Assembly (NCBI GenBank): GCA_019752535.1 | Contig: JAIEMA010000007.1 | Span: forward strand, 1-64,000 | Length of the DNA stretch: 64,000 bases | Direction: 5' to 3' | DNA from: Bacteriovoracaceae bacterium | GTDB taxonomy: Bacteria; Bdellovibrionota; Bacteriovoracia; Bacteriovoracales; Bacteriovoracaceae | In this document: positions 1 to 64,000 of the stretch, in pieces | How the letters are laid out: the number at the start of each line of letters is the position of its first letter | Position numbering within the stretch: the stretch's first letter is position 1 | Notes under the pieces: generated by a model | The model's input: only the letters and a program-made list of their open reading frames with translations | Told to the model about the DNA's origin: nothing | The model's database searches: none | Made by a program: the position numbers and the translations under genes

Positions 1-2
1 AG

Positions 3-476
3 ATGCTTATCACAAAAACCCTCGAAAAAAGAGGAGTCGTCTGTCTGGAAGAGGTAAAAGGAAAAAATCTTGATGGTTCAAAATGGATTGCGGATACGTT
101 TTTTGAAGTTAATGGACGGAAAATTGTAATAGAAATTCAGCACTCATCCCAAACTTTGGAGAAGTATCTTAAGAGACAAAAAATCTATTTGGATGCTGGA
201 ATAGAGTGCATTTGGCTCCTATACATTGATCGATTTTTGACCTTAAACAAGGCAACAGCTAATCACAGATTGAGGTATGAATTTAACAATATATTCCCCA
301 AGGAAGGTTACTTTCATGGATGTATTAAGGAGCTGCCGGCAGTGTATCTTGTGATGGATTCTGCCCCAGTCGTGCGTGGGGTAGCGGGTTTTGAGTGTTC
401 TATGGATGTCTGGCTTAATGCAATCTTAGAAAAAAAATTTGGTTATCAGGACGGGAAGTGGATCATTCTAAAATAG
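3..476 (+). CDS. CoiA-like nuclease-domain protein, possibly 5'-partial
   Basis: The visible 157 residues resemble the nuclease-like domain of the CoiA competence family, a PD-(D/E)xK-type fold. A candidate catalytic set is visible: D31 in IADTFF, then E44-x-Q46 in VIEIQHSS, followed by an R-x3-Y helix (RQKIYLDAG) and a W-L-L strand. In CoiA-type proteins this domain is thought to process incoming or damaged DNA. The first ATG is two bases from the window edge, so the gene may start further left and the domain may be the end of a longer protein. It sits alone, on the 3' side of tRNA-Leu, which suggests accessory DNA. The fold call is reasonable; the function in this cell is unknown. Confidence 0.6.
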   Translation: MLITKTLEKRGVVCLEEVKGKNLDGSKWIADTFFEVNGRKIVIEIQHSSQTLEKYLKRQKIYLDAGIECIWLLYIDRFLTLNKATANHRLRYEFNNIFPKEGYFHGCIKELPAVYLVMDSAPVVRGVAGFECSMDVWLNAILEKKFGYQDGKWIILK

Positions 477-830
477 ACCCAATACTTACTTTCTAAAGAG
501 TATAGTGGAGTTCTTAAAAGTCATTCAATCGGCACAAGTTTCGCTTTGGATTTGTTATCTGTTGTGACCTGTTTTTATGGGTAATTTTTGTGGGCTGTTT
601 GTGGGCTACAATCCTTAACAATGGCCCACAAAAGATAAAAATAGAGTGAAATTGGTCACAAAGCCTTTTAGTGTAAAACTGTTCTAAGACACTAAAATAA
701 CTAAGAAAAACTTGAAGAAAACATACTGGGAAACAAAAAAACTGCATCATCAATCAAAAATTCATCAGTTAGCACGGTCTGCGACTATACAAAGACTGTA
801 CTAAGTGTAATGATTTTAACACGTTGGAAA
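477..830. other. Noncoding interval with repeated TTTGTGGGC motifs
   Basis: No convincing gene lies between the CoiA-like gene and tRNA-Leu. The minus-strand frame at 514-753 is Cys/Phe-rich and looks like chance. The motif TTTGTGGGC occurs directly at 587-595 and 598-606, and inverted as GCCCACAAA at 624-632, so TTTTGTGGGC (586-595) and GCCCACAAAA (624-633) form a 10-bp inverted repeat. Closely spaced short repeats near a tRNA 3' end are typical of phage or island attachment regions, but no integrase is visible here. I see no other signal in this interval. Confidence 0.4.
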
Positions 831-860
831 TAAAAAAAGCCCCTGTTTGGTGGAGCTTTT
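831..860 (-). terminator. Rho-independent terminator of tRNA-Leu
   Basis: Read on the minus strand, AAAAGCTCC (852-860) pairs with GGGGCTTTT (835-843) across an 8-nt loop, with one G-T pair, and the 3' arm runs into a T tract (832-838). It lies 8 bases past the encoded CCA of the tRNA, the expected position for its terminator. Confidence 0.75.
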
Positions 861-867
861 AAAGAAA

Positions 868-957
868 TGGTGCCCAGGACGAGACTCGAACTCGTACGGT
901 CTGTTAAGGAGCCGTGGGATTTTAAATCCCATGTGTCTACCATTCCACCACCCGGGC
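868..957 (-). tRNA. tRNA-Leu (anticodon UAA)
   Basis: The minus strand folds as a class II tRNA. The acceptor stem GCCCGGG pairs with CCTGGGC (one G-U), followed by discriminator A and an encoded CCA (868-870). The anticodon loop TTTAAAA is closed by TGGGA/TCCCA and gives anticodon UAA, which reads UUA and UUG. A long variable arm, typical of Leu, Ser and Tyr tRNAs, precedes the T arm GAGTTCGAGTCTC. The length is 90 nt including CCA. A terminator follows, and a TTGACA-bearing promoter lies just upstream. Confidence 0.95.
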
Positions 958-966
958 ACAGAGCTT

Positions 967-998
967 AACATAGTGGTTTGATGAGAAGTTTCTGTCAA
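967..998 (-). promoter_or_regulatory. Putative promoter of tRNA-Leu
   Basis: On the minus strand a perfect TTGACA (993-998) is followed by TATGTT (967-972), with a start expected near 960, three bases before the mature tRNA. The 20-nt spacer is longer than ideal, so the -10 choice is uncertain. The promoter overlaps the first codons of the divergent lipoprotein gene, so the two genes cannot be regulated fully independently. Confidence 0.4.
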
Positions 999-2453
999 TT
1001 TATCCTTCTAATTCTTTTGCTGGCGCAGGGCGGCTGCAGCTGGTTATTTCCTCATCGCTTAGATGATGAGGCTTTCCTTTCTCGAGTTGAACCTGTCTGG
1101 TTCGAGATGAATCAAGGGATAAAACTGGCCAGCTGGCAGGGTGAGGTTCAACCGCATTTGTTTTTTGATCCCCTTCCAGATTTAAACCCTGCATTAAGCC
1201 ATGTTCAGTTTTTACCACTCTCAATCGCTGGCAGTGAATTTAGCTATGAGCTTGATGTGGTCTCAGGCCAGCGCTATTTCTCCAGTTTTTATTGTGAGCA
1301 AAATGATGTCTGGAAAGAAAAAAGAAAAATCCCTGAAAGACCTCTCTACACTTTGGGAGTGATTCCTCGTCACTTTGATCAGTTGAATCAACCTCAAAGG
1401 ATTATCGTTTTTGGCGGCCAAGGACGATTTAAAATTGAGGAACCCGTCACTTACCGAGTGCGCATTATTGGGGCACTTGTTGAGCAGCTCTGTTTGGTCG
1501 GCAAATGCTCAGGCCCTAAAGAGTGGGTTGGCAGAATGATTCTTGTTGGAGTGGATGAAAAGGAACGTAAATTTTCAGGTGCAAAAAAGATTGAAGACTT
1601 GAAGAACCTTGTGGATATGGAGCAAGTGAAAGGTCAGCTTGAAAATCTCTATGGGCGCAATCGTCAAGCCGATGTGGACTATCCAGCTGTGAAAATTGGA
1701 AATTTGATACCGGCGAGCGAAGCGGTCGATTTTATGCTTAAGCGCTCGATTGTTTTGGTCACTAAAGAGTTAGTCACCTTACAAAAATCTTGTTCAATCA
1801 TTTATCAAAAACTTTGGAAAGATGTCGGTGAGAAGAATTTCCTTGATCAGCCGGCCCAGACGAAAGAAGAAATTCGAAAGCATGCTGATCTAGTCAAGAA
1901 ACTAAAGTTAAGTGATAAGCCGACGTATTTTCCACAGAGACTTGCTCATTTCCTGAAGAAGTACGGTGATGATTTAGCGACCTGTGGAAGACTCGTGTAT
2001 CCAGGGGATCCTAACGGGCAGATGGAAAAATTCAAATTCGTCTCATGGGTCAACATGTTCGTCCAACTTCATAAAGCGGGTTGGGAGTATGATTGCCGGA
2101 TGCAAGCTTGGCAGCCGTCTAATCTTGGAAAAGAGGCGATGGATAACATGAAAAAATACGGCATCAATTGTACTGAACGCAGCTACGATGCAGCCATGAA
2201 GTATTTGCCTGCTTTCTTGAAGACTCTGCGTGCTGCAGTCGGGCAGCGTTGGCGCTTTGTGGGTTGGGATGAACATACTTATGGAACCCACTCAAAGCTT
2301 CAAACATGGATCAATACACCGGATCGTGTTTTTGCCTGTGAGAAAGATATGAATGAAAAAATTCGTGAAGGTTGGAAAGAGAATCCTGAAGGCATGGAAT
2401 GGCTTCCTCGCTTTAATCCTCAACTGCACAAGAATGGGGACTATATTTACTAA
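981..2453 (+). CDS. Putative lipoprotein, unknown family, first gene of the NuoB/NuoCD-like unit
   Basis: The 490-residue product begins with a short basic n-region and a hydrophobic stretch (FILLILLLAQ) ending at G-G-C, a plausible but imperfect lipobox with the acylated Cys near residue 18. I do not recognise the mature protein. It has scattered cysteines (for example CLVGKC and CRM) and a mixed alpha/beta composition rich in aromatic residues. ATG 981 is preferred over the in-frame TTG at 978. Its stop overlaps the start of the NuoB-like gene (TAATG), so the two are translationally coupled, suggesting that this envelope protein works with the complex-I-like proteins. Only 23 bases separate it from the divergent tRNA, so its promoter must overlap the tRNA gene. 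Confidence 0.6.
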   Translation: MRSFCQFILLILLLAQGGCSWLFPHRLDDEAFLSRVEPVWFEMNQGIKLASWQGEVQPHLFFDPLPDLNPALSHVQFLPLSIAGSEFSYELDVVSGQRYFSSFYCEQNDVWKEKRKIPERPLYTLGVIPRHFDQLNQPQRIIVFGGQGRFKIEEPVTYRVRIIGALVEQLCLVGKCSGPKEWVGRMILVGVDEKERKFSGAKKIEDLKNLVDMEQVKGQLENLYGRNRQADVDYPAVKIGNLIPASEAVDFMLKRSIVLVTKELVTLQKSCSIIYQKLWKDVGEKNFLDQPAQTKEEIRKHADLVKKLKLSDKPTYFPQRLAHFLKKYGDDLATCGRLVYPGDPNGQMEKFKFVSWVNMFVQLHKAGWEYDCRMQAWQPSNLGKEAMDNMKKYGINCTERSYDAAMKYLPAFLKTLRAAVGQRWRFVGWDEHTYGTHSKLQTWINTPDRVFACEKDMNEKIREGWKENPEGMEWLPRFNPQLHKNGDYIY

Positions 2454-2884
2454 TGAAAAATATCTTCTCTCCTTTTATTCGCTTCCTTGATTCTTGGGCT
2501 GCACAGAAAATTGTGAGAGTCGCTCTGTTTGGACAAGGAATTGCTCTAGAGGAGTGGGCCAGTCTAAATACGTCACCCTATCGTAAAAGAAAGCCCAATA
2601 TCAAACTAGTCACTCAGCCTGACGAAGCCGAAGTCTTGGCTTTGCATGGCCCTATTACAGATTTAAGTTTTCAAGCTTTAGAATCTTGGGTCAGTGGCTC
2701 GCAAAAGTATGCAAAGCTTTTAGCCGTTGGAGCGGAAATCGAAATCAACAAAGAGGGGAGGATTGTATCCCCGAATGGAGAAGCCTCTACGTTTAAAGTG
2801 GATCGCATTCTTCCAGGTCATCCTCCGACTCCTGAAGATTTAATCCTCGCTATTCAACAATTAATGGAGCCACCACATGTTTGA
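2453..2884 (+). CDS. NuoB/group-4 hydrogenase small-subunit-like protein lacking all Fe-S ligands
   Basis: This 143-residue protein follows the small-subunit pattern of complex I (NuoB) and Hyf/Ech-type hydrogenases: a V-x-LFGQGIALEE segment where CxxC normally lies, IKLVTQPDEAEVLALHGPIT (the KLV-SPRHAD-VTGP block), LLAVGAE (VGDC/GAC block) and a C-terminal PGHPPTPEDL (PGCPPRPE block). The four ligands of the proximal 4Fe-4S (N2) cluster are replaced: G27 and I30 for the first pair, E95 for the third and H123 for the fourth. The fold is probably kept but the cluster cannot form in the normal way. It overlaps its neighbours by 1 and 8 bases. Either it is structural only, or it binds something else. 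Family assignment is good; function is unknown. Confidence 0.75.
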   Translation: MKNIFSPFIRFLDSWAAQKIVRVALFGQGIALEEWASLNTSPYRKRKPNIKLVTQPDEAEVLALHGPITDLSFQALESWVSGSQKYAKLLAVGAEIEINKEGRIVSPNGEASTFKVDRILPGHPPTPEDLILAIQQLMEPPHV

Positions 2885-4481
2885 TTGGGGCACCTTTCGC
2901 GAACTCAAAGACTTTTATACTGGCATTTTTGGAAGCTATTATCGTTTTGATCATGATCACCACCATATTCAAGTCTCAACTCGCAACTTAATTCAATGCT
3001 TAGATATTCTAAAAAATGATCTAGGCTTTTTGCTGTTAAATGATATTGCTGTCACTGCAGTAGAGGGACATCCTCTTTACCAGAAGCAATTTCCTAAGAC
3101 TGATTGGGATATCACTTATCATCTTTATCATTACGAATCTCATCAGCGCTTCCAAGTTCATTTACTCCTCTCCCATGGAGAAAGTTTGCCAACCGCTCAG
3201 AGTCTCTTTGGTAATGCTTTAAGATTTGAAAATGAAGCCAAGATTCGTTTGGGCTTACTCGTTGATCAGCCCACTCGTTTAAAAATTCCTGACTATAAAA
3301 AGAATCCAAACTTAAGTGAAGCTCCATACCCAGAAGAGTTAAACCAGTGGTACCTGTTCGATCTCAATCATCCCATCACTAAACAGCAGTGGGAGCTAGC
3401 TTGTGAGGCGAGTGGGGGCAAAATTATTAATTCTTGGATGCAAGCTGGATTTTGGAAACGTGGGTGGGAGAAGTCGGCCACACGAATGACTCCATTGATG
3501 ATGCAGCCGATTTTGGATGGACTTATTCCAACAGCAGCACCTCTAACGAATATCGCATGGGCGAAAACGGTTGAGGATTATTTTATTTGGAAGATCCCAG
3601 AGCGGGCGCAGGCCGTACGGATGATCTTCATGGAGCTCTCGCGTATTTCGCATCATCTCTCTGTTCTTGCTGATCTTGCTGACTCTTTAGGAGTCGATGA
3701 AGCTCAGCGTGTGTGTTTTGAAACCAGAGAGAGAATTCGCTCCTTATTTCAATTCTATAACGGGGGCCGTGTGGCCACGCGGTTAGCCTCATTTGGTGGA
3801 CTCTCTCACGATATTCCCCATGGCTGGGTTCAAGAAGCAATCTCATTCATGAAAGGTCTAGAGGGCGCAATTGTCTTGTATCGAAGAATGGTGGCCCATC
3901 ATCCACTTTCAAAAAAACGTCTTAAGGTTGCCGCTTTATCAGCTCACGAAGCCCTTGAATCTGGAATAACCGGTCCAGCTCTTCGAGCCACGGGTATTAA
4001 TTTTGATCTCAGAAAATCTCGACCATTTTATTTCTACAAAGACATCGATTTTGATGTTCCAGTGGGCATCCATGGCGACTCTCATGATCGCATGTTGATT
4101 TTGATTGAAGAATGTTCTGAGTCTCTCCGTATTTTATGGCAGGTGATTGATAATCTTCCTTTAGGTGATATTCGTATTGATCTTCCACAAATTGAAGAAT
4201 TCAACAACGGCACTCTAGATGTAGAAACATGGAAGGCGTGGATAAAGACTGCTGATAGAACTTGGGGAGCACAGTTTACGGGAGTTGAAGGGGCCAATGG
4301 AGAGCTGGCTTTTCATTTAGCCCTCAATCCAAATGCTCTTGAGATTTGGGCCCTAAAAATTAAAACAAATGCCCAATGTCTGGCCCATGCGCTTCCCGTA
4401 TTTTTAAAACAGTGTTCAGTGGCAGATTTATCATCTGCCCTTGCGACAATTAATATCGAAGCCAGTGCTTTAGATAGGTGA
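2877..4481 (+). CDS. NuoC-NuoD fusion-like large subunit (complex I / group-4 hydrogenase related), no Ni-Fe ligands
   Basis: The 534 residues comprise a NuoC/30-kDa-like part (about 1-160, with the S-x-LFGNALRFENEAKIRLGL block) and a NuoD/49-kDa-like part (about 165-534). The latter keeps NHP near its start, KRGWEK where HRGxEK is usual, a P-x-RA-x-x-VRMIFMELSRI helix, the FNGG-like YNGGRVATRL block, LRATGINFDLRKS and a terminal NIEASALDR. Hydrogenases of this fold carry RICGxC near the N-terminus and DPCxxC near the C-terminus; neither is present. The arrangement matches HyfG/HycE or fused NuoCD. Gene order small subunit, large subunit, ferredoxin mimics a peripheral arm. No membrane subunits are nearby. 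Confidence 0.75.
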   Translation: MFDWGTFRELKDFYTGIFGSYYRFDHDHHHIQVSTRNLIQCLDILKNDLGFLLLNDIAVTAVEGHPLYQKQFPKTDWDITYHLYHYESHQRFQVHLLLSHGESLPTAQSLFGNALRFENEAKIRLGLLVDQPTRLKIPDYKKNPNLSEAPYPEELNQWYLFDLNHPITKQQWELACEASGGKIINSWMQAGFWKRGWEKSATRMTPLMMQPILDGLIPTAAPLTNIAWAKTVEDYFIWKIPERAQAVRMIFMELSRISHHLSVLADLADSLGVDEAQRVCFETRERIRSLFQFYNGGRVATRLASFGGLSHDIPHGWVQEAISFMKGLEGAIVLYRRMVAHHPLSKKRLKVAALSAHEALESGITGPALRATGINFDLRKSRPFYFYKDIDFDVPVGIHGDSHDRMLILIEECSESLRILWQVIDNLPLGDIRIDLPQIEEFNNGTLDVETWKAWIKTADRTWGAQFTGVEGANGELAFHLALNPNALEIWALKIKTNAQCLAHALPVFLKQCSVADLSSALATINIEASALDR

Positions 4482-4485
4482 AAAA

Positions 4486-4854
4486 ATGATTCTCAAAAAA
4501 GAACATTATGTTGAACTTCCATGGTGGCGTTGGGCCCAGTTAAGAGCTCTCTTAGCATGGTCACGGCATAGTGGGGGATTCGCTCGTATGCTTGGCGCAG
4601 ATGGCAAAAAAGCCTGGCAATTAGGCCCCATAAAAATGCAGCATTCTCGTAAAGTTCCAGTACTAAATCAGAAGCTAGATGAAAACGAAATGCGTTTAGC
4701 ACGTCAGATTTGTCCCACTCGTGCCATTATTCACGATCTTAGCAAAGGCTGGGAGATCTCGGCCCCAAGATGTATTGCCTGCGGACTTTGCTATTCTTGC
4801 GCTCCCAAATCTCTCTCACCTTCAAGTGAGTCAATAGGAAGCTTTGTTCCTTAA
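4486..4854 (+). CDS. Small ferredoxin-like protein with one probable 4Fe-4S cluster
   Basis: In this 122-residue protein the cysteines cluster at the C-terminus: C76 in ICPTRAI, then C96, C99 and C102 in CIACGLC, and C105 in SCAP. In NuoI/HyfH-type 2x[4Fe-4S] ferredoxins the first half-site is CxxCxxCxxxCP. Here that first CxxCxxC is absent, leaving C76 plus C96-C99-C102 as ligands of a single cluster, with C105 left over. The N-terminal 60 residues are basic and aromatic (LPWWRWAQLR) and could dock on a membrane or partner. It lies 4 bases after the NuoCD-like gene and is probably the only Fe-S protein of the unit. Related to NuoI/HyfH, but reduced. Confidence 0.65.
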   Translation: MILKKEHYVELPWWRWAQLRALLAWSRHSGGFARMLGADGKKAWQLGPIKMQHSRKVPVLNQKLDENEMRLARQICPTRAIIHDLSKGWEISAPRCIACGLCYSCAPKSLSPSSESIGSFVP

Positions 4855-4931
4855 ATCTTGCAACGCTCAGATATTGCAAAGACATTATGTTGTTCTTGTC
4901 TCATTCAATAATGCCATGAGAGAATTAAGAA

Positions 4932-4948
4932 ACCGATAACAAATCGGT
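4932..4948. promoter_or_regulatory. 17-bp dyad ahead of the desaturase gene
   Basis: ACCGAT, five bases, then ATCGGT form a perfect dyad 17 bases before the desaturase start codon. Position and symmetry suit a repressor operator or a small leader hairpin. No regulator gene is adjacent, so the binder is unknown. Confidence 0.35.
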
Positions 4949-4965
4949 GCATCAAGGACATCACT

Positions 4966-6072
4966 ATGCGCACATTCATGACAATTCTCTTTTTTATCGC
5001 TTCCTATTTTGCAGCTGATTGGACGGTCACTCATTTCATCGGATCAGAAGGGTTAGTCGGAGCCTTCTTCGATTCGTACTCATGGGTTTGGTATATCGGT
5101 TACACGATTGTTATCTCTCACCTCACTATCACGGCCATGTCTCTCTCGTTTCATCGCTCTCATACGCACAAAGGAGTTGAGTTCAATCCTTACCTCGATA
5201 TGCTTATGCAAGTATGGCTCTGGTGTGTGACGAGCATGTCAAAGCCTGATTGGGTTTCTGTTCACGTTTATCACCACGCTCACAGTGACACAGACAAAGA
5301 TCCGCATTCACCGGTGAAGAAAGGTTTCTGGCGTGTCTTCCTTCTTGGTGTCTTTGATTACTCTCAGGCCAAGAGCTGGCCAGATGTTTTGAAGATTAGA
5401 AAAACTATTAAACTTAATAAGCTTGAAAAATTTATTTCTGAAAATCTTTTTTTCGGACCTTATATTTTCTCATGCCTTCTTCTAGTCCTCTTCGGTGGCC
5501 ACACAGGATTAATTCTCCTTGTGACAAACTTCCTCATTTCTCCACTCTTCGCTGTGGGGGGCGTGAATGCTCTTGCTCACACTTGGGGATACCGTAATCA
5601 TCTCGACTCTGGAGACAATAGCCGCAACATCGGCTTCCTGTTCCCGTTGAACTTTATTATTTGCGGCGAGCTTGATCACAATAACCATCACGCTCATCAG
5701 CGCTCGGCTTCTTTCCGCCATAAGTGGTATGAGTTCGATATTGGTTGGGCTTATATTTGGACACTTGCAAAATTTAAATTGGCCAATGTACGCCACAGCT
5801 ATACGACACTGACTTTGAAGCAAGACATGAGCCGTAAAGTGAAAGCTCTTATCGAGCGTGATTCTCGCTTTAAGCAAAAGCTTGAAGAGATGGCGAAGGA
5901 ATATCACACGTCAGCTCAAGAGCTTCGTGATGCCGTAGAAGCTTATATCCAAGGTCAGAAAGTGAAGTTCAATGGTCAGAAGATTATTTTTGATGCTCGA
6001 ATGAAAGCATTCATTGAAGAGCTTCAGCGCACAGTTCGTATTAATGAAGAGCTTGGATTAGTTTACGCCTAA
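4966..6072 (+). CDS. Membrane fatty acid desaturase (delta-9 acyl-CoA/acyl-lipid type)
   Basis: This 368-residue di-iron desaturase introduces a cis double bond into acyl chains at the inner membrane. Three histidine boxes are present: HRSHTH (63-68), HVYHHAH (100-106) with the usual DTDKDPHSP after it, and HNNHHAH (238-244). Hydrophobic membrane segments lie near residues 2-20, 40-60 and 160-200. The C-terminal 90 residues are a charged cytoplasmic extension. A Shine-Dalgarno AAGGA lies 9 bases before ATG 4966. The 3' end overlaps the convergent aat gene by 15 bases. It belongs to the stearoyl-CoA desaturase class; the exact substrate and position are inferred from the family. Confidence 0.88.
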   Translation: MRTFMTILFFIASYFAADWTVTHFIGSEGLVGAFFDSYSWVWYIGYTIVISHLTITAMSLSFHRSHTHKGVEFNPYLDMLMQVWLWCVTSMSKPDWVSVHVYHHAHSDTDKDPHSPVKKGFWRVFLLGVFDYSQAKSWPDVLKIRKTIKLNKLEKFISENLFFGPYIFSCLLLVLFGGHTGLILLVTNFLISPLFAVGGVNALAHTWGYRNHLDSGDNSRNIGFLFPLNFIICGELDHNNHHAHQRSASFRHKWYEFDIGWAYIWTLAKFKLANVRHSYTTLTLKQDMSRKVKALIERDSRFKQKLEEMAKEYHTSAQELRDAVEAYIQGQKVKFNGQKIIFDARMKAFIEELQRTVRINEELGLVYA

Positions 6073-6702
6073 ATTTAATTGATTAAGCCGCGCTAGGAAT
6101 TCCTGGCGCGGTATGTACTTCCCGCCCACACTTTCCACGACATTCGTCACCATTTGAGTATCCAAAAATTGAACACCCTCTGATTTAAAAATCTCGATGG
6201 CATGCAACAGACAAGCCTTCCCCGCATTATCTTCTAGCGTGAACATACTCTCACCAGATCTAAATTCACCAAGTTTAACGCCATAAAGACCACCCACCAG
6301 TCGCTGACCAAGCCAAGCCCCAACACACCAAGCATGACCCAATTCAAAGAGCTCAGAGTAGCCTTGAATAATTTCTGGAGTAATCCATGTTGAGGGCTGA
6401 TCTTTCCTAGGTACAACAGCACAGAGGCGAATGATCTCTTGAAATGATTTATTCATTTTGATTTCAAAAGGTGATTTCTTTAAAAACTTTTGCAAACTCT
6501 TTGGAACATGGAGATCTTTGAAATCAAGAATTCCTCTAGGGTTGGGTGAGAACCAGGCCACAGGAAAATCGAGGGAGAGAGGCCAGGGGAATATGCCCTG
6601 TCTATAAGCTTCGATCAGTGTATCGGTTTTAAGATCTCCACCGACCGCAACCAGTCCATCTTCTGTGGCCATCTCTACTGGTGGAAAAACAATCTTACGC
6701 AT
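6058..6702 (-). CDS. aat: Leucyl/phenylalanyl-tRNA-protein transferase
   Basis: Aat attaches Leu or Phe to proteins with N-terminal Lys or Arg, marking them for ClpS/ClpAP degradation. The 214 residues carry FPP near the start, FPWP, WFSPNPRGI, VGGLYGV, the GESMF block and DTQ-x5-V-x3-GG near the C-terminus, all family signatures. ATG 6702 (MRKIVFPP) overlaps the upstream stop by 8 bases and is preferred over GTG 6708. It is the last gene of a three-gene operon with a ureohydrolase and a 2-hydroxyacid dehydrogenase, an unusual partnership for Aat. Confidence 0.92.
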   Translation of the reverse strand: MRKIVFPPVEMATEDGLVAVGGDLKTDTLIEAYRQGIFPWPLSLDFPVAWFSPNPRGILDFKDLHVPKSLQKFLKKSPFEIKMNKSFQEIIRLCAVVPRKDQPSTWITPEIIQGYSELFELGHAWCVGAWLGQRLVGGLYGVKLGEFRSGESMFTLEDNAGKACLLHAIEIFKSEGVQFLDTQMVTNVVESVGGKYIPRQEFLARLNQLNLGVN

Positions 6703-7777
6703 GGACACCTAGAGCTCGGGCGAGGGCCCTCGCTATACTTGCGGCCGTCATCATGGTTGTTTCTTGACCCATATTAGGTGCGAAGTTGTGATTGATAAAA
6801 GGGGCCACCTCAACCAGATCGCATCCAGTGACATTAAATTCCTTAGACACTTGGCGAATCATTTCAACACAGGCGACAGGATCGAGGCCTTTGTTCTCTG
6901 GAGTGCCAGTGGCCGAGGCGAAACTTGAGTCCAGAGCATCAATATCAAATGAAATATAAACTTCTTCGATGTTTTTTCTTTTAAAGGCGCTCAGGACTTC
7001 AGTGATATAAAAAGGCATGCCTTTTTTGTGAATCTCACTGGCCCAGTGTTGGGTGACATTGAGATTTTTCTCCCAGTGGGATCTCTCTTTTCCCGTCGAG
7101 CGAATGCCGACTTGAATCAATTGATCGGGATGAGGAAAAAACTCTCTCACGTGATACGTCCATGAGCCAAAATTTAAATCAATCCCTAATCGTTGCTCGA
7201 GAAGATCGGTGTGAGCATCAAAATGAAGAAGACCAATCTTTTTCTTTTTTCGAGATTCGGCCCAGGCCTTAACCAAAGGATACGAAACAGAGTGGTCCCC
7301 CCCCAAAGCTAAAACTTTAAGTTGAGGGTAGTCTTGATAAAGTAGGCGTAGTGATTCTTCACAGAGAGAGAGTGGAGAGACTGGCCAAGAATTTTTATCC
7401 GTATCAAAGAGCGCTTTGCGTACAGAGGAGAGTGTTTTTTCGTTCAGGTATTTATCATGTAAAAGATGAGGCACCACGCGGACATCTCCAAGATCTGTGC
7501 ATGGAAGCATGCCATCTTTTAGGAGCTCTTCTCTGATAAAGAGTGGGCCCCAGTTGGCTCCACGAAGAATGCCTCCACCACAATCGGAAGGCACACCTAA
7601 AATGGCAAACTTTTCAGTTTGAAGATTTTTTAAATTTTTGAGCCATTCCTCACGAACGACACCATTGGGATAATATTTTTTCTGTAAATGCTCCCGCTTC
7701 TCTTTGGCCGTTGAAACCGTAAAAACGCCCTCTCCAGGAGGACACAGCCATGAGCCAGCGACATCAATGAATTTCAT
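6695..7777 (-). CDS. Ureohydrolase family protein (arginase/agmatinase/formimidoylglutamase)
   Basis: This 360-residue protein carries the binuclear manganese site of the ureohydrolases: GGDHS, DAHTD and SFDIDALDSS, with ATGTPE following. Such enzymes hydrolyse guanidino compounds to urea or formamide plus an amine. An N-terminal extension of about 50 residues precedes the core, longer than in bacterial agmatinases. It overlaps the dehydrogenase gene by 4 bases and aat by 8. A second family member at 14950-15846 is adjacent to spermidine synthase, so this one probably acts on a different substrate such as arginine or formimidoylglutamate. Substrate not decidable from sequence. Confidence 0.85.
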   Translation of the reverse strand: MKFIDVAGSWLCPPGEGVFTVSTAKEKREHLQKKYYPNGVVREEWLKNLKNLQTEKFAILGVPSDCGGGILRGANWGPLFIREELLKDGMLPCTDLGDVRVVPHLLHDKYLNEKTLSSVRKALFDTDKNSWPVSPLSLCEESLRLLYQDYPQLKVLALGGDHSVSYPLVKAWAESRKKKKIGLLHFDAHTDLLEQRLGIDLNFGSWTYHVREFFPHPDQLIQVGIRSTGKERSHWEKNLNVTQHWASEIHKKGMPFYITEVLSAFKRKNIEEVYISFDIDALDSSFASATGTPENKGLDPVACVEMIRQVSKEFNVTGCDLVEVAPFINHNFAPNMGQETTMMTAASIARALARALGVHA

Positions 7778-8682
7778 CGTAAAAATCCTTCTTCCGTCAT
7801 TCGAAGAGATAAAGGCATCAGTGAGGTCACTTTACCTTGAATCATTTTTTGTAGCGAGTCTTTCTCAAATTCAAGCATGGAATCACATAACCCATTCCAT
7901 ACTCCTGCAATATGTGGTGTGGTTTTGACTTGTTGGCGATTCCATCGCTCTTGATAGGGCTCACGAGAGTGAACATCCAAAACGGCACGGGCCTGGGGAT
8001 GAGATTGCAAGAATTTCATCAAAGCCTCATCATCAATCAGCTCTCCTCGAGCGCCATTGATTAAAATCAAATCAGGGGCCGCATGAGAGAGAAAATTCTC
8101 ATCAATGATGTGGTGATTTTTTTTGTTTAATGAAGCCGCTAGCAAAACCACTTCCCATCTCTGATGGAGATCAATCTTTTGGTTCTCCCAGGGATCAAAA
8201 ACTTCTGCGTGAGGGAGATGCTGCTTAAGTTTTTTTCCAATATGACCAAAACCTAAAATCAGCGTTTTCTTCTCACTTACTAAATCGCGATTCCATTCAC
8301 GAGACTTGGGCCAGTGAGGCGTGTGACGAATAAAAGTCATCAATTGAAAAAGAGAGGACAGTGTCCACTCCGTCACCGCTTGGGCGCGAATGGAGTTCCC
8401 TAAATAAATGGGAACATCTCTCCAAGTCTCAAAATCAGAAGCTAAATTATCAAAGCCAGAATTGGGATGGATAATCGCTTTAATGCGCGGCTTATATTGA
8501 ATCCAAGCGGAGAGTTTTGTATGCGTATTGGTCATCAAAATTAAATCTCCACTGGTAGGAAGATTTTCTTTAGTGCCGAGGTAGCTTAAACCCTCAATAG
8601 ATTCCACCATTTTACGCTCCAAGCTCTCAAAATCAGGAGGAAAATAGCTGGATGAATCGCATCTTTTAACAAAAATAGACAT
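7774..8682 (-). CDS. D-isomer-specific 2-hydroxyacid dehydrogenase family protein
   Basis: This 302-residue NAD(P)-dependent oxidoreductase has the Rossmann motif GFGHIG near residue 143, followed by the family's INGARG-x-LIDDEAL block, LDVHSREP, and a C-terminal TPHIAG with the catalytic His. Family members interconvert 2-keto and D-2-hydroxy acids (for example 3-phosphoglycerate, glyoxylate or D-lactate). The catalytic-domain half is shorter than in SerA or LdhA. It begins the operon with the ureohydrolase and aat; its ATG at 8682 diverges from map 60 bases away. Substrate unknown. Confidence 0.8.
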   Translation of the reverse strand: MSIFVKRCDSSSYFPPDFESLERKMVESIEGLSYLGTKENLPTSGDLILMTNTHTKLSAWIQYKPRIKAIIHPNSGFDNLASDFETWRDVPIYLGNSIRAQAVTEWTLSSLFQLMTFIRHTPHWPKSREWNRDLVSEKKTLILGFGHIGKKLKQHLPHAEVFDPWENQKIDLHQRWEVVLLAASLNKKNHHIIDENFLSHAAPDLILINGARGELIDDEALMKFLQSHPQARAVLDVHSREPYQERWNRQQVKTTPHIAGVWNGLCDSMLEFEKDSLQKMIQGKVTSLMPLSLRMTEEGFLR

Positions 8683-8742
8683 GCCTTGAGAGTACCCTTT
8701 GATGGGGTATCAAATCAAAGTGAAATCCGATATAAAAAGCCC

Positions 8743-9528
8743 ATGATAAGTATTAAATCAAGCCGTGAAATAGAATTGATGCGTGAGAGCTGTGTTTTAG
8801 CTGCTAAGACTCTGCGCTTCATAGAAGCGAAACTCAAGCCAGGCATGAGTACAGAGCAAGTCAATCAGCTCTGCCATGATTACCAGGTTAAGCGTGGGGC
8901 CATTCCCGCTCCTTTGAATTACCACGGCTTTCCCAAAAGCGTGTGCACTTCAAAAAATGAAGTCATCTGTCACGGCATTCCAAGTTCGAAAGATATCCTT
9001 CGTGATGGTGATATTTTAAATATCGATGTCACTCCTAAAATGAAAGGTTTCCATGGCGATTCGAATCGCACTTTTTTTATTGGAAAGGTGAGACCTGAAA
9101 TCCAGAAAATGGTGGAAGTGACTTATCAAGCGATGATGGCTGGAATTGCTGTGTGCAGACCGGGTGTGCGCATTGGCGATATTGGGGCCGTGATTGAAGA
9201 GATGGCCCATGGTCATGGCTACACCGTCGTTCAAGAGTACTGTGGGCATGGCATTGGACGTGAGTTTCATGAAGAGCCGCAAATCCTTCACTACGGAAAG
9301 CGTGGTGTGGGCGTAGAGATGAAGCCGGGCATGACTTTTACTATTGAACCCATGATCAATTTTGGTAAACGCCACTGCCGCCTACTTGATGATGGATGGA
9401 CGGTCGTCACGAAAGATAAATCTTGGTCTGCTCAATTTGAGCACACGATTCTTATCACTGAAGATGGCCATGAGATTCTCACCACGATTCCAGAGGGATC
9501 ATGGACAGAGGCCGATGCTGAAATATGA
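8743..9528 (+). CDS. map: Methionine aminopeptidase, type I
   Basis: Map removes the initiator Met from nascent proteins. The 261 residues match the usual length (E. coli 264). The five metal ligands are visible: D and D in DVTPKMKGFHGDSNR, H in CGHGIGREFHEEP, E in FTIEPMI and E in AQFEHTILIT. ATG 8743 (MISIKSSREIE) is chosen over an in-frame codon at 8686, because the family begins with I-x-IKS-x-EIE-x-MR. A TATAAA sequence lies 8 bases before the start and could serve as a -10 or AT-rich leader. The stop overlaps the next start (ATGA). Confidence 0.95.
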   Translation: MISIKSSREIELMRESCVLAAKTLRFIEAKLKPGMSTEQVNQLCHDYQVKRGAIPAPLNYHGFPKSVCTSKNEVICHGIPSSKDILRDGDILNIDVTPKMKGFHGDSNRTFFIGKVRPEIQKMVEVTYQAMMAGIAVCRPGVRIGDIGAVIEEMAHGHGYTVVQEYCGHGIGREFHEEPQILHYGKRGVGVEMKPGMTFTIEPMINFGKRHCRLLDDGWTVVTKDKSWSAQFEHTILITEDGHEILTTIPEGSWTEADAEI

Positions 9529-10247
9529 CAACTGTAAGTATCGAAACATCTAAAGGTCACTCGACGCTCAATTTAAAATTTGATGATCATTTTCGCGTCC
9601 TCTCGGCTCAATCTCTCACTGATGGATCACAAGAAGAAGTGCTGGATTGGCTCTGCCAATGGCTTCCAGGAAAAGTTCTCGCTGAAGCGCAAGATAAAGC
9701 CGGGGAAGTCCTACTCACCACTCATCCTCAGTGGGGACTTAAGGAAGCTCAGCTCGTGGACGAGCTTCTTAAAGAAGCTCTCTATCGCACTCATCCTAAG
9801 GTGGAAGTCTCAGGTGTGATTATTTGCAGCTGCCATAAAGTCACAAAAGAAGTCCTATTAAACGCGATCAGTGAGAGCACCACTCGTGAACAATTAACGT
9901 CTCAAACGAAAGCTGGATCAGGATGTGGGAAATGCATCGCTGTCCTTGAGCAGATGATTGTGGATAAAAAACCTAAAGCGAAAAGATGGAATGGCAAAGC
10001 CAATTCTCAGTGGGTGACAGAACTTCAAGACTCTCTCAATCACTTCTCCCAGAGAAGAGCTGATTTACCGAAGCTTCTCATCGTGAGTTTTAAAGATGGA
10101 GCAGTTAAAGTTTCCGTTGAAGGCACAATAACCGCTGATCAAGAATGGGATTTAGTTAATGAGCTGACTCAGTTTTGGGCCGAAGGCTTTCCGGCTGGCT
10201 TAGCTGTTTTTTTAGACTTCTCTCTCTCACAATCCGCAAAAAACTGA
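9525..10247 (+). CDS. BFD-like [2Fe-2S] domain protein with flanking NifU-like regions
   Basis: This 240-residue protein has a central BFD-type [2Fe-2S] domain (about 100-150): ICSCHKVTKE, then GSGCGKC about 35 residues later, giving the C-x-C and C-x2-C ligands. This domain also occurs in the middle of NifU and in nitrite reductases. The N-terminal 95 residues and the C-terminal segment after 165 (LLIVSFKDGAVKVSVEG) could be NifU-N-like and NifU-C-like, but I cannot see the cysteines those domains need. Translation is coupled to map. Its last 79 bases overlap the convergent secreted-protein gene. A role in iron-sulfur supply or iron sensing is inference. Confidence 0.65.
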   Translation: MTTVSIETSKGHSTLNLKFDDHFRVLSAQSLTDGSQEEVLDWLCQWLPGKVLAEAQDKAGEVLLTTHPQWGLKEAQLVDELLKEALYRTHPKVEVSGVIICSCHKVTKEVLLNAISESTTREQLTSQTKAGSGCGKCIAVLEQMIVDKKPKAKRWNGKANSQWVTELQDSLNHFSQRRADLPKLLIVSFKDGAVKVSVEGTITADQEWDLVNELTQFWAEGFPAGLAVFLDFSLSQSAKN

Positions 10248-10798
10248 TCGGCCCGATGGATGCCGGCAAAGATTTTTGCCAGACGTGATTTCTTATTTGT
10301 GATTTTTGCCAGATCTATTTCTTCTTGAAGCCATTTAATCTCATCATTCATTTTCGTGATACCTGGAATATTTTTTTCTAAACAATCCGGAGTCGGAGAT
10401 TGTGCTTGAAGAGCCGCTAAAAAATAGAGAAGCAACTCTGGGGCCCCTTCGTTCAACTCCCGAACGAGCTCTTTATTCAACGCTCCCTGTGATCCACCTA
10501 AATCCTTAAGCGTGTACCAGCCTCTGGGGTCTAGAAGCATGGCTTCTAAGAGCCAGATCGAGCTTGAAGCTTTCTTGGCGCATATTTGTTTCAAGAGATG
10601 AGGCTGACCATCAAGACCAGTGGTTTGAATTAATTCAGCGATGAGTCTTTGGTTCAGATCATAGAAAGCACCTGTCTTCTTTTGCGCATGAAAGCGTTTC
10701 TCTTGAGCACCTAGACAGACTAAAAGTTGGGAAGCACCGGTTCGCGCAAAGAGCTGAACAGGAATAAAAAAGACTAATAAAAAAAGGGTGAATCGCAT
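10169..10798 (-). CDS. Secreted/periplasmic protein of unknown family
   Basis: The 209-residue product starts with a clear signal peptide (basic M-R, then FTLFLLVFFIPVQLFA) with cleavage expected around residue 19. The mature part is alpha-helical, contains four Cys (LLVCLGAQEK, KQICAKK, PDCLEK, ADCEREK), which could form two disulfides, and ends in a Lys/Pro-rich tail. I recognise no family. The tail overlaps the 3' end of the BFD-like gene by 79 bases on the opposite strand, an unusually long convergent overlap. It diverges from tatC, 55 bases away. Confidence 0.6.
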   Translation of the reverse strand: MRFTLFLLVFFIPVQLFARTGASQLLVCLGAQEKRFHAQKKTGAFYDLNQRLIAELIQTTGLDGQPHLLKQICAKKASSSIWLLEAMLLDPRGWYTLKDLGGSQGALNKELVRELNEGAPELLLYFLAALQAQSPTPDCLEKNIPGITKMNDEIKWLQEEIDLAKITNKKSRLAKIFAGIHRADQFFADCEREKSKKTAKPAGKPSAQN

Positions 10799-10853
10799 AA
10801 TTCTATCCTATCACAGTGTTCTTTTTTCGCACATCGTGAGAAAATGAGCCCAC

Positions 10854-11600
10854 ATGAAAGAGATGACCCTGGTTGAACATTTAGAAGAACTTCGCACCCG
10901 TCTAATCCGGATGGTTATCATTTTAACCGTCGTCTTTGCTGGCTGTTATTCTCAGTCGGCTTTGATTTCAGAATTTCTTCTCGTACCGCTTCGTTCTGCT
11001 TTAGGGGCCGGAGGAAGAGTGGTATTTACAGGGCTTTTAGATAAAGTCTTGGCCGAATTTCAAATCGCTTTTTGGAGTTCTGTTTTTGTGGCTTCTCCTC
11101 TGCTTTTTAGAGAAGTTTGGCTGTTTATTCGCCCTGGCCTTCATGACCACGAAGCCAAAGCTGTAAAACCTTTTATTTTTGTCGGATTCTTCCTCTTCTT
11201 GGCCGGAGTGGCCTTCGGCTATTACGTGCTCTTTCCATTTACTTTCAAAACCCTCATGTCTTACGGCGTCCAAGATGTTGAAGCGATGATGAATTTGAAA
11301 GATTATCTTTTGCTGGCCTCTAAGATTCTTGTCTTCTTAGGTCTGTTATTTCAGTTGCCCAATGTACTTTTGATTTTAGGTTTTATGGAAATTGTCACAG
11401 CTCCAAGTCTCAAGGCCTGGAGAAGATACCTCTATGTTGGTTTTTCAGTTTTTGCTGCCATTGTGACGCCTACCCCTGACATTATGAGTATGATGGCCGT
11501 TTGGATTCCGATGATAGTACTTTATGAAATTGGTGTGTTTGCGGTGCAAATAATTGTGCATCCCTACCTCAAACGTAAATACATGTCTGATCAAGAATGA
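10854..11600 (+). CDS. tatC: Sec-independent (twin-arginine) translocase subunit
   Basis: TatC is the receptor for twin-arginine signal peptides of folded exported proteins, acting with TatA/TatB in the inner membrane. The 248 residues begin with the hallmark V-EHLEELR-x-R at residues 7-15, and six hydrophobic segments follow, with RPGL-x-x-HE around residue 95 and TPTPDIMS near 207. Length is normal. No tatA or tatB is adjacent. The next gene encodes a probable CxxCH protein. Confidence 0.95.
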   Translation: MKEMTLVEHLEELRTRLIRMVIILTVVFAGCYSQSALISEFLLVPLRSALGAGGRVVFTGLLDKVLAEFQIAFWSSVFVASPLLFREVWLFIRPGLHDHEAKAVKPFIFVGFFLFLAGVAFGYYVLFPFTFKTLMSYGVQDVEAMMNLKDYLLLASKILVFLGLLFQLPNVLLILGFMEIVTAPSLKAWRRYLYVGFSVFAAIVTPTPDIMSMMAVWIPMIVLYEIGVFAVQIIVHPYLKRKYMSDQE

Positions 11601-11666
11601 TCTTCCTCATGTTTTTGTCTCTCCTCTAGACTGATAATCTAGTCACTACTTATTTCAAGGATCAGT

Positions 11667-12761
11667 ATGAAACTTTCTCTTTTATTGCTTTTGATTTCTC
11701 TTCCTGTCATGGCCACCACTGAAAGTCTTAGACCTAATATGACAGAGGTTGGAAAAACCGTTGAAAAATTATTAATGCAATCGAATAACCCAAAAGATTT
11801 TTCCCAGAGCAATGAAGTTTTAAAAGAACTTACTTATTTGCAAGATCTCTTCAAAGCTAATAAATCACACTTTGAAATCAGAACTTCAGACTGGAGACTT
11901 CATCACAGAATTCTTACAGATGTTGTCGATCAATCGAAGAAAACTTATGTCGCCAAAAAATATGAAGTTTCAAGACAAATGGTGAAAGCCATTCCTGCAC
12001 TTTGCTTCTCTTGTCACGTTCAAGATAAAAAGCATGCCCTAAGTTTTAGGAAAGAGCTTCCGGCCAGTGCTAATCTTTTAGAGAGGGCCGAATTCTCAAT
12101 GGCGACAAGAAGACCTGAACAAGCCCTCTTAGCGCTCAATTCCTATCTCAATAACGGCATTTCAAATGAAGAAGCGATCATTCATGCCTTAAGACAAAGA
12201 ATTCAAGTGAGCATTTGGCTCGAGAGACCCTGGGATCAAATGCAGAGTGACTTGAAAGCCTCTAGCTCCAAATTTGCGAAGCTCTCTCAAGTTCAAATGA
12301 ACATCAAGGGATGGATCGAAGGAATAGAGAAAGCGAAGAAAGCATTTGTTAAGCCTATTGACTCTGTCTCTCAAGTTCCAGGCTTTATGAAAAAGAATTT
12401 CGGAGCTGAAGAGCCGAGTCTTGGGCTTATCGCCACTCCGAGTGAAGAGATTATTGTGTTACAACTTCGCCAAGATCTTCATAATTTGATGGAGAAAAAT
12501 CCTTCAAAGAATGATCAGCCTTGGATTTTATTTTGGCTGGCCTGGAGTGAGAGAGGTTTAAATTATAGCTATTTTTACTCTCTTGCCGATGGCTATTTGA
12601 AATTCTGTATGGATGAGTATTCTAAAACGAGCGTTGCCAAAAAATGTTATGACGAATACTCGTCATTCATTGAATTTGCCTACTCGGGTTCGGCCGGAAC
12701 AGATATTCCAATGGATGTTCAAAAAGAGTTAGAAGGATTTAAGAAGAAAGTAGGCCGTTAA
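11667..12761 (+). CDS. Exported CxxCH (cytochrome c-like) protein
   Basis: The 364-residue product has a signal peptide (MKLSLLLLLISLPVMA) and one heme c attachment motif, CFSCH, near residue 113. The rest is helical with repeat-like segments around 140-200 (EQALLALNSYLNNG) suggesting TPR-type helices. A single c-type heme, covalently bound in the periplasm, is expected. I do not recognise a named cytochrome, and a distal Met ligand is not obvious. Start ATG 11667 has AAGGA 8 bases upstream. The 3' end overlaps the convergent small gene by 4 bases. Confidence 0.65.
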   Translation: MKLSLLLLLISLPVMATTESLRPNMTEVGKTVEKLLMQSNNPKDFSQSNEVLKELTYLQDLFKANKSHFEIRTSDWRLHHRILTDVVDQSKKTYVAKKYEVSRQMVKAIPALCFSCHVQDKKHALSFRKELPASANLLERAEFSMATRRPEQALLALNSYLNNGISNEEAIIHALRQRIQVSIWLERPWDQMQSDLKASSSKFAKLSQVQMNIKGWIEGIEKAKKAFVKPIDSVSQVPGFMKKNFGAEEPSLGLIATPSEEIIVLQLRQDLHNLMEKNPSKNDQPWILFWLAWSERGLNYSYFYSLADGYLKFCMDEYSKTSVAKKCYDEYSSFIEFAYSGSAGTDIPMDVQKELEGFKKKVGR

Positions 12762-13066
12762 GTCAGCGCTAAGAGGGCCTGGAGTTCTGTGCGAGTTAAA
12801 AGCCAGAACTCCGAGTTTGCGAGAACTTTCGCAGAATGTGGAACATCGATTTCATTCAACAACTCATCCATATAATACAACCCAGCTTTCCTGATATCAG
12901 TAGGGGTCTTCTTATGGAAATTCGTTTGTATCACTCCACGCTTAAGCCAAACCGCTGTCATGGGTTTCTGGTTAGCATAAAAGAGAACCATATCTTGCTT
13001 TAAGCGATGAAGACTCGCTTTAGCCTCTAAGTATTCTCTTAGTGAATTTTCTATAGTTGAACTCAT
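12758..13066 (-). CDS. Conserved-looking small protein, unknown
   Basis: This 102-residue soluble protein has no signal peptide or recognised domain. It is largely helical (SLREYLEAKASLHRLKQD), has a basic middle (WLKRGVIQ) and ends ELQALLALT. Support for it being real is the tight fit: its stop overlaps the cytochrome gene by 4 bases, and a perfect FNR-box-like palindrome lies 35-48 bases before its start. No good Shine-Dalgarno is visible before ATG 13066, so translation may be weak or leaderless. Expression under low oxygen is inferred from the palindrome only. Confidence 0.5.
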   Translation of the reverse strand: MSSTIENSLREYLEAKASLHRLKQDMVLFYANQKPMTAVWLKRGVIQTNFHKKTPTDIRKAGLYYMDELLNEIDVPHSAKVLANSEFWLLTRTELQALLALT

Positions 13067-13100
13067 AGGATAAATTTAAGTGCTTATTTCTCAATCTAGA

Positions 13101-13114
13101 ATGATCTAGATCAT
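13101..13114. promoter_or_regulatory. FNR-box-like perfect palindrome
   Basis: ATGATCTAGATCAT is a perfect 14-bp palindrome with the 5-4-5 layout of the FNR consensus (TTGAT-N4-ATCAA), differing only at the outermost base of each half. It lies between the 3' end of the FNR-like gene and the start of the small gene at 13066, centred 41 bases before that ATG. It could control the small gene. No clear -10 was found. Confidence 0.5.
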
Positions 13115-13118
13115 GAAA

Positions 13119-13820
13119 CTAAGCCCCAATTGTCGCTTTTAGTTCTTTTAAATCTTTGAGGAAAATGACTTTTCCTTCTTGATCGAGAATGCCTTCATCT
13201 TTAAGCGTTGAGATTTCACGAATAAGAGTTTCTGTCGCCACTCCGAGCATGCTCGCCATATCTTCACGTGTGAGCTGAATACAAAGTTTGCGTCCTTGTT
13301 TTGTATCTTCACCATAGCGCTCACTCAGATCAAGAAGCATGAAGGCGACTCTTTCGCGAACATTTTTATTTTGAAAGCCACTGATGCGCTCTTGAAGTGC
13401 GGCCATGTCACGAGCCACATGTCCCAAGAGTTCCATGGCACAACTTGGCTCTTTTTGAACTAAGCCCTGAAGGTATGAGCGATCGACGAAGCAAATTTTT
13501 GTCTCTTCAATCGCAGTGGCCGTGACATCATTCATGCCGCTTTCAACAATGTGCTGAAAACCAATGAGATCACCTGGGCCAGCAATGCGTAGAAGGGTTT
13601 CTTTGCCATTCTCACTCGTCTTCGTGAGTTTGACTTTGCCATTTGAAATACAATAAACACCGAAGGCTGGGTTGCCTTCATGAAATAAAGTTTGTCCGCG
13701 CTTATAGAGGTTCATGATTTTGTGATCAGAGACTTCTTTTAAGCTCGCTTCTTCAAGCTTACAGAAAATACTTTTGTCTCTATTGCCACAGTCATTACAA
13801 TCAATTTTTTGCGTTTTCAA
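13119..13820 (-). CDS. Crp/Fnr-family regulator with FNR-type cluster cysteines
   Basis: The 233-residue protein has an N-terminal Cys motif, a cyclic-nucleotide-binding-type beta barrel (about 35-130), a long dimer helix and a C-terminal helix-turn-helix (LTREDMASMLGVATETLIRE). C8, C11 and C20 plus C110 in KICFVD correspond to the four [4Fe-4S] ligands of E. coli FNR (C20, C23, C29, C122); the third spacing is longer here. The recognition helix has E-T-x-x-R, as in CRP/FNR proteins that read TTGA/TGAT half-sites. An oxygen-sensing activator is the likely role. FNR-box-like sites lie on both sides of the gene. The genes transcribed around it include a cytochrome-like protein, CBS and USP proteins. 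Confidence 0.8.
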   Translation of the reverse strand: MKTQKIDCNDCGNRDKSIFCKLEEASLKEVSDHKIMNLYKRGQTLFHEGNPAFGVYCISNGKVKLTKTSENGKETLLRIAGPGDLIGFQHIVESGMNDVTATAIEETKICFVDRSYLQGLVQKEPSCAMELLGHVARDMAALQERISGFQNKNVRERVAFMLLDLSERYGEDTKQGRKLCIQLTREDMASMLGVATETLIREISTLKDEGILDQEGKVIFLKDLKELKATIGA

Positions 13821-13871
13821 AGGATGCTCCTGATCATGTTTCGATATGACCGTACCACTAACTTAATCGCT

Positions 13872-13896
13872 AAAACCTGATGTGGCTCAGGTTTTT
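13872..13896. promoter_or_regulatory. Perfect 9-bp inverted repeat in the divergent fnr/CBS region
   Basis: AAAACCTGA and TCAGGTTTT flank a 6-nt loop (TGTGGC). Shaped like a bidirectional terminator, it nevertheless lies between two divergent genes, where a terminator makes little sense, so an operator or leader hairpin for the FNR-like gene is possible. It starts 52 bases upstream of that gene's ATG. Confidence 0.4.
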
Positions 13897-13926
13897 AGAA
13901 AATCTTCGGATTCCCTTCACTTAGCC

Positions 13927-13968
13927 TTGAGCCAGGTCATACTTTTACTCATTTTCGCGCTCTATGAT
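13927..13968 (+). promoter_or_regulatory. Candidate FNR-activated promoter (class II) of the CBS gene
   Basis: TTGAGCCAGGTCAT (13927-13940) matches 7 of 10 defined positions of the FNR box. A -10 hexamer TATGAT lies at 13963-13968, putting the start near 13975. The box centre (13933.5) is then at -41.5, exactly the class II activator position, and no good -35 is present, as expected for such a promoter. The regulator gene diverges from it about 110 bases away. Confidence 0.5.
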
Positions 13969-13987
13969 AGCTCTAATGGAGGACTTT

Positions 13988-14428
13988 ATGAACCTAGAGA
14001 GACTGACTATTGAAGAATTTACTAGCCCCGCCCCAATGGTGATCCACCCTAAAACGGGTGTGGATGACGTTTTTCATCTCATGCAGCAGGCTAAAGTGCG
14101 CCATTTGCCCGTTCAGGTGAATGGAGAAATTGTGGGAATCGTCTCTGACAGGGACTTGCGCCCCTTTTTAAATCGAAATTGGAGTATTTGCATTCTCGTG
14201 GAAGACGTTATGCAAAGATCTGTTTTGAGCGTTCCTGAGACCATGGCCATGGGTGATGCCGCCTTTTTAATGGCCAAAAATAAGGTGGGCTCTCTTCTCG
14301 TTGTTGATGACCGTGGAGAAGTCTCTGGGATTTTTACAACGACGGATGCTTTAAATGCTTTGGTTGAAATCACGCTGCCTGAGGCCCGTGAACAATTAAG
14401 AGAGAGAGATGAGTTGGAGGCTTTTTAA
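13988..14428 (+). CDS. Two-CBS-domain protein
   Basis: The 146-residue protein consists of a tandem CBS pair (about 8-65 and 75-135) and little else. Each repeat shows the family pattern: P-x-TGVDDVFHLM, RHLPV, GIVSDRDL, then VLSVPETMAMGDAAFLM, GSLLVVDD, GIFTTTDAL. Such stand-alone pairs bind adenine nucleotides and regulate partners. ATG 13988 has GGAGG 6 bases upstream and is chosen over ATGs at 13964 and 13976. It is divergent from the FNR-like regulator and convergent with a USP gene, a grouping typical of low-oxygen stress genes. Confidence 0.82.
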   Translation: MNLERLTIEEFTSPAPMVIHPKTGVDDVFHLMQQAKVRHLPVQVNGEIVGIVSDRDLRPFLNRNWSICILVEDVMQRSVLSVPETMAMGDAAFLMAKNKVGSLLVVDDRGEVSGIFTTTDALNALVEITLPEAREQLRERDELEAF

Positions 14429-14443
14429 GCCTCCAACAGAGAT

Positions 14444-14890
14444 TTAATTTCTTGGACGAAGAATCAAAACATCGCAAGGGGCTGACTTCATCATTTTAGC
14501 GGCAAAGCTTGAGGTGAAAAGGCCCTGAAAGCCTTTTAAGTCTCTAGTGCCCACCACACATAAATGAGCTTTTTGATGCTTTAAATGCTCAATCATTTCT
14601 TCTTCTTCAAAAGCAGAAAGCAAAATAGAGACTGTGCTGCTTCCTCTTAACTCTTGAGGTAGCAAAGAGAAGAGTTGAGTGCGCAAATGTTCTGCAAATG
14701 TTTCTTTATAAACTTTAAATTGCTCCGGTGTGGGAGTCTCTTGAACTGTCATCATATCCGAGGGGTAAACCACTCTTCTGACGATATGGACAAAATCAAT
14801 TGGGCCTTGTGTGACTTGATAAGACTTAAGCCAGTGCTTAATGGCGTTGAGTGATGGACCTTCAAGGGGACATGCGACGACAGTTTTCAT
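14444..14890 (-). CDS. Universal stress protein family (UspA-like)
   Basis: The 148-residue protein shows the USP fold: a first strand KTVVACPLEG, a long helix-rich middle, and a C-terminal CVVGTRDLKGF-x-G-LF-x-SS-x-A block, close to the ATP-binding G-x2-G-x9-G-(S/T) motif, ending in DVLILRP. The usual GxxGxxxxxxGS spacing is slightly altered, so nucleotide binding is likely but not certain. The Shine-Dalgarno lies inside a perfect 10-bp hairpin (14892-14916), suggesting translational control. It lies convergent to the CBS gene and near the FNR-like regulator. Confidence 0.8.
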   Translation of the reverse strand: MKTVVACPLEGPSLNAIKHWLKSYQVTQGPIDFVHIVRRVVYPSDMMTVQETPTPEQFKVYKETFAEHLRTQLFSLLPQELRGSSTVSILLSAFEEEEMIEHLKHQKAHLCVVGTRDLKGFQGLFTSSFAAKMMKSAPCDVLILRPRN

Positions 14891-14891
14891 A

Positions 14892-14916
14892 AGGATCTCC
14901 TGGTTAAGGAGATCCT
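14892..14916 (-). promoter_or_regulatory. Hairpin sequestering the Shine-Dalgarno of the USP gene
   Basis: On the minus strand AGGATCTCCT pairs perfectly with AGGAGATCCT across a 5-nt loop. The 3' arm contains AGGAG, the ribosome binding site, and ends one base before the ATG at 14890. The stem would hide the site completely, so opening by heat, a protein or another RNA would be needed for translation. Confidence 0.6.
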
Positions 14917-14949
14917 ATGACTTATTTCAAAACAAAAACATGAGGCATA

Positions 14950-15846
14950 TCACTCTTTCTGTAACGCAAGCATGATCTCGCGGCACACTTTACTCGCCAT
15001 GCACGCGGAGTTGTTCGTTGAATCTAACATGGGCGCGAGTTCTGTGATGTCAGCTCCGATGAAATTCTTACGGTTTAAAATTTTAAGAATCTTCATAAAC
15101 CCATGAAAGTCTTCGCCACCCGACTCTGGTGTTCCTGTTCCCGGCATGTAGGCCGGATCAAAGAAATCAAGATCTAAAGTGAGATAGATCGGACGATTAT
15201 CTGGGATGGCCTCAAGCTTCTCACAGCACTCTTTCAGTGACTGCATCAAAGTGCCATTCTCTTTCATCCAGTTGAACTCATCGCGCGGACTAGAGCGAAT
15301 ACCGTATTGTATTAACGTATTTTTGTCGGTGAAGTGATCGAGCACGCGACGAATGATGGAAGCGTGAGAATACTTTTCATCAAGATAGCCATCGCGAAGA
15401 TCAGCGTGGGCATCCAAATGCAAGAGCACCATATCCGGATATTGCTCCATATGGCGGACAATTGGCCCGTAAGAGATCGAGTGCTCACCACCCAAAACGA
15501 TGAATTTGATTTTATCTTTTTTAAAATCTAAATCCTTCGTCATCTCCATGAAAAATTCATTAGTGATGTGCCACTTCGAGGGATAGACCGGAAGATCACC
15601 CATCGTGACGAAGTTGTAGTCTTGAGTGTCCTTATCTAAATAAGGGGAATAGTCTTCAAGACCATATGAGGCTTCGCGAAGGGCCCCCGGACCAAAACGG
15701 GCGCCTGGACGGAAACTTGTTGTGCCATCAAAGCAGAAGCCCACCAGGTGAGTGGTGTTGGAGAAAATGGCCTGCGCATAATCCGTCCCAATAAAGGGGC
15801 GAGCTGTTTCAAGACCTTCAATTTCTCTTAAGAGTTTTTTTTCCAT
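14950..15846 (-). CDS. speB: Agmatinase (ureohydrolase family)
   Basis: Agmatinase converts agmatine to putrescine plus urea. The 298 residues, the normal length, carry the manganese motifs GGEHS, HLDAHADLRD and LTLDLDFFDPAYMPGTGTPE, plus FRPGARFGPGALREA near residue 42, as in SpeB. The gene starts one base after the stop of spermidine synthase, so putrescine and spermidine production are co-transcribed. Agmatinase rather than arginase is supported by this neighbour. ATG 15846 is used. Confidence 0.88.
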   Translation of the reverse strand: MEKKLLREIEGLETARPFIGTDYAQAIFSNTTHLVGFCFDGTTSFRPGARFGPGALREASYGLEDYSPYLDKDTQDYNFVTMGDLPVYPSKWHITNEFFMEMTKDLDFKKDKIKFIVLGGEHSISYGPIVRHMEQYPDMVLLHLDAHADLRDGYLDEKYSHASIIRRVLDHFTDKNTLIQYGIRSSPRDEFNWMKENGTLMQSLKECCEKLEAIPDNRPIYLTLDLDFFDPAYMPGTGTPESGGEDFHGFMKILKILNRKNFIGADITELAPMLDSTNNSACMASKVCREIMLALQKE

Positions 15847-15847
15847 C

Positions 15848-16705
15848 TTATTCCTGACCTATGGTTTTTTTGTGGAAGTTAGAAAGACTGAACGCAGCTC
15901 TGTGCCAGTCCATATTGTACCACTTAAGATTTTTTTCAATACTGCTCATCGAACTCACTCGCTCTGGATTGATGTCAGTGGGAGAGAATTTTTTTGATGA
16001 GAATCCCCAAGTCCAAAACACTCCCGGGTAGACCAGCATTGGAGCGGTGAAAGATTTAACAATGGGAAAAATCTTTCTCATGTTGTTGTAGATATCTTTC
16101 ACGCCCCATTCATCGAGGAATGGATTCTCTGTTTGATTGAGCATAATGCCGTCATCGGTGAGTGCGTTGTAAACATCTTGATAAAAAGCATCGGTGAAAA
16201 GTGCCGTGGCGAAATCAACAGGGTCCGTGGAATCAATCACGATCACGTCGTATTCTTTTTTAGCTTTCTTAATAAAAGCAAAACCATCTTGGCATAGCAC
16301 GCGAACGCGTGGGTCAGTGAGCCCAGAGGTACAATCAGGGAAATATTTTTTCGACACTTCAATCACGCGTTCATCAATTTCCACGAGATCAATACGAGCG
16401 ATGTCTTTGTGTTTCACAAATTCTCTCACCACGCCGCCATCACCGCCACCGATGATCAAAACATTTTTACACTGACGACTTACCATGTAAGGGATGTGAG
16501 AGACGACTTCATGATAAACGAATTCATCTTTATCGGAGACCATGGTCTTGCCATCCAGAAGAAGTAGGCGGCCTACAGCATCGGTGTCGACCACATCAAT
16601 TTGTTGAAATTCAGATTTCTCAGAATGTAGGTGAGCGTTAACCTTAAATCCCATCGCAAAAGTGTTGCGGAAAGATTCTTCGATTTTCCAGCCTTCAACG
16701 TTCAT
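15848..16705 (-). CDS. speE: Spermidine synthase
   Basis: SpeE transfers an aminopropyl group from decarboxylated S-adenosylmethionine to putrescine. The 285-residue protein has the methyltransferase-like core with VLIIGGGDGGVVRE, DLVEIDERV, a catalytic DSTDPV and QTENPF with the Q-x-E pattern, and YPGVFWTWGFSS near the end. It is first in an operon with speB. No SAM decarboxylase is in the window, so that enzyme must lie elsewhere. It diverges from hldD across 107 bases containing a T-rich tract. Confidence 0.92.
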   Translation of the reverse strand: MNVEGWKIEESFRNTFAMGFKVNAHLHSEKSEFQQIDVVDTDAVGRLLLLDGKTMVSDKDEFVYHEVVSHIPYMVSRQCKNVLIIGGGDGGVVREFVKHKDIARIDLVEIDERVIEVSKKYFPDCTSGLTDPRVRVLCQDGFAFIKKAKKEYDVIVIDSTDPVDFATALFTDAFYQDVYNALTDDGIMLNQTENPFLDEWGVKDIYNNMRKIFPIVKSFTAPMLVYPGVFWTWGFSSKKFSPTDINPERVSSMSSIEKNLKWYNMDWHRAAFSLSNFHKKTIGQE

Positions 16706-16751
16706 AGCACGATCCTTTGGAGCATAATGTTAAGTGCGAGTCTTTATACTG

Positions 16752-16768
16752 AAAAATGCCTTTTTTTT
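16752..16768. repeat. 17-nt A/T-flanked repeat, copy 1
   Basis: AAAAATGCC followed by eight T is identical to the sequence at 19756-19772. Both copies lie in divergent intergenic regions. Too short to name; it may be a shared promoter-proximal element. Confidence 0.35.
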
Positions 16769-16812
16769 AAAGAGTAAACTCGGGTAGGATAGGGCAATAA
16801 AGAGGATTTTTT

Positions 16813-17802
16813 ATGTACATCATCACTGGTGCCGCAGGTTTTATTGGAAGTGTTCTTGTTCATCATTTCAATCAGTTGGGGATCACTGATTTGCTGCTTG
16901 TCGATGAGATGGAGTCTGGAGACAAGTGGCTCAACCTCAGGGATCTAAAATTCACGAGTATCATCCAGCCTGAGGAGCTTTGGGATCACCCGATTTGGAG
17001 TAAGCCCCTCGCTATTAAGGGTGTCTTTCACATGGGGGCTTGTTCAGACACGACTGAGATGGATATGGATTTTCTCTACGACAACAATACCCTTTATACC
17101 AACGTTCTATTTGAAATTTGTGCCCGCAAAAAAGTGCCTTTTCTTTATGCGAGCTCAGCAGCCACTTATGGCGACGGCGAGCAGGGCTATCAAGATGAAC
17201 ATAAAACTCTGGCAAAACTTAAGCCCCTCAATAAGTACGGCTGGTCTAAGCAGTTAAGTGATGAGTGGATTTTACAGCAAAAGAAAACGCCACCGTGTTG
17301 GTTTGGTGTGAAGTTCTTTAATGTCTTTGGCCCCAATGAATATCACAAAGGTAAGATGAGTTCAGTCGTCTATCATGGATTTAATCAAATCAAAAAAGAC
17401 GGTGTGGTGAAACTCTTTAAGTCTCATCGCAAAGGCTATGTCGATGGCGGCCAGAAGCGTGACTTCGTGTATGTGAAAGATGTTTGCCGCGCGATGATTG
17501 AACTCATGAAAGCAGGAAAAACGAAAAAGTCTCTCTCTGGGATCTATAATCTTGGAACTGGTGAGGCGAGAACGTTTGCTGATCTGGCGACGGCCACATT
17601 TAAAGGTATGGGAATAAAGCCCAACATCCAATACATCGATATGCCGGAAAATCTTCGTGAGCAGTATCAGTACTTCACGCAGGCCGATATGGGGAAACTC
17701 AAGAAAGCGCTGCCGAAATTTAAATTTATGAATCTTGAAGAGGCCGTGGGTGATTATGTGAAAAATCACTTGATGCAAAAGCATCCCTACCTAGGAGTCT
17801 AG
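16813..17802 (+). CDS. hldD: ADP-L-glycero-D-manno-heptose 6-epimerase
   Basis: HldD makes the heptose precursor of the lipopolysaccharide inner core. The 329-residue extended short-chain dehydrogenase has GAAGFIG at residues 6-12, HMGACSDTTE, the catalytic YGWSK, and FFNVFGPNEYHKG plus QKRDFVYVKD, all characteristic of this epimerase. AGAGGA precedes ATG 16813. The stop abuts the FliG-like gene directly. Presence of a heptose pathway supports an LPS-bearing outer membrane. Confidence 0.93.
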   Translation: MYIITGAAGFIGSVLVHHFNQLGITDLLLVDEMESGDKWLNLRDLKFTSIIQPEELWDHPIWSKPLAIKGVFHMGACSDTTEMDMDFLYDNNTLYTNVLFEICARKKVPFLYASSAATYGDGEQGYQDEHKTLAKLKPLNKYGWSKQLSDEWILQQKKTPPCWFGVKFFNVFGPNEYHKGKMSSVVYHGFNQIKKDGVVKLFKSHRKGYVDGGQKRDFVYVKDVCRAMIELMKAGKTKKSLSGIYNLGTGEARTFADLATATFKGMGIKPNIQYIDMPENLREQYQYFTQADMGKLKKALPKFKFMNLEEAVGDYVKNHLMQKHPYLGV

Positions 17803-18240
17803 ATGGCGCAGGGAAAGAAAATTGATGGCTTTAAAGCGGCTCTAGAAATGCTTCAGCACTTAGATCTTGCGGCCCAACAAAATATTCTCGCTGATATCGC
17901 TCGCCAAGATCCGGAGATGGCGATTCGCCTGAAATCAAGTCTCACGACTTTTGATGATCTTCAATATCTCACACAATCAATGTTACTTAAACTTTGGCCT
18001 GAGATTCATATCAACGATTGGGGGCTGGCGCTTCGAGGCTCATCCCTAGAAGTGAAAAATCACATTTTGAGTCTGCTTTCAAAAAATAATCGCAATGATG
18101 TGGATGAACTTTTAAGAGGGAAACCTAAACCCTTAAAAGAAGTCATGGAAGCTCAAGGGCGCATCATGGAAGTGGTGATGAAGCTTAAAGAGAGAGGAGA
18201 GATCGTGCTCTCAAAATCAAAAAGTGAGAAAATGGTTTGA
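17803..18240 (+). CDS. Stand-alone FliG C-terminal-domain-like protein
   Basis: The whole 145-residue protein aligns by eye with the C-terminal half of the flagellar switch protein FliG: ALEMLQHLD, IARQDPEMA, the TTFDDLQYL block (F-x-F-E-D-L in FliG), WGLALRGSS-x-EVK, then LLSKNNRNDVDELL (torque-helix region) and EAQGRIMEVVMKL. The N-terminal MS-ring-binding part is absent. The torque-helix charges are only partly kept. It begins one base after hldD and overlaps the following gene, so it is not in a flagellar operon. It may be a motor modulator or a FliG relic reused elsewhere. Confidence 0.75.
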   Translation: MAQGKKIDGFKAALEMLQHLDLAAQQNILADIARQDPEMAIRLKSSLTTFDDLQYLTQSMLLKLWPEIHINDWGLALRGSSLEVKNHILSLLSKNNRNDVDELLRGKPKPLKEVMEAQGRIMEVVMKLKERGEIVLSKSKSEKMV

Positions 18241-19037
18241 AAAATTTTGCTCTCCTCCTTATAGGACTTCTCCTCGGCGTGGCCCTCTCTAAAATGTATA
18301 TGAAGACAGAAGCCCAGAAAAAGCCCAAGGCTTGGGCCCGTGCCGGAATTGAGCAAATTCAAAAAGAAGGGGATGTCAGGGCGCAACTGAAAGCCGCTGA
18401 AGACTATTACGGCAAAGCGGTTGTGCTTTTTTTAGCGAGCCTTACCTCTCGACTTGAAGGCAGCCAAAAGCCTGCTCACCTTGGAGAGCCGATCATCAAA
18501 GAAATAAAAGAGCCTCAAGAATCCATCACCAAAGATGAGAGAGACATGCTCGCCAGTGTCACTTCTTCTAAAAGTGACGTGAAAGTCAATGCCGAAGCAG
18601 TCAATGTGAATGCCAAAGACAAGGCGCTCAGTCAGCTCATTTCTTATAAGAGATCTGCTGTGGCAACGAAAATGACTCCACAGGTGAGAAAAATGAATGG
18701 AGTCTTTGAGGGGACTTTCAAATGGCAGGGGAAAAAAAATAAAGGGAGAGTAGATACTGTCTTTATGGATATGAATTTTTCGATGGAAGAAAATTCCCTC
18801 CATGGTTCAGCTCTTATTGTGATGACTGATCCAAGTGGAAAAGCTTATTCGAATTCTCGAAATAATGGAAAAAACCAAACGCTAAGACTTGTTCAAGGAA
18901 GAAGGGATCAAATTTATATTGAGCCTGCTCCAGGGGATTTTATTTTAATGGATATCTCGCGAGGCAATCGTCTCACTGGAAAATATTTTGATTCGGATGG
19001 GATTTATTTGGGAGATATAAATCTTTCAAAAAGATGA
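18237..19037 (+). CDS. Membrane-anchored protein of unknown function
   Basis: The 266-residue product starts at TTG 18237, overlapping the FliG-like stop by 4 bases. This start is preferred because it includes a hydrophobic anchor (FALLLIGLLLGVALSK) that the next ATG (18294) would lose. A charged, probably disordered linker (about 60-140, Lys/Glu-rich) leads to a compact beta-rich C-terminal domain (about 150-266) with G-F-E-G-like TFKWQGKK, a metal-free-looking sandwich pattern and LTGKYFDSDGIYLG. I recognise no family. Cotranscription with the FliG-like gene suggests a joint function. Confidence 0.55.
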   Translation: MKNFALLLIGLLLGVALSKMYMKTEAQKKPKAWARAGIEQIQKEGDVRAQLKAAEDYYGKAVVLFLASLTSRLEGSQKPAHLGEPIIKEIKEPQESITKDERDMLASVTSSKSDVKVNAEAVNVNAKDKALSQLISYKRSAVATKMTPQVRKMNGVFEGTFKWQGKKNKGRVDTVFMDMNFSMEENSLHGSALIVMTDPSGKAYSNSRNNGKNQTLRLVQGRRDQIYIEPAPGDFILMDISRGNRLTGKYFDSDGIYLGDINLSKR

Positions 19038-19667
19038 TTAAGCCGCTTTCTTCTCAACTTGTGTCACTGGGAAATCAATCGTAATAATCAAACCCACACC
19101 TGGGTTAGACATCACACCACATTTCCCATTCCATGACTTTACTGTCTGTTGAATGTATTTCAAGCCTTCGCCTCTGCCCGCAAAAAGATCGGGGGAGCGT
19201 TCATGGGCTTTAAATCCGCCGCCATCATCTTTGACTTGTATGTGCCACATGCTTCCACGCTGCTTCACCTCTACCCAGAGATTCAAATCAGGTTTCTCCC
19301 CATGAGCAATGGTATTTCTTGCGACATGAAGAAGAAGAGAAGTGAGCTCATTAAGATGAGGACCGTGCCAGTGAAGCTTGAGAGACTTGTTATTTTCTTT
19401 GGCGAGTCTCATAAGGGTTTCTTCCCAAGAGCGCTCAAGAGGGTGAAGTCTTTCAATCTCATTTTGCCACTGCTTCAGTGGAAGTTCAGAGACGATAATT
19501 TGTTTTTCTTCTGCGGTATGAATTTGGCGAGCGAGTTGAGTGAGGCCCAAGGCATGAACATTGGCCTTCAGAGTGTGCAAAATAAGTTTCGGGTGAGAAT
19601 GACGTGGCAGCTCGCGCAAAAGTCGCAAGCATTCTTGATGGCATAATTCTGTAAGGTTTTTGCCCAT
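19038..19667 (-). CDS. HPt-like plus histidine-kinase-type ATPase protein
   Basis: In 209 residues an HPt-like helix with HTLKANVHALGL (His near residue 31; HxxKGxxxxxG pattern) and IHTAEE is followed by an HATPase domain: N-box HVARNTIAHG near 120, G1 box DDGGGF, G2 box GRGEGL and a final GVGLIITIDFP. This is the core of CheA reduced to phosphotransfer and catalytic parts, without dimerisation, CheW or receptor-coupling domains. It may phosphorylate its own HPt or act as an anti-sigma-type kinase. The HPt call is tentative. It is convergent with the preceding gene with no gap. Confidence 0.65.
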   Translation of the reverse strand: MGKNLTELCHQECLRLLRELPRHSHPKLILHTLKANVHALGLTQLARQIHTAEEKQIIVSELPLKQWQNEIERLHPLERSWEETLMRLAKENNKSLKLHWHGPHLNELTSLLLHVARNTIAHGEKPDLNLWVEVKQRGSMWHIQVKDDGGGFKAHERSPDLFAGRGEGLKYIQQTVKSWNGKCGVMSNPGVGLIITIDFPVTQVEKKAA

Positions 19668-19731
19668 AAAGGTTTATCGGCATATTAGGCATTTAGGTTT
19701 AGTACTCTGGTGGGGTAGTCGGGAATAAAGA

Positions 19732-19745
19732 AGTAAGCGCTTACT
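19732..19745. promoter_or_regulatory. 14-bp palindromic operator, probably for the TetR regulator
   Basis: AGTAAGCGCTTACT is a perfect palindrome 69 bases before the TetR-family start codon, in the divergent region shared with the HPt-ATPase gene. TetR proteins usually bind such palindromes next to their own gene, so autoregulation, and possibly control of the divergent gene, is likely. Confidence 0.55.
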
Positions 19746-19755
19746 AACTTCGATA

Positions 19756-19772
19756 AAAAATGCCTTTTTTTT
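19756..19772. repeat. 17-nt A/T-flanked repeat, copy 2
   Basis: Identical to 16752-16768 (AAAAATGCC plus eight T). It lies between the TetR-type palindrome and the regulator's probable promoter region (TATACT at 19786-19791). Confidence 0.35.
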
Positions 19773-19813
19773 GCCTAAGTTAGTTTATACTAAGTTTATC
19801 TCAAGGAAGAGAA

Positions 19814-20557
19814 ATGACAAAAGTACGACTTAAAGCCACGGAAAGGCGTGAACAGATCTTAGAAATTGCCTCGGGCCTCTTTGCCGAGCGCGGGTTTCAT
19901 GGGGTCACCACCCGAGAGCTCGCCTCTCGCTTAAAAATCACTGAACCTATTCTTTATCGTCATTTTTCTTCTAAAGAGGACTTGTGGCTTGAAGTGAAAC
20001 GTTCTCATCGCTTTCCATTTAATGAGTGGGAGCGCTACGTGAACTCGGCCACGCCTTCGACTTCTCATTTTTTATTCATCACCGGGATGCTTGTGTGGGG
20101 AATTACCCTCGGGCGTCGCCCTGGATCTCTGGATTCAGTGGAGCGGCACTCGCAAATCCTGCGGCTCATTGGTCATGGTCTCTTCGAAAACGAAGGACCC
20201 CTACGCGGACACCAAGAGCATTTCGCCCACACCCTGCTTCCCTGGTGGATGATGTCCTTTCAAGCCGCTTGCTCATCCGGCGATCTCTTAGTGAGTGATG
20301 TGAGTGATGAAACCTTGTGGCTGGCTTTTTCTCAGATGCTCTCTCTGGCCCTCACAGAAGCAGGTACTCCCAATGTACTTGTCAGTTGGGAGAGTGAGAG
20401 AGAGCGGCTGACTCATATCACTCGTTTTATTCTTCGAGGGATAGGAGTCAAGAACGATGTGATTCTTCGTGGATTCTCTTTTGCGAAAATGTATCAGGGA
20501 TTTGTAGAAAGGGAGCCCAAGAATTGGACTCCCTCAAATTTATCTAGCGAGCTTTAA
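19814..20557 (+). CDS. TetR-family transcriptional regulator
   Basis: The 247-residue protein has the N-terminal TetR helix-turn-helix (about 12-58): R-EQILEIASGLFAERGF, TTRELASRLKITEPILYRHF, SSKEDLW. The ligand domain is larger than the usual 190-200 residues in total, with a hydrophobic stretch (FLFITGMLVWGITLG). The ligand is unknown. The palindrome at 19732-19745 is its probable operator. A Shine-Dalgarno AAGGAAGAG precedes ATG 19814. The 3' end overlaps the convergent secreted-protein gene by 14 bases. Confidence 0.88.
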   Translation: MTKVRLKATERREQILEIASGLFAERGFHGVTTRELASRLKITEPILYRHFSSKEDLWLEVKRSHRFPFNEWERYVNSATPSTSHFLFITGMLVWGITLGRRPGSLDSVERHSQILRLIGHGLFENEGPLRGHQEHFAHTLLPWWMMSFQAACSSGDLLVSDVSDETLWLAFSQMLSLALTEAGTPNVLVSWESERERLTHITRFILRGIGVKNDVILRGFSFAKMYQGFVEREPKNWTPSNLSSEL

Positions 20558-21155
20558 TTTCGTAAGAATCAGCACCAAACCAGCCTTTAGAGTTCACTTC
20601 GTAATCACCAGAAGTTTGAACCGGGCGAATGTCATAGACAACGTTTGATCCACCCATGACTTTCTGTTGAGCACGGATAGAGAACGTCTCTTCTTGACCT
20701 TCAGTTAAAGGATAAGCATTTTTAAACTTAATCTTAACGCCATCTTTTTCATAATCAGTCACAGCACCGTACTGAACACAATAAGTTTCTGGGACAGAAC
20801 ATGTGCGAGGACGGTCATAATAAGAGACCACTTCTTCACGGCGATAGACGCGGCAAACTCCATTAGGATCTCTTTGCACACACACGCGATCCATCGTTAC
20901 GCGTCTCTCGCGAATCACACCACACTGAATGGCTGAAGTACGCATGACATAACGAGTGTCATAGCGCTCACAGATTGGCTCAGACATTGGAACCAACATC
21001 TGAATATCAATCTTGTTGGGAGTATCTTTTGTGCGAACTAAAATCGCTTCATGAGAGTTGATAGTAATGGATTCACGATCCAGCATCACTCTCTCTTGAG
21101 CGAAGGCCGTCACTACAGTTGAGAGGCATAGAATTGCCATAATGAGTTTTTTCAT
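20544..21155 (-). CDS. Secreted protein of unknown family
   Basis: The 203-residue product has a signal peptide (MKKLIMAILCLSTVVTAFA) with cleavage at A-Q-E near residue 20. The mature part is beta-rich and contains several Cys in tyrosine/arginine-rich segments (ICERYDTRYVM, CGVIRERR, CVQRDPNGVCRVYRREE, CSVPETYC), suggesting a disulfide-stabilised periplasmic or outer-membrane-exposed domain. I recognise no family. A Shine-Dalgarno AAGGAG lies just upstream of ATG 21155. Confidence 0.55.
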   Translation of the reverse strand: MKKLIMAILCLSTVVTAFAQERVMLDRESITINSHEAILVRTKDTPNKIDIQMLVPMSEPICERYDTRYVMRTSAIQCGVIRERRVTMDRVCVQRDPNGVCRVYRREEVVSYYDRPRTCSVPETYCVQYGAVTDYEKDGVKIKFKNAYPLTEGQEETFSIRAQQKVMGGSNVVYDIRPVQTSGDYEVNSKGWFGADSYEIKAR

Positions 21156-21522
21156 TGGGATCTCCTTATATATAGATGAACGCAGAGACTATAGGATGAA
21201 ATATCATTTGGATGATGAAACCTTGTAAGAATGACAGAGTGTGAGAGGCTTTCGTGGCCCTGGCCTTCAAAATAAACGGTGTCTCTTAGGCCTCGATTAA
21301 GACAAATTGGCCCTGTTTCAATCATAAGTATTTGAGATTAGACCTAGCTAATTTTGGCATCGTTCATGCTTTAAGGTTCGGCACGGAGCTTGGGCCCTCA
21401 TGGATGAGGGACAAAAGAGAGGGATCTCTACCGAAGCTTCACATGGATGAGCTCTCAGCTAAGGATAGGTTGAGGGTAACAATAGGTTTCAAGGATTGAG
21501 ACCAAAGTTTAAGGAGAAACAG
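21156..21522. other. Divergent intergenic region, 367 bases
   Basis: No gene is visible between the secreted-protein gene and the DksA-type gene. The left half contains the secreted gene's leader and AT-rich stretches. The right half holds a possible structured leader RNA (21374-21439) reading toward the DksA-type gene, then a purine-rich tail ending in its Shine-Dalgarno AAGGAG (21511-21516). Confidence 0.6.
21374..21439 (+). ncRNA. Possible three-way-junction leader RNA upstream of the DksA-type gene
   Basis: An outer stem AAGGTTCGG (21374-21382) with CCGAAGCTT (21431-21439) pairs 8 of 9 positions. It encloses two perfect hairpins: CCCTCA-TGGA-TGAGGG (21395-21410) and AGAGA-GGGA-TCTCT (21416-21429), the latter with a GNRA-class loop. 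The A-rich linker ACAAA joins them. The shape recalls riboswitch aptamers with a junction and a GNRA loop, but I cannot match it to a known class. The distance to the ATG is 84 bases. Confidence 0.4.
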
Positions 21523-22005
21523 ATGGAACAGTTAAATGTTGATGGCTTCAAGAACCTTTTCTTAAACCTTTTGGGAGCTGAATTTGTCAGTGAGAACGAA
21601 CTCACTCAAATCACGGGTGGAGATGAGATTGACACCTTCACTCAAGAGAAGCAACAACAAATGGACTTGCGTTTAAAGTCACGCAACTCGGTCTACCTTA
21701 AAAAAGTGAAATACGCTTTGGATAAAATCCATGCGGGAAATTTTGGAGTGTGTGAGGAGTGTGAAGGGGAGATTAGTGTCTCTCGCCTCTCGGCCCGCCC
21801 GACGGCCACTCTTTGTATCCACTGCAAAGAAGAAGAAGAGCGCGGCGAGAAGCAAATGATTCACGGCAACCGTCACTCTATTAAGTTTGCTGGCAGCAAT
21901 GTCATTCCTTTGGAGGGAAAGCGCAGCTGGGGCACAAAAGAAGATCGCACTGGAAACTTAAGTGTGAAAATGGGACAGCCGGAACTTGATCCGACAGCAG
22001 GTTAA
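21523..22005 (+). CDS. DksA/TraR-type zinc-finger protein
   Basis: The 160-residue protein carries the DksA/TraR C4 finger in the middle (about 81-105): CEECEGEIS, then CIHCKEEEE, preceded by a helix with R-x-SVYLKKVKYALDKIHAGNFG, as in DksA-like proteins that enter the RNA polymerase secondary channel. The N-terminal 45 residues do not look like the DksA coiled coil and are Asn/Leu-rich, and a polar C-terminal tail follows the finger. ATG 21523 with AAGGAG seven bases upstream is chosen over TTG 21496. A strong bidirectional terminator follows. Confidence 0.8.
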   Translation: MEQLNVDGFKNLFLNLLGAEFVSENELTQITGGDEIDTFTQEKQQQMDLRLKSRNSVYLKKVKYALDKIHAGNFGVCEECEGEISVSRLSARPTATLCIHCKEEEERGEKQMIHGNRHSIKFAGSNVIPLEGKRSWGTKEDRTGNLSVKMGQPELDPTAG

Positions 22006-22033
22006 AAAAAGCCCCGCTAAGCGGGGCTTTTTT
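22004..22033. terminator. Bidirectional terminator between the DksA-type gene and htpG
   Basis: GCCCCGC (22011-22017) and GCGGGGC (22021-22027) pair across a 3-nt loop, flanked by seven A on the left and six T on the right, so the hairpin terminates transcription of both convergent genes. Confidence 0.92.
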
Positions 22034-22036
22034 ATT

Positions 22037-23887
22037 TTAATGAAGAGCGAGGCTTGAGAGTTCTTGAACCAGGGCTTGAGAGCGGGCCACAAAAGCTTCT
22101 TTGTTATCCAAAGTGAGACCTTCACTTGAAAGAGTCGCTAAATCTTGCACGTGAGTGACAAGCTTCTTGGCGAGATCTTTCTTATCAGACTCCCACATCT
22201 TCCAGGCGTTTTGGACCATCGGATGATTCGGATTAATCACCAATGTTTTCTTCAAAGGCATATTAAAATTCTGGCCCATGGATTTTGTCATCTGCTGAAA
22301 GCGGCGCATTTGCTCATCGACTTTAAAATAGCCTGCAGAAGTAGAGTTCTTAAGACCTTTCACTTCCACATCCAGCTCTTCTGGCTTAGCGGCAAGAGCT
22401 TCCTTAAAGAAGTCACCGATTTTGACATCATCGGCACTCACAGGATCACTTTCAAGCAGGTTTTCAATTTCAGTTTCAACAGTAGAGAACTTAATTTTCT
22501 TCTCATCTTTTGAGTGCATCTCTGCGTGCTGAGTGAAATGCGGATCAATCATTTGATCAAGAGTGATCGCATGAACTCCAACGGCCAGGAGTTGCTTGCG
22601 AAGAGATTCATCACCGGTTTGGGCGTCATGAGTGAGAACCATCTCCTTCATTTTCTCTTTGTACGTTTCAGGAATGGCCGTTTTGTACTCATCAAGAGTG
22701 ACAAGTTTGTTCTCAGAGTTTTTAAACAACACATAGGCTTGGGCGATTTCATCAAACTTTGTATCTGAAACGCAGCCATACTTCACAAACAGAGAGATAT
22801 CTTCCCACACTTGCTCATAGCGCGCGCGATCAGAGTTCGCGAGCTTCTTAATGCCTTCGGCGACTTTCTTGATCACGTAGTTTGAAATTTTCTTCACGTT
22901 CGGATCCCCTTGGAGCGCCGAGCGAGAAACGTTCAGAGGAATATCAGTTGAATCCATTGCTCCTTTAAGGAGTGAGAGGAATTCAGGCAATACGTTTTTG
23001 ACGTTATCAGAGACAAAAACTTGCTTGCAGTAAAGCTTGATGCCGTGATCTTGAATCGGCTTTTGCATGTTCACTTTCGGGAAATAGAGAATCCCTTGAA
23101 GTGTGAAAGGGTGGTCCACATTTAAATGCAACCAGAACAGAGGCTCTGGGTCCATTGGGAAGAGTTTACGGTAGAAATCTTTGTATTCTTGATCCGTGAT
23201 ACTGGCCGCATCTTTTTTCCAAAGCGGAAGTTTCTCGTTAATGACATCAGCCTTAGCGTCTTTGGCTTCAGCATCAAGGATTGAGACATCCCAAGGCATG
23301 AAGTCACAGTAGCGGCGAAGAGTTTCTGAAATCTTCCAGTGGTTCAAGAAATCTTCTGATTCTTTAGAAATTTTAAGTGTGATCGTTGTTCCGGCTTCAG
23401 TGCGCTCTCCTTCATCGAAGGTGTAATCCACATCTCCCGAACAAGTCCACTTCACAGCTTTTGAGCCCGCTTTATAAGAAAGTGAATCGACGGTGACGGT
23501 GTCAGCGACCATGAAAGCGGAGTAGAAACCTAGACCGAATTTTCCAATCACGTCGGCTTCTTGGCCTTGAGCTTTCATTTTTTCCACGAACTCAGCCGCG
23601 CCTGAGAAGGCGAGTTGAGCGAGATATTTCTCGACTTCTTCTTCAGTCATCCCGACGCCGTTATCTTTAAGGGTTACAGTGCCGGCCGATTTATTGACGA
23701 TGACTTCAACTTTACCTTCAGGGGCCTCAGTATTTTCTGTACGAGCAAAAGCGTGGCGCTTAGTGATCGCGTCACAGGCGTTAGAAACCAGCTCGCGCAA
23801 GAAAATATCATGCTCCGAGTAAAGCCATTTTTTGATAATAGGGAAAATGTCTTGGGTTTTAACCGAAATACTACCGGTGCGACTCAT
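22037..23887 (-). CDS. htpG: Chaperone HtpG (Hsp90 family)
   Basis: This 616-residue GHKL ATPase chaperone contains ELVSNACDA, DNGVGM and GKFGLGFYSAF in the N-terminal ATP domain, the middle-domain NVSRSALQ, and a C-terminal dimerisation region containing NPNHPMV. Length is normal. ATG 23887 with GGAGG nine bases upstream is preferred over the in-frame start 13 codons earlier, whose extra residues do not belong to the family. It is convergent with the DksA-type gene at a shared terminator and divergent from the asparaginase-like gene. Confidence 0.95.
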   Translation of the reverse strand: MSRTGSISVKTQDIFPIIKKWLYSEHDIFLRELVSNACDAITKRHAFARTENTEAPEGKVEVIVNKSAGTVTLKDNGVGMTEEEVEKYLAQLAFSGAAEFVEKMKAQGQEADVIGKFGLGFYSAFMVADTVTVDSLSYKAGSKAVKWTCSGDVDYTFDEGERTEAGTTITLKISKESEDFLNHWKISETLRRYCDFMPWDVSILDAEAKDAKADVINEKLPLWKKDAASITDQEYKDFYRKLFPMDPEPLFWLHLNVDHPFTLQGILYFPKVNMQKPIQDHGIKLYCKQVFVSDNVKNVLPEFLSLLKGAMDSTDIPLNVSRSALQGDPNVKKISNYVIKKVAEGIKKLANSDRARYEQVWEDISLFVKYGCVSDTKFDEIAQAYVLFKNSENKLVTLDEYKTAIPETYKEKMKEMVLTHDAQTGDESLRKQLLAVGVHAITLDQMIDPHFTQHAEMHSKDEKKIKFSTVETEIENLLESDPVSADDVKIGDFFKEALAAKPEELDVEVKGLKNSTSAGYFKVDEQMRRFQQMTKSMGQNFNMPLKKTLVINPNHPMVQNAWKMWESDKKDLAKKLVTHVQDLATLSSEGLTLDNKEAFVARSQALVQELSSLALH

Positions 23888-23970
23888 TGGAACCTCCAAA
23901 ACTATGTGATAAATAAGTGAGAACAATATGGAGACGGATGGCCCAGAGTCAAGGGTTCAACGAGAATTTT

Positions 23971-24495
23971 ATGGCATTAAACGACACACGCCCTCTTATC
24001 ATTCTTACGACTGGTGGAACCATTGAGAAAAACTACGATGAGAGCGAAGGCACACTGCAAAATCGCAACACCATGGTGGAAAATAAAATTCTCAAAAAGT
24101 TGCGTCTCCCTTATACAAAAGTTTCCGTCGAATTCCTCATGGCCAAAGACTCACTCGTCATGGATGAACACGATAGAGAATTGATTTGCCAAAAAATTCA
24201 GGAACTCTCTCAGCAGGGGGCTCCGATTGTGGTGATTCACGGAACTGATACGATGGATATCACGGCGAGCTACTGCTTTGAAAATGCGCCAAACATTTCT
24301 GTACCTGTGATTTTTACGGGTGCGATGAAACCTGTGGGATTTGATGATTCTGATGCCGCTCAAAATGTTATTGAAGCGGTGATGGTCGCGCATTTGATAA
24401 AGCCAGGGTATTGGGCCTCTTTCCATAGCCGACTTTTCGAAGTCCCTCATTTTCGCAAAAATCGTCAGAAGGGAACCTTCGAAGCCTTCGAGTGA
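23971..24495 (+). CDS. Short L-asparaginase-like protein (N-terminal domain only)
   Basis: The 174-residue protein has the asparaginase N-domain signatures: LTTGGTIEK with the nucleophilic Thr, VIHGTDTM with the second catalytic Thr-Asp, and FTGAMKP. Bacterial type I/II asparaginases are about 330 residues with a C-terminal domain that completes the active site of the neighbouring subunit; here the protein ends after the first domain. ATG 23971 (MALNDTRP) is the likely start; the frame extends upstream to 23917. Short single-domain members are known in the superfamily, so it need not be broken, but asparaginase activity is unproven. Confidence 0.72.
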   Translation: MALNDTRPLIILTTGGTIEKNYDESEGTLQNRNTMVENKILKKLRLPYTKVSVEFLMAKDSLVMDEHDRELICQKIQELSQQGAPIVVIHGTDTMDITASYCFENAPNISVPVIFTGAMKPVGFDDSDAAQNVIEAVMVAHLIKPGYWASFHSRLFEVPHFRKNRQKGTFEAFE

Positions 24496-24551
24496 GGTAA
24501 AAGCTGGGCACTTTACTCAACTTTTCTTCTTTGAGCTCAATGTATCTTCAA

Positions 24552-24567
24552 TGATTTAGCCCTATAA
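24552..24567 (+). repeat. Direct repeat unit 1 (TGATTTAGCCC-ATAA)
   Basis: TGATTTAGCCCTATAA recurs with one mismatch at 24621-24636. The repeats are 69 bases apart in the gap before the Cys-rich lipoprotein gene, and each ends in a -10-like sequence (TATAAT at 24563-24568 here). Confidence 0.45.
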
Positions 24568-24608
24568 TCCGGCCAAATCTTCATCCCCCCTTAGAATACT
24601 CTAAAGGC

Positions 24609-24636
24609 TAAAAGTCTCAGTGATTTAGCCCGATAA
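24609..24636 (+). promoter_or_regulatory. Possible sigma-28 (FliA)-type promoter; contains direct repeat unit 2
   Basis: TAAA (24609-24612), 16 bases, then CCCGATAA (24629-24636) resembles the FliA consensus TAAA-N15-GCCGATAA. The -10 overlaps the second copy of the TGATTTAGCCC-ATAA repeat (24621-24636). FliA promoters drive attack-phase genes in Bdellovibrio. The spacing is one base too long and the first -10 base differs, so this is tentative. Confidence 0.35.
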
Positions 24637-24657
24637 GATTCCAAGAGGGAGACTCTT

Positions 24658-26649
24658 TTGCGCTACTTGAATCAAATTTCTAAACACGGCTCAATCATGT
24701 TGGCGATGATGCTGACATTGACGTCGTGTATGGAACAAGTGCCCAAGAGAGAGTTGGCCTCAGCTCCGATTGTGAATGGACCAACAGGTGGCAGTTCGGG
24801 TGGAGTGGGTGCAACAACTTCAGGAACAACTGGTGGATCAGGTTCAACTGCAGTTCCTCCGAAAGTTGAAATTCGAAATCTCGTTGAACCAAAAATTACG
24901 ACTGCAGATTATCCCTCATACTTCTCGGGCACCGGTCTCTCGGGTGCAGGCTCGTACGTAAGAAAGCTCACACTCCCACAAAACTATCAAGGTCTCTTGT
25001 ATCTCGGTGGTATTAACATCAACTCTCTGGCCGGCCGCTTTGTGAAAGTGCGTTTCACGTTTGGTGTCTCGAAAGAGCAAGTCACTGTTCCGGCCACTGT
25101 GGCCCGCGCCCCAGGTATCACTCCGAATACAGAGATTGATGTCGTGGTGATGGATTTGCGCCAAAAACCATTTAATACTCAACGATTGATTTACGACCTT
25201 TATGATTACCGTGACTACTCTGATCCTGATAATGATCCAGTAGAAACAAACCGTGACCCCAATCTTTATTGTCGCGCTCTTCGTTTGCAAGATGACCCGA
25301 CATTTAATGGTCAGGGGCTTTGTGATTCTTTAGCTGCTGATGGTGTGACGCCTTTAAGTGAGAAGTGTCTTTATACTTACGCCAAAGTGGTTGATCGCGC
25401 TTTAGTTCGAGTCAATGGTGCAGTGGAGACAGCAGTCTATCCTTCTCTTCCTCAATTAGATTTAACCAGTGGCAAACTTGGTTATTATAATCAATCAACA
25501 GACACATTACTCAATCGCTGTCTTCCTGATAAAACACTTTCCACTGTCACTACCATTGTCACCGGAATGTCGAATGCGACGTCGGCCACGGGAGTACAAA
25601 ACTTATCCTTCTCTCTATTTGGTCAAGCTGGAACTCTTGAACAAAGAAATGCAAGCAATGCCACCATCTATTCTCAAGGTGTGAAATATTATGGCCCATT
25701 TAAGGCCATCAACGCCAACAATTGGGAGATCACTGGAGATGCGGCTTTTGGTGTAAACGGTCTCTTTGAATTCACTCCGCTCTATCCAGCAGGAGCGACG
25801 TTTGGTGATAAGCTCGATGCCATGCACTTGCATCGCTCAAAAATGTTCCCACGCTTCAGCTATATGGATTTGAATCTTGGTGTGAATTATCTTAAAACAG
25901 ATATTCTCTCTCTCGATACCAAGACGCCAACCACTCAACCAGTCTCTGGCCCAACTGAGCTCGTTGATGGCTGTAATATCCGTGCGCAGAGTGTGAATTA
26001 TCAAGGCAATCATGTGGGCTCATGTAATGCCACAGGTAAAATTGAAATTTTAGCGACTAATGATGATGGGACAGACATTGTCATGGCCGAAACCAAAGAC
26101 GTCATTCTGCAACTTGTGCGTGCGACTCAAATTTCGGGTGAAGGTAATGAGTATCTTTATGGAAATTTTAAAACGTGTAGTAATTCAAATCAGTGTGCAA
26201 GTGGAGAGTGTTGCTACAACTCTCGCTGTTGGAATAACGAGCTTGTCAGTCAGTGTGTAGAGCAAGCCACGCAGGTGGGGAATCTTCCTGTGGGCTCAAC
26301 TTGTTCATCTGACTTTGAATGTTCAAGTCTTTGCTGTGATCTTTCAAAAGGCAAATGCGGCGTTCATGATAATAAACTCTCACCTCCAGTGCTTTGTAAT
26401 AAGCCTTATGGACAGTTCTGTTTAGCCAAAGAGTGGTGTCAGAAATCCAATGTGACTAATTGCTATATTGTGAAAACCGGCACGGATCCTCAAGGCAATG
26501 TGACTTGTGCTAAGCGCTGTTATAACTCTCAGGAGTTTGGTGACTGCCGCACGGGAGTCTGTCAGCCCCCTCCAGCAGGTTTAAATCCTGACTTCGATCC
26601 TTCGGATCCAGCGGCTTGTGATGAAGCCCAAGATCCTCCTAATCTCTAG
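24658..26649 (+). CDS. Large Cys-rich lipoprotein
   Basis: The 663-residue product starts at TTG 24658 (GAGGGAG eight bases upstream). A signal peptide ends in TLTSC with the lipidated Cys at residue 24. A Gly/Ser/Thr linker (about 42-68) leads to a beta-rich region (about 70-500). The C-terminal 150 residues contain two dickkopf-N-like disulfide modules (CSNSNQCASGECCYNSRCW and CSSDFECSSLCCDLSKGKC) and a further Cys cluster. Such modules are known from extracellular proteins of delta-type bacteria. A surface or adhesin role is inference. A possible sigma-28 promoter precedes it. Confidence 0.65.
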   Translation: MRYLNQISKHGSIMLAMMLTLTSCMEQVPKRELASAPIVNGPTGGSSGGVGATTSGTTGGSGSTAVPPKVEIRNLVEPKITTADYPSYFSGTGLSGAGSYVRKLTLPQNYQGLLYLGGININSLAGRFVKVRFTFGVSKEQVTVPATVARAPGITPNTEIDVVVMDLRQKPFNTQRLIYDLYDYRDYSDPDNDPVETNRDPNLYCRALRLQDDPTFNGQGLCDSLAADGVTPLSEKCLYTYAKVVDRALVRVNGAVETAVYPSLPQLDLTSGKLGYYNQSTDTLLNRCLPDKTLSTVTTIVTGMSNATSATGVQNLSFSLFGQAGTLEQRNASNATIYSQGVKYYGPFKAINANNWEITGDAAFGVNGLFEFTPLYPAGATFGDKLDAMHLHRSKMFPRFSYMDLNLGVNYLKTDILSLDTKTPTTQPVSGPTELVDGCNIRAQSVNYQGNHVGSCNATGKIEILATNDDGTDIVMAETKDVILQLVRATQISGEGNEYLYGNFKTCSNSNQCASGECCYNSRCWNNELVSQCVEQATQVGNLPVGSTCSSDFECSSLCCDLSKGKCGVHDNKLSPPVLCNKPYGQFCLAKEWCQKSNVTNCYIVKTGTDPQGNVTCAKRCYNSQEFGDCRTGVCQPPPAGLNPDFDPSDPAACDEAQDPPNL

Positions 26650-26682
26650 CCTAGAGAGTCTTCTCGGGCCATAATAGCAGCC

Positions 26683-27111
26683 ATGTTGCCAGAACTTAAA
26701 GATTGTCATTTAGACCATGTCGCTATTGCCGTGAGCTCCATAGAAGCTCGTATAAAAGTGTGGCAGGATTTGGGCTTTGTCTTCTCTCCTGAGCGTGAAA
26801 TCGTTCAAGAGCAGGGAGTAAAGACGGCTTTTGCTCCCATCGATGTGCATGGGCATATCGAGCTTCTTGAGCCTTTAAATGCTGAATCAGCGATTGGAAA
26901 ATTTATTGCTCAAAAAGGTGAGGGCATTCATCACTTGTGCTTTAAAGTTTCTGACGTCAAAGCGAAACAAATGGAGATGCAGGCCCAAGGATATAAATTT
27001 ATTTATTCAGAACCTAAGCTTGGAGCTGGGGGATGTTTGGTGAATTTTATTCACCCAAAATCAACTGGCGGAGTACTCATAGAAATTTCTAGTGGAAGAG
27101 ATCACGCATGA
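26683..27111 (+). CDS. mce: Methylmalonyl-CoA epimerase
   Basis: This 142-residue vicinal oxygen chelate protein interconverts the (R) and (S) forms of methylmalonyl-CoA in propionyl-CoA breakdown. Signatures seen: LDHVAIAVSSIE at the N-terminus (metal His), VHGHIELLEP (metal site), GEGIHHLCFKV (metal His) and VLIEISS at the end (metal Glu). Length is normal. It overlaps the rhomboid-like gene by 4 bases (ATGA). No mutase gene is nearby. Confidence 0.88.
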   Translation: MLPELKDCHLDHVAIAVSSIEARIKVWQDLGFVFSPEREIVQEQGVKTAFAPIDVHGHIELLEPLNAESAIGKFIAQKGEGIHHLCFKVSDVKAKQMEMQAQGYKFIYSEPKLGAGGCLVNFIHPKSTGGVLIEISSGRDHA

Positions 27112-27827
27112 ACTATCAAGCCCCACCACTTTCTCGAGTGAATAAAATTCTTCTGATCGTCATTGTGGCATTTTTTATTCTTCACTCTCTAGGTCACGCT
27201 CTGGGGGCTTTCTCCCTTGTTCAATGGTTTGGCCTTGTCCCGGGCTCTACTTTTCCTCTCAGGCTTTACACGCTTCTCACTTATCCTTGGGTTGAGACTC
27301 ATCTCATGTCAGTGCTCTTTAATGGTCTTGCTCTTTGGTTTCTGGGCTCTGAGCTTGAGCGCCAATGGGGAGAGAAGATTTATTTAAAATTTCTTTTTGC
27401 GAGCATCTTTCTCGCTGGCGTTCTCTATCTCTTGATCGCTGCTGTGATTCTAAGAGGCACGTGGCTGGGTGGAGGAGTTTTGATCGGCACGGCCGGATTC
27501 ACTTATTCACTGACTGCTGCCTATGCCACACTTTATCCTGACCGTGAGTTTTTGATGATGTTTGCCTTTCCCGTCAAGGCCAAGTGGTTTTGTTTAATTA
27601 TGGCCGGGGTAGAGCTTTATCTGGGTGTCTTTTCTGGGAATCCCGCTTCTTGGGGACATCTCTTTGCGATGCTATTTGGCTTTCTGCTTATTCGCTATCA
27701 AACCACCCCATTTTTGGTTTGGTGGTTTAAAGGAAATCAGGGCTCAGCTCAGAAGAAAAGTCGTAACGCGAGTCATCTAAAACTTGTCAAAAAAGATGAT
27801 GAGAATAAACCGACTCATTGGCACTAA
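27108..27827 (+). CDS. Rhomboid-fold membrane protein lacking the catalytic serine
   Basis: The 239-residue protein has six hydrophobic segments and the rhomboid pattern: the TM2 H-x-x-x-x-x-x-N (HLMSVLFNGLALWFLGSELE), a TM4 GTAGF where active proteases have GxSG, and a TM6 His (WGHLFAMLFGFL). The nucleophilic Ser is replaced by Ala, so it cannot be a normal serine protease; a DUF/Der1-like or iRhom-like role in binding membrane proteins is possible. The C-terminus is a basic cytoplasmic tail. It is translationally coupled to methylmalonyl-CoA epimerase. Confidence 0.75.
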   Translation: MNYQAPPLSRVNKILLIVIVAFFILHSLGHALGAFSLVQWFGLVPGSTFPLRLYTLLTYPWVETHLMSVLFNGLALWFLGSELERQWGEKIYLKFLFASIFLAGVLYLLIAAVILRGTWLGGGVLIGTAGFTYSLTAAYATLYPDREFLMMFAFPVKAKWFCLIMAGVELYLGVFSGNPASWGHLFAMLFGFLLIRYQTTPFLVWWFKGNQGSAQKKSRNASHLKLVKKDDENKPTHWH

Positions 27828-27889
27828 GCGTTGAGGTAGACAGCCTTTCGCGGAACTGTTAATTTGTGCCATCAAATGTGAGGTATTTC

Positions 27890-28063
27890 ATGAAATTACG
27901 CCAGGCCCTTGAAGAAAAATTGCTCGATGTCCGTCTTCGTGACCGTCTTCTTGCTGAGAACAAAATCTCAAAAGAAGAAATTGAAAAGATGAAGAAGAAT
28001 CTTCCAGATGATGCTGATAGAGCTGTTGCGCTTGAGTCAGATGCGCCTTCGACACGTCAGTAA
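27890..28063 (+). CDS. Small charged helical protein
   Basis: The 57-residue product is almost entirely helical and highly charged (KLRQALEEKLLDVRLRDRLLAEN is the pattern at the start, read as two half-helices) and ends in an acidic, disordered tail. ATG 27890 has GAGG eight bases upstream. It follows the rhomboid-like gene after 62 bases and meets the convergent FliL-like gene after 3 bases. No family recognised; moderately likely to be real because of its ribosome binding site and coding-like composition. Confidence 0.5.
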   Translation: MKLRQALEEKLLDVRLRDRLLAENKISKEEIEKMKKNLPDDADRAVALESDAPSTRQ

Positions 28064-28066
28064 TTT

Positions 28067-28522
28067 CTACTGTACGACAAATTTAGCGAAATAGATTTTT
28101 TTCACCACCGGAGCCCCTAGGGCTTCGTTGGTGGCTTTTTTGAGTCTTGTCTCAAGCAGAATTTTTCCAGTAATCGAAGTCAAATCGTCCGGAGTCATCC
28201 CCCCGGCAATCTCGATGAGCTTCGTTTTAAATAAATACTCTCTCTCTTTAATGACTGCGAGATCGCCTTCTTTGAAAGGTAAAATACCCATATCAATATC
28301 TAAGTAACGAAGACGCGAGCCTTCTGAGTAGAGATTCACAATCATTTTTTTGATCTCAAAGGGCTTGATTTGATTTTCAAGTTCGGCCGTTTGAATCAGG
28401 CTGGCTTCTTCACTTTTTTGATCGGTGGGCGGGCGCTTGATGCCATTGTGGGCATAAAAAACTAAACCAGCCGCAAGGATGGCAACTGCTCCGTTGGCGC
28501 CTAAGAGAATTTTATCAAACAT
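28067..28522 (-). CDS. FliL-family protein, outside a flagellar operon
   Basis: The 151-residue protein has one N-terminal membrane segment (GANGAVAILAAGLVFYA), a linker, and a periplasmic domain of FliL type: NLYSEGSRLRYLDIDMGI, REYLFKTKLIEI, ending in KIYFAKFVVQ, the family's terminal strand. FliL surrounds the flagellar stator and supports torque. ATG 28522 (MFDKILLG) is preferred; in-frame ATGs at 28534 and 28561 would place the start inside the large hairpin at 28527-28570. It lies downstream of ald, not with flagellar genes, so it is probably a paralogue. Confidence 0.7.
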   Translation of the reverse strand: MFDKILLGANGAVAILAAGLVFYAHNGIKRPPTDQKSEEASLIQTAELENQIKPFEIKKMIVNLYSEGSRLRYLDIDMGILPFKEGDLAVIKEREYLFKTKLIEIAGGMTPDDLTSITGKILLETRLKKATNEALGAPVVKKIYFAKFVVQ

Positions 28523-28526
28523 TGGA

Positions 28527-28570
28527 TTTCCGGTCATGGTGATATGATAGCACATCACCATGACCGGAAA
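28527..28570. other. Perfect 17-bp inverted repeat between ald and the FliL-like gene
   Basis: TTTCCGGTCATGGTGAT (28527-28543) and its exact complement (28554-28570) flank a 10-base loop. It starts 4 bases past the ald stop. On the minus strand it has no following T run, so it is not a standard intrinsic terminator. Its 3' arm ends 5 bases from the FliL-like ATG and covers the ribosome binding region. It may stabilise the ald mRNA end and restrict FliL-like translation. Confidence 0.8.
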
Positions 28571-28573
28571 AGA

Positions 28574-29692
28574 CTAAAGATACTTATCTAGTGAAAGCGG
28601 AGTGTAAGGAAGGTCTAGGTCACGGGCCACTTGCTCATAAACCAGCTTACCCTTGTAGATATTAACCCCAAGGCGCAATGGTTTATCTTTCATAATGGCC
28701 TTATCCACACCCATTCCAGCGATCATACGAGCGTACTTAAGGGTCACGTTCGTGAGGGCAAAAGTTGACGTACGAGCTACGGCACCAGGCATATTGGCGA
28801 CACAGTAATGAACCACTCCATCCACCATAAATGTCGGATTTTCGTGAGTCGTTGGCTTACAAGTTTCGATACAGCCACCTTGGTCAACGGCGATATCGAC
28901 AACGACTGAGCCCTTCTGCATTTTAGAAATCATCTCGCGAGTCACGAGCTTCGGAGCTTTAGCACCCGGAACAAGAACCGCCCCGATCACAAGGTCAGAA
29001 TTCACAACTGAATCTTCGATGTTTTGAGCGTTAGAGAAAATGGTGTTCACTTTATTTTCAAACAACTGATCAAGCTCTGCTAAGCGCTTAGTAGAAAGAT
29101 CAATCAACGTGACATCAGCACCCATGCCCACGGCCATTTGAGCCGCATTTGTTCCAGCAATACCGCAACCAATGATTGTGACTTTGGCACGACGAACACC
29201 TGGAACGCCGCCCATCAATATGCCCTTACCGCCTTTGTCGAGTTGCAAGTAAGTCGCTCCCACTTGAACAGACATGCGTCCAGCGACTTCAGACATCGGC
29301 ACAAGAAGTGGAAGAGAGTTGTCTTCCAATTGAATCGTCTCGTAAGCGATACAAGTCGCGCCAGATTTCATCAAACCTTCTGTTTGTGGCTTATCAGCAG
29401 CAAGGTGCAAATAGGTGTAGAGAATGTGGTGAGGCTTCAAGAGAGCGATCTCATTTGGTTGAGGCTCTTTGACTTTAATGATCATCTCACCCGTCGCGAA
29501 GCAATCTTCAAGAGTGTTCAAAATTTTTGCACCGGCTTTGATATATTCTTCATCACTGATGCCAATACCAGCGCCGCCGTTTTTTTGAACGAACACTTCA
29601 TGACCATCGGCCACTAATTGACGAACGCCACCAGGGACGATCGCAATACGGTTTTCGTTATTTTTAATTTCTTTTGGGATAGCAATTTTCAT
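28574..29692 (-). CDS. ald: Alanine dehydrogenase
   Basis: Ald reversibly deaminates L-alanine to pyruvate with NAD. The 372 residues show MKIAIPKEIKNNENR at the start, MIIKVKEPQ with the substrate-binding Lys, LHLAAD with the catalytic His, VTIIGCGIAG for NAD binding and DQGG with VANMPGAV downstream. Length is normal. A strong hairpin follows the stop. For a predator living on prey amino acids, alanine catabolism is a likely energy source (inference). Confidence 0.95.
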   Translation of the reverse strand: MKIAIPKEIKNNENRIAIVPGGVRQLVADGHEVFVQKNGGAGIGISDEEYIKAGAKILNTLEDCFATGEMIIKVKEPQPNEIALLKPHHILYTYLHLAADKPQTEGLMKSGATCIAYETIQLEDNSLPLLVPMSEVAGRMSVQVGATYLQLDKGGKGILMGGVPGVRRAKVTIIGCGIAGTNAAQMAVGMGADVTLIDLSTKRLAELDQLFENKVNTIFSNAQNIEDSVVNSDLVIGAVLVPGAKAPKLVTREMISKMQKGSVVVDIAVDQGGCIETCKPTTHENPTFMVDGVVHYCVANMPGAVARTSTFALTNVTLKYARMIAGMGVDKAIMKDKPLRLGVNIYKGKLVYEQVARDLDLPYTPLSLDKYL

Positions 29693-29770
29693 GGAGAAAC
29701 TCCTTAAAAGAGGACTGAATAAATTTGGGGTAGTGTACCTTTGGTAAGGCCCGGAAATCCAGGGGGTGTG

Positions 29771-30583
29771 TTAGGAATACCTGAGTTGATCCCCATCTTT
29801 TAGCGGACGAGCAGTTTTAAACCCGTCTTTTAGGAGAGTGTGTGTCAATTCTTCATGGTCCCACTCATGGCCCATGTGAATCAGGCCTGCATTTTGGGGA
29901 GCGATGGCCTCAAGAAACACACGTGTTTGCTCATAGCCCATGTGGGTGTCGTGGCGGCCAGGTTTTACGCAATCTATTATGAGCCACTCAAGACTTGAGG
30001 CTTTTAAATCCCTCACGACTTCTTCTGCAATTGAGTGACAGTCCGTGAGATAGGCAAGAGAGCCATGTTTAAAAGCGGAAGTCTGAACATAGCCATGGGG
30101 AAGTGAGAAGAGTGTAAAATCCTCTTGGGCGATTTGAATTTGATTGGAATGAAAAATTTGCAAATCTAGCTCTGGGATTCCCCCACCAATCACTGGACGC
30201 TCGGCATGATAGAGGCGATGTCTATCAAAAATATAATCAAACTTTCGTTTTAATGAATGAGCCGTCTCTTCGGAGCAGTGAACAGGGAGAGAACTTTTTT
30301 GATGAAAGCAGTAGGGCCTTAAGTCATCTATGCCGTGAGTATGATCAGCATGATCGTGAGTGATAAAGACAGCATCTACGCGTTGCACATTGTGAGTGAG
30401 CAACTGAGTTCGCACATCAGGTGTCGCATCAACTAAAATATTTTTTTTATTTTTTGTCTCAAGAAAAACTGATGATCTCAGTCTCTTATTACTTGGATTC
30501 GTTGATTGGCAAATACGGCACTTGCACCCTAAAATAGGGACTCCAGTGCTGGTACCAGATCCAAGTACGGTCAACGTGTTCAT
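29771..30583 (-). CDS. Metallo-beta-lactamase-fold hydrolase, PhnP-like
   Basis: The 270-residue protein has the MBL motif THDHADHTHG near residue 77, GSGTSTGVPILGC at the N-terminus with two downstream Cys (CKCRIC) forming the structural zinc site seen in PhnP-type phosphodiesterases, a mid-chain LTDCHS and a final HMGHEWDHEEL. PhnP opens cyclic ribose 1,2-phosphates; relatives act on other phosphodiesters. No phn genes are around, so the substrate is unknown. It diverges from the M16 peptidase genes, 21 bases away. Confidence 0.8.
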   Translation of the reverse strand: MNTLTVLGSGTSTGVPILGCKCRICQSTNPSNKRLRSSVFLETKNKKNILVDATPDVRTQLLTHNVQRVDAVFITHDHADHTHGIDDLRPYCFHQKSSLPVHCSEETAHSLKRKFDYIFDRHRLYHAERPVIGGGIPELDLQIFHSNQIQIAQEDFTLFSLPHGYVQTSAFKHGSLAYLTDCHSIAEEVVRDLKASSLEWLIIDCVKPGRHDTHMGYEQTRVFLEAIAPQNAGLIHMGHEWDHEELTHTLLKDGFKTARPLKDGDQLRYS

Positions 30584-30604
30584 CCAATTATCATAAGGGT
30601 TTTC

Positions 30605-31975
30605 ATGAGAATTTTGTGGAGTCTTTTTTTACTATCTCTCTTCTCTTGTTCAAGTGGTTCAAGGACGGCTTCTTCGGGTTTACCTGATCCACTCAAAATA
30701 AATGTGAAAAGTTTTAAACTTGATAATGGTTTAACGGTTCTTGTCTTAGAAGATAATCGCCTGCCGATTTACTCCCTTTACACATTTTATAAAGTAGGTG
30801 GAAAAGATGAGCGCAAAGGCATCACAGGAGCAAGTCATTTTCTTGAGCATCTGATGTTTAAGGGAACAAAAAATATCGAAGCGAGTAAATTCGATTTTAT
30901 GGTTGAAGGCAATGGCGGAAGCTCCAACGCTTATACCAATAATGATATGACTGTTTATCACGAGAATATGCCGTCTTCGACTCTTGATTTGATGATCGGA
31001 GTGGAGGCTGATCGCATGGTGAATCTGGTGATCAAAAAAAATGAATTCGAGCACGAGAGACAAGTGGTGCTTGAAGAGCGAAAAATGCGCTACGAGAATT
31101 CACCCAGAGGTCAACTGTATCTCAAGATGATGGAGGAGATTTTTAAAGGAACTCCTTACGGAACTTCTGTGATCGGCGACGTCAATGACTTAAAGAATGT
31201 CTCTCGTGATCAGGTCTATAAGTATTACCGCCAGTGGTATGCTCCTAATAATGCCACTCTTGTTATCGTCGGAGACGTCAGTGCTTCGGAAGTAAAATCT
31301 TTGGTTAAAAAGCATTTCTCAGAGATTCCATCCTCTTCTGTCCCTGATGACTCAAGAGCAACTGTTCCGGATTCAGCCTTTAAATCACAACTCACAGCTC
31401 CCGTGGAAAAGAATGTCGTCGGCCAGTCTAATCTTCCGATGTTCATGCTTTCATACCAAGCCGCTGCTGCTGGCGAGAAAGAATCCTATGCGCAAGATAT
31501 TCTCAGTTCACTTTTAGGTGACGGCAGAAGTTCATACTTAAGTCAGAAGTATGCACTCAGCAATCGCCCTAAGGTCACCAATATCTATGCCGGCAATTAC
31601 ACATTAGAGAAATCTGGCACATTTATGATCGGTGGAGAGTTGGTGAGAGGGGTTGATCCAGAAAAATTCAAGAAAAGTTTGATGAAAGATTTCAAAAAAG
31701 CCTGCTCGGTTGGAATTACCGAGAGGACAATTCAAAAAGTTAAAAATCAGTATGAGATTGGTTTGATTGCTCAATTGAACACTTCTTCAGGTCTAGCTGA
31801 GTTCATTGGGCACAATCAAGCTCTCTATGGAGACTGGGCCTACTATCGTAAAGAGTTGCAAATTTATAATGCTCTAACAGTGAAAGATGTCAAAGAAGCT
31901 TGTGAGCGTTTAGTCGCTCAGCCGGCCTATGTTTGGGTGACTGTCTGGGATAAGAATCCTTCGGAGAATCAATAA
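30605..31975 (+). CDS. M16 zinc peptidase (active subunit), lipoprotein
   Basis: The 456-residue protein begins with a lipoprotein signal (ILWSLFLLSLFSC, Cys near residue 15). The inverted zinc motif HFLEH, in ASHFLEHLMFKGT, and the downstream Glu in HERQVVLEERKMR mark an active M16 (pitrilysin/PqqL-like) peptidase. Two M16 domains span about 35-230 and 230-440. It overlaps the next gene (TAATG), which encodes an M16 protein without the zinc motif, giving the active/inactive pair typical of the M16B class. Location in the periplasm facing membrane is inferred from the lipobox. Confidence 0.85.
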   Translation: MRILWSLFLLSLFSCSSGSRTASSGLPDPLKINVKSFKLDNGLTVLVLEDNRLPIYSLYTFYKVGGKDERKGITGASHFLEHLMFKGTKNIEASKFDFMVEGNGGSSNAYTNNDMTVYHENMPSSTLDLMIGVEADRMVNLVIKKNEFEHERQVVLEERKMRYENSPRGQLYLKMMEEIFKGTPYGTSVIGDVNDLKNVSRDQVYKYYRQWYAPNNATLVIVGDVSASEVKSLVKKHFSEIPSSSVPDDSRATVPDSAFKSQLTAPVEKNVVGQSNLPMFMLSYQAAAAGEKESYAQDILSSLLGDGRSSYLSQKYALSNRPKVTNIYAGNYTLEKSGTFMIGGELVRGVDPEKFKKSLMKDFKKACSVGITERTIQKVKNQYEIGLIAQLNTSSGLAEFIGHNQALYGDWAYYRKELQIYNALTVKDVKEACERLVAQPAYVWVTVWDKNPSENQ

Positions 31976-33336
31976 TGAAAACACTACTCTTTGTATTTCT
32001 CCTCTCGATCAATGCTTTTGCTGCGGATTTTAGAAAGAATGAAATTCAGCGCATGCAATGGGGAGATTTTAAAACCACTTGGCTTGAAGACAACCGCTTC
32101 CCCATAGCGACATACAGTATTTACTTTGCGGATGGAGCTCTTTTAGACGGAACAAAAGAAGCTGGAACCACTCAAACTGTTTTTGATCTTCTCTTCTCAG
32201 GAACAAGTAAATATGGCCAAGAAACACTCAGTGAGTTTTTTGATTTTTATGGTGTGAGTTTTTCTGCCAATGTGACTCATGAATATTCTGTGCTCACTTT
32301 TTCAGCTTTGGTAAAAGATCTTCCTCAAGTGGTTGAAAGATTTTGTCACGTCATGAAAGAGGCAAATTTTCCAAGATCCGAACTTGTGCCTCATAAGAAG
32401 AGAGCCTTAGCAAAACTCAAGAATCTTCCTTCTAATCACAGTGCTCTCGCCGAGCGTGCCTTTAGAAGTATCATGATGAAAGGTTCAAGCTATGAGCAAG
32501 CGGTAGAAGGGACACTATCATCTCTTGAACTCATTCAACCTTCGCACTTAGAGAAGAGATGGGCTCAGTTAAGAGATGGAGCACCGAAAAGATTTTACGT
32601 CTCTGGGCCAAGAGAAGCTTTGTTTGTTAAGGATCAATTCTTAAAAGATTGTGGATGGAATACAGGAGCGACTCAATCCTATAGACTCAAAAATCCATTA
32701 TCTGCCATGGGGCATAGGATTTTCCTGGTTCCGGTTCCAGGTGCGAACCAAGCTCAGATAAGAATTGGAAAATATTTACCTCGAAATGAAGCGAAAGATC
32801 CCGATGAACGTCTCAGTTTTGCGACTGACTATCTAGGTGGTGGTTTCACGGCGCAACTCATTCAAGAGGTTCGTGTGAAGCGTGGACTTACTTATTCAAT
32901 TGGAAGTTACGCAAGTCTTCAGGCCGAATACGGAAGAGCGGGCATTACAACTTTTTCAAAGAATGAGACGGTGGCCGAAACAATCAAGGTTATTAAAGAC
33001 ATTCTTGAAAAAAACTCAAATCCGGCCAATGTGAAAGAAGAAGATTTAGGGCATATGAAAAGCTATGTGGTCGGTCACTATCCGTTTGGATTTGAGAGTT
33101 CCCCAAGCTTCCTGATGCAACTTCTTATGCTTGATCATGTAGGCGAGCCACAAGAGAGTCTTTATAAATTTCCAGAAAAGGTTCAAGCTCTTGGGCCCAG
33201 AGAAGTCTCTGATGCTATTAGAAAGTTATTTACTTGGGATGAACAAGTGATTGTTGTGGTTGGAGATCCAGGTCTCGTAGGGCCGCTTTCAAAAATTAGA
33301 CAAGTTCAAATTATTAAACCTGAATCGCTGCTTTAA
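31975..33336 (+). CDS. M16 peptidase-like partner, zinc motif lost
   Basis: The 453-residue product has a signal peptide (TLLFVFLLSINAFA) and the M16 fold, for example GTTQTVFDLLFSGTSKYG, where HxxEH would lie but only TVFDL remains, and the conserved C-terminal substrate-closing segment VKRGLTYSIGSYAS (R-x-x-x-GLxY). It is the non-catalytic partner of the preceding gene. The 3' end overlaps the convergent bactofilin gene by 4 bases. Confidence 0.85.
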   Translation: MKTLLFVFLLSINAFAADFRKNEIQRMQWGDFKTTWLEDNRFPIATYSIYFADGALLDGTKEAGTTQTVFDLLFSGTSKYGQETLSEFFDFYGVSFSANVTHEYSVLTFSALVKDLPQVVERFCHVMKEANFPRSELVPHKKRALAKLKNLPSNHSALAERAFRSIMMKGSSYEQAVEGTLSSLELIQPSHLEKRWAQLRDGAPKRFYVSGPREALFVKDQFLKDCGWNTGATQSYRLKNPLSAMGHRIFLVPVPGANQAQIRIGKYLPRNEAKDPDERLSFATDYLGGGFTAQLIQEVRVKRGLTYSIGSYASLQAEYGRAGITTFSKNETVAETIKVIKDILEKNSNPANVKEEDLGHMKSYVVGHYPFGFESSPSFLMQLLMLDHVGEPQESLYKFPEKVQALGPREVSDAIRKLFTWDEQVIVVVGDPGLVGPLSKIRQVQIIKPESLL

Positions 33337-33674
33337 CCAGCAGCGGTTTCAGAGTTGATCTGGGCACCTGGATAAATCACGATTCTTTCAGCTTTAAGGG
33401 TGCCTTCCACATGGCATCCTGGTCTCAAGCTCAATAGACCATGAGCTTCGAGTTCACCTTTAAATGTTCCGTGAATTTCAATGTCATGGCCTTGGATCTT
33501 ACCCTCGACATTGGCCGTCTTTTCAATGATGAGAAGTGATTTCTCGGCTGCGATGATTTGGCCCTTAATGTCTCCACCCACGGAACTTCTTCCCTCAAAG
33601 TGAATCTCACCATTAAGTTTTGAGCCAAAGCCAACAATATTAAAATGTGAGGTTTTAAAGTCTTCAATATTCAT
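33333..33674 (-). CDS. Bactofilin
   Basis: The 113-residue protein is a bactofilin (DUF583), a polymerising beta-helix cytoskeletal protein: FGSKLNGEIHFEG, GGDIKGQI, VEGKIQGHDIEIHG, GELEAHGLLSLRPG and VEGTLKAERIVI show the repeating G-x-V/I turns. It lacks the proline-rich tails of longer members. It is the last gene of an operon with a membrane coiled-coil protein and an L,D-peptidase. In Helicobacter the bactofilin CcmA works with Csd peptidoglycan enzymes to set cell curvature, so a shape role is likely. Confidence 0.88.
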   Translation of the reverse strand: MNIEDFKTSHFNIVGFGSKLNGEIHFEGRSSVGGDIKGQIIAAEKSLLIIEKTANVEGKIQGHDIEIHGTFKGELEAHGLLSLRPGCHVEGTLKAERIVIYPGAQINSETAAG

Positions 33675-34409
33675 TTATTGTCCTACATTTTTAAATGGGC
33701 CAGTCATCTCTTGGCGAACGAGTAGATCACCCTCGCGGTTAAAGATTAAGACGAGGAATTTTGCATCCGAATCGGCCGGAGGGAAGGGCGCTTCAACTGG
33801 TCTTAGTCTTGAAACAGCAAAACTTTCACCTTTATTGTATCTTATACCTTGAAGCCATTCTTCTTTAGTCATGGCCGGATAGGGAGTTTGACCACGGCTA
33901 TCGATTTGGAAAACAAATATATGACCTGTGACTCTCTCAGACTCAGGACCGTTATTTATCAGATTAAATCTTAAAACTCTTTTAGTGGCTTCGCTTTCAA
34001 GAGTGATGGATTCAAGCTTTAAAACATTTTTTGCAGTTAAGTCTTGAAGTGCGTAAGGTTTTTTGACAGGGCCTAACCAAATTTCAACATCATTAACTGT
34101 TGATTGCGCCAACTTTGTCTGCATAGATTGCTGGGCATCTTTTAAACTTTTGATTTCAGCTTCTAATTCCTGAACTTTTGTATCATCGAGTTTTGTGACA
34201 GTAGGCAATTTAGGAATCGACATCTTAAAGGGGGTCGTTGGTAAATTGATCCAAATGAAAATCGCCATTATGCAAAAAACAATAGCAATCAGAATCGGAA
34301 CAACGATAAGAAAGCGCTTGAGCTTCTTTTTTGGGATCACTAAAAGTCTTGGCGGCTCAGGGTGATCGTGAAGAATTATTTCAAAATGTGCCGATTCTTT
34401 TTCGATCAT
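33675..34409 (-). CDS. Single-pass membrane protein with coiled coil, cell-shape operon
   Basis: The 244-residue product has a cytoplasmic N-terminus of about 30 residues ending in PKKKLKR, one membrane helix (FLIVVPILIAIVFCIMAIF), a periplasmic coiled coil (about 75-105, KVQELEAEIKSLKDAQQ) and a beta-rich C-terminal domain (about 110-244). I recognise no family. It starts 3 bases after the L,D-peptidase gene and ends one base before bactofilin. It could link the cytoplasmic bactofilin to the periplasmic enzyme, as Csd5/Csd7 do in Helicobacter; that is analogy, not homology. Confidence 0.6.
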   Translation of the reverse strand: MIEKESAHFEIILHDHPEPPRLLVIPKKKLKRFLIVVPILIAIVFCIMAIFIWINLPTTPFKMSIPKLPTVTKLDDTKVQELEAEIKSLKDAQQSMQTKLAQSTVNDVEIWLGPVKKPYALQDLTAKNVLKLESITLESEATKRVLRFNLINNGPESERVTGHIFVFQIDSRGQTPYPAMTKEEWLQGIRYNKGESFAVSRLRPVEAPFPPADSDAKFLVLIFNREGDLLVRQEMTGPFKNVGQ

Positions 34410-34412
34410 TTT

Positions 34413-35387
34413 TTACTCTTTAAAAAAACGCTGAGAGGGAGTGAAGGCGACATTGTTTTCAGGAAGGCGATCCCACAGTTCAGCAACGATCTTCCATTCA
34501 TAATCCTCGTTCATTTTTAGATAGAGTGTTTTCTTTCCCGTGTCATTGATTACGACTGAGCGATAATCCTGTCTCAAGGTGACAACAGCATAATCTTCGG
34601 CCTGAAGAATAGAGATTGAATCAAGAGTGATCTTAGGAGTATCTGGACGAGAAAAAACGGCTTGCTTATAAGCTTTGTAAGCTCCGTATCCACCCTTTGA
34701 TCGATCCTTAAATTCTTGGGGATGATAAAAAGAGATATAATCATTAAATCTTTTTTCTTTCCAAGCAGACGCCCACCCTTGAACGGTAGCATTTAATTCA
34801 CTTCGTCTCTTCTCCCAAGCCTCACGGGGAAGATAAAACACTTCTTGGACGATAATAATTTGAGTATTAGGAAGATCGAGGTATTTTGAAACTTGCTTTA
34901 GATCAAGATCATTCACAACGACGCAACCCTTTGAGTCGAGGGCCTTATCAATTCTGCTAGCATCATCCGTTGAGTGAAGCCAAATACCGCTTCCGCTTTT
35001 GCCGTTTCTTTGATCCATAATATTTGGATAATCGGTCGTGAAAGCGCCAGCGCCGTACATCTTGGCCATTTCACCGTGACGTTGTTTGAGTGATTTATCA
35101 GAAAAGAATTCTACCAAGTTGTAGATCCCTTCAGGCGTTTTGTGATCTCCCTCACGGCTTTTATCTCCACGCATTTTACCGCTTGCGACTTTAAATTTTT
35201 CAACAAGTTTTGGTAGACCGTTTTGATTTTCAAAAACCGACATCGAGTGAGTAGATTTTTCCACCAAAAGAACGTGATGGTTAAAAAGGGGATCAAGGGT
35301 GATGAGGTTTGCGGGCAAAAAATCCTGGGCCAAAGCTCCCATGTTTAAGCCAAATACCGCTACCAGAGCGAAAAAAATACGTTTCAT
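34413..35387 (-). CDS. YkuD L,D-transpeptidase/carboxypeptidase with NTF2-like tail (Bd1075/Csd6-like)
   Basis: The 324-residue protein has a signal peptide (FFALVAVFGLNMGALA), a YkuD domain (about 35-185) with H138 in GIWLHSTDD and the nucleophile C155 in SKGCVVV, and a C-terminal NTF2/SnoaL-like domain (about 205-324). This two-domain layout is that of Helicobacter Csd6 and Bdellovibrio Bd1075, L,D-carboxypeptidases that trim wall tetrapeptides and give cells their curvature. Its operon adds a membrane protein and a bactofilin, which strengthens the cell-shape assignment. Trimming versus cross-linking activity cannot be told from sequence. Confidence 0.82.
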   Translation of the reverse strand: MKRIFFALVAVFGLNMGALAQDFLPANLITLDPLFNHHVLLVEKSTHSMSVFENQNGLPKLVEKFKVASGKMRGDKSREGDHKTPEGIYNLVEFFSDKSLKQRHGEMAKMYGAGAFTTDYPNIMDQRNGKSGSGIWLHSTDDASRIDKALDSKGCVVVNDLDLKQVSKYLDLPNTQIIIVQEVFYLPREAWEKRRSELNATVQGWASAWKEKRFNDYISFYHPQEFKDRSKGGYGAYKAYKQAVFSRPDTPKITLDSISILQAEDYAVVTLRQDYRSVVINDTGKKTLYLKMNEDYEWKIVAELWDRLPENNVAFTPSQRFFKE

Positions 35388-35570
35388 GGAAAAATCCTAT
35401 TAAGAGTTACCTATGAATTTTATTACGCAACTCTAGTCGCTACAAGCTCAAAGGAAGGAATGTTTTAGAGTGAAATACTCAAGAAATCTTTGCCGCTTGT
35501 CGCTATTTTTAATCAAACGCCATGTTCTTGATATTATTTTAGATAGTATGTAAAAAATGAGGAGTAGCGA

Positions 35571-37439
35571 GTGGCGTCTAAGAATAAACCAGGTGTAAAA
35601 ATGGGGTCAGATCCCATTACTGAATTAGGCTTCAAGGATGAAGCAAAAATTGAAAAATTTTTGAGTCATCCCTCGAATAAATTTATTCAAAAAAAATTCG
35701 ATCAAGTCTTTCCTCGAAATGAAGCTCCAAAGTTTTCCTCAGCATCAGAGTTAAGTAAGCAAAATGCAACTGCTTCAGGTGTGAGTGTGAAGTCCGCCAT
35801 TATTGAAGAAAGTGTAGATGAGCTCGATTTTGGTTCGGGATTAGATATGAGTTCGGGAGATGAAGTTATGAGTAATGATGATAAAGAGCTTGATTTAGGT
35901 GACTCGGACTCTCTCTCACTTGGAGATGATTCACCCTCTGATTCAGCTCCGCTAGAAGAGGGATTGGATTTATCTCTTGATTCCGGCGATCTCTCTCTTG
36001 GGGATGATTCTCCCTTGGAGTCCTCTCCAATGGATGAGGGATTAGATTTATCTATGGAGTCTGGTGATCTCTCCCTTGGTGATGATGCCCCTACTGATAG
36101 CTCCGCAGATTCAACAATGACAGGTCTTAAGATAGGAGATGATGTCAATTTAGCTGATGACGTGATGGCAAAGCTTGCTGAAATTGATGACATCATGGAG
36201 GCAGATGCAACGAACGCCTCTCTCGCAAAACCTGATCTTAAGGAATTAACACCTGATACAGATCCTGGACTCTCTCTAGGGGAGATGGATCTAGGAAATG
36301 ATGAGGATCTCATCTCAGCAGACTCATTAGTCGCTGATGACTCGCTCTCACTTGGTGGCGATGAGCTCTCTTCACAAGAATTAACAGACGATGAAGAGGC
36401 GGGTGAAGATTTCTTGGCCATGCCAAGTTTAGGAGAGGATCTTGAAGAGAGTACAGCCTCAGGATTAACTGATCCTGGAGAAATCTCTGGCCCTGGATTT
36501 GATGCTCTTGGTGACGAAGACGAAGGTTTGTTTGAGCCACTTGCCGCTGCAGAAACTAAACCAGAAATTAAAGAAGTCGCTAAAAAATCACTCCCTAAAG
36601 CTCCTGAAGTCGCCTTAAATGTCGATGAGAGTGACGAAGATGAAGGCTTAGCCTTTACCATGGAAGATGTCTCGGAGCCGATCCTTCCAAAACCCAAGAA
36701 AGCAGATAAAACGGCTGAGCTCCCCATACCGGAAGGCTTTGGTAAAAAGAAAGAAGCAGAGCCTGTTCGAGTTCAGAGTTCGAACTCAGAAGAGAGATCA
36801 TCTTATAAAGAGGTCGTTGGAAATTACAATCATGAGTTAGAAAGATTGCAAGCGACATTGAATCATTTAAGGGCCGACAGAGCAGAGTTATTGTCAAAGA
36901 TAGAGACTCTTGAAGAAGACAAAATTACTCACAGTCGTCATTTTTTGGGAATGAGAGCAGAGTTAGATGAGAAAAAGATTGAAGTTCAATTGCTCAAAAA
37001 GAGAATGCTCGAAGAGTCTCAAGATTTAAAATATCAATATGAACTTGAGCAAGAGAGAAGAAAGCTTGCTGAAGAAAGAGCGAAAGCCTACCAAGCCGAA
37101 GTGCAGGGATGGCAGCAGAAAGTTAAATTAGAAGTTAAAAAAGTGTCCAGTCGTGAAAAAGAATTGGAGCAAAAACTCGAACTCTTGAAAGCCGATGCAG
37201 AGACTCAAATACGCCACAGAGATTTAAAAATCTTAGAACTTAAACGTCGTATTGATGCAATGGAATTTGACTTGGATACGATGAATGCGATGGAGCAGAA
37301 ATCTGTCGGGGATAAGCATGATCTTGAAAATAAGCTTGATAAGGCGATCAAAACTCTGCGTACGGCCATCGGAATTTTAGAGACGGACGATCCAAAGCTT
37401 GCCACTTTAGAGAAACTTAAAAAGAATTTGGAAGTCTAG
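35571..37439 (+). CDS. Acidic repeat and coiled-coil protein
   Basis: The 622-residue cytoplasmic protein starts at GTG 35571 after GAGGAG. An N-terminal patch (about 1-60) is followed by a very acidic low-complexity region (about 80-400) with at least three repeats of SGDLSLGDDSP-type segments alternating with LDLSLD. A long coiled coil (about 420-600, E/K/L/R heptads) closes the protein. No enzymatic motif is present. The layout recalls polarity and scaffold proteins such as FimV or AglZ, but no homology is visible. It is followed after 2 bases by a diguanylate cyclase, suggesting a shared role. Confidence 0.6.
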   Translation: MASKNKPGVKMGSDPITELGFKDEAKIEKFLSHPSNKFIQKKFDQVFPRNEAPKFSSASELSKQNATASGVSVKSAIIEESVDELDFGSGLDMSSGDEVMSNDDKELDLGDSDSLSLGDDSPSDSAPLEEGLDLSLDSGDLSLGDDSPLESSPMDEGLDLSMESGDLSLGDDAPTDSSADSTMTGLKIGDDVNLADDVMAKLAEIDDIMEADATNASLAKPDLKELTPDTDPGLSLGEMDLGNDEDLISADSLVADDSLSLGGDELSSQELTDDEEAGEDFLAMPSLGEDLEESTASGLTDPGEISGPGFDALGDEDEGLFEPLAAAETKPEIKEVAKKSLPKAPEVALNVDESDEDEGLAFTMEDVSEPILPKPKKADKTAELPIPEGFGKKKEAEPVRVQSSNSEERSSYKEVVGNYNHELERLQATLNHLRADRAELLSKIETLEEDKITHSRHFLGMRAELDEKKIEVQLLKKRMLEESQDLKYQYELEQERRKLAEERAKAYQAEVQGWQQKVKLEVKKVSSREKELEQKLELLKADAETQIRHRDLKILELKRRIDAMEFDLDTMNAMEQKSVGDKHDLENKLDKAIKTLRTAIGILETDDPKLATLEKLKKNLEV

Positions 37440-37441
37440 GA

Positions 37442-38761
37442 ATGATTGCTAAAGCTCCACGTGGTGTTCGCTTATTGGGCTTAGGATTAAGCTCCAATTT
37501 AAGCGAGAGAATCAAGCAAGTCACAAAGCTCAATCGCTTTAAAGTGCGCTTGGCTTTCTCTTCAACTGTAGAAGGGAACTTTGGGGATAAAACCCAGATT
37601 GATATTTTACTCGTCCAAGTCCCATCGCACTTTGGACAGGCCCTCAAAATGGTTCAAGAATTGTTATACCGCTTTCCACGAGCAGCTCTTATCGTCATTT
37701 CGCCTAAGAGTGATCCACACTTATTAGTGCATTTCTTTAGGGCCGGAGCTTATGATGTTATCCTTCAACCTTTTGATGATTTTGAGCTCGCCCAATCTTT
37801 AAGAAGGGTGACTTTACGGCCTGGAAATGTTGCCAATCCTGGAGACTGGACTCCTCTGCAAGCCGCTGCCCATTTTTTTACGCGTCCTATTGCCAATCAG
37901 TGGGACGATCTCGCAGATAATTTGCATCGCTATTTTGCTTTGTTTTTGAAGGTCGACGAGCACAAGCGCTTCCTACTTCCTCATGGAGTTGATGATTATA
38001 TATCAAAGAAGCACTCATTAAATGGCAGCAAACTAAAAAAGCTTGTCCAATTCCTCAACGATCCGAGTGGTATCTTTTTTGGGCTGGAAAGAAATAAAAA
38101 TCATCTCTCTTGGATTGTAAAACTCGCCCCTGACTTCATTTGTTATTGGCATGCGGGTGTTTCTGGAAGAGTTACAAATGAAGAGTTGTTTGGAACCCAT
38201 TTTTTGAATCTCTTAAGAGGCCAGCGTGAACACTATGAGGCGCATCTTGAAAGTGAGCGCATGAGAAGGTTGGCCCTCACTGATGAGATTACAGGGCTAT
38301 GGAACCAGCGTCGATTGACCCAAGATCTAGAAGAAAAAGTTGAACTTGAAAGTCCCTTTGCTCTGCTTTTTATCGATATTGATTTCTTCAAAAGTGTAAA
38401 TGATCAATTCGGACACGTTCATGGCTCTCAATTGCTTATTGATATGGCCTCCATTCTCAGACGTGAATTAAGGGGGAGCGATCTAATTTATCGCTATGGT
38501 GGCGATGAATTTATTGTTCTATTGCCGGAAACAAATATTGAAGAAGCAAAACAAACGGCGTTAAGACTCTCGGCTTCAATTAAGGCCAATGAGTTCGAGG
38601 TTCAAGATAAGCCTTATAAGTTAAGCCTCTCCGTAGGCTTGGCGGTCTATCCTGAAGATGCCAAATCGGCCCGGGCTTTGATCGATTTTGCTGACCAAAT
38701 GATGTATATGTCTAAGAAATCTGGTCGAGGAAAAGTCTTTCACGTGAATGAAGTCCTCTAA
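37442..38761 (+). CDS. Diguanylate cyclase with receiver-like N-domain
   Basis: The 439-residue protein makes cyclic di-GMP. The C-terminal GGDEF domain (about 275-435) has GGDEF at 353-357 and an RxxD inhibitory site at 344-347 (RGSD), so product feedback is expected; LTDEITGLWNQRR begins the domain. The N-terminal region (about 10-125) resembles a response-regulator receiver (ILLVQV, AALIVISP, RAGAYDVILQPF), but the phosphate-accepting Asp is not evident. The middle (130-260) is unrecognised. It starts 2 bases after the acidic scaffold gene. Confidence 0.88.
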   Translation: MIAKAPRGVRLLGLGLSSNLSERIKQVTKLNRFKVRLAFSSTVEGNFGDKTQIDILLVQVPSHFGQALKMVQELLYRFPRAALIVISPKSDPHLLVHFFRAGAYDVILQPFDDFELAQSLRRVTLRPGNVANPGDWTPLQAAAHFFTRPIANQWDDLADNLHRYFALFLKVDEHKRFLLPHGVDDYISKKHSLNGSKLKKLVQFLNDPSGIFFGLERNKNHLSWIVKLAPDFICYWHAGVSGRVTNEELFGTHFLNLLRGQREHYEAHLESERMRRLALTDEITGLWNQRRLTQDLEEKVELESPFALLFIDIDFFKSVNDQFGHVHGSQLLIDMASILRRELRGSDLIYRYGGDEFIVLLPETNIEEAKQTALRLSASIKANEFEVQDKPYKLSLSVGLAVYPEDAKSARALIDFADQMMYMSKKSGRGKVFHVNEVL

Positions 38762-38818
38762 TCTATAAATTTTATCTACTTAAAATGTCCTCTCCCCAAT
38801 TCATGAGATAACTCTAGA

Positions 38819-40729
38819 ATGAAGTTTCTTTTGATTGCCCTCATTTTAGCCGTGAGCCCTAGGGGATATGCAGGTCTTTGCGAAAATAGACGTGCGCCCA
38901 CAATCGCTGAACAATTGGCCAACTTAGAGTTAAAAACAGAACTTGATCTGATCAATTTAGATCTTTTTGAGGGTGGTAGCATCGTTTCAGGTTACCAATA
39001 TGAAGTAGAGCCAGCCTACAATAACGGACTTTATGCCCGTACAGACAGTTGGAAGATAGGGGTTAGTGCAATCCCGAGTACGGCTAGTCATTTAGCAGAA
39101 GATTTAACAGCGACATTTGGTCTCGGCGCAAAGTTTTCAGCTGAAGCAAGCTTTATCAGATTCTTCAATGATCCGTGCAAAGCAGAAACTGTAAAGCCCT
39201 ATACTCCAAAGAGAATTCCTCTTAAGGCCAGTACAGCGATAGGTTCCAAATTTAAAATAGGCGACTATTTTATCTTTAAGTCTCGCTTAGGCTTTGTCGT
39301 CAGCCTCGATATTCTTAAACTCTTGGGAGATCCTCTTTGGAATATGGGCGTGGATGCAAGCTATCTGATTGAAGGAAATTATCAAGTTCATATCGTGAGA
39401 ATTGATGAAAGCCATGTACGTCTTAAAATAGTGGCCCGAAGAGGAAAAGACGGGGCATTAGGTTTAGGCGTGGGGTGGGGTGGAGAATTCGATGTCTTTG
39501 GTATCTCGCTCCTTGATAGACAAGTCAAAAGACAAGTGAATCCAAAACCTTTAAAGGTGTCTTATCATGATACCAATGCCCAAGTCTTTCTAATCGATTA
39601 CATTCTTGATTTGTCTGATTCAGAAGTGGCCTCTGCTTATGATCTGCTTCTAAAGAAAGCTCAAGCTTTTGAAAATCTTAAATTAGCTGCGCCTTTTAGA
39701 GATGAGAGCACATTAGAAGGTGAATTAATTCTCGATTTAGAGTCAATTGAATCAATCTATAGAAGAGATTTTCAAAATAATAATGTGAAAAGAGTAAAAC
39801 GGAATCTTCGCTCATCTTCAAGACAAGATGGAAGATCATTTGGTTTAAACTTAGGAAATAAAATATTGGGTTTGGAGTATGATGCTACAGCTTCAGCAAG
39901 CCGAGTCACATTAAGAAAGCCAGATGATTCACTTGAAAGATTCTTACTGAAATCTTATGACAGGACCTATGACGGCCACTTCCTTTGGTCATTCACAAGA
40001 CTTTTCTCGAAGAGAAGTGTCGAAGTGCTGCTGAAATCTGAAGAGGGATTTGAGAAGCTAGAAGCCTTAAACATTGTCCAAACTTTTGAGATGAAGGATA
40101 AGAGTCTAGATCGAAGAGAATTTGACGATTTGAAAGTCGCCATCAAGAAAGCATTGCCAACCAGCATCTATCAAGAGATTGATTTTTCAACTTGGAAGCA
40201 AGAGAAGAGAGAGAAAGTTAAAAACTTTGGTTACCGCTTTCAGTTGGTGATGGGACCTGAGGTGATTTTTAATACGCCCCATATGAATAGAAGTGAGATC
40301 ATTGATCTCTATAGAGACTACATAATGTCTAAGAATTTCAGCTCGGATGACTTTTACAAGACGAGTAACAGTGAAGACCAACTCAATAGAAGCCAAGACC
40401 GCTTTACTAGCGCGCTCTATCATATTGCTTCAAAATTGAGCATCGCCTCAGATCGATCTGTTTCTGACGTTGCTAGACTTGAAGCCTTCATGGATCTGAG
40501 AAACAACACTCTGTTCTCGCAAACAGGTATTGGATTTCTTATGACATTAAATCCTGAGCAAACATTTCGCTTTGATTTGAATCTTTCTGGAAACAATAAT
40601 CGCTTAGACTTTTCAAAAGGTGATGAATCGGTAGCAAGTTTTTATCGTCAAATATTGACTATTAAAGCAGCACTGGATGATGAAGGTCTCAATCTAAGAA
40701 GAGAAGCTGAATCGATTGGCCATCATTAA
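38819..40729 (+). CDS. Large secreted protein, unknown
   Basis: The 636-residue product has a signal peptide (FLLIALILAVSPRGYAG) and no lipobox. The mature part mixes Gly-rich beta segments (LGLGVGWGGEFDVFG, SFGLNLGNKILGLEYD) with long charged helices. Only two Cys occur early. I recognise no family; a periplasmic or outer-membrane-associated protein is likely. The ATG at 38819 lacks a strong Shine-Dalgarno. It follows the cyclase gene after 57 bases and ends directly against the convergent STAS-CheX gene. Confidence 0.55.
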   Translation: MKFLLIALILAVSPRGYAGLCENRRAPTIAEQLANLELKTELDLINLDLFEGGSIVSGYQYEVEPAYNNGLYARTDSWKIGVSAIPSTASHLAEDLTATFGLGAKFSAEASFIRFFNDPCKAETVKPYTPKRIPLKASTAIGSKFKIGDYFIFKSRLGFVVSLDILKLLGDPLWNMGVDASYLIEGNYQVHIVRIDESHVRLKIVARRGKDGALGLGVGWGGEFDVFGISLLDRQVKRQVNPKPLKVSYHDTNAQVFLIDYILDLSDSEVASAYDLLLKKAQAFENLKLAAPFRDESTLEGELILDLESIESIYRRDFQNNNVKRVKRNLRSSSRQDGRSFGLNLGNKILGLEYDATASASRVTLRKPDDSLERFLLKSYDRTYDGHFLWSFTRLFSKRSVEVLLKSEEGFEKLEALNIVQTFEMKDKSLDRREFDDLKVAIKKALPTSIYQEIDFSTWKQEKREKVKNFGYRFQLVMGPEVIFNTPHMNRSEIIDLYRDYIMSKNFSSDDFYKTSNSEDQLNRSQDRFTSALYHIASKLSIASDRSVSDVARLEAFMDLRNNTLFSQTGIGFLMTLNPEQTFRFDLNLSGNNNRLDFSKGDESVASFYRQILTIKAALDDEGLNLRREAESIGHH

Positions 40730-41560
40730 TTACTTAGATATACAGATCTCGACAAAAAAGCCACCGACATTGCTAGAAAATGGAACCGAAATAACGGTAC
40801 CTTTCGACATGGATTGAATGGTGTGGTCTTTTCCTGAGATAACAGTCGGAATCGCCATTTGAATGCCATAGCCTTTATCATTAAGAACGGCTTTGGCTTG
40901 TCCAAATATCATATTCGTAATTTCTCCAGCTCCATCAATGATATCTTGTGTGAGTTCTTGATAACTCTCTCCAAGCATCTTTGAAATAATGTTCAAAAAG
41001 GTTTTTTCAGGGAAGCTGATTACGACACAACCATTGAATGTCTCACTGACAACACCAATGACTCCTGAGATGTCACCGCTGCCCTTTGTCGCAGGATTTT
41101 TGATAAAGATTTTCCCAGCGACGGCATCGACTTGGGATTGAACCTTCAAAACATGGAGAGTGGCATCTAGGAATGGATTTATAAAGTCTGTGTCTAGCAT
41201 TTTATTTTTGATCAAACCAAATTCAGTTTGAGCATCCCTTATGTTGGCGCAGATGGTGAAAGCCGTATCAAGGCCTTCTTTTTTTAATTCATTGCGCATT
41301 TGTGGTTTGACTAAAATTAAGCACATCTTTTTCTGAAGTGCCTTGAGATCGGTTTGTACTTTTAAAAGCCATCTCCACCAACCCATAGAAACACTTACTG
41401 CATGTTCTAGGTTTATGGCGATATGGGCCTGTTGGGTTGTATATTGAGAGAACACATCTTCATAACCTTTAAGATTGTCATTGTGAAGGACACCAAAAAG
41501 TTGAAGCGTGAGAAAGCCCTCACTTGTATGAACTTTGCATGGGTAATCGGCTGCACTCAT
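40730..41560 (-). CDS. STAS-like plus CheX-like chemotaxis phosphatase
   Basis: The 276 residues comprise an N-terminal STAS-like domain (about 1-105, HIAINLEHAVSV and a following helix) and a C-terminal CheX/CheC-type domain (about 125-276). The phosphatase signature is in the helix DGAGEITNMIFGQAKAVL (E-x2-N), which in CheX removes phosphate from CheY-P. The strands GCVVISFPEKT and GTVISVPFSS fit the CheX fold. It overlaps the HD-GYP gene by 4 bases, whose operon begins with a CheY. It is a candidate signal terminator for that CheY. Confidence 0.75.
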   Translation of the reverse strand: MSAADYPCKVHTSEGFLTLQLFGVLHNDNLKGYEDVFSQYTTQQAHIAINLEHAVSVSMGWWRWLLKVQTDLKALQKKMCLILVKPQMRNELKKEGLDTAFTICANIRDAQTEFGLIKNKMLDTDFINPFLDATLHVLKVQSQVDAVAGKIFIKNPATKGSGDISGVIGVVSETFNGCVVISFPEKTFLNIISKMLGESYQELTQDIIDGAGEITNMIFGQAKAVLNDKGYGIQMAIPTVISGKDHTIQSMSKGTVISVPFSSNVGGFFVEICISK

Positions 41561-42921
41561 GAGGTGGCTCCTCCATTTAGTACATTACGAAGTCGTCTCA
41601 GAATTTCAATATCAAGATCGGCTTGCATGGGATTATTAGTATTCAGACGATAAAGTTCTTCCATCGCCTGGGCTGGACTTAGTGTTTCTCTGCCTGGTGA
41701 AAGGCTAGTGAGGTCATCAAATGCATCAGCGATCGCTAATATTCGTGCATCACTGGTTATTTTATGATGAGTCAGACCGTCAGGAAAACCTGAACCATCA
41801 AGTTTTTCATGATGCTGGACAATGGCTTTCATGACTCGCTCTGAGAGCGCCATCCTCTTCATCCTAGCAATGTCTATGGAGAGCTTTGGATGCTTCTCCC
41901 ATGCTTCACGTAGTGTAGGGGTTAATCCCTCTGGATTCATTTGTGCCGCTTCGAGTGGAAGGCCAGTTACACCTACATCATGAAGTAGACCTGCTAAAGC
42001 TAGCTCTTCAGGCTTTTCCACTGCTAAGGCCATGCCAAAGAGAGCAGCGTAAGTCGATGTGTTACTGAGGTGAGAGTAGAAGTCGCTTTCTGAATTCACC
42101 ATTAATTCTAATTTTGAAAGAATATCTGGATTGTTATTTTTCACAATCAGCTTAATAACATTTTTCATCTCTTCAAGGAGAGCCTTCGATTTGCCAAAAG
42201 TGTTCTCTTTTGTATCCATGATAAACATGTCAGAAACGAGTTCTCTCACACCACTTTCCATTCTTTTTTTTCTTTCCGTTTCGCTTATATCACCCTCACG
42301 TCCAATCTCTGTTAGTCTGGCCGCCGTATATTGATAAAATTTATCAATATCATCTTTGTGAACAAAAAGAGTGTTGTGGCTATTTTCTTTGATCTTATTA
42401 AGCTTTGATTCTGAGATCGGTTCACCGCTTTGGGCTACAGAGATAAGCTTTCCATTTAAAGGGAGATAAGCCCTGAGCCCAAAATCCAGCTCTTTCCCAG
42501 GATGAAGGTCTAAGACCTGGACGGCACAATAATCTCGCAGCTCTGGAATTTTTGTAAAAAGTGATTCAGCCTTTAGGGCCCTTCCGAAATCATTTTTCTC
42601 CCATGGCAGGAGAAAGGCGTTGTTAAAGCCATTCTTGATAAGTTTCTTTTTATCATAAGTTGCTTTATCAGTTGTAAGAAAGAAGAGTGGTGTGTCCGGA
42701 AGAACCATTCTTAACGTCTGAGCGAGCTCAAGAGTAGAGATTTCGTTCCCTGGTGGAAGACAAGCCACCGCAGAAGGTAGTGGATTTGGTGGATCCATCA
42801 TCTTCTCTAGATCATAGGGTTCGAATTTTACAACATCTGCTATAGACCTAAGCTCATCCGGCACATCTTTCGGATCTGAGGCATAGATAATAATAGATAT
42901 CGAATCAGTCTTTTCACTCAT
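41557..42921 (-). CDS. HD-GYP-type phosphodiesterase
   Basis: The 454-residue protein has a C-terminal HD-GYP domain (about 265-440): HLSNTSTYAALFG, LLHDVGVTGLP, KHPKLSIDIAR, then HHEKLDGSGFPDG. The last signature is HHExxDGSGYP with Phe for Tyr; other ligands are kept, so cyclic di-GMP hydrolysis is plausible. The N-terminal 250 residues have a receiver-like strand order (DTPLFFLTTDKATY) without clear phosphorylation residues, then a PilZ-like or DUF3391-like region (YLPLNGKLISVAQSGEPI). Between cheY and STAS-cheX in a coupled operon, it ties chemotaxis to cyclic di-GMP. Confidence 0.82.
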   Translation of the reverse strand: MSEKTDSISIIIYASDPKDVPDELRSIADVVKFEPYDLEKMMDPPNPLPSAVACLPPGNEISTLELAQTLRMVLPDTPLFFLTTDKATYDKKKLIKNGFNNAFLLPWEKNDFGRALKAESLFTKIPELRDYCAVQVLDLHPGKELDFGLRAYLPLNGKLISVAQSGEPISESKLNKIKENSHNTLFVHKDDIDKFYQYTAARLTEIGREGDISETERKKRMESGVRELVSDMFIMDTKENTFGKSKALLEEMKNVIKLIVKNNNPDILSKLELMVNSESDFYSHLSNTSTYAALFGMALAVEKPEELALAGLLHDVGVTGLPLEAAQMNPEGLTPTLREAWEKHPKLSIDIARMKRMALSERVMKAIVQHHEKLDGSGFPDGLTHHKITSDARILAIADAFDDLTSLSPGRETLSPAQAMEELYRLNTNNPMQADLDIEILRRLRNVLNGGATS

Positions 42922-43313
42922 GCTGCGTATTTTTTATGAACGGCTTCAAGTTTAGTTTTTAAATCATCTTGGTTGAAGGGTTTAACGATATATTGATCAA
43001 CCCCTGCTTTCATCGCCTCAACCACCTGGTGCTGTTCTGCTTCTGCTGTGACAAGCACAAAAGGAGTTTTCGCTAGGCGACCATCAGAGCGAAGTCTTTT
43101 GAGTAGATCAAGCCCGGTGCAATTGGGCATGTTCCAATCCGAGATAATAAGTCCAAAAGGTGAGGGGGCATTGGAAAGTGCTTCCCATGCGATAGTACCG
43201 TCTGCAGCCTCAGTAATATCAGTGAAGCCTAACTCTTTACATACTTTGCTGACGAGCTTTCTCATTGTCATCATGTCGTCGACAACTAAGATTCTTGTTT
43301 TTGGATCAAACAT
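42918..43313 (-). CDS. CheY-like response regulator
   Basis: The 131-residue protein is a single receiver domain close to CheY: ILVVDDMMTMRKLV with the acid pair, SDWNMPNCTGL with the phosphorylated Asp near residue 57, VLVTAEA and the Lys in YIVKPFN. ATG 43313 has AAGGAG upstream and is preferred over the in-frame start 8 codons earlier. It heads the operon with the HD-GYP and STAS-CheX genes and diverges from the cheA operon. Confidence 0.88.
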   Translation of the reverse strand: MFDPKTRILVVDDMMTMRKLVSKVCKELGFTDITEAADGTIAWEALSNAPSPFGLIISDWNMPNCTGLDLLKRLRSDGRLAKTPFVLVTAEAEQHQVVEAMKAGVDQYIVKPFNQDDLKTKLEAVHKKYAA

Positions 43314-43619
43314 AAAAATTCTCCTTGTGAGCCTCATCTATCGGACATTATATCTCTAAAACATAAGTTGATTTTTTCCAAAATCCAAAAGACTGAAAGG
43401 AGGTCAGGGGAAGTGATGACAAATGTCATCTCCGATTTTTTTTTATTTAGAGTTAATAAAAAGATCTAAATACTTTTTCAATCTATTTAAAAATGCCGAA
43501 TTTTTTTGACAAAAATCAATTCCAAACTGAAGAAGAATAACGGCAAAAAAACCTCTCTTTGTTTTAAATTTGTTCCGATGTTGAAATGGCTTGGACGCAC
43601 TTTAGACAAAGGAATGTGA
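43314..43619. promoter_or_regulatory. Divergent cheY/cheA promoter region, 306 bases
   Basis: For the minus-strand operon, a TATAAT (43347-43352 on the complement) gives a start about 27 bases before ATG 43313. A dyad GATGACA-AA-TGTCATC (43415-43430) near the middle could be an operator. Toward cheA the sequence is AT-rich with poly-T runs (43436-43444, 43501-43507) and AAGGA before ATG 43620; no clear sigma-28 or sigma-54 promoter was found. Confidence 0.5.
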
Positions 43620-46526
43620 ATGGAATTCAGTGATGCAGACTTTCAGGAGTTCAAACAAGAGGCTTTTGACTTACTAGATGATGCAGAAAAATCATTGTTA
43701 GCAATGTCAAAAGGGGAGAGCCTTAAGAAACATTTTGACCCAATCTTTAGAGCTTTTCATAGCGTAAAGGGTGCGGCCGGAATGATGAGCCTTGATGTTT
43801 TGCAGGCTCATATGCATGAACTTGAAAGCTTTTTTACAACCGTTAAAGATGAAAATTCCCTGCCTGCAGATGTTATTGATCGTCTTCTGCAGGGTTGTGA
43901 TGGTGCTAGAAGAATCCTCAATGGTGAGACTATTGAAAAGCCAGCTCCAAAAGAGGCTCCTGTTTCACAAAGTGCACTCAACGAATTCTTCTCTGAGGCA
44001 AAGGAAATTCTACAGAGGACTGAGTCGTCTTTGAATTCTGCTGAAAAAGACATGGCGAAGGGCCTTGATGTGGATGCCTTCTACCGTGATATTCACACTA
44101 TTAAAGGATCATCTGCACTCTTTGGCTACCGCTCACTCGCTGAGTTGACTCATTGTCTTGAAACTAGAATGGAGAAGCTTCGTGCTGGCGAAGAGTCATT
44201 ATCTCAAGGTCTTCTCGATATCCTCTTTAAGTGTTTAGTAGTGATGGAAGAGCTTCTGAAATCACCAGATGCCTCACATATTGATCTTGAATACTTAAAA
44301 GTCGTTTTAAATGAACAGAGTTTTTCTAGAACAGAAGAAATAAAAATAGTTCCACAGGAGATACCTATGAGCGAACCAGTTCAGGTTGCCCCAGAGGCAA
44401 TCAAGGAATCTGCACAGCCAGTAGCAAGTGCTGAGGCAGAAGCTAATCAAACACTAAGAGTTTCAGTTGGAGTCCTTGACCGACTCATGACATTAATTGG
44501 TGAGATGGTTCTCGTGAGAAATCAAGTCATCCAATACACCAACAAACACGATGATCTAGAATTCATTAATCTCTCTCAGCGTTTAGATGTTGTGACTAGT
44601 GAAGTTCAAGGTGAGGTGATGAAGACAAGAATGCAGCCGATTGGAACGATTTTAAATAAATTTCAAAGAGTTGTTCGTGATGTCTCAAAAGACTTAGGCA
44701 AAAAAATAGATCTAGCTTTCGAAGGAACAGATACAGAGTTAGATAAAGCTTTGCTTGAAGCAGTGAAAGATCCTTTGATGCACATTGTGAGAAATGCCTG
44801 TGATCACGGATTAGAGACTCCGGCCGATCGATTGAAAGCTGGTAAAAGTGAAACTGGAAATCTTTTGATTCGCTCTTATCATGAAGGCGGTCAGGTCATT
44901 ATCGAGATTGCAGACGATGGTAAAGGCCTCTCTCGCGAGAAGTTAGCGCAAAAGGCAGTGGAGAAAGGGTTAGTGACCGCAGAGAAGGTTGCTAACATGA
45001 GTGAGAAAGATATCCAAGGTTTTATCTTTGCCGCAGGATTTTCCACCGCTGCAGCTGTGACTAATCTTTCAGGTCGTGGTGTAGGAATGGATGTCGTAAA
45101 GAAAAACATTGAAAAAATCGGTGGTATGGTTGAGCTCGAGTCGACATATGGGAAAGGAACAAAGCTTCGCTTAAAAATTCCACTCACTTTGGCGATTGTT
45201 CCAGCGATGGTCGTTCGTTGTGGAGAAGGTAAATTTGCTATCCCTCAAGTGAAACTCGTAGAGCTTGTCCTGCTTGAGAAAGATAAAACAGGTGCTCGTT
45301 TAGAAACTCTTCAGGGGCGACCAGTCTTTAGATTAAGAGGCAAGCTTCTTCCAATAATTGATCTCGATGAAGTTCTTAGTGGAAAACCAAGAGAGAAGGC
45401 TCGTAACGAAGATGAGATGACAAATATTGTTGTGGTCAATGGCGAAGGAATGACGTTTGGAGTGATTGTTGATGAGGTGCTAGATACAGCAGATATTGTT
45501 GTTAAACCACTTAACAAACTCCTTAAATCGCTCTCTCTTTATTCTGGTGCAACGGTTCTTGGAGATGGCTCTATTTCATTAATTCTTGATATTGGCGGCA
45601 TCTCTCAAATGCAGCATTTAACAGCTGATGGAATCAATGAAGAGCAAACGAAAAAAGTTAAAGTTGCAACCAATTCTGATATGAACGAGTTTCTACTGGT
45701 GGGCGCTTGTTCTGAAGCGAAGCATGCCATCCCACTTGCGATGGTTCAGCGAATGGAAGAATTTGATGCCAACCTTGTTGAGGTCTCTGGTGATGTCAAT
45801 GTCATCCGATACCGCGATAGCATTTTACCAATTGTCTCAATCTCCAAAGCTCTCGGCTATAAAGAGAAGTCAGGAGTTGTGAAAGATAAAATCTCAGTGA
45901 TTGTCACTCGATTAGGAACTCGTTCAGTAGGAGTTGAAGTTGAAGAAATATTTGATGTTATTACTACTGATGCAACAATCAACGATTCCGTTCATGACCG
46001 TCCTGGAATCATGGGCAACATTGTTCATAATGATGAAGTTGTTGTCGTCGTCGATACACTTCGTGCGATGGATGCCTTCCCGTTTCTGAGAGCAAATAAC
46101 GAAAAGAGGGCGAACAGCAAAAAAAGATCTGGAGCCAAAATTCTGTTTGCTGAAGATACCGACTTCTTTAGACGTCATGTGGGTCAGCTCTTACAGAAGA
46201 ATGGATATGACGTGCTCACAGCTGAAAACGGTAAGCAGGCCCTTTCTTTCCTGCAAGCATCTGAAGGAAGCGGCGAGTTTGATCTCTTGCTCTCTGATAT
46301 TGAAATGCCTGAGATGAACGGAATGCAGTTGGCTAAAGCGGTCAGAGCTGAGTCTCGCTTCAAAGAGCTTCCGATGATCGCTTTGACCACAAGATTTAAT
46401 GATGTCTCTGTTAAAGAAGGTAAAGAGGCTGGATTTAATAGATACCTTGAAAAACTAAATCCAGAAAATTTGTTAGAAGAAATTTCAAAAATATTAGCGA
46501 GTGAAGACAAAAGGAGGGTCGCATGA
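43620..46526 (+). CDS. cheA: Chemotaxis histidine kinase, hybrid with two HPt and a receiver
   Basis: The 968 residues show, in order, HPt1 (FHSVKGAAGMM, His 47), HPt2 (IHTIKGSSALFG, His 159), a variable linker, dimerisation helix (VSVGVLDRLMTLIGEMVLVRN split across the family block), HATPase with VRNACDHGLE, DDGKGL and GRGVGMD, two CheW-like regions (about 525-670 and 690-820) and a C-terminal receiver (about 840-960; FAEDTDFFRR, SDIEMPEMNG). Two phosphotransfer domains and a built-in receiver are typical of phosphorelay CheA forms. It heads the operon cheA-cheW-receptor-cheB-cheY-cheR. Confidence 0.93.
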   Translation: MEFSDADFQEFKQEAFDLLDDAEKSLLAMSKGESLKKHFDPIFRAFHSVKGAAGMMSLDVLQAHMHELESFFTTVKDENSLPADVIDRLLQGCDGARRILNGETIEKPAPKEAPVSQSALNEFFSEAKEILQRTESSLNSAEKDMAKGLDVDAFYRDIHTIKGSSALFGYRSLAELTHCLETRMEKLRAGEESLSQGLLDILFKCLVVMEELLKSPDASHIDLEYLKVVLNEQSFSRTEEIKIVPQEIPMSEPVQVAPEAIKESAQPVASAEAEANQTLRVSVGVLDRLMTLIGEMVLVRNQVIQYTNKHDDLEFINLSQRLDVVTSEVQGEVMKTRMQPIGTILNKFQRVVRDVSKDLGKKIDLAFEGTDTELDKALLEAVKDPLMHIVRNACDHGLETPADRLKAGKSETGNLLIRSYHEGGQVIIEIADDGKGLSREKLAQKAVEKGLVTAEKVANMSEKDIQGFIFAAGFSTAAAVTNLSGRGVGMDVVKKNIEKIGGMVELESTYGKGTKLRLKIPLTLAIVPAMVVRCGEGKFAIPQVKLVELVLLEKDKTGARLETLQGRPVFRLRGKLLPIIDLDEVLSGKPREKARNEDEMTNIVVVNGEGMTFGVIVDEVLDTADIVVKPLNKLLKSLSLYSGATVLGDGSISLILDIGGISQMQHLTADGINEEQTKKVKVATNSDMNEFLLVGACSEAKHAIPLAMVQRMEEFDANLVEVSGDVNVIRYRDSILPIVSISKALGYKEKSGVVKDKISVIVTRLGTRSVGVEVEEIFDVITTDATINDSVHDRPGIMGNIVHNDEVVVVVDTLRAMDAFPFLRANNEKRANSKKRSGAKILFAEDTDFFRRHVGQLLQKNGYDVLTAENGKQALSFLQASEGSGEFDLLLSDIEMPEMNGMQLAKAVRAESRFKELPMIALTTRFNDVSVKEGKEAGFNRYLEKLNPENLLEEISKILASEDKRRVA

Positions 46527-47002
46527 GCAGTGAAGCTATGACATTAGTAGATTCATCGAATTCGGGGCAAACGCAGTATTCAACATTTCTCGTGGCAGGC
46601 AGACTCTATGGCATTGATGTGATGTCTGTACAAGAAGTCACTATGCCTATGCCTTTGACGAATGTTCCATTGTCTCCGCCTTTTGTTAAAGGTCTCATTA
46701 ATCTTCGAGGCCAGATTTCAACGGCACTCGACTTGAGAGAGTTACTCATTCTTCCGAAGGATTCACCCGATGGAAAAATGGCCGTAGTCTGCAAACATGA
46801 AGATTGTCTTGTTTCTCTCTTAATTGATCAAATCTGTGACGTCGTCGGAGTGAGTAATGAATCATTCGAACGCACGCCAGATACGATTGATCCTGATGCA
46901 CGAAGATTCTTTAAAGGAGTGCACAAGCTTCCTGAAAATATATTAACTGTAATTGATGTAAAAAGTATTTTTCACTCACTAAACGATAAAAAAGGAAACT
47001 AA
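46523..47002 (+). CDS. cheW: Chemotaxis coupling protein
   Basis: CheW links receptors to CheA. The 159 residues have the CheW fold with [35 protein letters not shown] (conserved N-LRG) and DQICDVVGV. The ATG overlaps the cheA stop (ATGA), with AGGAGG nine bases upstream. Short N-terminal extension of about 15 residues; otherwise normal length. Confidence 0.93.
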
Positions 47003-47003
47003 T

Positions 47004-48611
47004 ATGACACGTAAAACACCAAGCCCAAAGAAGACCGCTCCAGTAAAAACAAAATCAGGCAGTGACGCCGATTTTGTCCTAGATGCGTTAAGCAAGTCCC
47101 AGGCCATTATTGAATTCAATCTTGATGGCACTGTTTTGTATGCGAATGATAATTTTTGTCAGGCTTTAGGATATTCGCTTGATGATATTAAAGGAAAGCA
47201 TCATAGGATTTTCTGTGATGAGAAATATACTAACTCTCAAGCGTATAAAGATTTCTGGTCAAAGCTTAATCGTGGTGAATTTGATGCAGGCGAATACCGC
47301 CGCATTACAAAGACAGGTCAAGATATTTGGATTCAGGCGTCTTATAATCCCGTTTTTGATAAAAATGGAAAGTGTTTTAAAGTAGTAAAATCGGCTTCTG
47401 ATGTCACAAAGCAAAAACTTCAGACAGCAATCTATCAAGCTAAAGTTGATGCCATCAATAAATCTCAAGCAGTGATTGAGTTCACACCAGATGGCACTAT
47501 CGTTGATGCGAATGATAACTTCCTTAATACCCTAGGCTATAGTCTCTCAGAAGTGAAAGGTCGTCATCACCGCATGTTCTGTGATCCAAGCTATACAAGC
47601 TCTCAAGAATATCGTCAGTTCTGGGAAAAGCTTGGGCGCGGTGAGTTTGATGCTGCTCAATACCTTCGCTTCGGCAAAGGGGGGAAACAAATTTGGATTC
47701 AAGCTTCATACAACCCTGTCATGAATCCAGAGGGTAAGGTCATCAGTGTTATTAAATACGCTACTGATATTACAAAAGAGAAAAATCGCCAAAAAGAAGT
47801 TGAAGAGCATATTAAGGTTTTTGAAGAGATTACCAATTCTCTCTCTGCCGCATCAGAAGAACTCACAGCGAGTGCCACTCAAATGGCCAGCATGTCTAGA
47901 CAAACAACAGATCAATCCGGAACGGCAGCATCGGCTGCAGAACAAGTTTCTGCTGGAGTTCATGTTGTGTCTTCAAACACACAACAAATGGTGACCTCAA
48001 TTAAAGAGATCGCAAAATCAGCTTCAGAATCAGCTGAGATGTCTCGCTTTACTTCGGGCAAGGCGCAAGAGACGAACACGACCATCTCTCAACTTGGTAA
48101 TAGCAGTAAAGAGATTGGTGAAGTGATCAAGGTCATTAGCTCAATCGCTCAACAGACTAACTTACTTGCACTAAACGCCACGATTGAGGCGGCTAGAGCG
48201 GCGGATGCTGGTAAAGGTTTTGCTGTTGTGGCCAATGAAGTGAAAGAGCTTGCTAAGCAAACAGCAAAAGCCACTCAAGATATTACCAATAAAATTGGCG
48301 CGATCCAACATGACTCTGAACTAGCTGTCAGTGCGATTGGTGGAATCACACAAGCGATTGAGAAATTAAATACCATCTCTGGCGCGATTGCCGCTTCTGT
48401 TGAAGAGCAAACGGCGACGACCAATGAAGTCTCTCGCGTTGTTCATGAGTCGACTGAAGGTGTTCAAGGGATCTCGAACAGTATTCGCTTAGTTTCTAAA
48501 GCTGCTGAAGAAAGTGCCGTGGCTTCTAGCCAAACACTTGAGGCTTCTCGAGGCTTAACGACTTTAGCTGAACGTTTAAAGAATCAAATCACAAAAATGA
48601 GAGCTTCATAA
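47004..48611 (+). CDS. Soluble methyl-accepting chemotaxis protein with tandem PAS (BdlA-like)
   Basis: This 535-residue receptor has no membrane segment. Two near-duplicate PAS domains (about 25-150 and 155-270) share SKSQA/NKSQA-x-IEF, DGT, GYSL, K/R-G-HHR-FCD and [10 protein letters not shown]. The signalling domain (about 290-535) contains the conserved hairpin [20 protein letters not shown]. This layout matches BdlA of Pseudomonas, which senses redox or dispersion cues. PAS ligands (FAD or heme) cannot be read from sequence. As the only receptor in the operon it is probably the main input for this CheA. Confidence 0.9.
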
Positions 48612-49672
48612 TGTCTAAAGTGCGTGTCCTCATAGTAGACGACTCTGTCGTCTACCGCTCTCAAATTCGAGCAGCGATTGAAAACTGCCCAGAGTTTGAA
48701 GTTGTTGGTGTTGCCGCCAATGGGGACATTGCTCTTGAGAGACTTAAGGCCGGTGATGTTGATGTCATGACACTCGATTTGGAAATGCCAGTGAGAAACG
48801 GTCTTGAGACTTTAAAAGAATTGAAAAAGACAACAAATGGCAAACCCAAAGTGGTGATTTTCTCCTCCCAATCTTACGCTGGAGCTAAATCGACGATGGA
48901 AGCTCTCTCTCTGGGGGCTTGTGATTTTGTCGCCAAACCCACGGCAGAATCTTCTTCACTCAGTGGATCGGCATTGATTGCTCAGCAGTTAGTCCCCATT
49001 TTAAAAAATCTCAAGTTTGAGAACACAATGATTGAAAACACCACCCCAAAGCCTCTACAAATTCGATCTAAGAAAAAAAATTGGTCACAGTTTTACCCAA
49101 AGGCGATTGTGATTGCTTCTTCCACTGGCGGGCCTTCGGCTTTGGAAGTTCTCTTTAGTTCTCTTAGTGGGAGCTTAAGAGTTCCGATTCTTATTGCTCA
49201 ACACATGCCACCGGTTTTTACAAGGGCACTCGCTGAGCGTTTAGCAAGAGTATCCGGGCTAAATGTTCATGAAGCGATAGATGGAGAGCCTATCTTAGCA
49301 GGGAGCGTGTATGTGGCCCCGGGAGATTATCACATGAAGGTTGTGGGTAATCCTGCTCGCATCAGTTTGAATCAAAATCCAAAAATTCATTATGTGCGAC
49401 CTGCGGCGGACGAGCTTTTTAATTCGGCCTCAGACGTTTGGAAGCAAAATTGTTTGGGAGTAGTGCTGACCGGCATGGGTGAAGATGGGGCCCGTGGAGC
49501 AGAGAACATAATGAAGAATGGAGGCTCTGTGGTCATTCAAGATGAAGCCAGTTGTGTCGTCTTTGGGATGCCTGGAGCTGTGGCCCGTCGAGATGCTTAC
49601 GATCAAATGTTATCAATTCAAGAGTTGGCCATAAACCTCAGTAGTTTGGTCACCGTAAAAGGATGTGCATGA
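48611..49672 (+). CDS. cheB: Chemotaxis protein-glutamate methylesterase
   Basis: The 353-residue protein joins a receiver (about 3-120; D10, D11, D56 in LDLEMP) to a methylesterase domain (about 160-350) with catalytic S171 in SSTGGPS, H198 in AQHMPP and an Asp in GMGEDGARG. It demethylates or deamidates receptor glutamates. It overlaps the receptor gene by one base and the following cheY by four. Confidence 0.94.
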   Translation: MSKVRVLIVDDSVVYRSQIRAAIENCPEFEVVGVAANGDIALERLKAGDVDVMTLDLEMPVRNGLETLKELKKTTNGKPKVVIFSSQSYAGAKSTMEALSLGACDFVAKPTAESSSLSGSALIAQQLVPILKNLKFENTMIENTTPKPLQIRSKKKNWSQFYPKAIVIASSTGGPSALEVLFSSLSGSLRVPILIAQHMPPVFTRALAERLARVSGLNVHEAIDGEPILAGSVYVAPGDYHMKVVGNPARISLNQNPKIHYVRPAADELFNSASDVWKQNCLGVVLTGMGEDGARGAENIMKNGGSVVIQDEASCVVFGMPGAVARRDAYDQMLSIQELAINLSSLVTVKGCA

Positions 49673-50046
49673 GTTTATTATTTAATAAAATTTTGATTAT
49701 TGATGATTCAAAAGCAGTCCATGCATTTGTTAAAGATGCATTGGAATCAAAGGGTGTTGTCTTTGATTCTGCCTTTAATGGCGAGGAAGGAGCAAAGAAA
49801 GCCTCCTCAAATAGCTATGATTTGATTCTTCTCGATTGGGATATGCCTGTGATGAATGGGCCCTCTGCTCTCGAAGAGATGATGAAAAATAAAATTACTT
49901 CTCAAGTATGGATGATGACCTCGCATGGGAAGATGGATGAGATTATGGCGATGCTAAAAATGGGAGCCAAAGATTATTTAGTGAAACCATTCACTAAAGA
50001 TATTTTGATCCATAAAATTGCTATGCCTTCAGAGGAGGTCGCTTGA
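49669..50046 (+). CDS. cheY: CheY-like response regulator, cheA operon
   Basis: The 125-residue receiver has ILIIDDSKAVHAFV, LLDWDMPVMNG with the phosphorylated Asp near 55, a switch Thr/Ser position in MMTSHG and VKPFTKD with the conserved Lys. ATG 49669 overlaps the cheB stop (ATGA) and is preferred over ATG 49663. It lies between cheB and cheR, so it is probably the output regulator or a phosphate sink of this CheA. It differs clearly from the CheY at 42918. Confidence 0.85.
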   Translation: MSLLFNKILIIDDSKAVHAFVKDALESKGVVFDSAFNGEEGAKKASSNSYDLILLDWDMPVMNGPSALEEMMKNKITSQVWMMTSHGKMDEIMAMLKMGAKDYLVKPFTKDILIHKIAMPSEEVA

Positions 50047-50879
50047 TTAGTGAACCAATTATCCAGTTCTTTGCTCAATTCATTGAAAAAGAACTTGGAA
50101 TCATTTATTCAGAGGCAAACTACTTTCAACTCAAGACTAGACTTGAAGAAGTGGCCAAAGCTCTCAGTCTTCCAAGCGTTGATGCCCTTTGGTCTGAAGC
50201 AAGACATGGGATGGACAGTCTTCGCAAACAAGTTCTTTTAGATGTGGCCACAAATAACGAGACCTCATTTTTTAGAGATCGTTTAATGTTCGATTGCTTA
50301 GAACAAAATATTCTTCCAAGCTTATATGAAGAAAAAAAACTTCCATTAAAAATTTGGTCTGCGGCCAGCAGCTACGGTCAAGAGCCTTATTCCCTCTCAA
50401 TGATTTTGAGTGAGCTCGCTGAAAAGGGAAAGAGTGTTCCGGCGCAAATACTAGCGACAGATATTTCTCAAAGAGCGCTAACAAGAGCGAAGTCTGGTAA
50501 GTATTCGCATCTTGAAGTTCAGCGAGGCTTGTCGGCACCAGTGCTTGTAAAATATTTTAGGCAAGATGAAGAAGGATGGTGGAAAATTTCAGACAAAGAG
50601 AGAGCGAGAATTGAGTTTAAAACTCAAAACTTACTTCATCCTTTTAATTTTTTGGATAAGTTTGATTTAGTTCTTTGCCGCAATGTTTTGATTTATCAAA
50701 ACCTGCAAAGTAAGACGAATATTCTGGAGCGTATTTCTCAACAAATACGCCCTGGTGGCATTTTGGTGATGGGGACTGGCGAGACTTTACTTGGCCTATG
50801 TGAAGGATATGAATCAGTCAAAATGGGCTCTGTCGTTGTTTATAAACGCTTAAAGTCTGATGTCAGGATCGCTGTTTGA
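50043..50879 (+). CDS. cheR: Chemotaxis protein methyltransferase
   Basis: CheR methylates receptor glutamates with S-adenosylmethionine. The 278 residues have the helical N-domain (TRLEEVAKAL) and the Rossmann domain with NNETSFFRD, WSAASSYGQEPYSLSM (SAM binding), ATDIS and FDLVLCRNVLIY. The start is TTG 50043 after AGAGGAGG, overlapping the cheY stop; TTG is rare in this operon and may lower expression. Last gene of the operon. Confidence 0.93.
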   Translation: MISEPIIQFFAQFIEKELGIIYSEANYFQLKTRLEEVAKALSLPSVDALWSEARHGMDSLRKQVLLDVATNNETSFFRDRLMFDCLEQNILPSLYEEKKLPLKIWSAASSYGQEPYSLSMILSELAEKGKSVPAQILATDISQRALTRAKSGKYSHLEVQRGLSAPVLVKYFRQDEEGWWKISDKERARIEFKTQNLLHPFNFLDKFDLVLCRNVLIYQNLQSKTNILERISQQIRPGGILVMGTGETLLGLCEGYESVKMGSVVVYKRLKSDVRIAV

Positions 50880-50897
50880 AGTGACTTAATCTTGTGG

Positions 50898-50928
50898 CGC
50901 TCTATTCTTGGATCAAGGGGTTAGAGCG
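50898..50928 (+). terminator. Possible hairpin terminator after cheR
   Basis: CGCTCTA (50898-50904) and TAGAGCG (50922-50928) pair, with an inner CTTG-GAT-CAAG extension. Only a weak T-rich tail follows, so termination may be partial. Confidence 0.35.
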
Positions 50929-51014
50929 ACTATTTGTTATCAATACATGACATACTGCTCTGTTGATGCAGTTTTCTTTTTTGATGATAAAATAAGCTTC
51001 CTAGGAGAGGGAAG

Positions 51015-52361
51015 ATGTTTTATGGCCAGTGCCTATTAATTGAAAGAGACAGTTTTTTTCTTGATCGTATTCAAAACGAAAAATCAGAAATTCCTTTTCT
51101 CACTGTTCGCTCTCCTCGAGAAGGTATAACTGTTTTATCTCGCCCCCAATATCGAATTAAAGCTATTTTTGTGTCCACTAGTTTTGGAATTATGGAATCA
51201 AAAAAATTACTCAGTGATGTGCGTGCTATTAATGAAGAAATTCCTGTGATCTATCTTTGTCATCATTCTCATTTGGCTATTCCATTAGATAACGACGCAG
51301 CTAAAAATCAAGTTTTTCAAATTGAAAATCCTGAAAGAAAGAGTGATCTCATTCATAAGCTTAAAGAATTATTTCCTAATCAGTTTAATTGGCAAGGAAT
51401 TGAAGCCTCACCAGAAGAGAAGGGACAAGAACTCCAATTGAAAGAAGAAGATTTTATTGGAGTGAAAACGGAAGATTTCCTTCTTACCAGTAAATCTTTT
51501 TTTAATGTTTTTTTGAAAATGCCAAGTGGAAAATTTGTTAAAATTCTTCATGCTGGCGACCCGCTTGATTCTGGTCTTTTAGAGAAATATGAAGAAAAAA
51601 ACGTCACTGAGCTATGGATCAAAGAAGAGGAGCATCGTAGGTACACGAATCTAACTGAAAAAACGGCTGCTCAACTGGTTAAATCTAACAGTGGGAAACA
51701 AGTCACGGCCATCTGTCATCTTGGTGACAATGTGGTGAGAGAATTAACAAAATTTGGAATTGATGATAATGCGATGGCGTTTGCTGATAAATTTGTAGGG
51801 CATTCTGTAGCAGTGATAAAACGCCTTCGAAATGTTGAATCAAGAATGGATCCACTGTGGGAAGAATTACTCAATAGTGAACATTCAACAGCAGTTGTAG
51901 TCCTCTCTGGTCTATTGGCCAATGAACTCGGCTTTGAGTCTAGTAAAGCCATTAAACTTGTTGGGGTGGCAGCCCTCCTCCACGATATAGCTTTATTTAA
52001 AGCCGATCCTCATTTTCCAACCGAAAATGAGCAAGATCTCTCAGAAGAGCAAAAAAAGATATTTAAAAGTCATGCGAAGGATGGCGCTGAAATGCTAAGG
52101 AAAGAAGGCATTTTTGAGGAAGTAGTTATACAAGCAGTCGCTCAACACCATGATAGAAGAAAAAGCTTACCTTCTCGCCAGATCAATCTTGTGAGTGAAA
52201 TCATTGGGGCGTGTGACACCTTTTATCACAAAGTAGTCAAAGGACAGGATGAGATGGCTAAAAGATTTTTCTTATCAGATGATCTCAAGGAATTCAGTCC
52301 ATCTGTAGAGAAAGCTTTTCTCAAAATTCTCTCAGGTTCGAAAACAAAAAAACAGGCATAA
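51015..52361 (+). CDS. HD-domain phosphohydrolase-like signalling protein
   Basis: The 448-residue protein has an N-terminal receiver-like region (about 1-120, without the phospho-acceptor pattern), a DUF3391/PilZ-like middle (about 145-200, FNVFLKMPSGKFVKI) and a C-terminal HD domain (about 255-440) with HSVAVIKRL, LLHDIALF, KSHAKDGAEML and AQHHDRR. The GYP signature of HD-GYP is not present: after HHD comes RRKSLPSRQ. Activity on cyclic di-GMP is therefore uncertain. It resembles the HD-GYP protein at 41557 in layout, so the two may be paralogues. It has its own upstream region and a strong terminator after it. Confidence 0.7.
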   Translation: MFYGQCLLIERDSFFLDRIQNEKSEIPFLTVRSPREGITVLSRPQYRIKAIFVSTSFGIMESKKLLSDVRAINEEIPVIYLCHHSHLAIPLDNDAAKNQVFQIENPERKSDLIHKLKELFPNQFNWQGIEASPEEKGQELQLKEEDFIGVKTEDFLLTSKSFFNVFLKMPSGKFVKILHAGDPLDSGLLEKYEEKNVTELWIKEEEHRRYTNLTEKTAAQLVKSNSGKQVTAICHLGDNVVRELTKFGIDDNAMAFADKFVGHSVAVIKRLRNVESRMDPLWEELLNSEHSTAVVVLSGLLANELGFESSKAIKLVGVAALLHDIALFKADPHFPTENEQDLSEEQKKIFKSHAKDGAEMLRKEGIFEEVVIQAVAQHHDRRKSLPSRQINLVSEIIGACDTFYHKVVKGQDEMAKRFFLSDDLKEFSPSVEKAFLKILSGSKTKKQA

Positions 52362-52386
52362 AAAAGCCCCTCTTAGAGGGGCTTTT
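52361..52386. terminator. Bidirectional terminator
   Basis: AGCCCCTC (52365-52372) and GAGGGGCT (52376-52383) pair across a 3-nt loop, with A and T tracts on either side. It closes both the HD-domain gene and the convergent histone-like gene. Confidence 0.9.
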
Positions 52387-52389
52387 AAA

Positions 52390-52827
52390 TTATTTCTTCT
52401 TAGCTACTTTCTTTGTGACTTTCTTAACTGCGACTTTTTTTGTCGCTTTTTTCTTGGCCGGAGATTTTTTTTTACTGGCCACTAACTTCTCAAGTTTTGT
52501 TTGAAGCGCAGTAATCTCTTTCTTTTGAACAGCGATGAATTTCTTAGCCATCAAAGTTTGCTTTTTGATTTCTTTCTCAAGCCCACTTTTCTCTGCTGCA
52601 AATTTCTTTTTTGCACTTGCAATGTCTCTATCCACAAGCTTCGCGAAATCTTTTTGTGCTTCTTTCACTAAGTTTTTAACTTGTGACTTCAATTGACTGA
52701 CATTGACGTCGTGAACCAAAGTCTCAACAGTGCTCTTAACATTTTTCACGTTGGCCTGAACGTTTTTCTTTACGTTCTCGATGGCGCCAAGGACTGCATT
52801 CGTTCCTGAAGTTTCATTCTCTGACAT
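52390..52827 (-). CDS. Histone H1-like basic protein
   Basis: The 145-residue protein has a helical, Lys/Val-rich body (about 1-108) with coiled-coil character and a C-terminal tail of KKATKKVAVKKVTKKV type, close to the AKKP/KKA tails of bacterial H1-like proteins (Hc1-like, AlgP-like) that bind DNA without specificity. A role in nucleoid compaction, for example in a resting or attack-phase cell, is possible. No other domain. It lies upstream of a bidirectional terminator and 14 bases after nadE on the same strand. Confidence 0.75.
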   Translation of the reverse strand: MSENETSGTNAVLGAIENVKKNVQANVKNVKSTVETLVHDVNVSQLKSQVKNLVKEAQKDFAKLVDRDIASAKKKFAAEKSGLEKEIKKQTLMAKKFIAVQKKEITALQTKLEKLVASKKKSPAKKKATKKVAVKKVTKKVAKKK

Positions 52828-52841
52828 AGCGATCTCCTGGG

Positions 52842-54575
52842 TTAAGCCTGGTATAGACCAGGGTTTTTGCTGATTGGTACTCTATACCCAAAACCAAAAC
52901 TTTTCGACTTGATTTTAACTATAGGACAGAACTGACGCCTCTTATACTCTGTCTTGCTATAAAGATGGAAGACCCTTTTTACCTCATCTTCATAAAATCC
53001 GAGAGAGAGCAGTCCTTGAGCATTGTAGCGAAAGCTCAAAATACCTTCCAGCATGGCATCTAGCCTGTCATAGGGAGGAAGTGAATCCTCATCTTTTTGG
53101 TTTTCCCTCAATTCTGCGCTAGGAGCTCTTGAAATGATCCCTTTTGGAATTAATTCACCCTTGTTGGCGTTTATCCATTCAGCGAGACGATAAACTTCAC
53201 TCTTATAGAGGTCTCCAAGAAGTGAGAGGGCACCCACGGAATCACCATACTGAGTGGAGTAACCCACAGCAATTTCAGACTTATTGGAAGTATTGATGAC
53301 CATGGAACCGGTTTGGTTTGAGCGAGTATAGATCAGCATTCCCCTTAGGCGACTTTGCACATTTTCATCTGTTAAGCCTTCAAATGCGTCTGGGAAATTA
53401 CTTTGAAAGGCCATCTTAACGTTAGAATGCAAAAATTTAATGGGTAGACTGGTCAGTTTTATCCCCAGCTTCTGACAAATTTGAAGGGAGAGCTCCCAGC
53501 TCAAGGGAGCCGAAAAGTTTCCTGGCATATAAACGGCTTCAAGCTCCTGCCCCGAAGCCAGGGAGAGTTTAGCGATTGTTAGCGCCAAAGCTGAGTCCAT
53601 GCCTCCCGAGAGAGCGACGACGAATTTTTTAAAACCATTCTTTTGAGCGTAGTCTTGAAGTGAGAATTTAAGCCCTTCAAGTACTTGGTGACATTCTTCA
53701 TCATCCCAAACATGCAGTCTTCGAGGAAGACTCTTATCCACCGAGAAGCGGGCCTCAAACAATGATTCCCAAGTGTTTTCGCAAATTTCTGTTCCCACAG
53801 GTTTATAATCTGTTTTAGGTGGCAGAGGGATTGTAAGCGTGTGAGCCGCAAAAATTGGCCCCATGACAAGAGTCTCATCTCCGTTTACAGCAAATGAAGC
53901 TCCATCAAAGAGAATCTCATCCTCAGCGCCCACTCGATTAACGTAGAAGAAAGGAGCTTTAAATAAGTGAGACAATGTTCTTGCACGGTCTCTGCGTTTT
54001 TCAGCTTTGCCGACATTAAAAGGGGAAGCCGATAAATTTAAAACGGCATCAAATGGGCCCAGGGCCGCCAGATCCATCGCAGGATCGAGTTTATGAAAAC
54101 TTGAAGCCCACATGTCTTCACAAACCATAAGTCCAAAGCGTTTCCCATTCCAGCTCCATACTCCAGGCTGAGTCCCAGCGGTGAAATATTTTTGTTCATC
54201 AAAAATGTCGTAATTGGGAAGTAATCTCTTGGTGTAAATTTGTTTAAGCGGATGACCGGGTTTGATTTCAAAAATGACGTTTTTAATGGAGTTGGGCACA
54301 CCTTCATTTGAAAACTCATATTCCAGTCCCCCAATCAGGGCGACGATTTCTTGGTTGACGGGTAGGGCTTCTATGGTTTTGCTGAGTTTTTCAAAGAATC
54401 TACGGTAGTGCTCAATAAAGGAACTTTGAAGGCAGAGGTCTCCAAGTGGGTAGCCAGTGAGGTAAAGCTCTGGAAAGAGATGGATTCCATCTCTTGTTAG
54501 GATGGAGAGCAAGGTTTTTTCAATGGCTTCAAAATCGCCAATTGTGTGATGTGTTTGATGAAGCAGAATTTTCAT
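52842..54575 (-). CDS. nadE: NAD+ synthase, glutamine-dependent
   Basis: NadE makes NAD from deamido-NAD with ammonia drawn from glutamine. The 577 residues join a nitrilase-type glutaminase (about 1-260: FPELYLTGYP, K in KRLLPNYD, C in MVCEDMW) to the synthetase domain (about 290-577) with VALSGGMDSALAL, NTSNKSE and YGDSVGAL. The order is that of two-domain bacterial NadE. The gene runs into the histone-like gene. Confidence 0.94.
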   Translation of the reverse strand: MKILLHQTHHTIGDFEAIEKTLLSILTRDGIHLFPELYLTGYPLGDLCLQSSFIEHYRRFFEKLSKTIEALPVNQEIVALIGGLEYEFSNEGVPNSIKNVIFEIKPGHPLKQIYTKRLLPNYDIFDEQKYFTAGTQPGVWSWNGKRFGLMVCEDMWASSFHKLDPAMDLAALGPFDAVLNLSASPFNVGKAEKRRDRARTLSHLFKAPFFYVNRVGAEDEILFDGASFAVNGDETLVMGPIFAAHTLTIPLPPKTDYKPVGTEICENTWESLFEARFSVDKSLPRRLHVWDDEECHQVLEGLKFSLQDYAQKNGFKKFVVALSGGMDSALALTIAKLSLASGQELEAVYMPGNFSAPLSWELSLQICQKLGIKLTSLPIKFLHSNVKMAFQSNFPDAFEGLTDENVQSRLRGMLIYTRSNQTGSMVINTSNKSEIAVGYSTQYGDSVGALSLLGDLYKSEVYRLAEWINANKGELIPKGIISRAPSAELRENQKDEDSLPPYDRLDAMLEGILSFRYNAQGLLSLGFYEDEVKRVFHLYSKTEYKRRQFCPIVKIKSKSFGFGYRVPISKNPGLYQA

Positions 54576-54659
54576 AAAAGCCCAACATTGACTGGAAGTT
54601 ACGCTCGGGTTACCAAGCCATATCAGTATGCAAGAGAGACCATGAAAAGAGGATGAAAA

Positions 54660-56003
54660 ATGACGAATTCACGCATCTTAGTCATCGGAGCGGGACTTGC
54701 TGGCTCTGAAGCCTCTTGGTTCTTAGCCTCTCGCGGGGTGTCGGTGGTATTGGCCGAGGTCAAGACTCTGAAATTAAACCCTGCTCAAAAAAATCCAGAC
54801 TTCGCGGAATTGGTTTGTACCAACTCCCTTAAGTCTCTTGATCCCGATTCAGCTCACGGACTCTTAAAAACTGAAATGAGGGCCATGGGCTCTATCGTTT
54901 TAGCTGTCGCAGATGAGACTGCCGTTCCGGCCGGCGATGCCTTGGCCGTAGACCGCGCGCTGTTTTCAAAAGCGATGACGGATCGACTCCGTACTCATCC
55001 ATTAATTAAAGTCATCGATGTCGAAGCCTCTGATCCTCTCGAGATGATGAGAGAACTTGAATGCTCTCACTGTATTATTGCGACTGGCCCCTTAACGACG
55101 AGTCCGCTTGAAAGTTGGATGGTCAATAATCTTGGGGCCGAAGATATTTATTTCTATGATGCCATTGCTCCAGTCGTGGATGCTGATACTCTCGATTATT
55201 CAAAACTCTATTACAAAGATCGTCACAAGCAGCCGGATGAGAGAGCCGATTATTTAAATGCTCCCATGAATAAAGAGCAATATGATGCCTTCATCACTGA
55301 GCTTGCGAAGGCGGAGAAAGTTCCACCTAAAGATTTTGAAGATTGGAAATTTTTTGAATCATGTTTACCAATTGATTTGATGGCAGAAAGAGGAATTGAG
55401 ACGGCTCGCTACTCTTGCATGAAGCCGATCGGACTTGAACTTCCAGATGGCAGTGAGCCATGGGCCGTTGTTCAGCTTCGAAAAGAAAATCTTCAAGGGG
55501 CTGCTTTTAATCTCGTCGGCTTTCAAACTCGTTTGACTTACAAAGAGCAGGTGCGAGTGTTTAGAATGATACCTGGATTAGAAGATGCTTCATTCATTCA
55601 TCTAGGGAGCTGCCATAGAAACTCATTTCTCAATTCAAAAAGGCTCCTCAACTCATCCATGACGAGTCTTAAGTTTCCTGAAATCTCATTTGCCGGCCAA
55701 ATTACCGGTGTTGAGGGCTATACCGAATCAGCCGCGATGGGTCTTTATGTCGCGAGCCAACTGATGCGTCGCTTGCAGAATTTGCCAGAACTTTCTTGGC
55801 CAAAAGAGCTCGCGATTGGTGCGCTCGTGAATTATGTCATGACGATTGAGAAGCCTACGCCTTCAAATATCAATTTTGGACTGCTTCCGACGATTGAACT
55901 CACCAAAGAGCAGCGAAAATCCGGCCCACGCAAGAAAGTGAGGAAAAGTTTCGCCGCAAAGAGAGCAAGAGAGGTTTTCGAGGTGTTTAAGACTCAGCTA
56001 TAA
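54660..56003 (+). CDS. trmFO: Methylene-tetrahydrofolate:tRNA (uracil-5-)-methyltransferase
   Basis: TrmFO forms m5U54 in tRNA using methylene-THF and FAD. The 447 residues have GAGLAGSEA (FAD site) at 10-18, ELVCTNSLKS near residue 53 with the family Cys, and GVEGYTESAAMG with GLLPTIEL in the C-terminal part, as in the Gid family. Length is normal. Starts at ATG 54660 and diverges from nadE 84 bases away. Confidence 0.92.
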   Translation: MTNSRILVIGAGLAGSEASWFLASRGVSVVLAEVKTLKLNPAQKNPDFAELVCTNSLKSLDPDSAHGLLKTEMRAMGSIVLAVADETAVPAGDALAVDRALFSKAMTDRLRTHPLIKVIDVEASDPLEMMRELECSHCIIATGPLTTSPLESWMVNNLGAEDIYFYDAIAPVVDADTLDYSKLYYKDRHKQPDERADYLNAPMNKEQYDAFITELAKAEKVPPKDFEDWKFFESCLPIDLMAERGIETARYSCMKPIGLELPDGSEPWAVVQLRKENLQGAAFNLVGFQTRLTYKEQVRVFRMIPGLEDASFIHLGSCHRNSFLNSKRLLNSSMTSLKFPEISFAGQITGVEGYTESAAMGLYVASQLMRRLQNLPELSWPKELAIGALVNYVMTIEKPTPSNINFGLLPTIELTKEQRKSGPRKKVRKSFAAKRAREVFEVFKTQL

Positions 56004-56030
56004 TCTCACTAAATCTATAGAAGTGAGATT
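56002..56030 (+). promoter_or_regulatory. 9-bp inverted repeat just ahead of the EamA gene
   Basis: AATCTCACT (56002-56010) and AGTGAGATT (56022-56030) pair perfectly across an 11-nt loop, between the trmFO stop and GTG 56034. The 3' arm carries AGTGAGA, the only Shine-Dalgarno-like sequence, so it may limit translation of the transporter gene. No T run follows. Confidence 0.4.
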
Positions 56031-56033
56031 GAT

Positions 56034-56936
56034 GTGACTGGTGTTCTTTTTGTCATTTTTGCGAGCTTTCTTTGGGCACTAGATACCCTCATACGCTACC
56101 CCTTGGTTGAAAAAGGGATAGATCCTATTGTCATCGTTTTTTTCGAACATGCTCTGTTAACTTTTCTCTTCTTGCCAAAAATTTTTATCGGAGCCAAAAG
56201 AATCGGTGAACTGAAAATCAGTGATGCTTTCAGCTTCCTCGTGGTCGGTGGTGCCGGAAGTGCTATTGCTACAGTCGCATTCACCATGGCTTTCATGTAT
56301 TTGAATCCTTCATTAGTTATACTTCTTCAAAAGTTTCAACCCGTCGTGGCCATTCTTCTCGCTTGGGTAGTCCTCAAGGAGCCCATCCCAAGACCTTTTC
56401 TGTTTTGGGGACTCGTTTGTCTCTTTGGCGCTCTTTTAGTGAGCGCTCCCGATATCGAGAAAGTGTGGCTGCTCCTTCGAACTGACCCTGATCGTCTGGC
56501 TTCACATGCGGCTCTTCGTGGCTATGGTTTGGTGGGAGTATCTGTGTTGGGTTGGGGAGCGAGTACAGTTTTTGGAAAAAAACTGAGCCTCGCAGGCTTC
56601 GAGCCTTCAGCTCTATCGACGGGAAGATTCTTTGTTGGCTTTTTAGTGCTTCTCTTTTTTGTTCCTTGGGGACAATCACTTATTTTTGCTGACCCAAGTG
56701 ATTATTTAAGACTCTCTGTGATGGTCATGCTTTCAGGAGCACTGGCCGTTTGGCTTTATTATCAAGGTCTCAAAAGATTGCCGGCTAAATTCACAACCAT
56801 TATTGAGATGTTTTTTCCTCTTTGTGCAGTCGTCGTGAACTGGGTTTTCTTAGGAAAGCAATTAAGCGAGATTCAACTATTAGGTGGGGCTATCTTGGTA
56901 TTCGGGGCTCTCATCCTTCAGTTAAAAAAGTATTGA
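56034..56936 (+). CDS. EamA/DMT-family transporter
   Basis: The 300-residue membrane protein has about ten hydrophobic segments in two EamA halves (about 1-135 and 160-298). Typical features are LLQKFQPVVAILLAW-x-x-L-KE-x-I at the end of the first half and FFPLCAVVVNWVFLGKQL in the second. Such carriers export amino acids or other metabolites; the substrate is unknown. GTG 56034 is the start. The next gene follows by one base. Confidence 0.82.
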   Translation: MTGVLFVIFASFLWALDTLIRYPLVEKGIDPIVIVFFEHALLTFLFLPKIFIGAKRIGELKISDAFSFLVVGGAGSAIATVAFTMAFMYLNPSLVILLQKFQPVVAILLAWVVLKEPIPRPFLFWGLVCLFGALLVSAPDIEKVWLLLRTDPDRLASHAALRGYGLVGVSVLGWGASTVFGKKLSLAGFEPSALSTGRFFVGFLVLLFFVPWGQSLIFADPSDYLRLSVMVMLSGALAVWLYYQGLKRLPAKFTTIIEMFFPLCAVVVNWVFLGKQLSEIQLLGGAILVFGALILQLKKY

Positions 56937-56937
56937 A

Positions 56938-57993
56938 ATGAAAGTAGCCTTTGCGATTGATTTTCTGATTGAGAGAAATCCAGAAGTCTTTTTACTGGAA
57001 CTCATGCTCGCTGGATTTCCAGAGGCTGAGATCTATTGCCTGGTTCATATTCCAGGTAAGATCTTAGGAAGGATTGAAACTCATCGCATTCACTCAAGCC
57101 CACTTTCTCGAATGGTTAAATCCAAAAAAGATCTTGAAGAGCGTGCATGGATGTTACCCGGAGCGGCCAAGCAAATCCAAGTGAGCCCAGATGTGGACAA
57201 ATTGGTGATCCTCACAAGCGGCTGGGCCCATACGATTAAATCCTCTGCGCGCACGGAGCGCTTTTGCTGGGTCTATGATTTCTTTCCAAAAAATTTGGCG
57301 CTCAAAGGATGGAGAACAATTTTCAATTTCCATCACAAAGATTTCACTCTAAAAGCCCTTGAGGCCGAAAAAAACCTCTCTTTTTCATCTGAGACCTTGG
57401 CCAAGAAATTAAACCACTCAGGTGCCCAGGTGATTCGTCCTGGATTTAAAACAGAGGACCATCCTCTCGTTCCTGATGAGCAACATCCTGGTGTGTATAC
57501 TCACCATTTAGTCCTATTGGATGGTGCAGATCCGAAAGAAGTAAGAGAGCTATTTCAAATCGCCAAACGGGCCGATGTTCACATTAAGTGTGTTGGGATT
57601 GATGATGAATATGCTGTGGAAAAATCTCTGCCTAAAGAGGAGATCGACTTTATCGGAGATCATTGTGCGGCCACCACTGCGGCCTTTACTCATGGTGCTC
57701 GCGCGGTTTGGATTTTAAAAGAGCGTCCGTTTTTAAATGAAGCCTTGGGTGCCCTTTGTTGCGGTCGTCCAGTCGTAGTCAAAGAGAATGATTACAATCG
57801 AGAGATTTTGCCTTCTGATGGAGCTTGGTTTATCAATTCTTCACTTCAATCAGTATTTGATCTCGCCAATAGAGATTATCTCTCTGCCGATAAAAAAGTC
57901 TTGAGAAGATCTGGTTTGAAATTTAATGAAAGATTATTTAAAAATCAGATTCGCGCCTGGGCCGCTATTAAACCTTTAAAGTTGGAAGAATAG
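56938..57993 (+). CDS. Glycosyltransferase, GT4-like
   Basis: The 351-residue protein is a group-1-type sugar transferase by its C-terminal half: a Rossmann-like segment (VLLDGAD), FIGDHCAATTAAF, and KERPFLNEALGALCCGRPVVV, which matches the E-x7-E-like donor site with EALG-CG-PVV. The N-terminal half is divergent (AFAIDFLIERNPEVFLLELM). Donor and acceptor are unknown; LPS or capsule synthesis is possible. It overlaps the convergent NrnA-like gene by 26 bases. Confidence 0.75.
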   Translation: MKVAFAIDFLIERNPEVFLLELMLAGFPEAEIYCLVHIPGKILGRIETHRIHSSPLSRMVKSKKDLEERAWMLPGAAKQIQVSPDVDKLVILTSGWAHTIKSSARTERFCWVYDFFPKNLALKGWRTIFNFHHKDFTLKALEAEKNLSFSSETLAKKLNHSGAQVIRPGFKTEDHPLVPDEQHPGVYTHHLVLLDGADPKEVRELFQIAKRADVHIKCVGIDDEYAVEKSLPKEEIDFIGDHCAATTAAFTHGARAVWILKERPFLNEALGALCCGRPVVVKENDYNREILPSDGAWFINSSLQSVFDLANRDYLSADKKVLRRSGLKFNERLFKNQIRAWAAIKPLKLEE

Positions 57994-58969
57994 CTTCCAT
58001 TTTCTCGACAGTCTTTTGAATCAATGCTTCTACTGATTCATTGGGATCTTTTTTTATAATTGTCGCTGCTGAATGAGAATGACCACCACCGCCCAGATGA
58101 CGTGCGAGCAGACCGACATCCCATTCCCCAGACGAGCGAAGGGAAACTTTCAGAACATCTCCATCATCGCGAAACATGCAAGCCACTTTAATGCTATCAA
58201 GGATTAAGAGGTGATTGATGAATGCATGGGTATCTTCTACATCTGAATCAAAACGTTTGATCAGATTTTTTGAGAGATGAATCCAGGCAATGTCCCCATT
58301 CTTTGTGGCCTGAGCAGTAGAAAGGATCGTGCCCAGTAAATGCATGTGATCAATTTTTTTCGCCCCATAAATACCGTTATAGGCTTCGCTCGGAGTGATG
58401 CCAGTCTCCATTAAATCACCCACTAAATGGTGAGTCGAAGCTGAGACGTTAGGGTATCTAAATGAGCTCGTATCAATAATGATTGCAGTGTAGAGAGGAA
58501 GAGCGAGTTTTCGGTCAAACTTCACACCTAAACCCTCGATGATCGTTCCAGTGAGCTGGCCGGTCGCTGCTGCATTTGTATCCACACAATGTCTTTCAGG
58601 ATCCTTTAAGTGTGCAGCAGGGTGATGATCAATAAAGAGGACATTATTTTTGGCATGTATCAATGGCTGCAAGCGCGGACACACGCGATCAACAGTATTG
58701 GTGTCGACCACTATCCATAAATCAACAGGTCCATAAGTCTCTGGATGAAATTCATCAGAGCCACTGACCACACCATCGGGGTCCATGTAGCGATAGCGCT
58801 GAGGAAGGGGCTCATCATTTAAACAGATGGCCTTGATCCCAATGGATCTTAAGGCTAAGCAAAGACTGATCTCACTTCCGATGCCGTCTGCATCAGGTAT
58901 CACGTGCGTGGTGAGAACCACGGATTTGACGCCTTGAATTCTTGCTTTAAATTTATCTACAATAGACAT
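57968..58969 (-). CDS. DHH/DHHA1 phosphoesterase, NrnA-like
   Basis: This 333-residue manganese phosphoesterase has an HVIPDADGIGSE block, VDTNTVDR, FIDHHPAAH (DHH), a LYTAIIIDTSSFRYPN block and the DHHA1 C-terminal GGGGHSHSA. NrnA degrades short oligoribonucleotides (including pGpG from cyclic di-GMP breakdown) and pAp. Both would fit a genome rich in cyclic di-GMP enzymes. Start ATG 58969. Confidence 0.88.
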   Translation of the reverse strand: MSIVDKFKARIQGVKSVVLTTHVIPDADGIGSEISLCLALRSIGIKAICLNDEPLPQRYRYMDPDGVVSGSDEFHPETYGPVDLWIVVDTNTVDRVCPRLQPLIHAKNNVLFIDHHPAAHLKDPERHCVDTNAAATGQLTGTIIEGLGVKFDRKLALPLYTAIIIDTSSFRYPNVSASTHHLVGDLMETGITPSEAYNGIYGAKKIDHMHLLGTILSTAQATKNGDIAWIHLSKNLIKRFDSDVEDTHAFINHLLILDSIKVACMFRDDGDVLKVSLRSSGEWDVGLLARHLGGGGHSHSAATIIKKDPNESVEALIQKTVEKMEAILPTLKV

Positions 58970-59084
58970 GTGCCGTACTTTTCGGAAATTAAACGACTTA
59001 TATTAAGTCATCATTCAACATTTTCACTGTTTATCTCGCTTAGGGCAACCTATCATCTAAGAGTTTTAAGGGAAGGAGAGTGAG

Positions 59085-60044
59085 ATGCTCGGAAATGCAC
59101 AGGCTGACCTGGCCATAAAAGCTGAAAGCCTACACAAGGATTATCCTGGGCTCACGGCCGTTGATCATTTGGAATTTTCAGTTCCTAAAGGTGTTGTTCA
59201 TGGATTTCTAGGTCCCAACGGCGCGGGAAAATCTACGACTATCCGCATGATGTGTGGATTGTTACGTCCGACATCGGGAAGAATTCTAGTTGAGGGCTTT
59301 GATCCAGTAGATTCGCCTTTTGAGGTCAAATCAAAAGTAGGTCTTCTTCCGGAAAACCCACCTCTCTACAAAGATATGACTGTCATGGAATATCTTCGCT
59401 ACACAGCCCAATTACATAAAGTGATAAATCTCAATGCGGCCCTAGAAAGAGTGATCACTCAAACAAATATCTCTCAGGTTGCCCCACGCTTAATTGGAAA
59501 CCTTTCAAAAGGATTTCGTCAAAGAGTTGGGATTGCTCAAGCCCTCATTCATGATCCAAGTCTAATCATCCTTGATGAACCGACTTCTGGACTCGATCCA
59601 GAATCAGTCGTTGAAGTCAGGGCACTCATAAAAGACTTAAAGAAGACGAAGACTGTTCTTTTCTCCTCCCATCTTTTGCATGAAGTAGAAGAGATATGTG
59701 ACACCATAACCATTATCTCTCAAGGTAAACTTGTTGCTCATGGAATGCTGTCGGATGTACGTCTTAAATTTGAAGGACTCGGACACATTGAAGTCGAGGT
59801 GAAGTCTCTCTCAAAAGATCAAAAGAAAAAGATCAGTGATCTTCCTTATGTTGCCAAAGTAGAAAGTGTAGAAACTCCAAATCAAACAAAAATTCAGATT
59901 TTTTTAAACACCAAAGAAGAAATGAGAGCTGAGATTGTTCGAGAGATGATTAAAATGAACTTAGATCTCTTAATGATTGATCGCAAAGGTGTGGAGCTTG
60001 AGGGCATTTTCCTCGCTCTCACAAAGCATAAGGATCTTCCATGA
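59085..60044 (+). CDS. ABC transporter ATPase (Gld-type operon)
   Basis: The 319-residue ATPase has Walker A GPNGAGKST, signature LSKGFRQR, Walker B LIILDEPTSGLDP and an H-switch (SSHLLHE). A C-terminal domain of about 80 residues after residue 225 contains a beta-rich segment (HIEVEVKSL). The gene precedes a GldF-like permease, a GldG-like auxiliary protein and a DUF4340-like protein, which fits the ABC system related to the gliding GldA/F/G set. Role in motility here is not established. Confidence 0.85.
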   Translation: MLGNAQADLAIKAESLHKDYPGLTAVDHLEFSVPKGVVHGFLGPNGAGKSTTIRMMCGLLRPTSGRILVEGFDPVDSPFEVKSKVGLLPENPPLYKDMTVMEYLRYTAQLHKVINLNAALERVITQTNISQVAPRLIGNLSKGFRQRVGIAQALIHDPSLIILDEPTSGLDPESVVEVRALIKDLKKTKTVLFSSHLLHEVEEICDTITIISQGKLVAHGMLSDVRLKFEGLGHIEVEVKSLSKDQKKKISDLPYVAKVESVETPNQTKIQIFLNTKEEMRAEIVREMIKMNLDLLMIDRKGVELEGIFLALTKHKDLP

Positions 60045-60802
60045 ACCCTATTCGTGTTGTGAGTATCAAAGAAATCTCTCAAATTTGGCGATCACCTCTC
60101 GCTTGGACATTATTGGGACTTTTTTCTCTTTTGAGTGGTTGGACATTTTTTAATCTCTTAGTAGGTTACACGGACAACATTCAATCCATTCCTGCTGATA
60201 TGCAGTCGCAAATTAGTTTCTTGGAAGAAGTCGTCTTGCGACTTTACGGGAATATTAATTTCTTTCTCTTGTTTTTTATTCCCCCTCTCACGATGCGCCT
60301 GATGGCCGAAGAGAAGAAGCAAGGAACTCTTGATCTACTTCTGGCGGCTCCTATAAAAGATCATCATATTATTGTGGGGAAATTTCTTGCGACATGGAGC
60401 TTTACGATCGTTTTGCTGATACCCACTTTGCTTTTTCCATTTGTTTTATTTTGGGCCGGAGTTCCCGATCAAAAAGTCCTACTTGGCTGCTACCTTGGAC
60501 TCATTGCAAACACCGCATGCTATGTGGCCGTGGGTTTATTTGCCTCATCGCTAACTGAAAACCAAGTTATCGCAGCTTTGCTTGGATTCTTTTTTATTAT
60601 GAGCACATGGCTTTTAAGTTGGATTGCTCAATCAACAGATAATTTTATGATTGGCGAGATTTTGCGCTGGCTTTCAGTGACGGGACATTTTGAAACGCTT
60701 GTCCGTGGTGTTTTATCAACAGCTGATCTGACTTACTATTTAAGTTTTGTGGGACTCTCTCTCTATGCGAGTGTTCAAGTCCTGGGGAGCAGAAATTGGT
60801 GA
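60041..60802 (+). CDS. ABC-2-type permease, GldF-like
   Basis: The 253-residue protein has about six membrane helices, beginning with PLAWTLLGLFSLLSGW, and the family's RLMAEEKKQGTLDLLLAAPIKDHHIIVGK loop (seen here as adjoining segments), typical of ABC-2 permeases. It overlaps the ATPase gene by 4 bases and the auxiliary gene by 4. It probably forms a channel for an unknown substrate, or a motor scaffold. Confidence 0.82.
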   Translation: MNPIRVVSIKEISQIWRSPLAWTLLGLFSLLSGWTFFNLLVGYTDNIQSIPADMQSQISFLEEVVLRLYGNINFFLLFFIPPLTMRLMAEEKKQGTLDLLLAAPIKDHHIIVGKFLATWSFTIVLLIPTLLFPFVLFWAGVPDQKVLLGCYLGLIANTACYVAVGLFASSLTENQVIAALLGFFFIMSTWLLSWIAQSTDNFMIGEILRWLSVTGHFETLVRGVLSTADLTYYLSFVGLSLYASVQVLGSRNW

Positions 60803-62355
60803 ATCAAAAATCGAATTGGTTATATATTGTTTGGGTGATCGTTGAAGTCTTACTCATCCTTTGCTCTGTGGCCCTATGGCTTGTGGCCCCAGAATACACT
60901 GTCCTCAATATCTGTGTGACAGTTTTTACCATACTCCTTGGAGCCATTCTTTTTTATCCAAGAAGAACTGATATGGTGACTTGGCTTGGGAGTAGAGAGG
61001 GGAGGAATACCTTTACTCATGCGACAACATTCTTTCTCTATTTCTGTATCGCCTCAATGTTTTGTTATCTTTCATGGAAATTTCCATGGCAAAAGGACAT
61101 GACGGAGAGATCCCTCAATACGCTTTCTCAACAATCGATTAAAATTGTAGAGCTACTGCCGAAAAACACGACCATTACTCTTTATGCAAAAAGACAAAAC
61201 TGGGGACGGGCGCTCTCTTTGTTGCGCCTTTATCGTGACGTTCGCAATGATATTGAAATTTCGGCGATTGATCCTGAAACAAACCCTCAAAAAGCCAGAA
61301 GTGCCGGTGTGCAAGCTGAGGGGACTATTGTTGTTGAGGCCGCGGGAAAGAGATCTATTTTCGTTTTAAATGACGAACTAAGTGTCACGAACTCTCTTTT
61401 GAAAATGATTCGTGAGCGAGCGATAAAAGTCTATTTCACTTGGGGACATGGAGAAGCGACTTGCGAAGATACGGCTCCTGAAGGCATCTCGGCTTTCTGT
61501 AAACATCTTCAAGAGCAACAATATCAATTTGCGCGTCTTGATTTGCAGACTCAAAAAGATATTCCTGCCGATGCTGATCTGGTTGTTATTTTTGGTCCAA
61601 CAGGCGGATTCCTACCGCAGGAGATTCAACGCATTCAAATTTGGTTGGAGAAGGGAGGAAGTTTAGCTCTCTTCTATTCGCCTATGTTTGATAACGATTC
61701 AATTGCAGACCTTCGCACACTCGCAAAAAAGTGGGGGCTGATCGCTCATAACAATCTTGTCATTGATAGAGTTTCAACTCTTGAAACTCAAGAAGCGACA
61801 ATCCCATTAATCACTCAATATGATCGCAATCATCCAGTCACAAGAGGCTTCAGCTCGAGGACCTTATTCCCTTTAAGCTCTTCCGTCTCATTAGCGGAAC
61901 CGCTCTATCAAGGAGTAGCAACGACAAGTCTTGCTCTGACTTCAAGCTATCCTAGCTCTTGGGGTGAAAGTGATCTTAAAGGCATCTCTCAAGGTAAAGC
62001 ATCTTTTGATGCAAAAACTGATATCAAAGGTCCTGTCTCAGTTGTCGGTGTGGCCGAACGTCTCACCGAGAAGCCCGGTGAGAAAGATACGCGTTTTGCT
62101 GTAATCGCCAATGATGTTTTTATTCGTAATGCCTATCAAAATCAAACAGCGAATATGAACTTAATGCTCAATCTTTTTGGTTGGCTCTCTCATGATGAGG
62201 GGATTGTGTCTCTCAATCGCCCCGGGCTTCACCATGATCCCGTGGTTTTAAGTGCACCTCATTTGAGAATGGTTTTTGTGATTACTGTTATCACGGTCCC
62301 ACTGCTCGCATTTGTTTTTGCTCTGCTTGTGTATAGGAAGCGCAGACGTCTATGA
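60799..62355 (+). CDS. GldG-like ABC auxiliary membrane protein
   Basis: The 518-residue protein has two to three N-terminal membrane helices, a large periplasmic domain of the GldG/ABC_transp_aux type (DITERSLNTLSQQSIKIV-like segment at about 95-120, FTWGHGEA, LVVIFGPTGGFLPQEIQ, GGSLALFYSP) and a C-terminal membrane helix (MVFVITVITVPLLAFVFALLV) followed by KRRR. GTG 60799, overlapping the permease stop (GTGA), or TTG 60796 are both possible starts. It is coupled to the DUF4340-like gene. Confidence 0.8.
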   Translation: MNQKSNWLYIVWVIVEVLLILCSVALWLVAPEYTVLNICVTVFTILLGAILFYPRRTDMVTWLGSREGRNTFTHATTFFLYFCIASMFCYLSWKFPWQKDMTERSLNTLSQQSIKIVELLPKNTTITLYAKRQNWGRALSLLRLYRDVRNDIEISAIDPETNPQKARSAGVQAEGTIVVEAAGKRSIFVLNDELSVTNSLLKMIRERAIKVYFTWGHGEATCEDTAPEGISAFCKHLQEQQYQFARLDLQTQKDIPADADLVVIFGPTGGFLPQEIQRIQIWLEKGGSLALFYSPMFDNDSIADLRTLAKKWGLIAHNNLVIDRVSTLETQEATIPLITQYDRNHPVTRGFSSRTLFPLSSSVSLAEPLYQGVATTSLALTSSYPSSWGESDLKGISQGKASFDAKTDIKGPVSVVGVAERLTEKPGEKDTRFAVIANDVFIRNAYQNQTANMNLMLNLFGWLSHDEGIVSLNRPGLHHDPVVLSAPHLRMVFVITVITVPLLAFVFALLVYRKRRRL

Positions 62356-63575
62356 AAAGAAATTTGACCCTGGGGGGTATATTAGTTTTTCTCCTTACTC
62401 TGACTTGGTTTTTGACAGAAGGCGAGTGGGTCAACGAGAAAACGAAATTTGAAATAGCTCTTACGAAAGCCATGCAAAATCCTCAAAGCATTCAGCTTCC
62501 AAATGCTTTACTTGAAGTTGTGGATGGAGTTTGGAGGACTGGCTCCGGGGAAGTGGCTAGAGCTGAAGTTCTAAACGAACTTCATAAATCCCTCGAGAAC
62601 ATTCATGTGACACGAATGATTAAAAGTCCCCCGAATAGAAAAGATTTCTTTTCGACGGGATTGAAATTTCGTCTTGATGAATCTCATTTTGAATTCGGAG
62701 ATCTCGCTCCCTCTGGCGATAGTTTTTTCCTTAGCCTGGCCGGTGATCCTGATGTCTATGTTATCGATCTTGAGGATATGGGCTCTCTTGCGGTTGGAGA
62801 TAATGAAAATGTTTTACTTCACGCGAAGTACTCTCGATTGCGCGACCTACTTCTTTATCCTGAAGATTCTTGGAGAGAGACAAAACTTCTCACTCTGATG
62901 CGCATCTCTGCATTCGATCAATGGAAGAAAGGTGATCTCTCGCTTGATGGCATGCAACTCTCTCAGCGTAGCTGGGGCCAAAGCGTCATGCAGGGATTTC
63001 TCGCCGGTCTCCATTCACTGCAGGTGAAAGGTGCCATCTTGACTCAAGTGCCTAAGCATAAGAGCAAGATTAAAAGCTGGGTTTTTCAAATTAAAAATGA
63101 TCAATCAATCACTTGGGATTTCTATGATTATCCAGAAGTGAACGCTCTCTATGTTTGGGTTCCGCATTTAGGAAAAGCTTATCCTCTAGATGAAGATTCA
63201 AGCTCTCTGATCCAGAGTTTTCCGGAAAGACTTTATGACAGATCGACACCTATGACTCTTTCAAAATCTAAAACTAATTTGAGCTTCTCTCTTCCTGATG
63301 GGGAAGTGATCAATGAAAATGAACGAACTCTTTTAGTGCAAAATTTTATGCACGAAACTCAAAGTTTCGCTGGTCTCGACCTTCTCAGTATAAATGAATG
63401 CAAAGAGCTTACAAAACAGAGTCAATTTGTCGTGAATGACGGGTCTGTACACTATTTTTGGAAGCGATATCCTGCCGGCTGGTCTATATTTGACTGCGCC
63501 ATTGGAATACGATGGATTTGGAGTCTCCCCTTGGAGTCTAAGCTAGATTTTGCTAGCCTTGTGGGTAAGGATTAA
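62352..63575 (+). CDS. DUF4340-like membrane-anchored protein
   Basis: The 407-residue protein has an N-terminal anchor (LTLGGILVFLLTLTWFL) and an extracytoplasmic region with repeated beta segments (KFRLDESHFEFGDL, FFLSLAGDPDVYVID) as in DUF4340 proteins found next to GldG homologues. DUF4340-type repeats are followed by a divergent C-terminal domain. It is the fourth gene of the coupled ABC operon. Assignment rests on context and pattern. Confidence 0.65.
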   Translation: MKRNLTLGGILVFLLTLTWFLTEGEWVNEKTKFEIALTKAMQNPQSIQLPNALLEVVDGVWRTGSGEVARAEVLNELHKSLENIHVTRMIKSPPNRKDFFSTGLKFRLDESHFEFGDLAPSGDSFFLSLAGDPDVYVIDLEDMGSLAVGDNENVLLHAKYSRLRDLLLYPEDSWRETKLLTLMRISAFDQWKKGDLSLDGMQLSQRSWGQSVMQGFLAGLHSLQVKGAILTQVPKHKSKIKSWVFQIKNDQSITWDFYDYPEVNALYVWVPHLGKAYPLDEDSSSLIQSFPERLYDRSTPMTLSKSKTNLSFSLPDGEVINENERTLLVQNFMHETQSFAGLDLLSINECKELTKQSQFVVNDGSVHYFWKRYPAGWSIFDCAIGIRWIWSLPLESKLDFASLVGKD

Positions 63576-63577
63576 GC

Positions 63578-64000
63578 ATGCAGGAATTGTATTCACATTT
63601 TCATACTTTCATTTTGTGTCTTCTTAGACCGAGAGTCATGCTCGATTGGATGCGCTATGGGATTTCTCCGGAACAGAACTCCGATCTGCCACGACCGGAG
63701 CTCACTTCTCAAATAGCTCTCTCTTGGTCACTCGCTGCCGTACAAGCGATTGCTCGTTTGATGATTGCTAATTTAATTGTTCAGCTCTTCATTCATTTTC
63801 AAAATAATAATGATTATTTTTTTGGTCTGATTGAGACTGAAGATGGTTTGCTCCCTTATTACATCATGTTGTTTTCAACGACTTTAGATCTCATCTTTTT
63901 TCCGATACTCACTCTTGTCGCCACTGAGTTCTGGAATCTCGTTTTACGTTTATACGCGTCTCTCCTAGATGTTGAAGAAGATACTGATGATGTCGCTCGA
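63578..64000 (+). CDS. Membrane protein, 3'-truncated by the window edge
   Basis: An open frame begins at ATG 63578, two bases after the DUF4340-like stop, and runs 141 codons to the end of the window without a stop. It has two or three hydrophobic segments (about 48-70, 90-125) and a charged segment DVEEDTDD at the end. It is probably the fifth gene of the ABC operon. No family recognised from this part. Confidence 0.6.
   Translation, partial: MQELYSHFHTFILCLLRPRVMLDWMRYGISPEQNSDLPRPELTSQIALSWSLAAVQAIARLMIANLIVQLFIHFQNNNDYFFGLIETEDGLLPYYIMLFSTTLDLIFFPILTLVATEFWNLVLRLYASLLDVEEDTDDVAR

Follow-up and report, generated by a model that had tools for sequence, protein, structure and literature searches.

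Four adjoining genes of a Bacteriovoracaceae bacterium were identified by sequence comparison as what remains of the peripheral arm of a second complex I (NDH-1), which was whole in the ancestor of the family. We think it probable (roughly 0.6) that this second complex was stripped of its redox and pump functions and is kept, together with a lipoprotein, as a redox-dead scaffold or sensor/transducer. The genes lie in a window of 64,000 nucleotides, i.e., the whole stretch of DNA analyzed here, which is the start of contig C16 of a 3.49 Mb assembly that is 97.5% complete.

The four-gene unit and its lost cofactor sites

The unit encodes a lipoprotein, a NuoB-like protein (B'), a NuoC-NuoD fusion (CD') and a NuoI-like protein (I') (Table 1). 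The lipoprotein and B' genes overlap by 1 bp, B' and CD' overlap by 8 bp, and 4 bases separate CD' from I'. An earlier note on this DNA had given these positions and spacings, all correct on re-reading, and had described the products as a lipoprotein, a NuoB-like subunit, a NuoC-NuoD-like fusion and a reduced ferredoxin, four descriptions that we could confirm. A tRNA-Leu gene on the opposite strand is located directly upstream, and a fatty-acid desaturase gene, aat and an arginase-family gene are found downstream. A promoter and terminator scan gave no signal exceeding chance. As the note had proposed, we looked for a conserved unit in related genomes: the four genes recur at this site in each of the five genomes of the window genus and in most genera of the family, and by this conservation the unit is not a chance assembly. 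An ORF on the contig edge, at positions 3-476, encodes a CoiA nuclease-like domain (PF06054). It is probably the 3' portion of a larger gene, and a homologue of greater length is encoded at L048:12532-13242.

Table 1 Features of the four-gene unit and of the membrane remnant in the same organism
Feature	Position	Strand	Product or extent	Basis
Lipoprotein gene	981..2453 (ORF 978/981-2453)	+	490 aa	Sequence, ORF list
Pyrophosphatase-like domain of the lipoprotein	1074..1712	+	About residues 33-245, limits approximate	Model and Foldseek
B' (NuoB-like) gene	2453..2884	+	143 aa	Profile search and family alignment
CD' (NuoC-NuoD fusion) gene	2877..4481	+	534 aa	Profile, structure-database and family comparison
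NuoC-like (30 kDa) part of CD'	2967..3242	+	Residues 31-122	Pfam PF00329
NuoD-like (49 kDa) part of CD'	3366..4478	+	Residues 164-534	
I' (NuoI-like) gene	4486..4854	+	122 aa	Profile search and family comparison
Remaining I' Cys ligands	4711..4800	+	C76, C96, C99, C102 (and C105)	Sequence and family comparison
Membrane remnant	C5:27383-29742		A' 98, H' about 257, J' 144, K' about 83-104, 214-aa protein	

Profile searches matched CD' to Complex1_49kDa (E 4.5e-50) and Complex1_30kDa (E 2.3e-5), and its best match among solved structures was NuoCD (E 3e-44). By these matches CD' is with certainty a homologue of NuoC-NuoD; its length is exactly the same in 5/5 genomes of the window genus. B' alone remained below threshold (NuoB NCBIfam, E 0.008; Pfam, E 0.084), and its homology to NuoB was made certain by intermediate sequences that retain the NuoB cysteines. 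I' was weak as a single sequence but clear in the context of its family. Homologues of the complex I core subunits B, C, D, I and H were all found in the organism, the last of them in the membrane remnant (see below).

The cofactor sites of these proteins are largely gone. B' has no cysteine at all, and the family alignment places I, A, I and H at the four N2 ligand positions (CC, C and C in NuoB), which are intact in genome G017 and others; the N2 loss claimed earlier is thus real. In CD', the quinone-site residues H38 and Y87 are replaced by K and P. CD' also contains no CxxC Ni-Fe ligand motif, so the two motifs of group 4 [NiFe] hydrogenases are missing. The earlier note had used this absence as an argument; the absence is true but carries no weight, since to our knowledge NuoD never carries Ni-Fe ligands and every NuoD would show the same. 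The informative loss in CD' is that of the quinone-site pair. The proposal that the unit cannot be an ordinary hydrogenase or complex I arm is supported.

I' keeps one [4Fe-4S] ligand set (C76 plus C96/C99/C102) and lacks the ligands of cluster N6a. As the unit has no NuoE, NuoF or NuoG and I' can hold one cluster at most, the unit presents neither of the two forms of electron input considered, E/F/G or two NuoI clusters. In two sister species (G002 and G004) the last NuoI cluster is also gone. I' retains the N-terminal segment MILxxxxY, which in complex I faces the membrane arm; this segment survives when I' loses all its clusters, which fits a structural role. In G024, G107, G019 and partly G098, the ferredoxin motifs of I' are replaced by paired cysteines of the zinc-ribbon type, CxxC...CxxC (L050:10938-11249, L066:10744-11058 and the I' genes of L116 and L123), which looks like an exchange of Fe-S for a probable zinc site.

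The lipoprotein

The lipobox cysteine is residue 20 when the ORF is numbered from the TTG at 978, which makes 981 the likely ATG start. Profile searches with the sequence alone gave no significant family match. An AF2 model (pLDDT 84.6, pTM 0.83) was compared by Foldseek, and the top PDB matches were all family-I inorganic pyrophosphatases (E ~1e-8, TMt ~0.7); the Pfam Pyrophosphatase profile appeared below threshold in 3 of 18 family members, and a profile search of PDB sequences found six, all of them pyrophosphatases. The N-terminal domain is therefore predicted to adopt the family-I pyrophosphatase fold, followed by an alpha-helical C-terminal domain. The motif GVIPRHFDQLNQPQRIIVFG stands where pyrophosphatases have YGFIPxTLxxDGDPxDVLV. 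None of the 18 lipoproteins has the complete DGDPxD catalytic triad, and at most one Asp, at the D67 position, survives, in two of them; with these aspartates missing across its members, the lipoprotein is very probably not a pyrophosphatase. In comparison with the soluble family-I enzymes (PF00719), whose predicted fold it shares, it is an exported lipoprotein with an extra helical domain, disulphide-type cysteines and no such triad. Eight cysteines besides that of the lipobox were invariant in the 18-member alignment, which suggests four disulphides and hence an extracytoplasmic location.

The lipoprotein is present in 111 of the 129 genomes of the family (38 of 48 genera) and in one of 240 other genomes of the phylum. 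Note that in G009 (L108) and G033 (L112) it adjoins aat alone, no complex-I-like gene being left, so it can function without the rest at least in those lineages. The lipoprotein is the most persistent part of the system and no accessory detail.

From a whole to a stripped complex in the family

The order at this site throughout the family is lipoprotein-B-CD-(E-F-G)-I, adjoining aat and the arginase gene. The arm is present in an intact version in G017, G034, G061 and G063, and the other genomes display a graded loss. G017 and G034 have NuoE/F/G, all N2 cysteines, two NuoI cluster motifs and the quinone-site residues His38 and Tyr87; they are the only genomes with this pair intact, and every arm without E/F/G lacks one or both residues. 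G008 and G030 keep NuoF but have lost its NADH/FMN motif, and E/F/G are mostly missing in the remaining relatives. Many relatives, among them G006, G010, G008 and G026, keep N2 and both NuoI clusters despite having lost the NADH module and the quinone site. In the CD' tree, a ladder, the whole arms branch at the base, and the reduced clade has long branches. The state of N2 changed at least 8 times on a tree of two flanking genes, a weakly supported tree on which we read this number as several, and N2 was lost several times independently, the window lineage included. These comparisons indicate a stepwise stripping: the NADH module, the quinone-site His/Tyr, the proton-channel charges and the N2 cluster were lost, then the NuoI clusters. 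The descent of the stripped unit, the order of its losses, the selection acting on it (see below) and its co-inheritance are documented in the gene sequences.

The membrane arm followed a similar course. G017 has two complete NuoA-H-J-K-L-M-N sets in tandem adjoining mfd, the second of them followed by a long TPR protein. The first set, kept in most genomes, pairs with an unlinked NuoB-C-D-I, and the second is assigned as the unlinked partner of the lipoprotein-linked arm. The ancestral state reconstructed from these genomes had lipoprotein-B-CD-E-F-G-I at the window site and A-H-J-K-L-M-N beside the first membrane-arm operon. Charged channel residues of the second set are mostly kept in G061, G063 and G017 and progressively lost in G023, G025, G020 and G036. 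About 20 further genera have seven ORFs at the same place, matching in order, size and hydropathy. In these late remnants, H' (97%), J' (91%), K' (71%) and N' (71%) each matched the profile of the expected subunit specifically, and the match of A' was weak; L' and M' of the reduced relatives gave no sequence signal in the profile comparison and were identified by place, size and hydropathy only.

In the window organism the remnant is directly downstream of the intact NuoA-N operon on contig C5. Its J' matches the J' of relatives (74%), and its K' aligns with NuoK but lacks the two membrane glutamates of NuoK. H' and the 214-aa protein of the window genus had no significant match to NuoH/L/M/N in direct profile comparison. 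A model of H' built from 4 sequences (pLDDT 65, pTM 0.66) gave no significant E-value in Foldseek, and among the 50 matches listed the only chains at TM >0.35 were of NuoH/ND1 type. The single 214-aa protein replaces the three subunits NuoL, NuoM and NuoN, leaving none with the channel Lys/Glu/His; the channel residues had already been lost in less reduced relatives. Since the membrane set is on another contig, the evidence for its partnership with the window unit is synteny in relatives, fold and co-occurrence (Fisher p 0.03, without correction for phylogeny); in genus g24 and in G076 the peripheral unit persists although no membrane set stands at the usual place. The suggestion of a repurposed peripheral arm with membrane subunits encoded elsewhere is supported by this remnant at a conserved site. 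Hydrogenase-4-type membrane subunits, for which the earlier note had proposed a search, were looked for and not found; the partners are instead degenerate copies of the second NuoA/H/J/K/L/M/N set. Two other candidates were discarded. DabA/DabB and a second antiporter-like gene on C19 were ruled out as partners by the true membrane set at the syntenic site, and the NuoH/L/M/N genes on C5 are the working arm 1 of a split complex I, not an Mrp antiporter.

Some other systems were also observed. The split complex I of G000 has no NuoE/F/G: its NuoB-C-D-I are on C40 (L042:7850-10584) and its NuoA-H-J-K-L-M-N adjoin mfd on C5 (L088:11749-19398). It is conserved family-wide besides a complete 14-gene operon on C4 and apparently works; a ferredoxin or flavodoxin may be its electron donor. 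The C19 genes of G000 (L041:3612-9031), DabA (PF10070) with a DabB-type antiporter and then a NuoM/N-like gene of 448 aa, make up a variant, with three genes, of the DAB system for inorganic-carbon uptake. A protein of ~1,100 aa at C5:24031-27321 of G000 (L088:6032-9322) has a GYF-like N-terminus by eye, a membrane helix and TPR repeats. In 116 of the 129 genomes of the family it directly follows the membrane arm, and because it persists after loss of the membrane set, we take it to be a conserved protein of the envelope that is probably independent.

Retention and possible function

Selection was estimated by pairwise omega (NG86), with dS saturated. Between G002 and G004, omega was 0.02 for CD', 0.14 for B', 0.15 for I', 0.04 for K', and 0.06 each for A', H' and the 214-aa protein. 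The G003-G001 pair gave 0.03 (lipoprotein), 0.09 (B') and 0.06 (I'); canonical NuoD had 0.02 in the same comparison. These values, about 0.02-0.15 with saturated dS, indicate strong purifying selection on all nine reduced genes tested in the window genus. In G080 (99% complete), G012, G074 and G149, no NuoH homologue passed the threshold and the stripped NuoD-type gene is the only one of its kind; G106 has the derived set only. The stripped complex thus persists where working complex I is gone.

These data bear on the possibility of slow decay, in which relaxed selection lets a redundant second complex I disappear one gene after another and the observed forms are functionless stages of pseudogenization. 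The graded series of losses, the long branches of the reduced CD' clade, G009 and G033 with the lipoprotein alone, and the decaying unit of G027, in which the lipoprotein is truncated and both B' and the membrane set are missing, would all agree with such a process. The earlier note had held that homologues with intact cysteines in relatives would mean decay, and such homologues do exist (the cysteines are intact in G017, G034, G023, G006 and others), but decay does not follow from them given the purifying selection, the persistence in most genera and the retention without other complex I. With intact ORFs, the omega values above, and gene lengths and order constant over most genera, slow decay is improbable, and for the window genus the selection data largely refute it already. 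It is about as improbable that the unit is a reduced electron carrier in the manner of Ehr/Mbx, a ferredoxin-type Fe-S relay through I', and through N2 where kept, to another acceptor: the relatives with N2 and both NuoI clusters and the complete ligand set left in I' speak for it, but N2 and the quinone site are gone in the window genus, the genes of G002 and G004 are still under selection without any NuoI cluster, and no gene for an acceptor subunit is nearby.

The position of the membrane remnant next to the intact NuoA-N operon raises the idea of a regulatory or assembly partner of arm 1, e.g., a decoy peripheral arm docking on NuoH. This is very doubtful, because G080, G012, G074, G106 and G149 keep the stripped set without arm 1 or any other complex I, which refutes the partnership as a general role. 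Conservation could also concern the lipoprotein alone, the most widespread and best conserved component and the sole survivor in two genomes, with the complex-I-like genes as its helpers in folding, membrane retention or export quality. We regard this as unlikely, since B', CD', I', A', H', J' and K' are themselves strongly selected and some nine proteins would be an odd helper for one lipoprotein.

Most descendants thus lost NADH oxidation, quinone binding and the proton-channel residues, and several lineages, including that of the window, independently lost N2 and most NuoI clusters. The remainder (B', CD', I', A', H', J', K', the 214-aa membrane protein and the lipoprotein) is maintained by purifying selection. 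Under the preferred reading, a stripped second complex I kept as a scaffold or sensor/transducer, B'-CD'-I' may dock on H'/A'/J'/K' to form a membrane complex with neither electron transfer nor ion pumping, while the lipoprotein would be on the periplasmic side, where its non-catalytic pyrophosphatase-like domain may bind a ligand or an envelope partner. The former path of redox-to-membrane coupling, from the Q-module to the membrane arm, would be reused as a mechanical or structural link, and the role would be that of a scaffold or sensor/transducer, no enzyme. We give even odds to a family-wide conversion of complex I into a non-redox, non-pumping envelope sensor or scaffold with a dead-pyrophosphatase lipoprotein.

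Complex I shares with the unit the common descent of CD', B', I', H', J' and K' and the gene order, and in G017/G034 a complete version, NuoE/F/G included, is encoded at this locus and apparently works; the window set differs in lacking the NADH module, N2, the quinone-site His/Tyr and antiporter-like subunits with channel residues, and in its added lipoprotein. Formate hydrogenlyase and hydrogenase-4 (HycE/HyfG, HycG/HyfI) also have a NuoC-NuoD-type fusion adjoining a NuoB-type subunit, but the unit lacks both the Ni-Fe CxxC ligands and membrane genes of the HyfB/C/F type, and CD' groups with Bdellovibrionota NuoCD, not with HycE. The Ehr complexes are likewise relatives of complex I and group 4 hydrogenases without Ni-Fe ligands, and their presumed function is to link redox reactions in the cytoplasm with charge translocation via Mrp-type antiporter subunits (PMC6349859). 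The window unit descends from complex I and has lost both its redox centres, among them the proximal [4Fe-4S] of the small subunit, and the Mrp-type antiporter subunits. For yeasts that have lost complex I, possible leftover or paralogous single subunits have been discussed (PMC2803194), whereas the Bacteriovoracaceae keep a nearly whole, cofactor-stripped subunit set. In the open-access literature we found no description of a degenerate or repurposed complex I, of a Bacteriovoracaceae complex I or of an inactive pyrophosphatase lipoprotein.

In annotation, the stripped genes are labelled NADH-quinone oxidoreductase subunits; it would be wrong to count them as respiration, since in some genomes they are the sole complex I genes. 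If the preferred reading is true, a large ion pump driven by redox chemistry has lost its redox centres and its pump but kept nearly all of its subunits, which would be rare, and one of the best-studied energy machines has given rise to a pseudoenzyme of many subunits. Living intermediates represent every step, from the whole complex through loss of the NADH module, quinone site, channels, N2 and ferredoxin clusters to the lipoprotein alone, and the family would thus offer a natural series for separating the parts of complex I needed for catalysis from those needed for architecture and long-range coupling.

Follow-up and report, generated by a model that had tools for sequence, protein, structure and literature searches.

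Respiratory complex I is usually viewed as a set of parts that exist for electron transfer and proton pumping. An 11-subunit complex I-like enzyme without the NADH-oxidising module has been described as an ancestral version (PMC11238625), and hydrogenase-related complexes (Ehr) that lack the NiFe ligands are known, for which a coupling of redox to charge translocation is suspected (PMC6349859). A complex I derivative without both the electron path and the pump residues, and with intermediates, was not found in the literature searched, nor was any paper on the locus described here; many subscription papers were outside our reach, so this absence is unproven, and a term search of PMC12361115 returned neither 'Bdellovibrio' nor 'cysteine'. 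In the present study, we describe a locus of the Bacteriovoracaceae whose NuoB-like gene is likely to encode a subunit of a ghost complex I (hereafter the ghost) kept for a non-redox role, where both the assembly of the complex and its job are inferred.

The window, i.e. the whole stretch of 64000 nucleotides that was analysed, lies on contig C16 of a genome of 3.49 Mb, and it carries on the forward strand a tightly packed operon in the order lipoprotein, NuoB-like, NuoCD-like and NuoI-like. The lipoprotein gene (981–2453, 490 aa) begins with the ATG at 981 (the ORF list starts with a TTG at 978), and the ATG of the NuoB-like ORF (2453–2884, 143 aa) overlaps its stop codon. These two genes are followed by a NuoC–NuoD fusion (2877–4481; PF00346 with an E value of 4.5e-50 and PF00329 with 2.3e-5) and by a NuoI-like protein of 122 aa (4486–4854), assigned from ferredoxin-type matches together with sequence and family comparison. 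No match to NuoE, NuoF or NuoG of the NADH module was obtained at the window locus, where the row of genes stops at the NuoI-like gene. A desaturase-like gene, named by eye, lies after it at 4966–6072, as it does in several relatives. Upstream, ARAGORN placed a tRNA-Leu(UAA) gene on the reverse strand (868–957), divergent from the operon; such a gene adjoined the lipoprotein start on the opposite strand at all 18 loci checked, and it is a conserved neighbour, not an operon member. The synteny around the locus extends beyond the operon, and thus the neighbourhood alone is weak evidence of cooperation between the genes.

The source genome (G000) has other nuo sets, in which NuoB and NuoH were identified by Pfam and the remaining subunits by eye. 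Contig C4 holds NuoA to NuoN, as read by eye from ORF order and sequence, and contig C40 (B, C, D and I) together with contig C5 (A, H, J, K, L, M and N) makes up an 11-subunit set, also read by eye. The NuoB/CD/I trio of the window is therefore the third peripheral set of this genome. Contig C19 (L023, 3612–9031) encodes a 911-aa protein, which we take to be DUF2309/DabA-like, followed by two antiporter-like proteins of 445 and 448 aa; these were considered as a partner of the ghost and rejected, as they form a separate row of their own.

An earlier note on this DNA, made from the sequence alone, had claimed that all four cysteine ligands of cluster N2 are replaced in the NuoB-like protein and that this points to selection for the fold rather than random decay; an alignment with homologues and a low dN/dS were proposed there as checks. 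The first claim held. In an alignment with the two intact NuoB proteins of the same genome, the four ligand columns, all cysteine in the intact copies, read Ile30, Ala31, Glu95 and His123, and the NuoB-like protein has no cysteine at all. Glu95 (in VGAE) and His123 (in PGHPP) had been named as replaced ligands correctly, whereas the proposed change of a CxxC to Gly27-Gln-Gly-Ile30 failed: in the first N2 motif of NuoB the two cysteines are adjacent (CC, as in FGLACCAIE of the C40 copy), and the replaced residues are thus Ile30–Ala31, not Gly27 and Ile30. The statement that the surrounding blocks are kept held in part, since PGxPPTPE and VGA are retained from NuoB, but only HGP and LV of the other blocks named (KLV and HGPIT) recur across the genus. 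Chance does not account for this state: the NuoB-like gene was present in all five genomes of the genus examined, the other four at 33–53% identity, and no ligand cysteine was found in four of the five, the exception being G001 with a cysteine at one ligand column.

Pfam recognized the NuoB-like protein weakly, with a PF01058 match (E 0.084, 13 bits) below the cut-off of 27 bits. An AlphaFold2 model computed from 13 degenerate NuoB-like sequences, 12 of them without any ligand cysteine and one (L039) with a single one, had a pLDDT of 85.8. All 50 Foldseek rows listed for this model were NuoB/PSST/Nqo6 of complex I or its counterpart in a hydrogenase or NDH complex, and VIA-align against NuoB-type chains gave Z scores of 11.6–13.8 with an rmsd of mostly 4–5 Å (4.4 over 133 aligned residues for the top match with Z 13.8). 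The protein is predicted by the model to adopt the NuoB fold.

The loss of chemistry affects the whole complex and not NuoB alone, a point that the earlier note had missed. The quinone-site residues of NuoD are those of an HxxxH motif, a tyrosine and an aspartate. Both intact copies of the source genome read H, H, Y and D at these columns, and the CD-like protein of the window reads H, K, P and S, i.e. the second histidine is replaced by lysine, the tyrosine by proline and the aspartate by serine. No CxxC is present in the NuoCD-like protein, indicating that it has no NiFe site; membership of hydrogenase 4 or the group 4 NiFe hydrogenases was rejected because these CxxC NiFe ligands are absent from the large subunit. 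The NuoI-like protein of the window retains one ligand set, consisting of the CP of motif 1 and the CxxCxxC of motif 2, which together are the ligands of one cluster. In two other members of the window's genus, the species G003 and G004 (L020 and L019), the NuoI-like protein is truncated, with ~82 residues after the ATG and a different set of cysteines left, and the dN/dS of this pair was 0.49.

The family sample contained 129 Bacteriovoracaceae genomes, with records labelled Bacteriovorax stolpii and Halobacteriovorax among them. The lipoprotein matched in 109 of these and in none of the 239 phylum genomes outside the family (368 phylum genomes in all). The region downstream of the lipoprotein was examined in all 109 genomes. 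A NuoB-like gene was found beside it in 97, four of which (in G032, G056, G096 and G123) were missed by the profile and assigned by position only, and a CD-like gene was found at 98 loci; the remaining 12 lipoprotein loci had no NuoB-like gene, which is explained by a contig end in two. All four N2 ligands were present in 48 of the 97 NuoB-like proteins, lost in 47 and partial in two. Among the 47 classed as lost, the cysteine of G001 mentioned above was the only one at a ligand column, the other 46 having none, and the ORFs are 124–179 aa long. The ligand columns of the most degenerate NuoB proteins are uncertain, and those of G053–G055 were re-read by eye, with the CC shifted by one. Outside the 109 genomes, G076 has NuoB- and CD-like genes (L192, 6789–8920) without a lipoprotein match, and the ligand sites of its NuoB-like gene are mostly lost. 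The lipoprotein–CD locus occurs twice in G030 (C1 and C5), an assembly with 9% contamination.

The states of the other subunits were then set beside those of N2. The quinone-site H/H/Y/D was kept in 12 of the 98 CD-like proteins; NuoE, NuoF and NuoG lie between CD and I in ten of these loci, the remaining two being broken off by a contig end. All 12 have the four N2 ligands, and wherever the region included NuoI, it had both motifs. One or two remnants of NuoE/F/G were seen in seven other genomes, and the combination of four N2 ligands with neither the quinone site nor NuoE/F/G is common (e.g. g14 and g16). NuoI in the 47 ligand-less genomes had both motifs in 11 and neither motif intact in 31, 28 of which contain CP plus CxxCxxC; it was not found in five. 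Counted over all genomes, 34 NuoI proteins were without an intact motif, again with CP plus CxxCxxC in 28, and the NuoI motifs were lost with N2 kept in three genomes. This distribution of states among living genomes suggests that the NADH module and the quinone site tend to go first, and N2 later.

A tree of the lipoprotein and the CD-like protein was built for 107 genomes (G016 and G114 gave no sequence), and the partial genomes G058 and G060 were excluded from the loss count. The ligand-less state is inherited by clades, with six losses on the tree compared with a mean of 36 when the labels were shuffled. Three losses rest on strong nodes, and the others on a weak backbone. The well-supported losses are those of the window's clade (support 0.996) and of G056/G057 within g17 (support 1.0 each), together with one or more of those in g36, g7+g25 and g44.

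Selection on the ligand-less NuoB was estimated from close pairs, as synonymous sites seemed saturated in a codon-model approach across whole genera; many YN00 values failed, and several NG86 dS values were undefined. The only close ligand-less pair with unsaturated synonymous sites (G085/G091) showed a dN/dS of 0.09 (dN 0.01, dS 0.15–0.18), and seven further ligand-less pairs were at or near saturation (dN 0.16–0.33, dS 1.4–3.6 or undefined). Pairs of intact NuoB had a dN/dS of 0.03, suggesting that the constraint is weaker in the ligand-less NuoB. The low dN/dS proposed as a check was thus seen in one measurable close pair, and the earlier claim of selection for the fold rather than random decay is supported by the fold, this dN/dS and the inheritance by clades.

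A candidate membrane arm for the ghost came from G008, which has an intact peripheral set and two NuoA-H-J-K-L-M-N arms in tandem. The second arm matched the first subunit by subunit (97–100% profile match), and no peripheral genes were found in the 19.9 kb read around the two arms. Other genera have seven small membrane ORFs where the second arm would lie, and their sizes follow one another in the same order (107, 298, 155, 93, 505, 268 and 334 aa in G047, for instance). Forty-two genomes were examined for the second arm: 33 had a row of five to seven ORFs (the intact G008 included), three had an unparsed row (G026, G063 and G064), and in six it was absent at its place (G109, G091, G094, G095, G028 and G022). 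The ORF lengths for 15 of the 33 rows were picked by hand, and the 42 do not include L223 (G111), which was excluded as too short. All seven arm ORFs of G061 were accepted by Pfam, as were six of the seven of G068 (the exception being J, with an E value of 0.02) and, as NuoH, the one arm ORF scanned in G081; none of the seven ORFs of G047 matched a Nuo family in Pfam. In profile comparisons, the intermediates matched the intact arm at 97–100% on all seven diagonals, and the small arms matched the intermediates at 98% for H, 80% for J, 77% for K, 76% for N, 12% for A, 3% for L and 0% for M. That the small arms are homologous follows from this graded series, which links them, by Pfam and by profiles, to the intact arm. 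An orphan soluble module without a membrane partner, considered as an explanation of the locus, was dropped once the second arm had been found.

The candidate arm of the source genome lies on contig C5 (L017, from 7743 down to 5384) and consists of ORFs of 98, 269, 144, 104 and 214 aa. Among these five, the best profile probability fell on the expected partner only for A, J and K (5, 13 and 21% respectively). Pfam found no Nuo family in the row, and the sole Pfam match of the 214-aa ORF was a sub-threshold one to 7TMR-DISM_7TM (E 0.0033). That the five small ORFs are the ghost membrane arm of the source genome is an inference from place, size and weak signals. A conserved protein of ~1070 aa follows the membrane-arm genes (L017 2032–5322, L186 257–3475 and equivalents), even in genomes without the ghost arm.

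G008 retains the proton-path residues that were tested, several Lys/Glu residues of NuoL/M/N persist in the intermediates, and most of those tested are gone in the small forms of the arm. The columns of NuoK Glu36 and Glu72 hold no glutamate in the ghosts, except in G061 at the first; in G000 they read Met and Cys in an ORF whose assignment as NuoK-like is itself weak. No motif was found for two of the nine residue tests (NuoL Glu144 and NuoM Lys234), and the residue columns of the smallest arm proteins are unreliable. The ghost membrane genes evolve fast, with 21–56% identity in pairs from g13, g16 and g46. No ghost arm occupies the place of the second arm in any of the four g37 genomes or in the single g10 genome checked, and these keep the true complex I together with the NuoB/CD/I ghost genes. 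Conversely, G033 has a ghost arm and no lipoprotein or CD match. Given the arm of G033 without lipoprotein and CD, and the NuoB and CD of G076 without a lipoprotein, the parts are only loosely tied to each other.

Six genomes (G023, G030, G032, G123, G124 and G125; completeness 81–99%) had no match to PF00146 (NuoH) and none to PF01058 (NuoB). Their sole NuoD-like match is the CD-like gene of the locus (with two loci in G030), and the seven-ORF ghost arm was present in all five of the six that were looked at (not G124). In G030, G033, G123 and G026, the genomes for which the upstream sequence was read, the ghost arm comes directly after a gene 45–48% identical to the G047 gene that precedes the true arm; with the same flanking gene directly before the ghost arm, the true arm is missing and the ghost is present. 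In G022, both arms as well as NuoB/CD are absent. On the tree, this complex I-less clade groups as sister to that of the window, and the ligand loss is common to both (support 0.996). One member of it, G031, has one canonical NuoH match in a fragmented assembly of 720 contigs. For the arm of the complex I-less clade, profile scores on the diagonal were obtained with J (82%) and K (28%) but not with A, H, L, M or N.

The lipoprotein was modelled by AlphaFold2 with a pLDDT of 85.8. Foldseek returned 138 PDB matches at E ≤ 1e-3, of which the 50 listed were all pyrophosphatases, and VIA-align gave Z scores of 15.4–17.3 over the 50 rows listed; each list is dominated by one fold, so that other parts of the lipoprotein were barely probed. 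With E values up to 10 allowed, a profile search of the PDB yielded just three sequences, each a pyrophosphatase and the best at 0.15, and no match was accepted in Pfam, where PF00719 appeared in two of 18 members with a best E of 0.0085. The model predicts a family-I inorganic pyrophosphatase fold for residues ~57–268, plus a cysteine-rich part. The metal-binding aspartates of DGDPxD are replaced, the motif reading LNQPQR in the window protein and GxPQK-like in much of the family. With the fold kept and the aspartates gone, a dead-looking exported enzyme is thus encoded with a dead-looking complex I; a cooperation of the lipoprotein with the NuoB/CD/I trio is only inferred.

The Cys-Gln of the lipoprotein signal peptide is encoded by TGTCAA (window 993–998), as it is at all 16 loci holding the start (L036–L052; L043 is without it). 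The reverse complement, TTGACA, sits near the expected −35 box of the divergent tRNA-Leu(UAA) gene, and a need of the opposite strand may be what conserves the Cys-Gln codons. The probable −10 box of the tRNA gene is 20 bases off in the window, a poor spacing.

In the history that we propose and regard as well supported, an ancestor within the Bacteriovoracaceae had an extra complex I in two operons, a peripheral one of the order lipoprotein–NuoB–NuoCD–NuoE–NuoF–NuoG–NuoI and one for a membrane arm, NuoA-H-J-K-L-M-N, which followed the corresponding arm of the ordinary enzyme. This extra complex is nearly intact today in at least two genera. Elsewhere, lineage by lineage, the NADH module, the quinone-site residues and the pump residues were lost; the ligands of N2, and with them one NuoI cluster out of two, went several times, in the window's clade among others, the polypeptides meanwhile being held under purifying selection. 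The remaining subunits may still assemble, which is inferred, as there are no expression, assembly or activity data. NuoB would then be a structural wedge between NuoCD and the membrane part, and the pseudo-pyrophosphatase lipoprotein might be its partner at the outer side of the membrane.

Our data show the fold, the losses and the order in which these fall across present-day genomes, the low dN relative to dS and the presence of the ghost where no true complex I was found; what the ghost does is not part of this. We favour a membrane-bound scaffold or signalling platform as the mechanism, yet this is inferred, and although no other mechanism seems likelier to us, on balance we would lean against its being correct. 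A bolder reading, for which the chances seem to us evenly divided, is that some ten degenerate subunits and the pseudo-pyrophosphatase lipoprotein make up an assembled machine that neither carries out redox chemistry nor pumps. Its role would be more durable than complex I respiration, since in one clade the ghost has outlasted the working enzyme.

The rival that survives best, and which we nevertheless consider unlikely, is slow decay, in which a redundant complex I paralogue is being lost with no function left and deletion is merely slow. In its favour are the stepwise loss in many lineages, the 12 of 109 lipoprotein loci without a NuoB-like gene (two of them at a contig end), the ghost arm missing in six of 42 genomes and down to five ORFs in G000 and G003, the truncated NuoI of G003/G004 with its dN/dS of 0.49, and the higher dN/dS of ligand-less than of intact NuoB (0.09 compared with 0.03). 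Against it are the full-length NuoB-like ORFs in 47 ligand-less genomes, a dN well below dS, and the retention of the ghost in the clade of G023, G030, G032 and G123, where true complex I was not found. Furthermore, the ligand-less state is common to a clade of several genera (support 0.996), and we judge it to be too old to have survived neutrally.

A second rival, a reduced sensor of redox state or iron in which the single cluster of the NuoI-like subunit is active and NuoB and NuoCD are its holders, is also improbable. The ligand set left in NuoI, which we take to be of the N6b type, speaks for it, with the four cysteines of one cluster in 28 of the 34 NuoI proteins without an intact motif, as do both NuoI motifs kept in 11 ligand-less genomes. 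However, no NuoI-like ORF was found at five ligand-less loci, some of them at contig ends, and two species from the genus of the window have only a truncated form of the protein. The ghost could also be a brake, or an assembly decoy, that targets the ordinary complex I alongside it in the cell. This would fit the common subunit folds and the co-occurrence in most genomes, but it is very unlikely and, unless the function has changed, largely refuted by the persistence of the ghost where neither NuoH nor NuoB of complex I was found.

Under the preferred reading, in which a ghost complex I has been retained for something other than redox chemistry, one bacterial family offers a natural series in which the parts for chemistry are removed and the scaffold persists. 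Such a series lets one ask which subunit contacts survive without N2, the quinone site and the pump residues, and what use a complex I shell has. It also carries a warning for annotation, as similarity may name genes Nuo although their residues rule out the known activity.

Compared with respiratory complex I (NuoA–N, with peripheral NuoB, NuoCD and NuoI), the ghost has the same subunit folds, NuoC–NuoD fusion and gene order, and in relatives the same membrane-arm order A H J K L M N. It differs in lacking the NADH module, in the replacement of the N2 ligands and of the quinone-site residues, in keeping no more than one NuoI cluster, and in a candidate membrane arm whose pump residues, as far as its weak ORF assignments allow, are lost. 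The exported lipoprotein resembles family-I inorganic pyrophosphatases in the predicted fold of residues ~57–268 and differs from them in its export, its cysteine-rich addition and the loss of the DGDPxD aspartates. The ghost is like the 11-subunit enzyme (PMC11238625) in the absence of NuoE/F/G, and in addition it is without N2 and the quinone-site residues and coexists with two other nuo sets. Ehr is likewise a complex I relative without the ligands of its catalytic metals (Ni and Fe); in the ghost, however, the iron–sulfur ligands and the pump residues are lost too, and the large subunit matches NuoC/NuoD.
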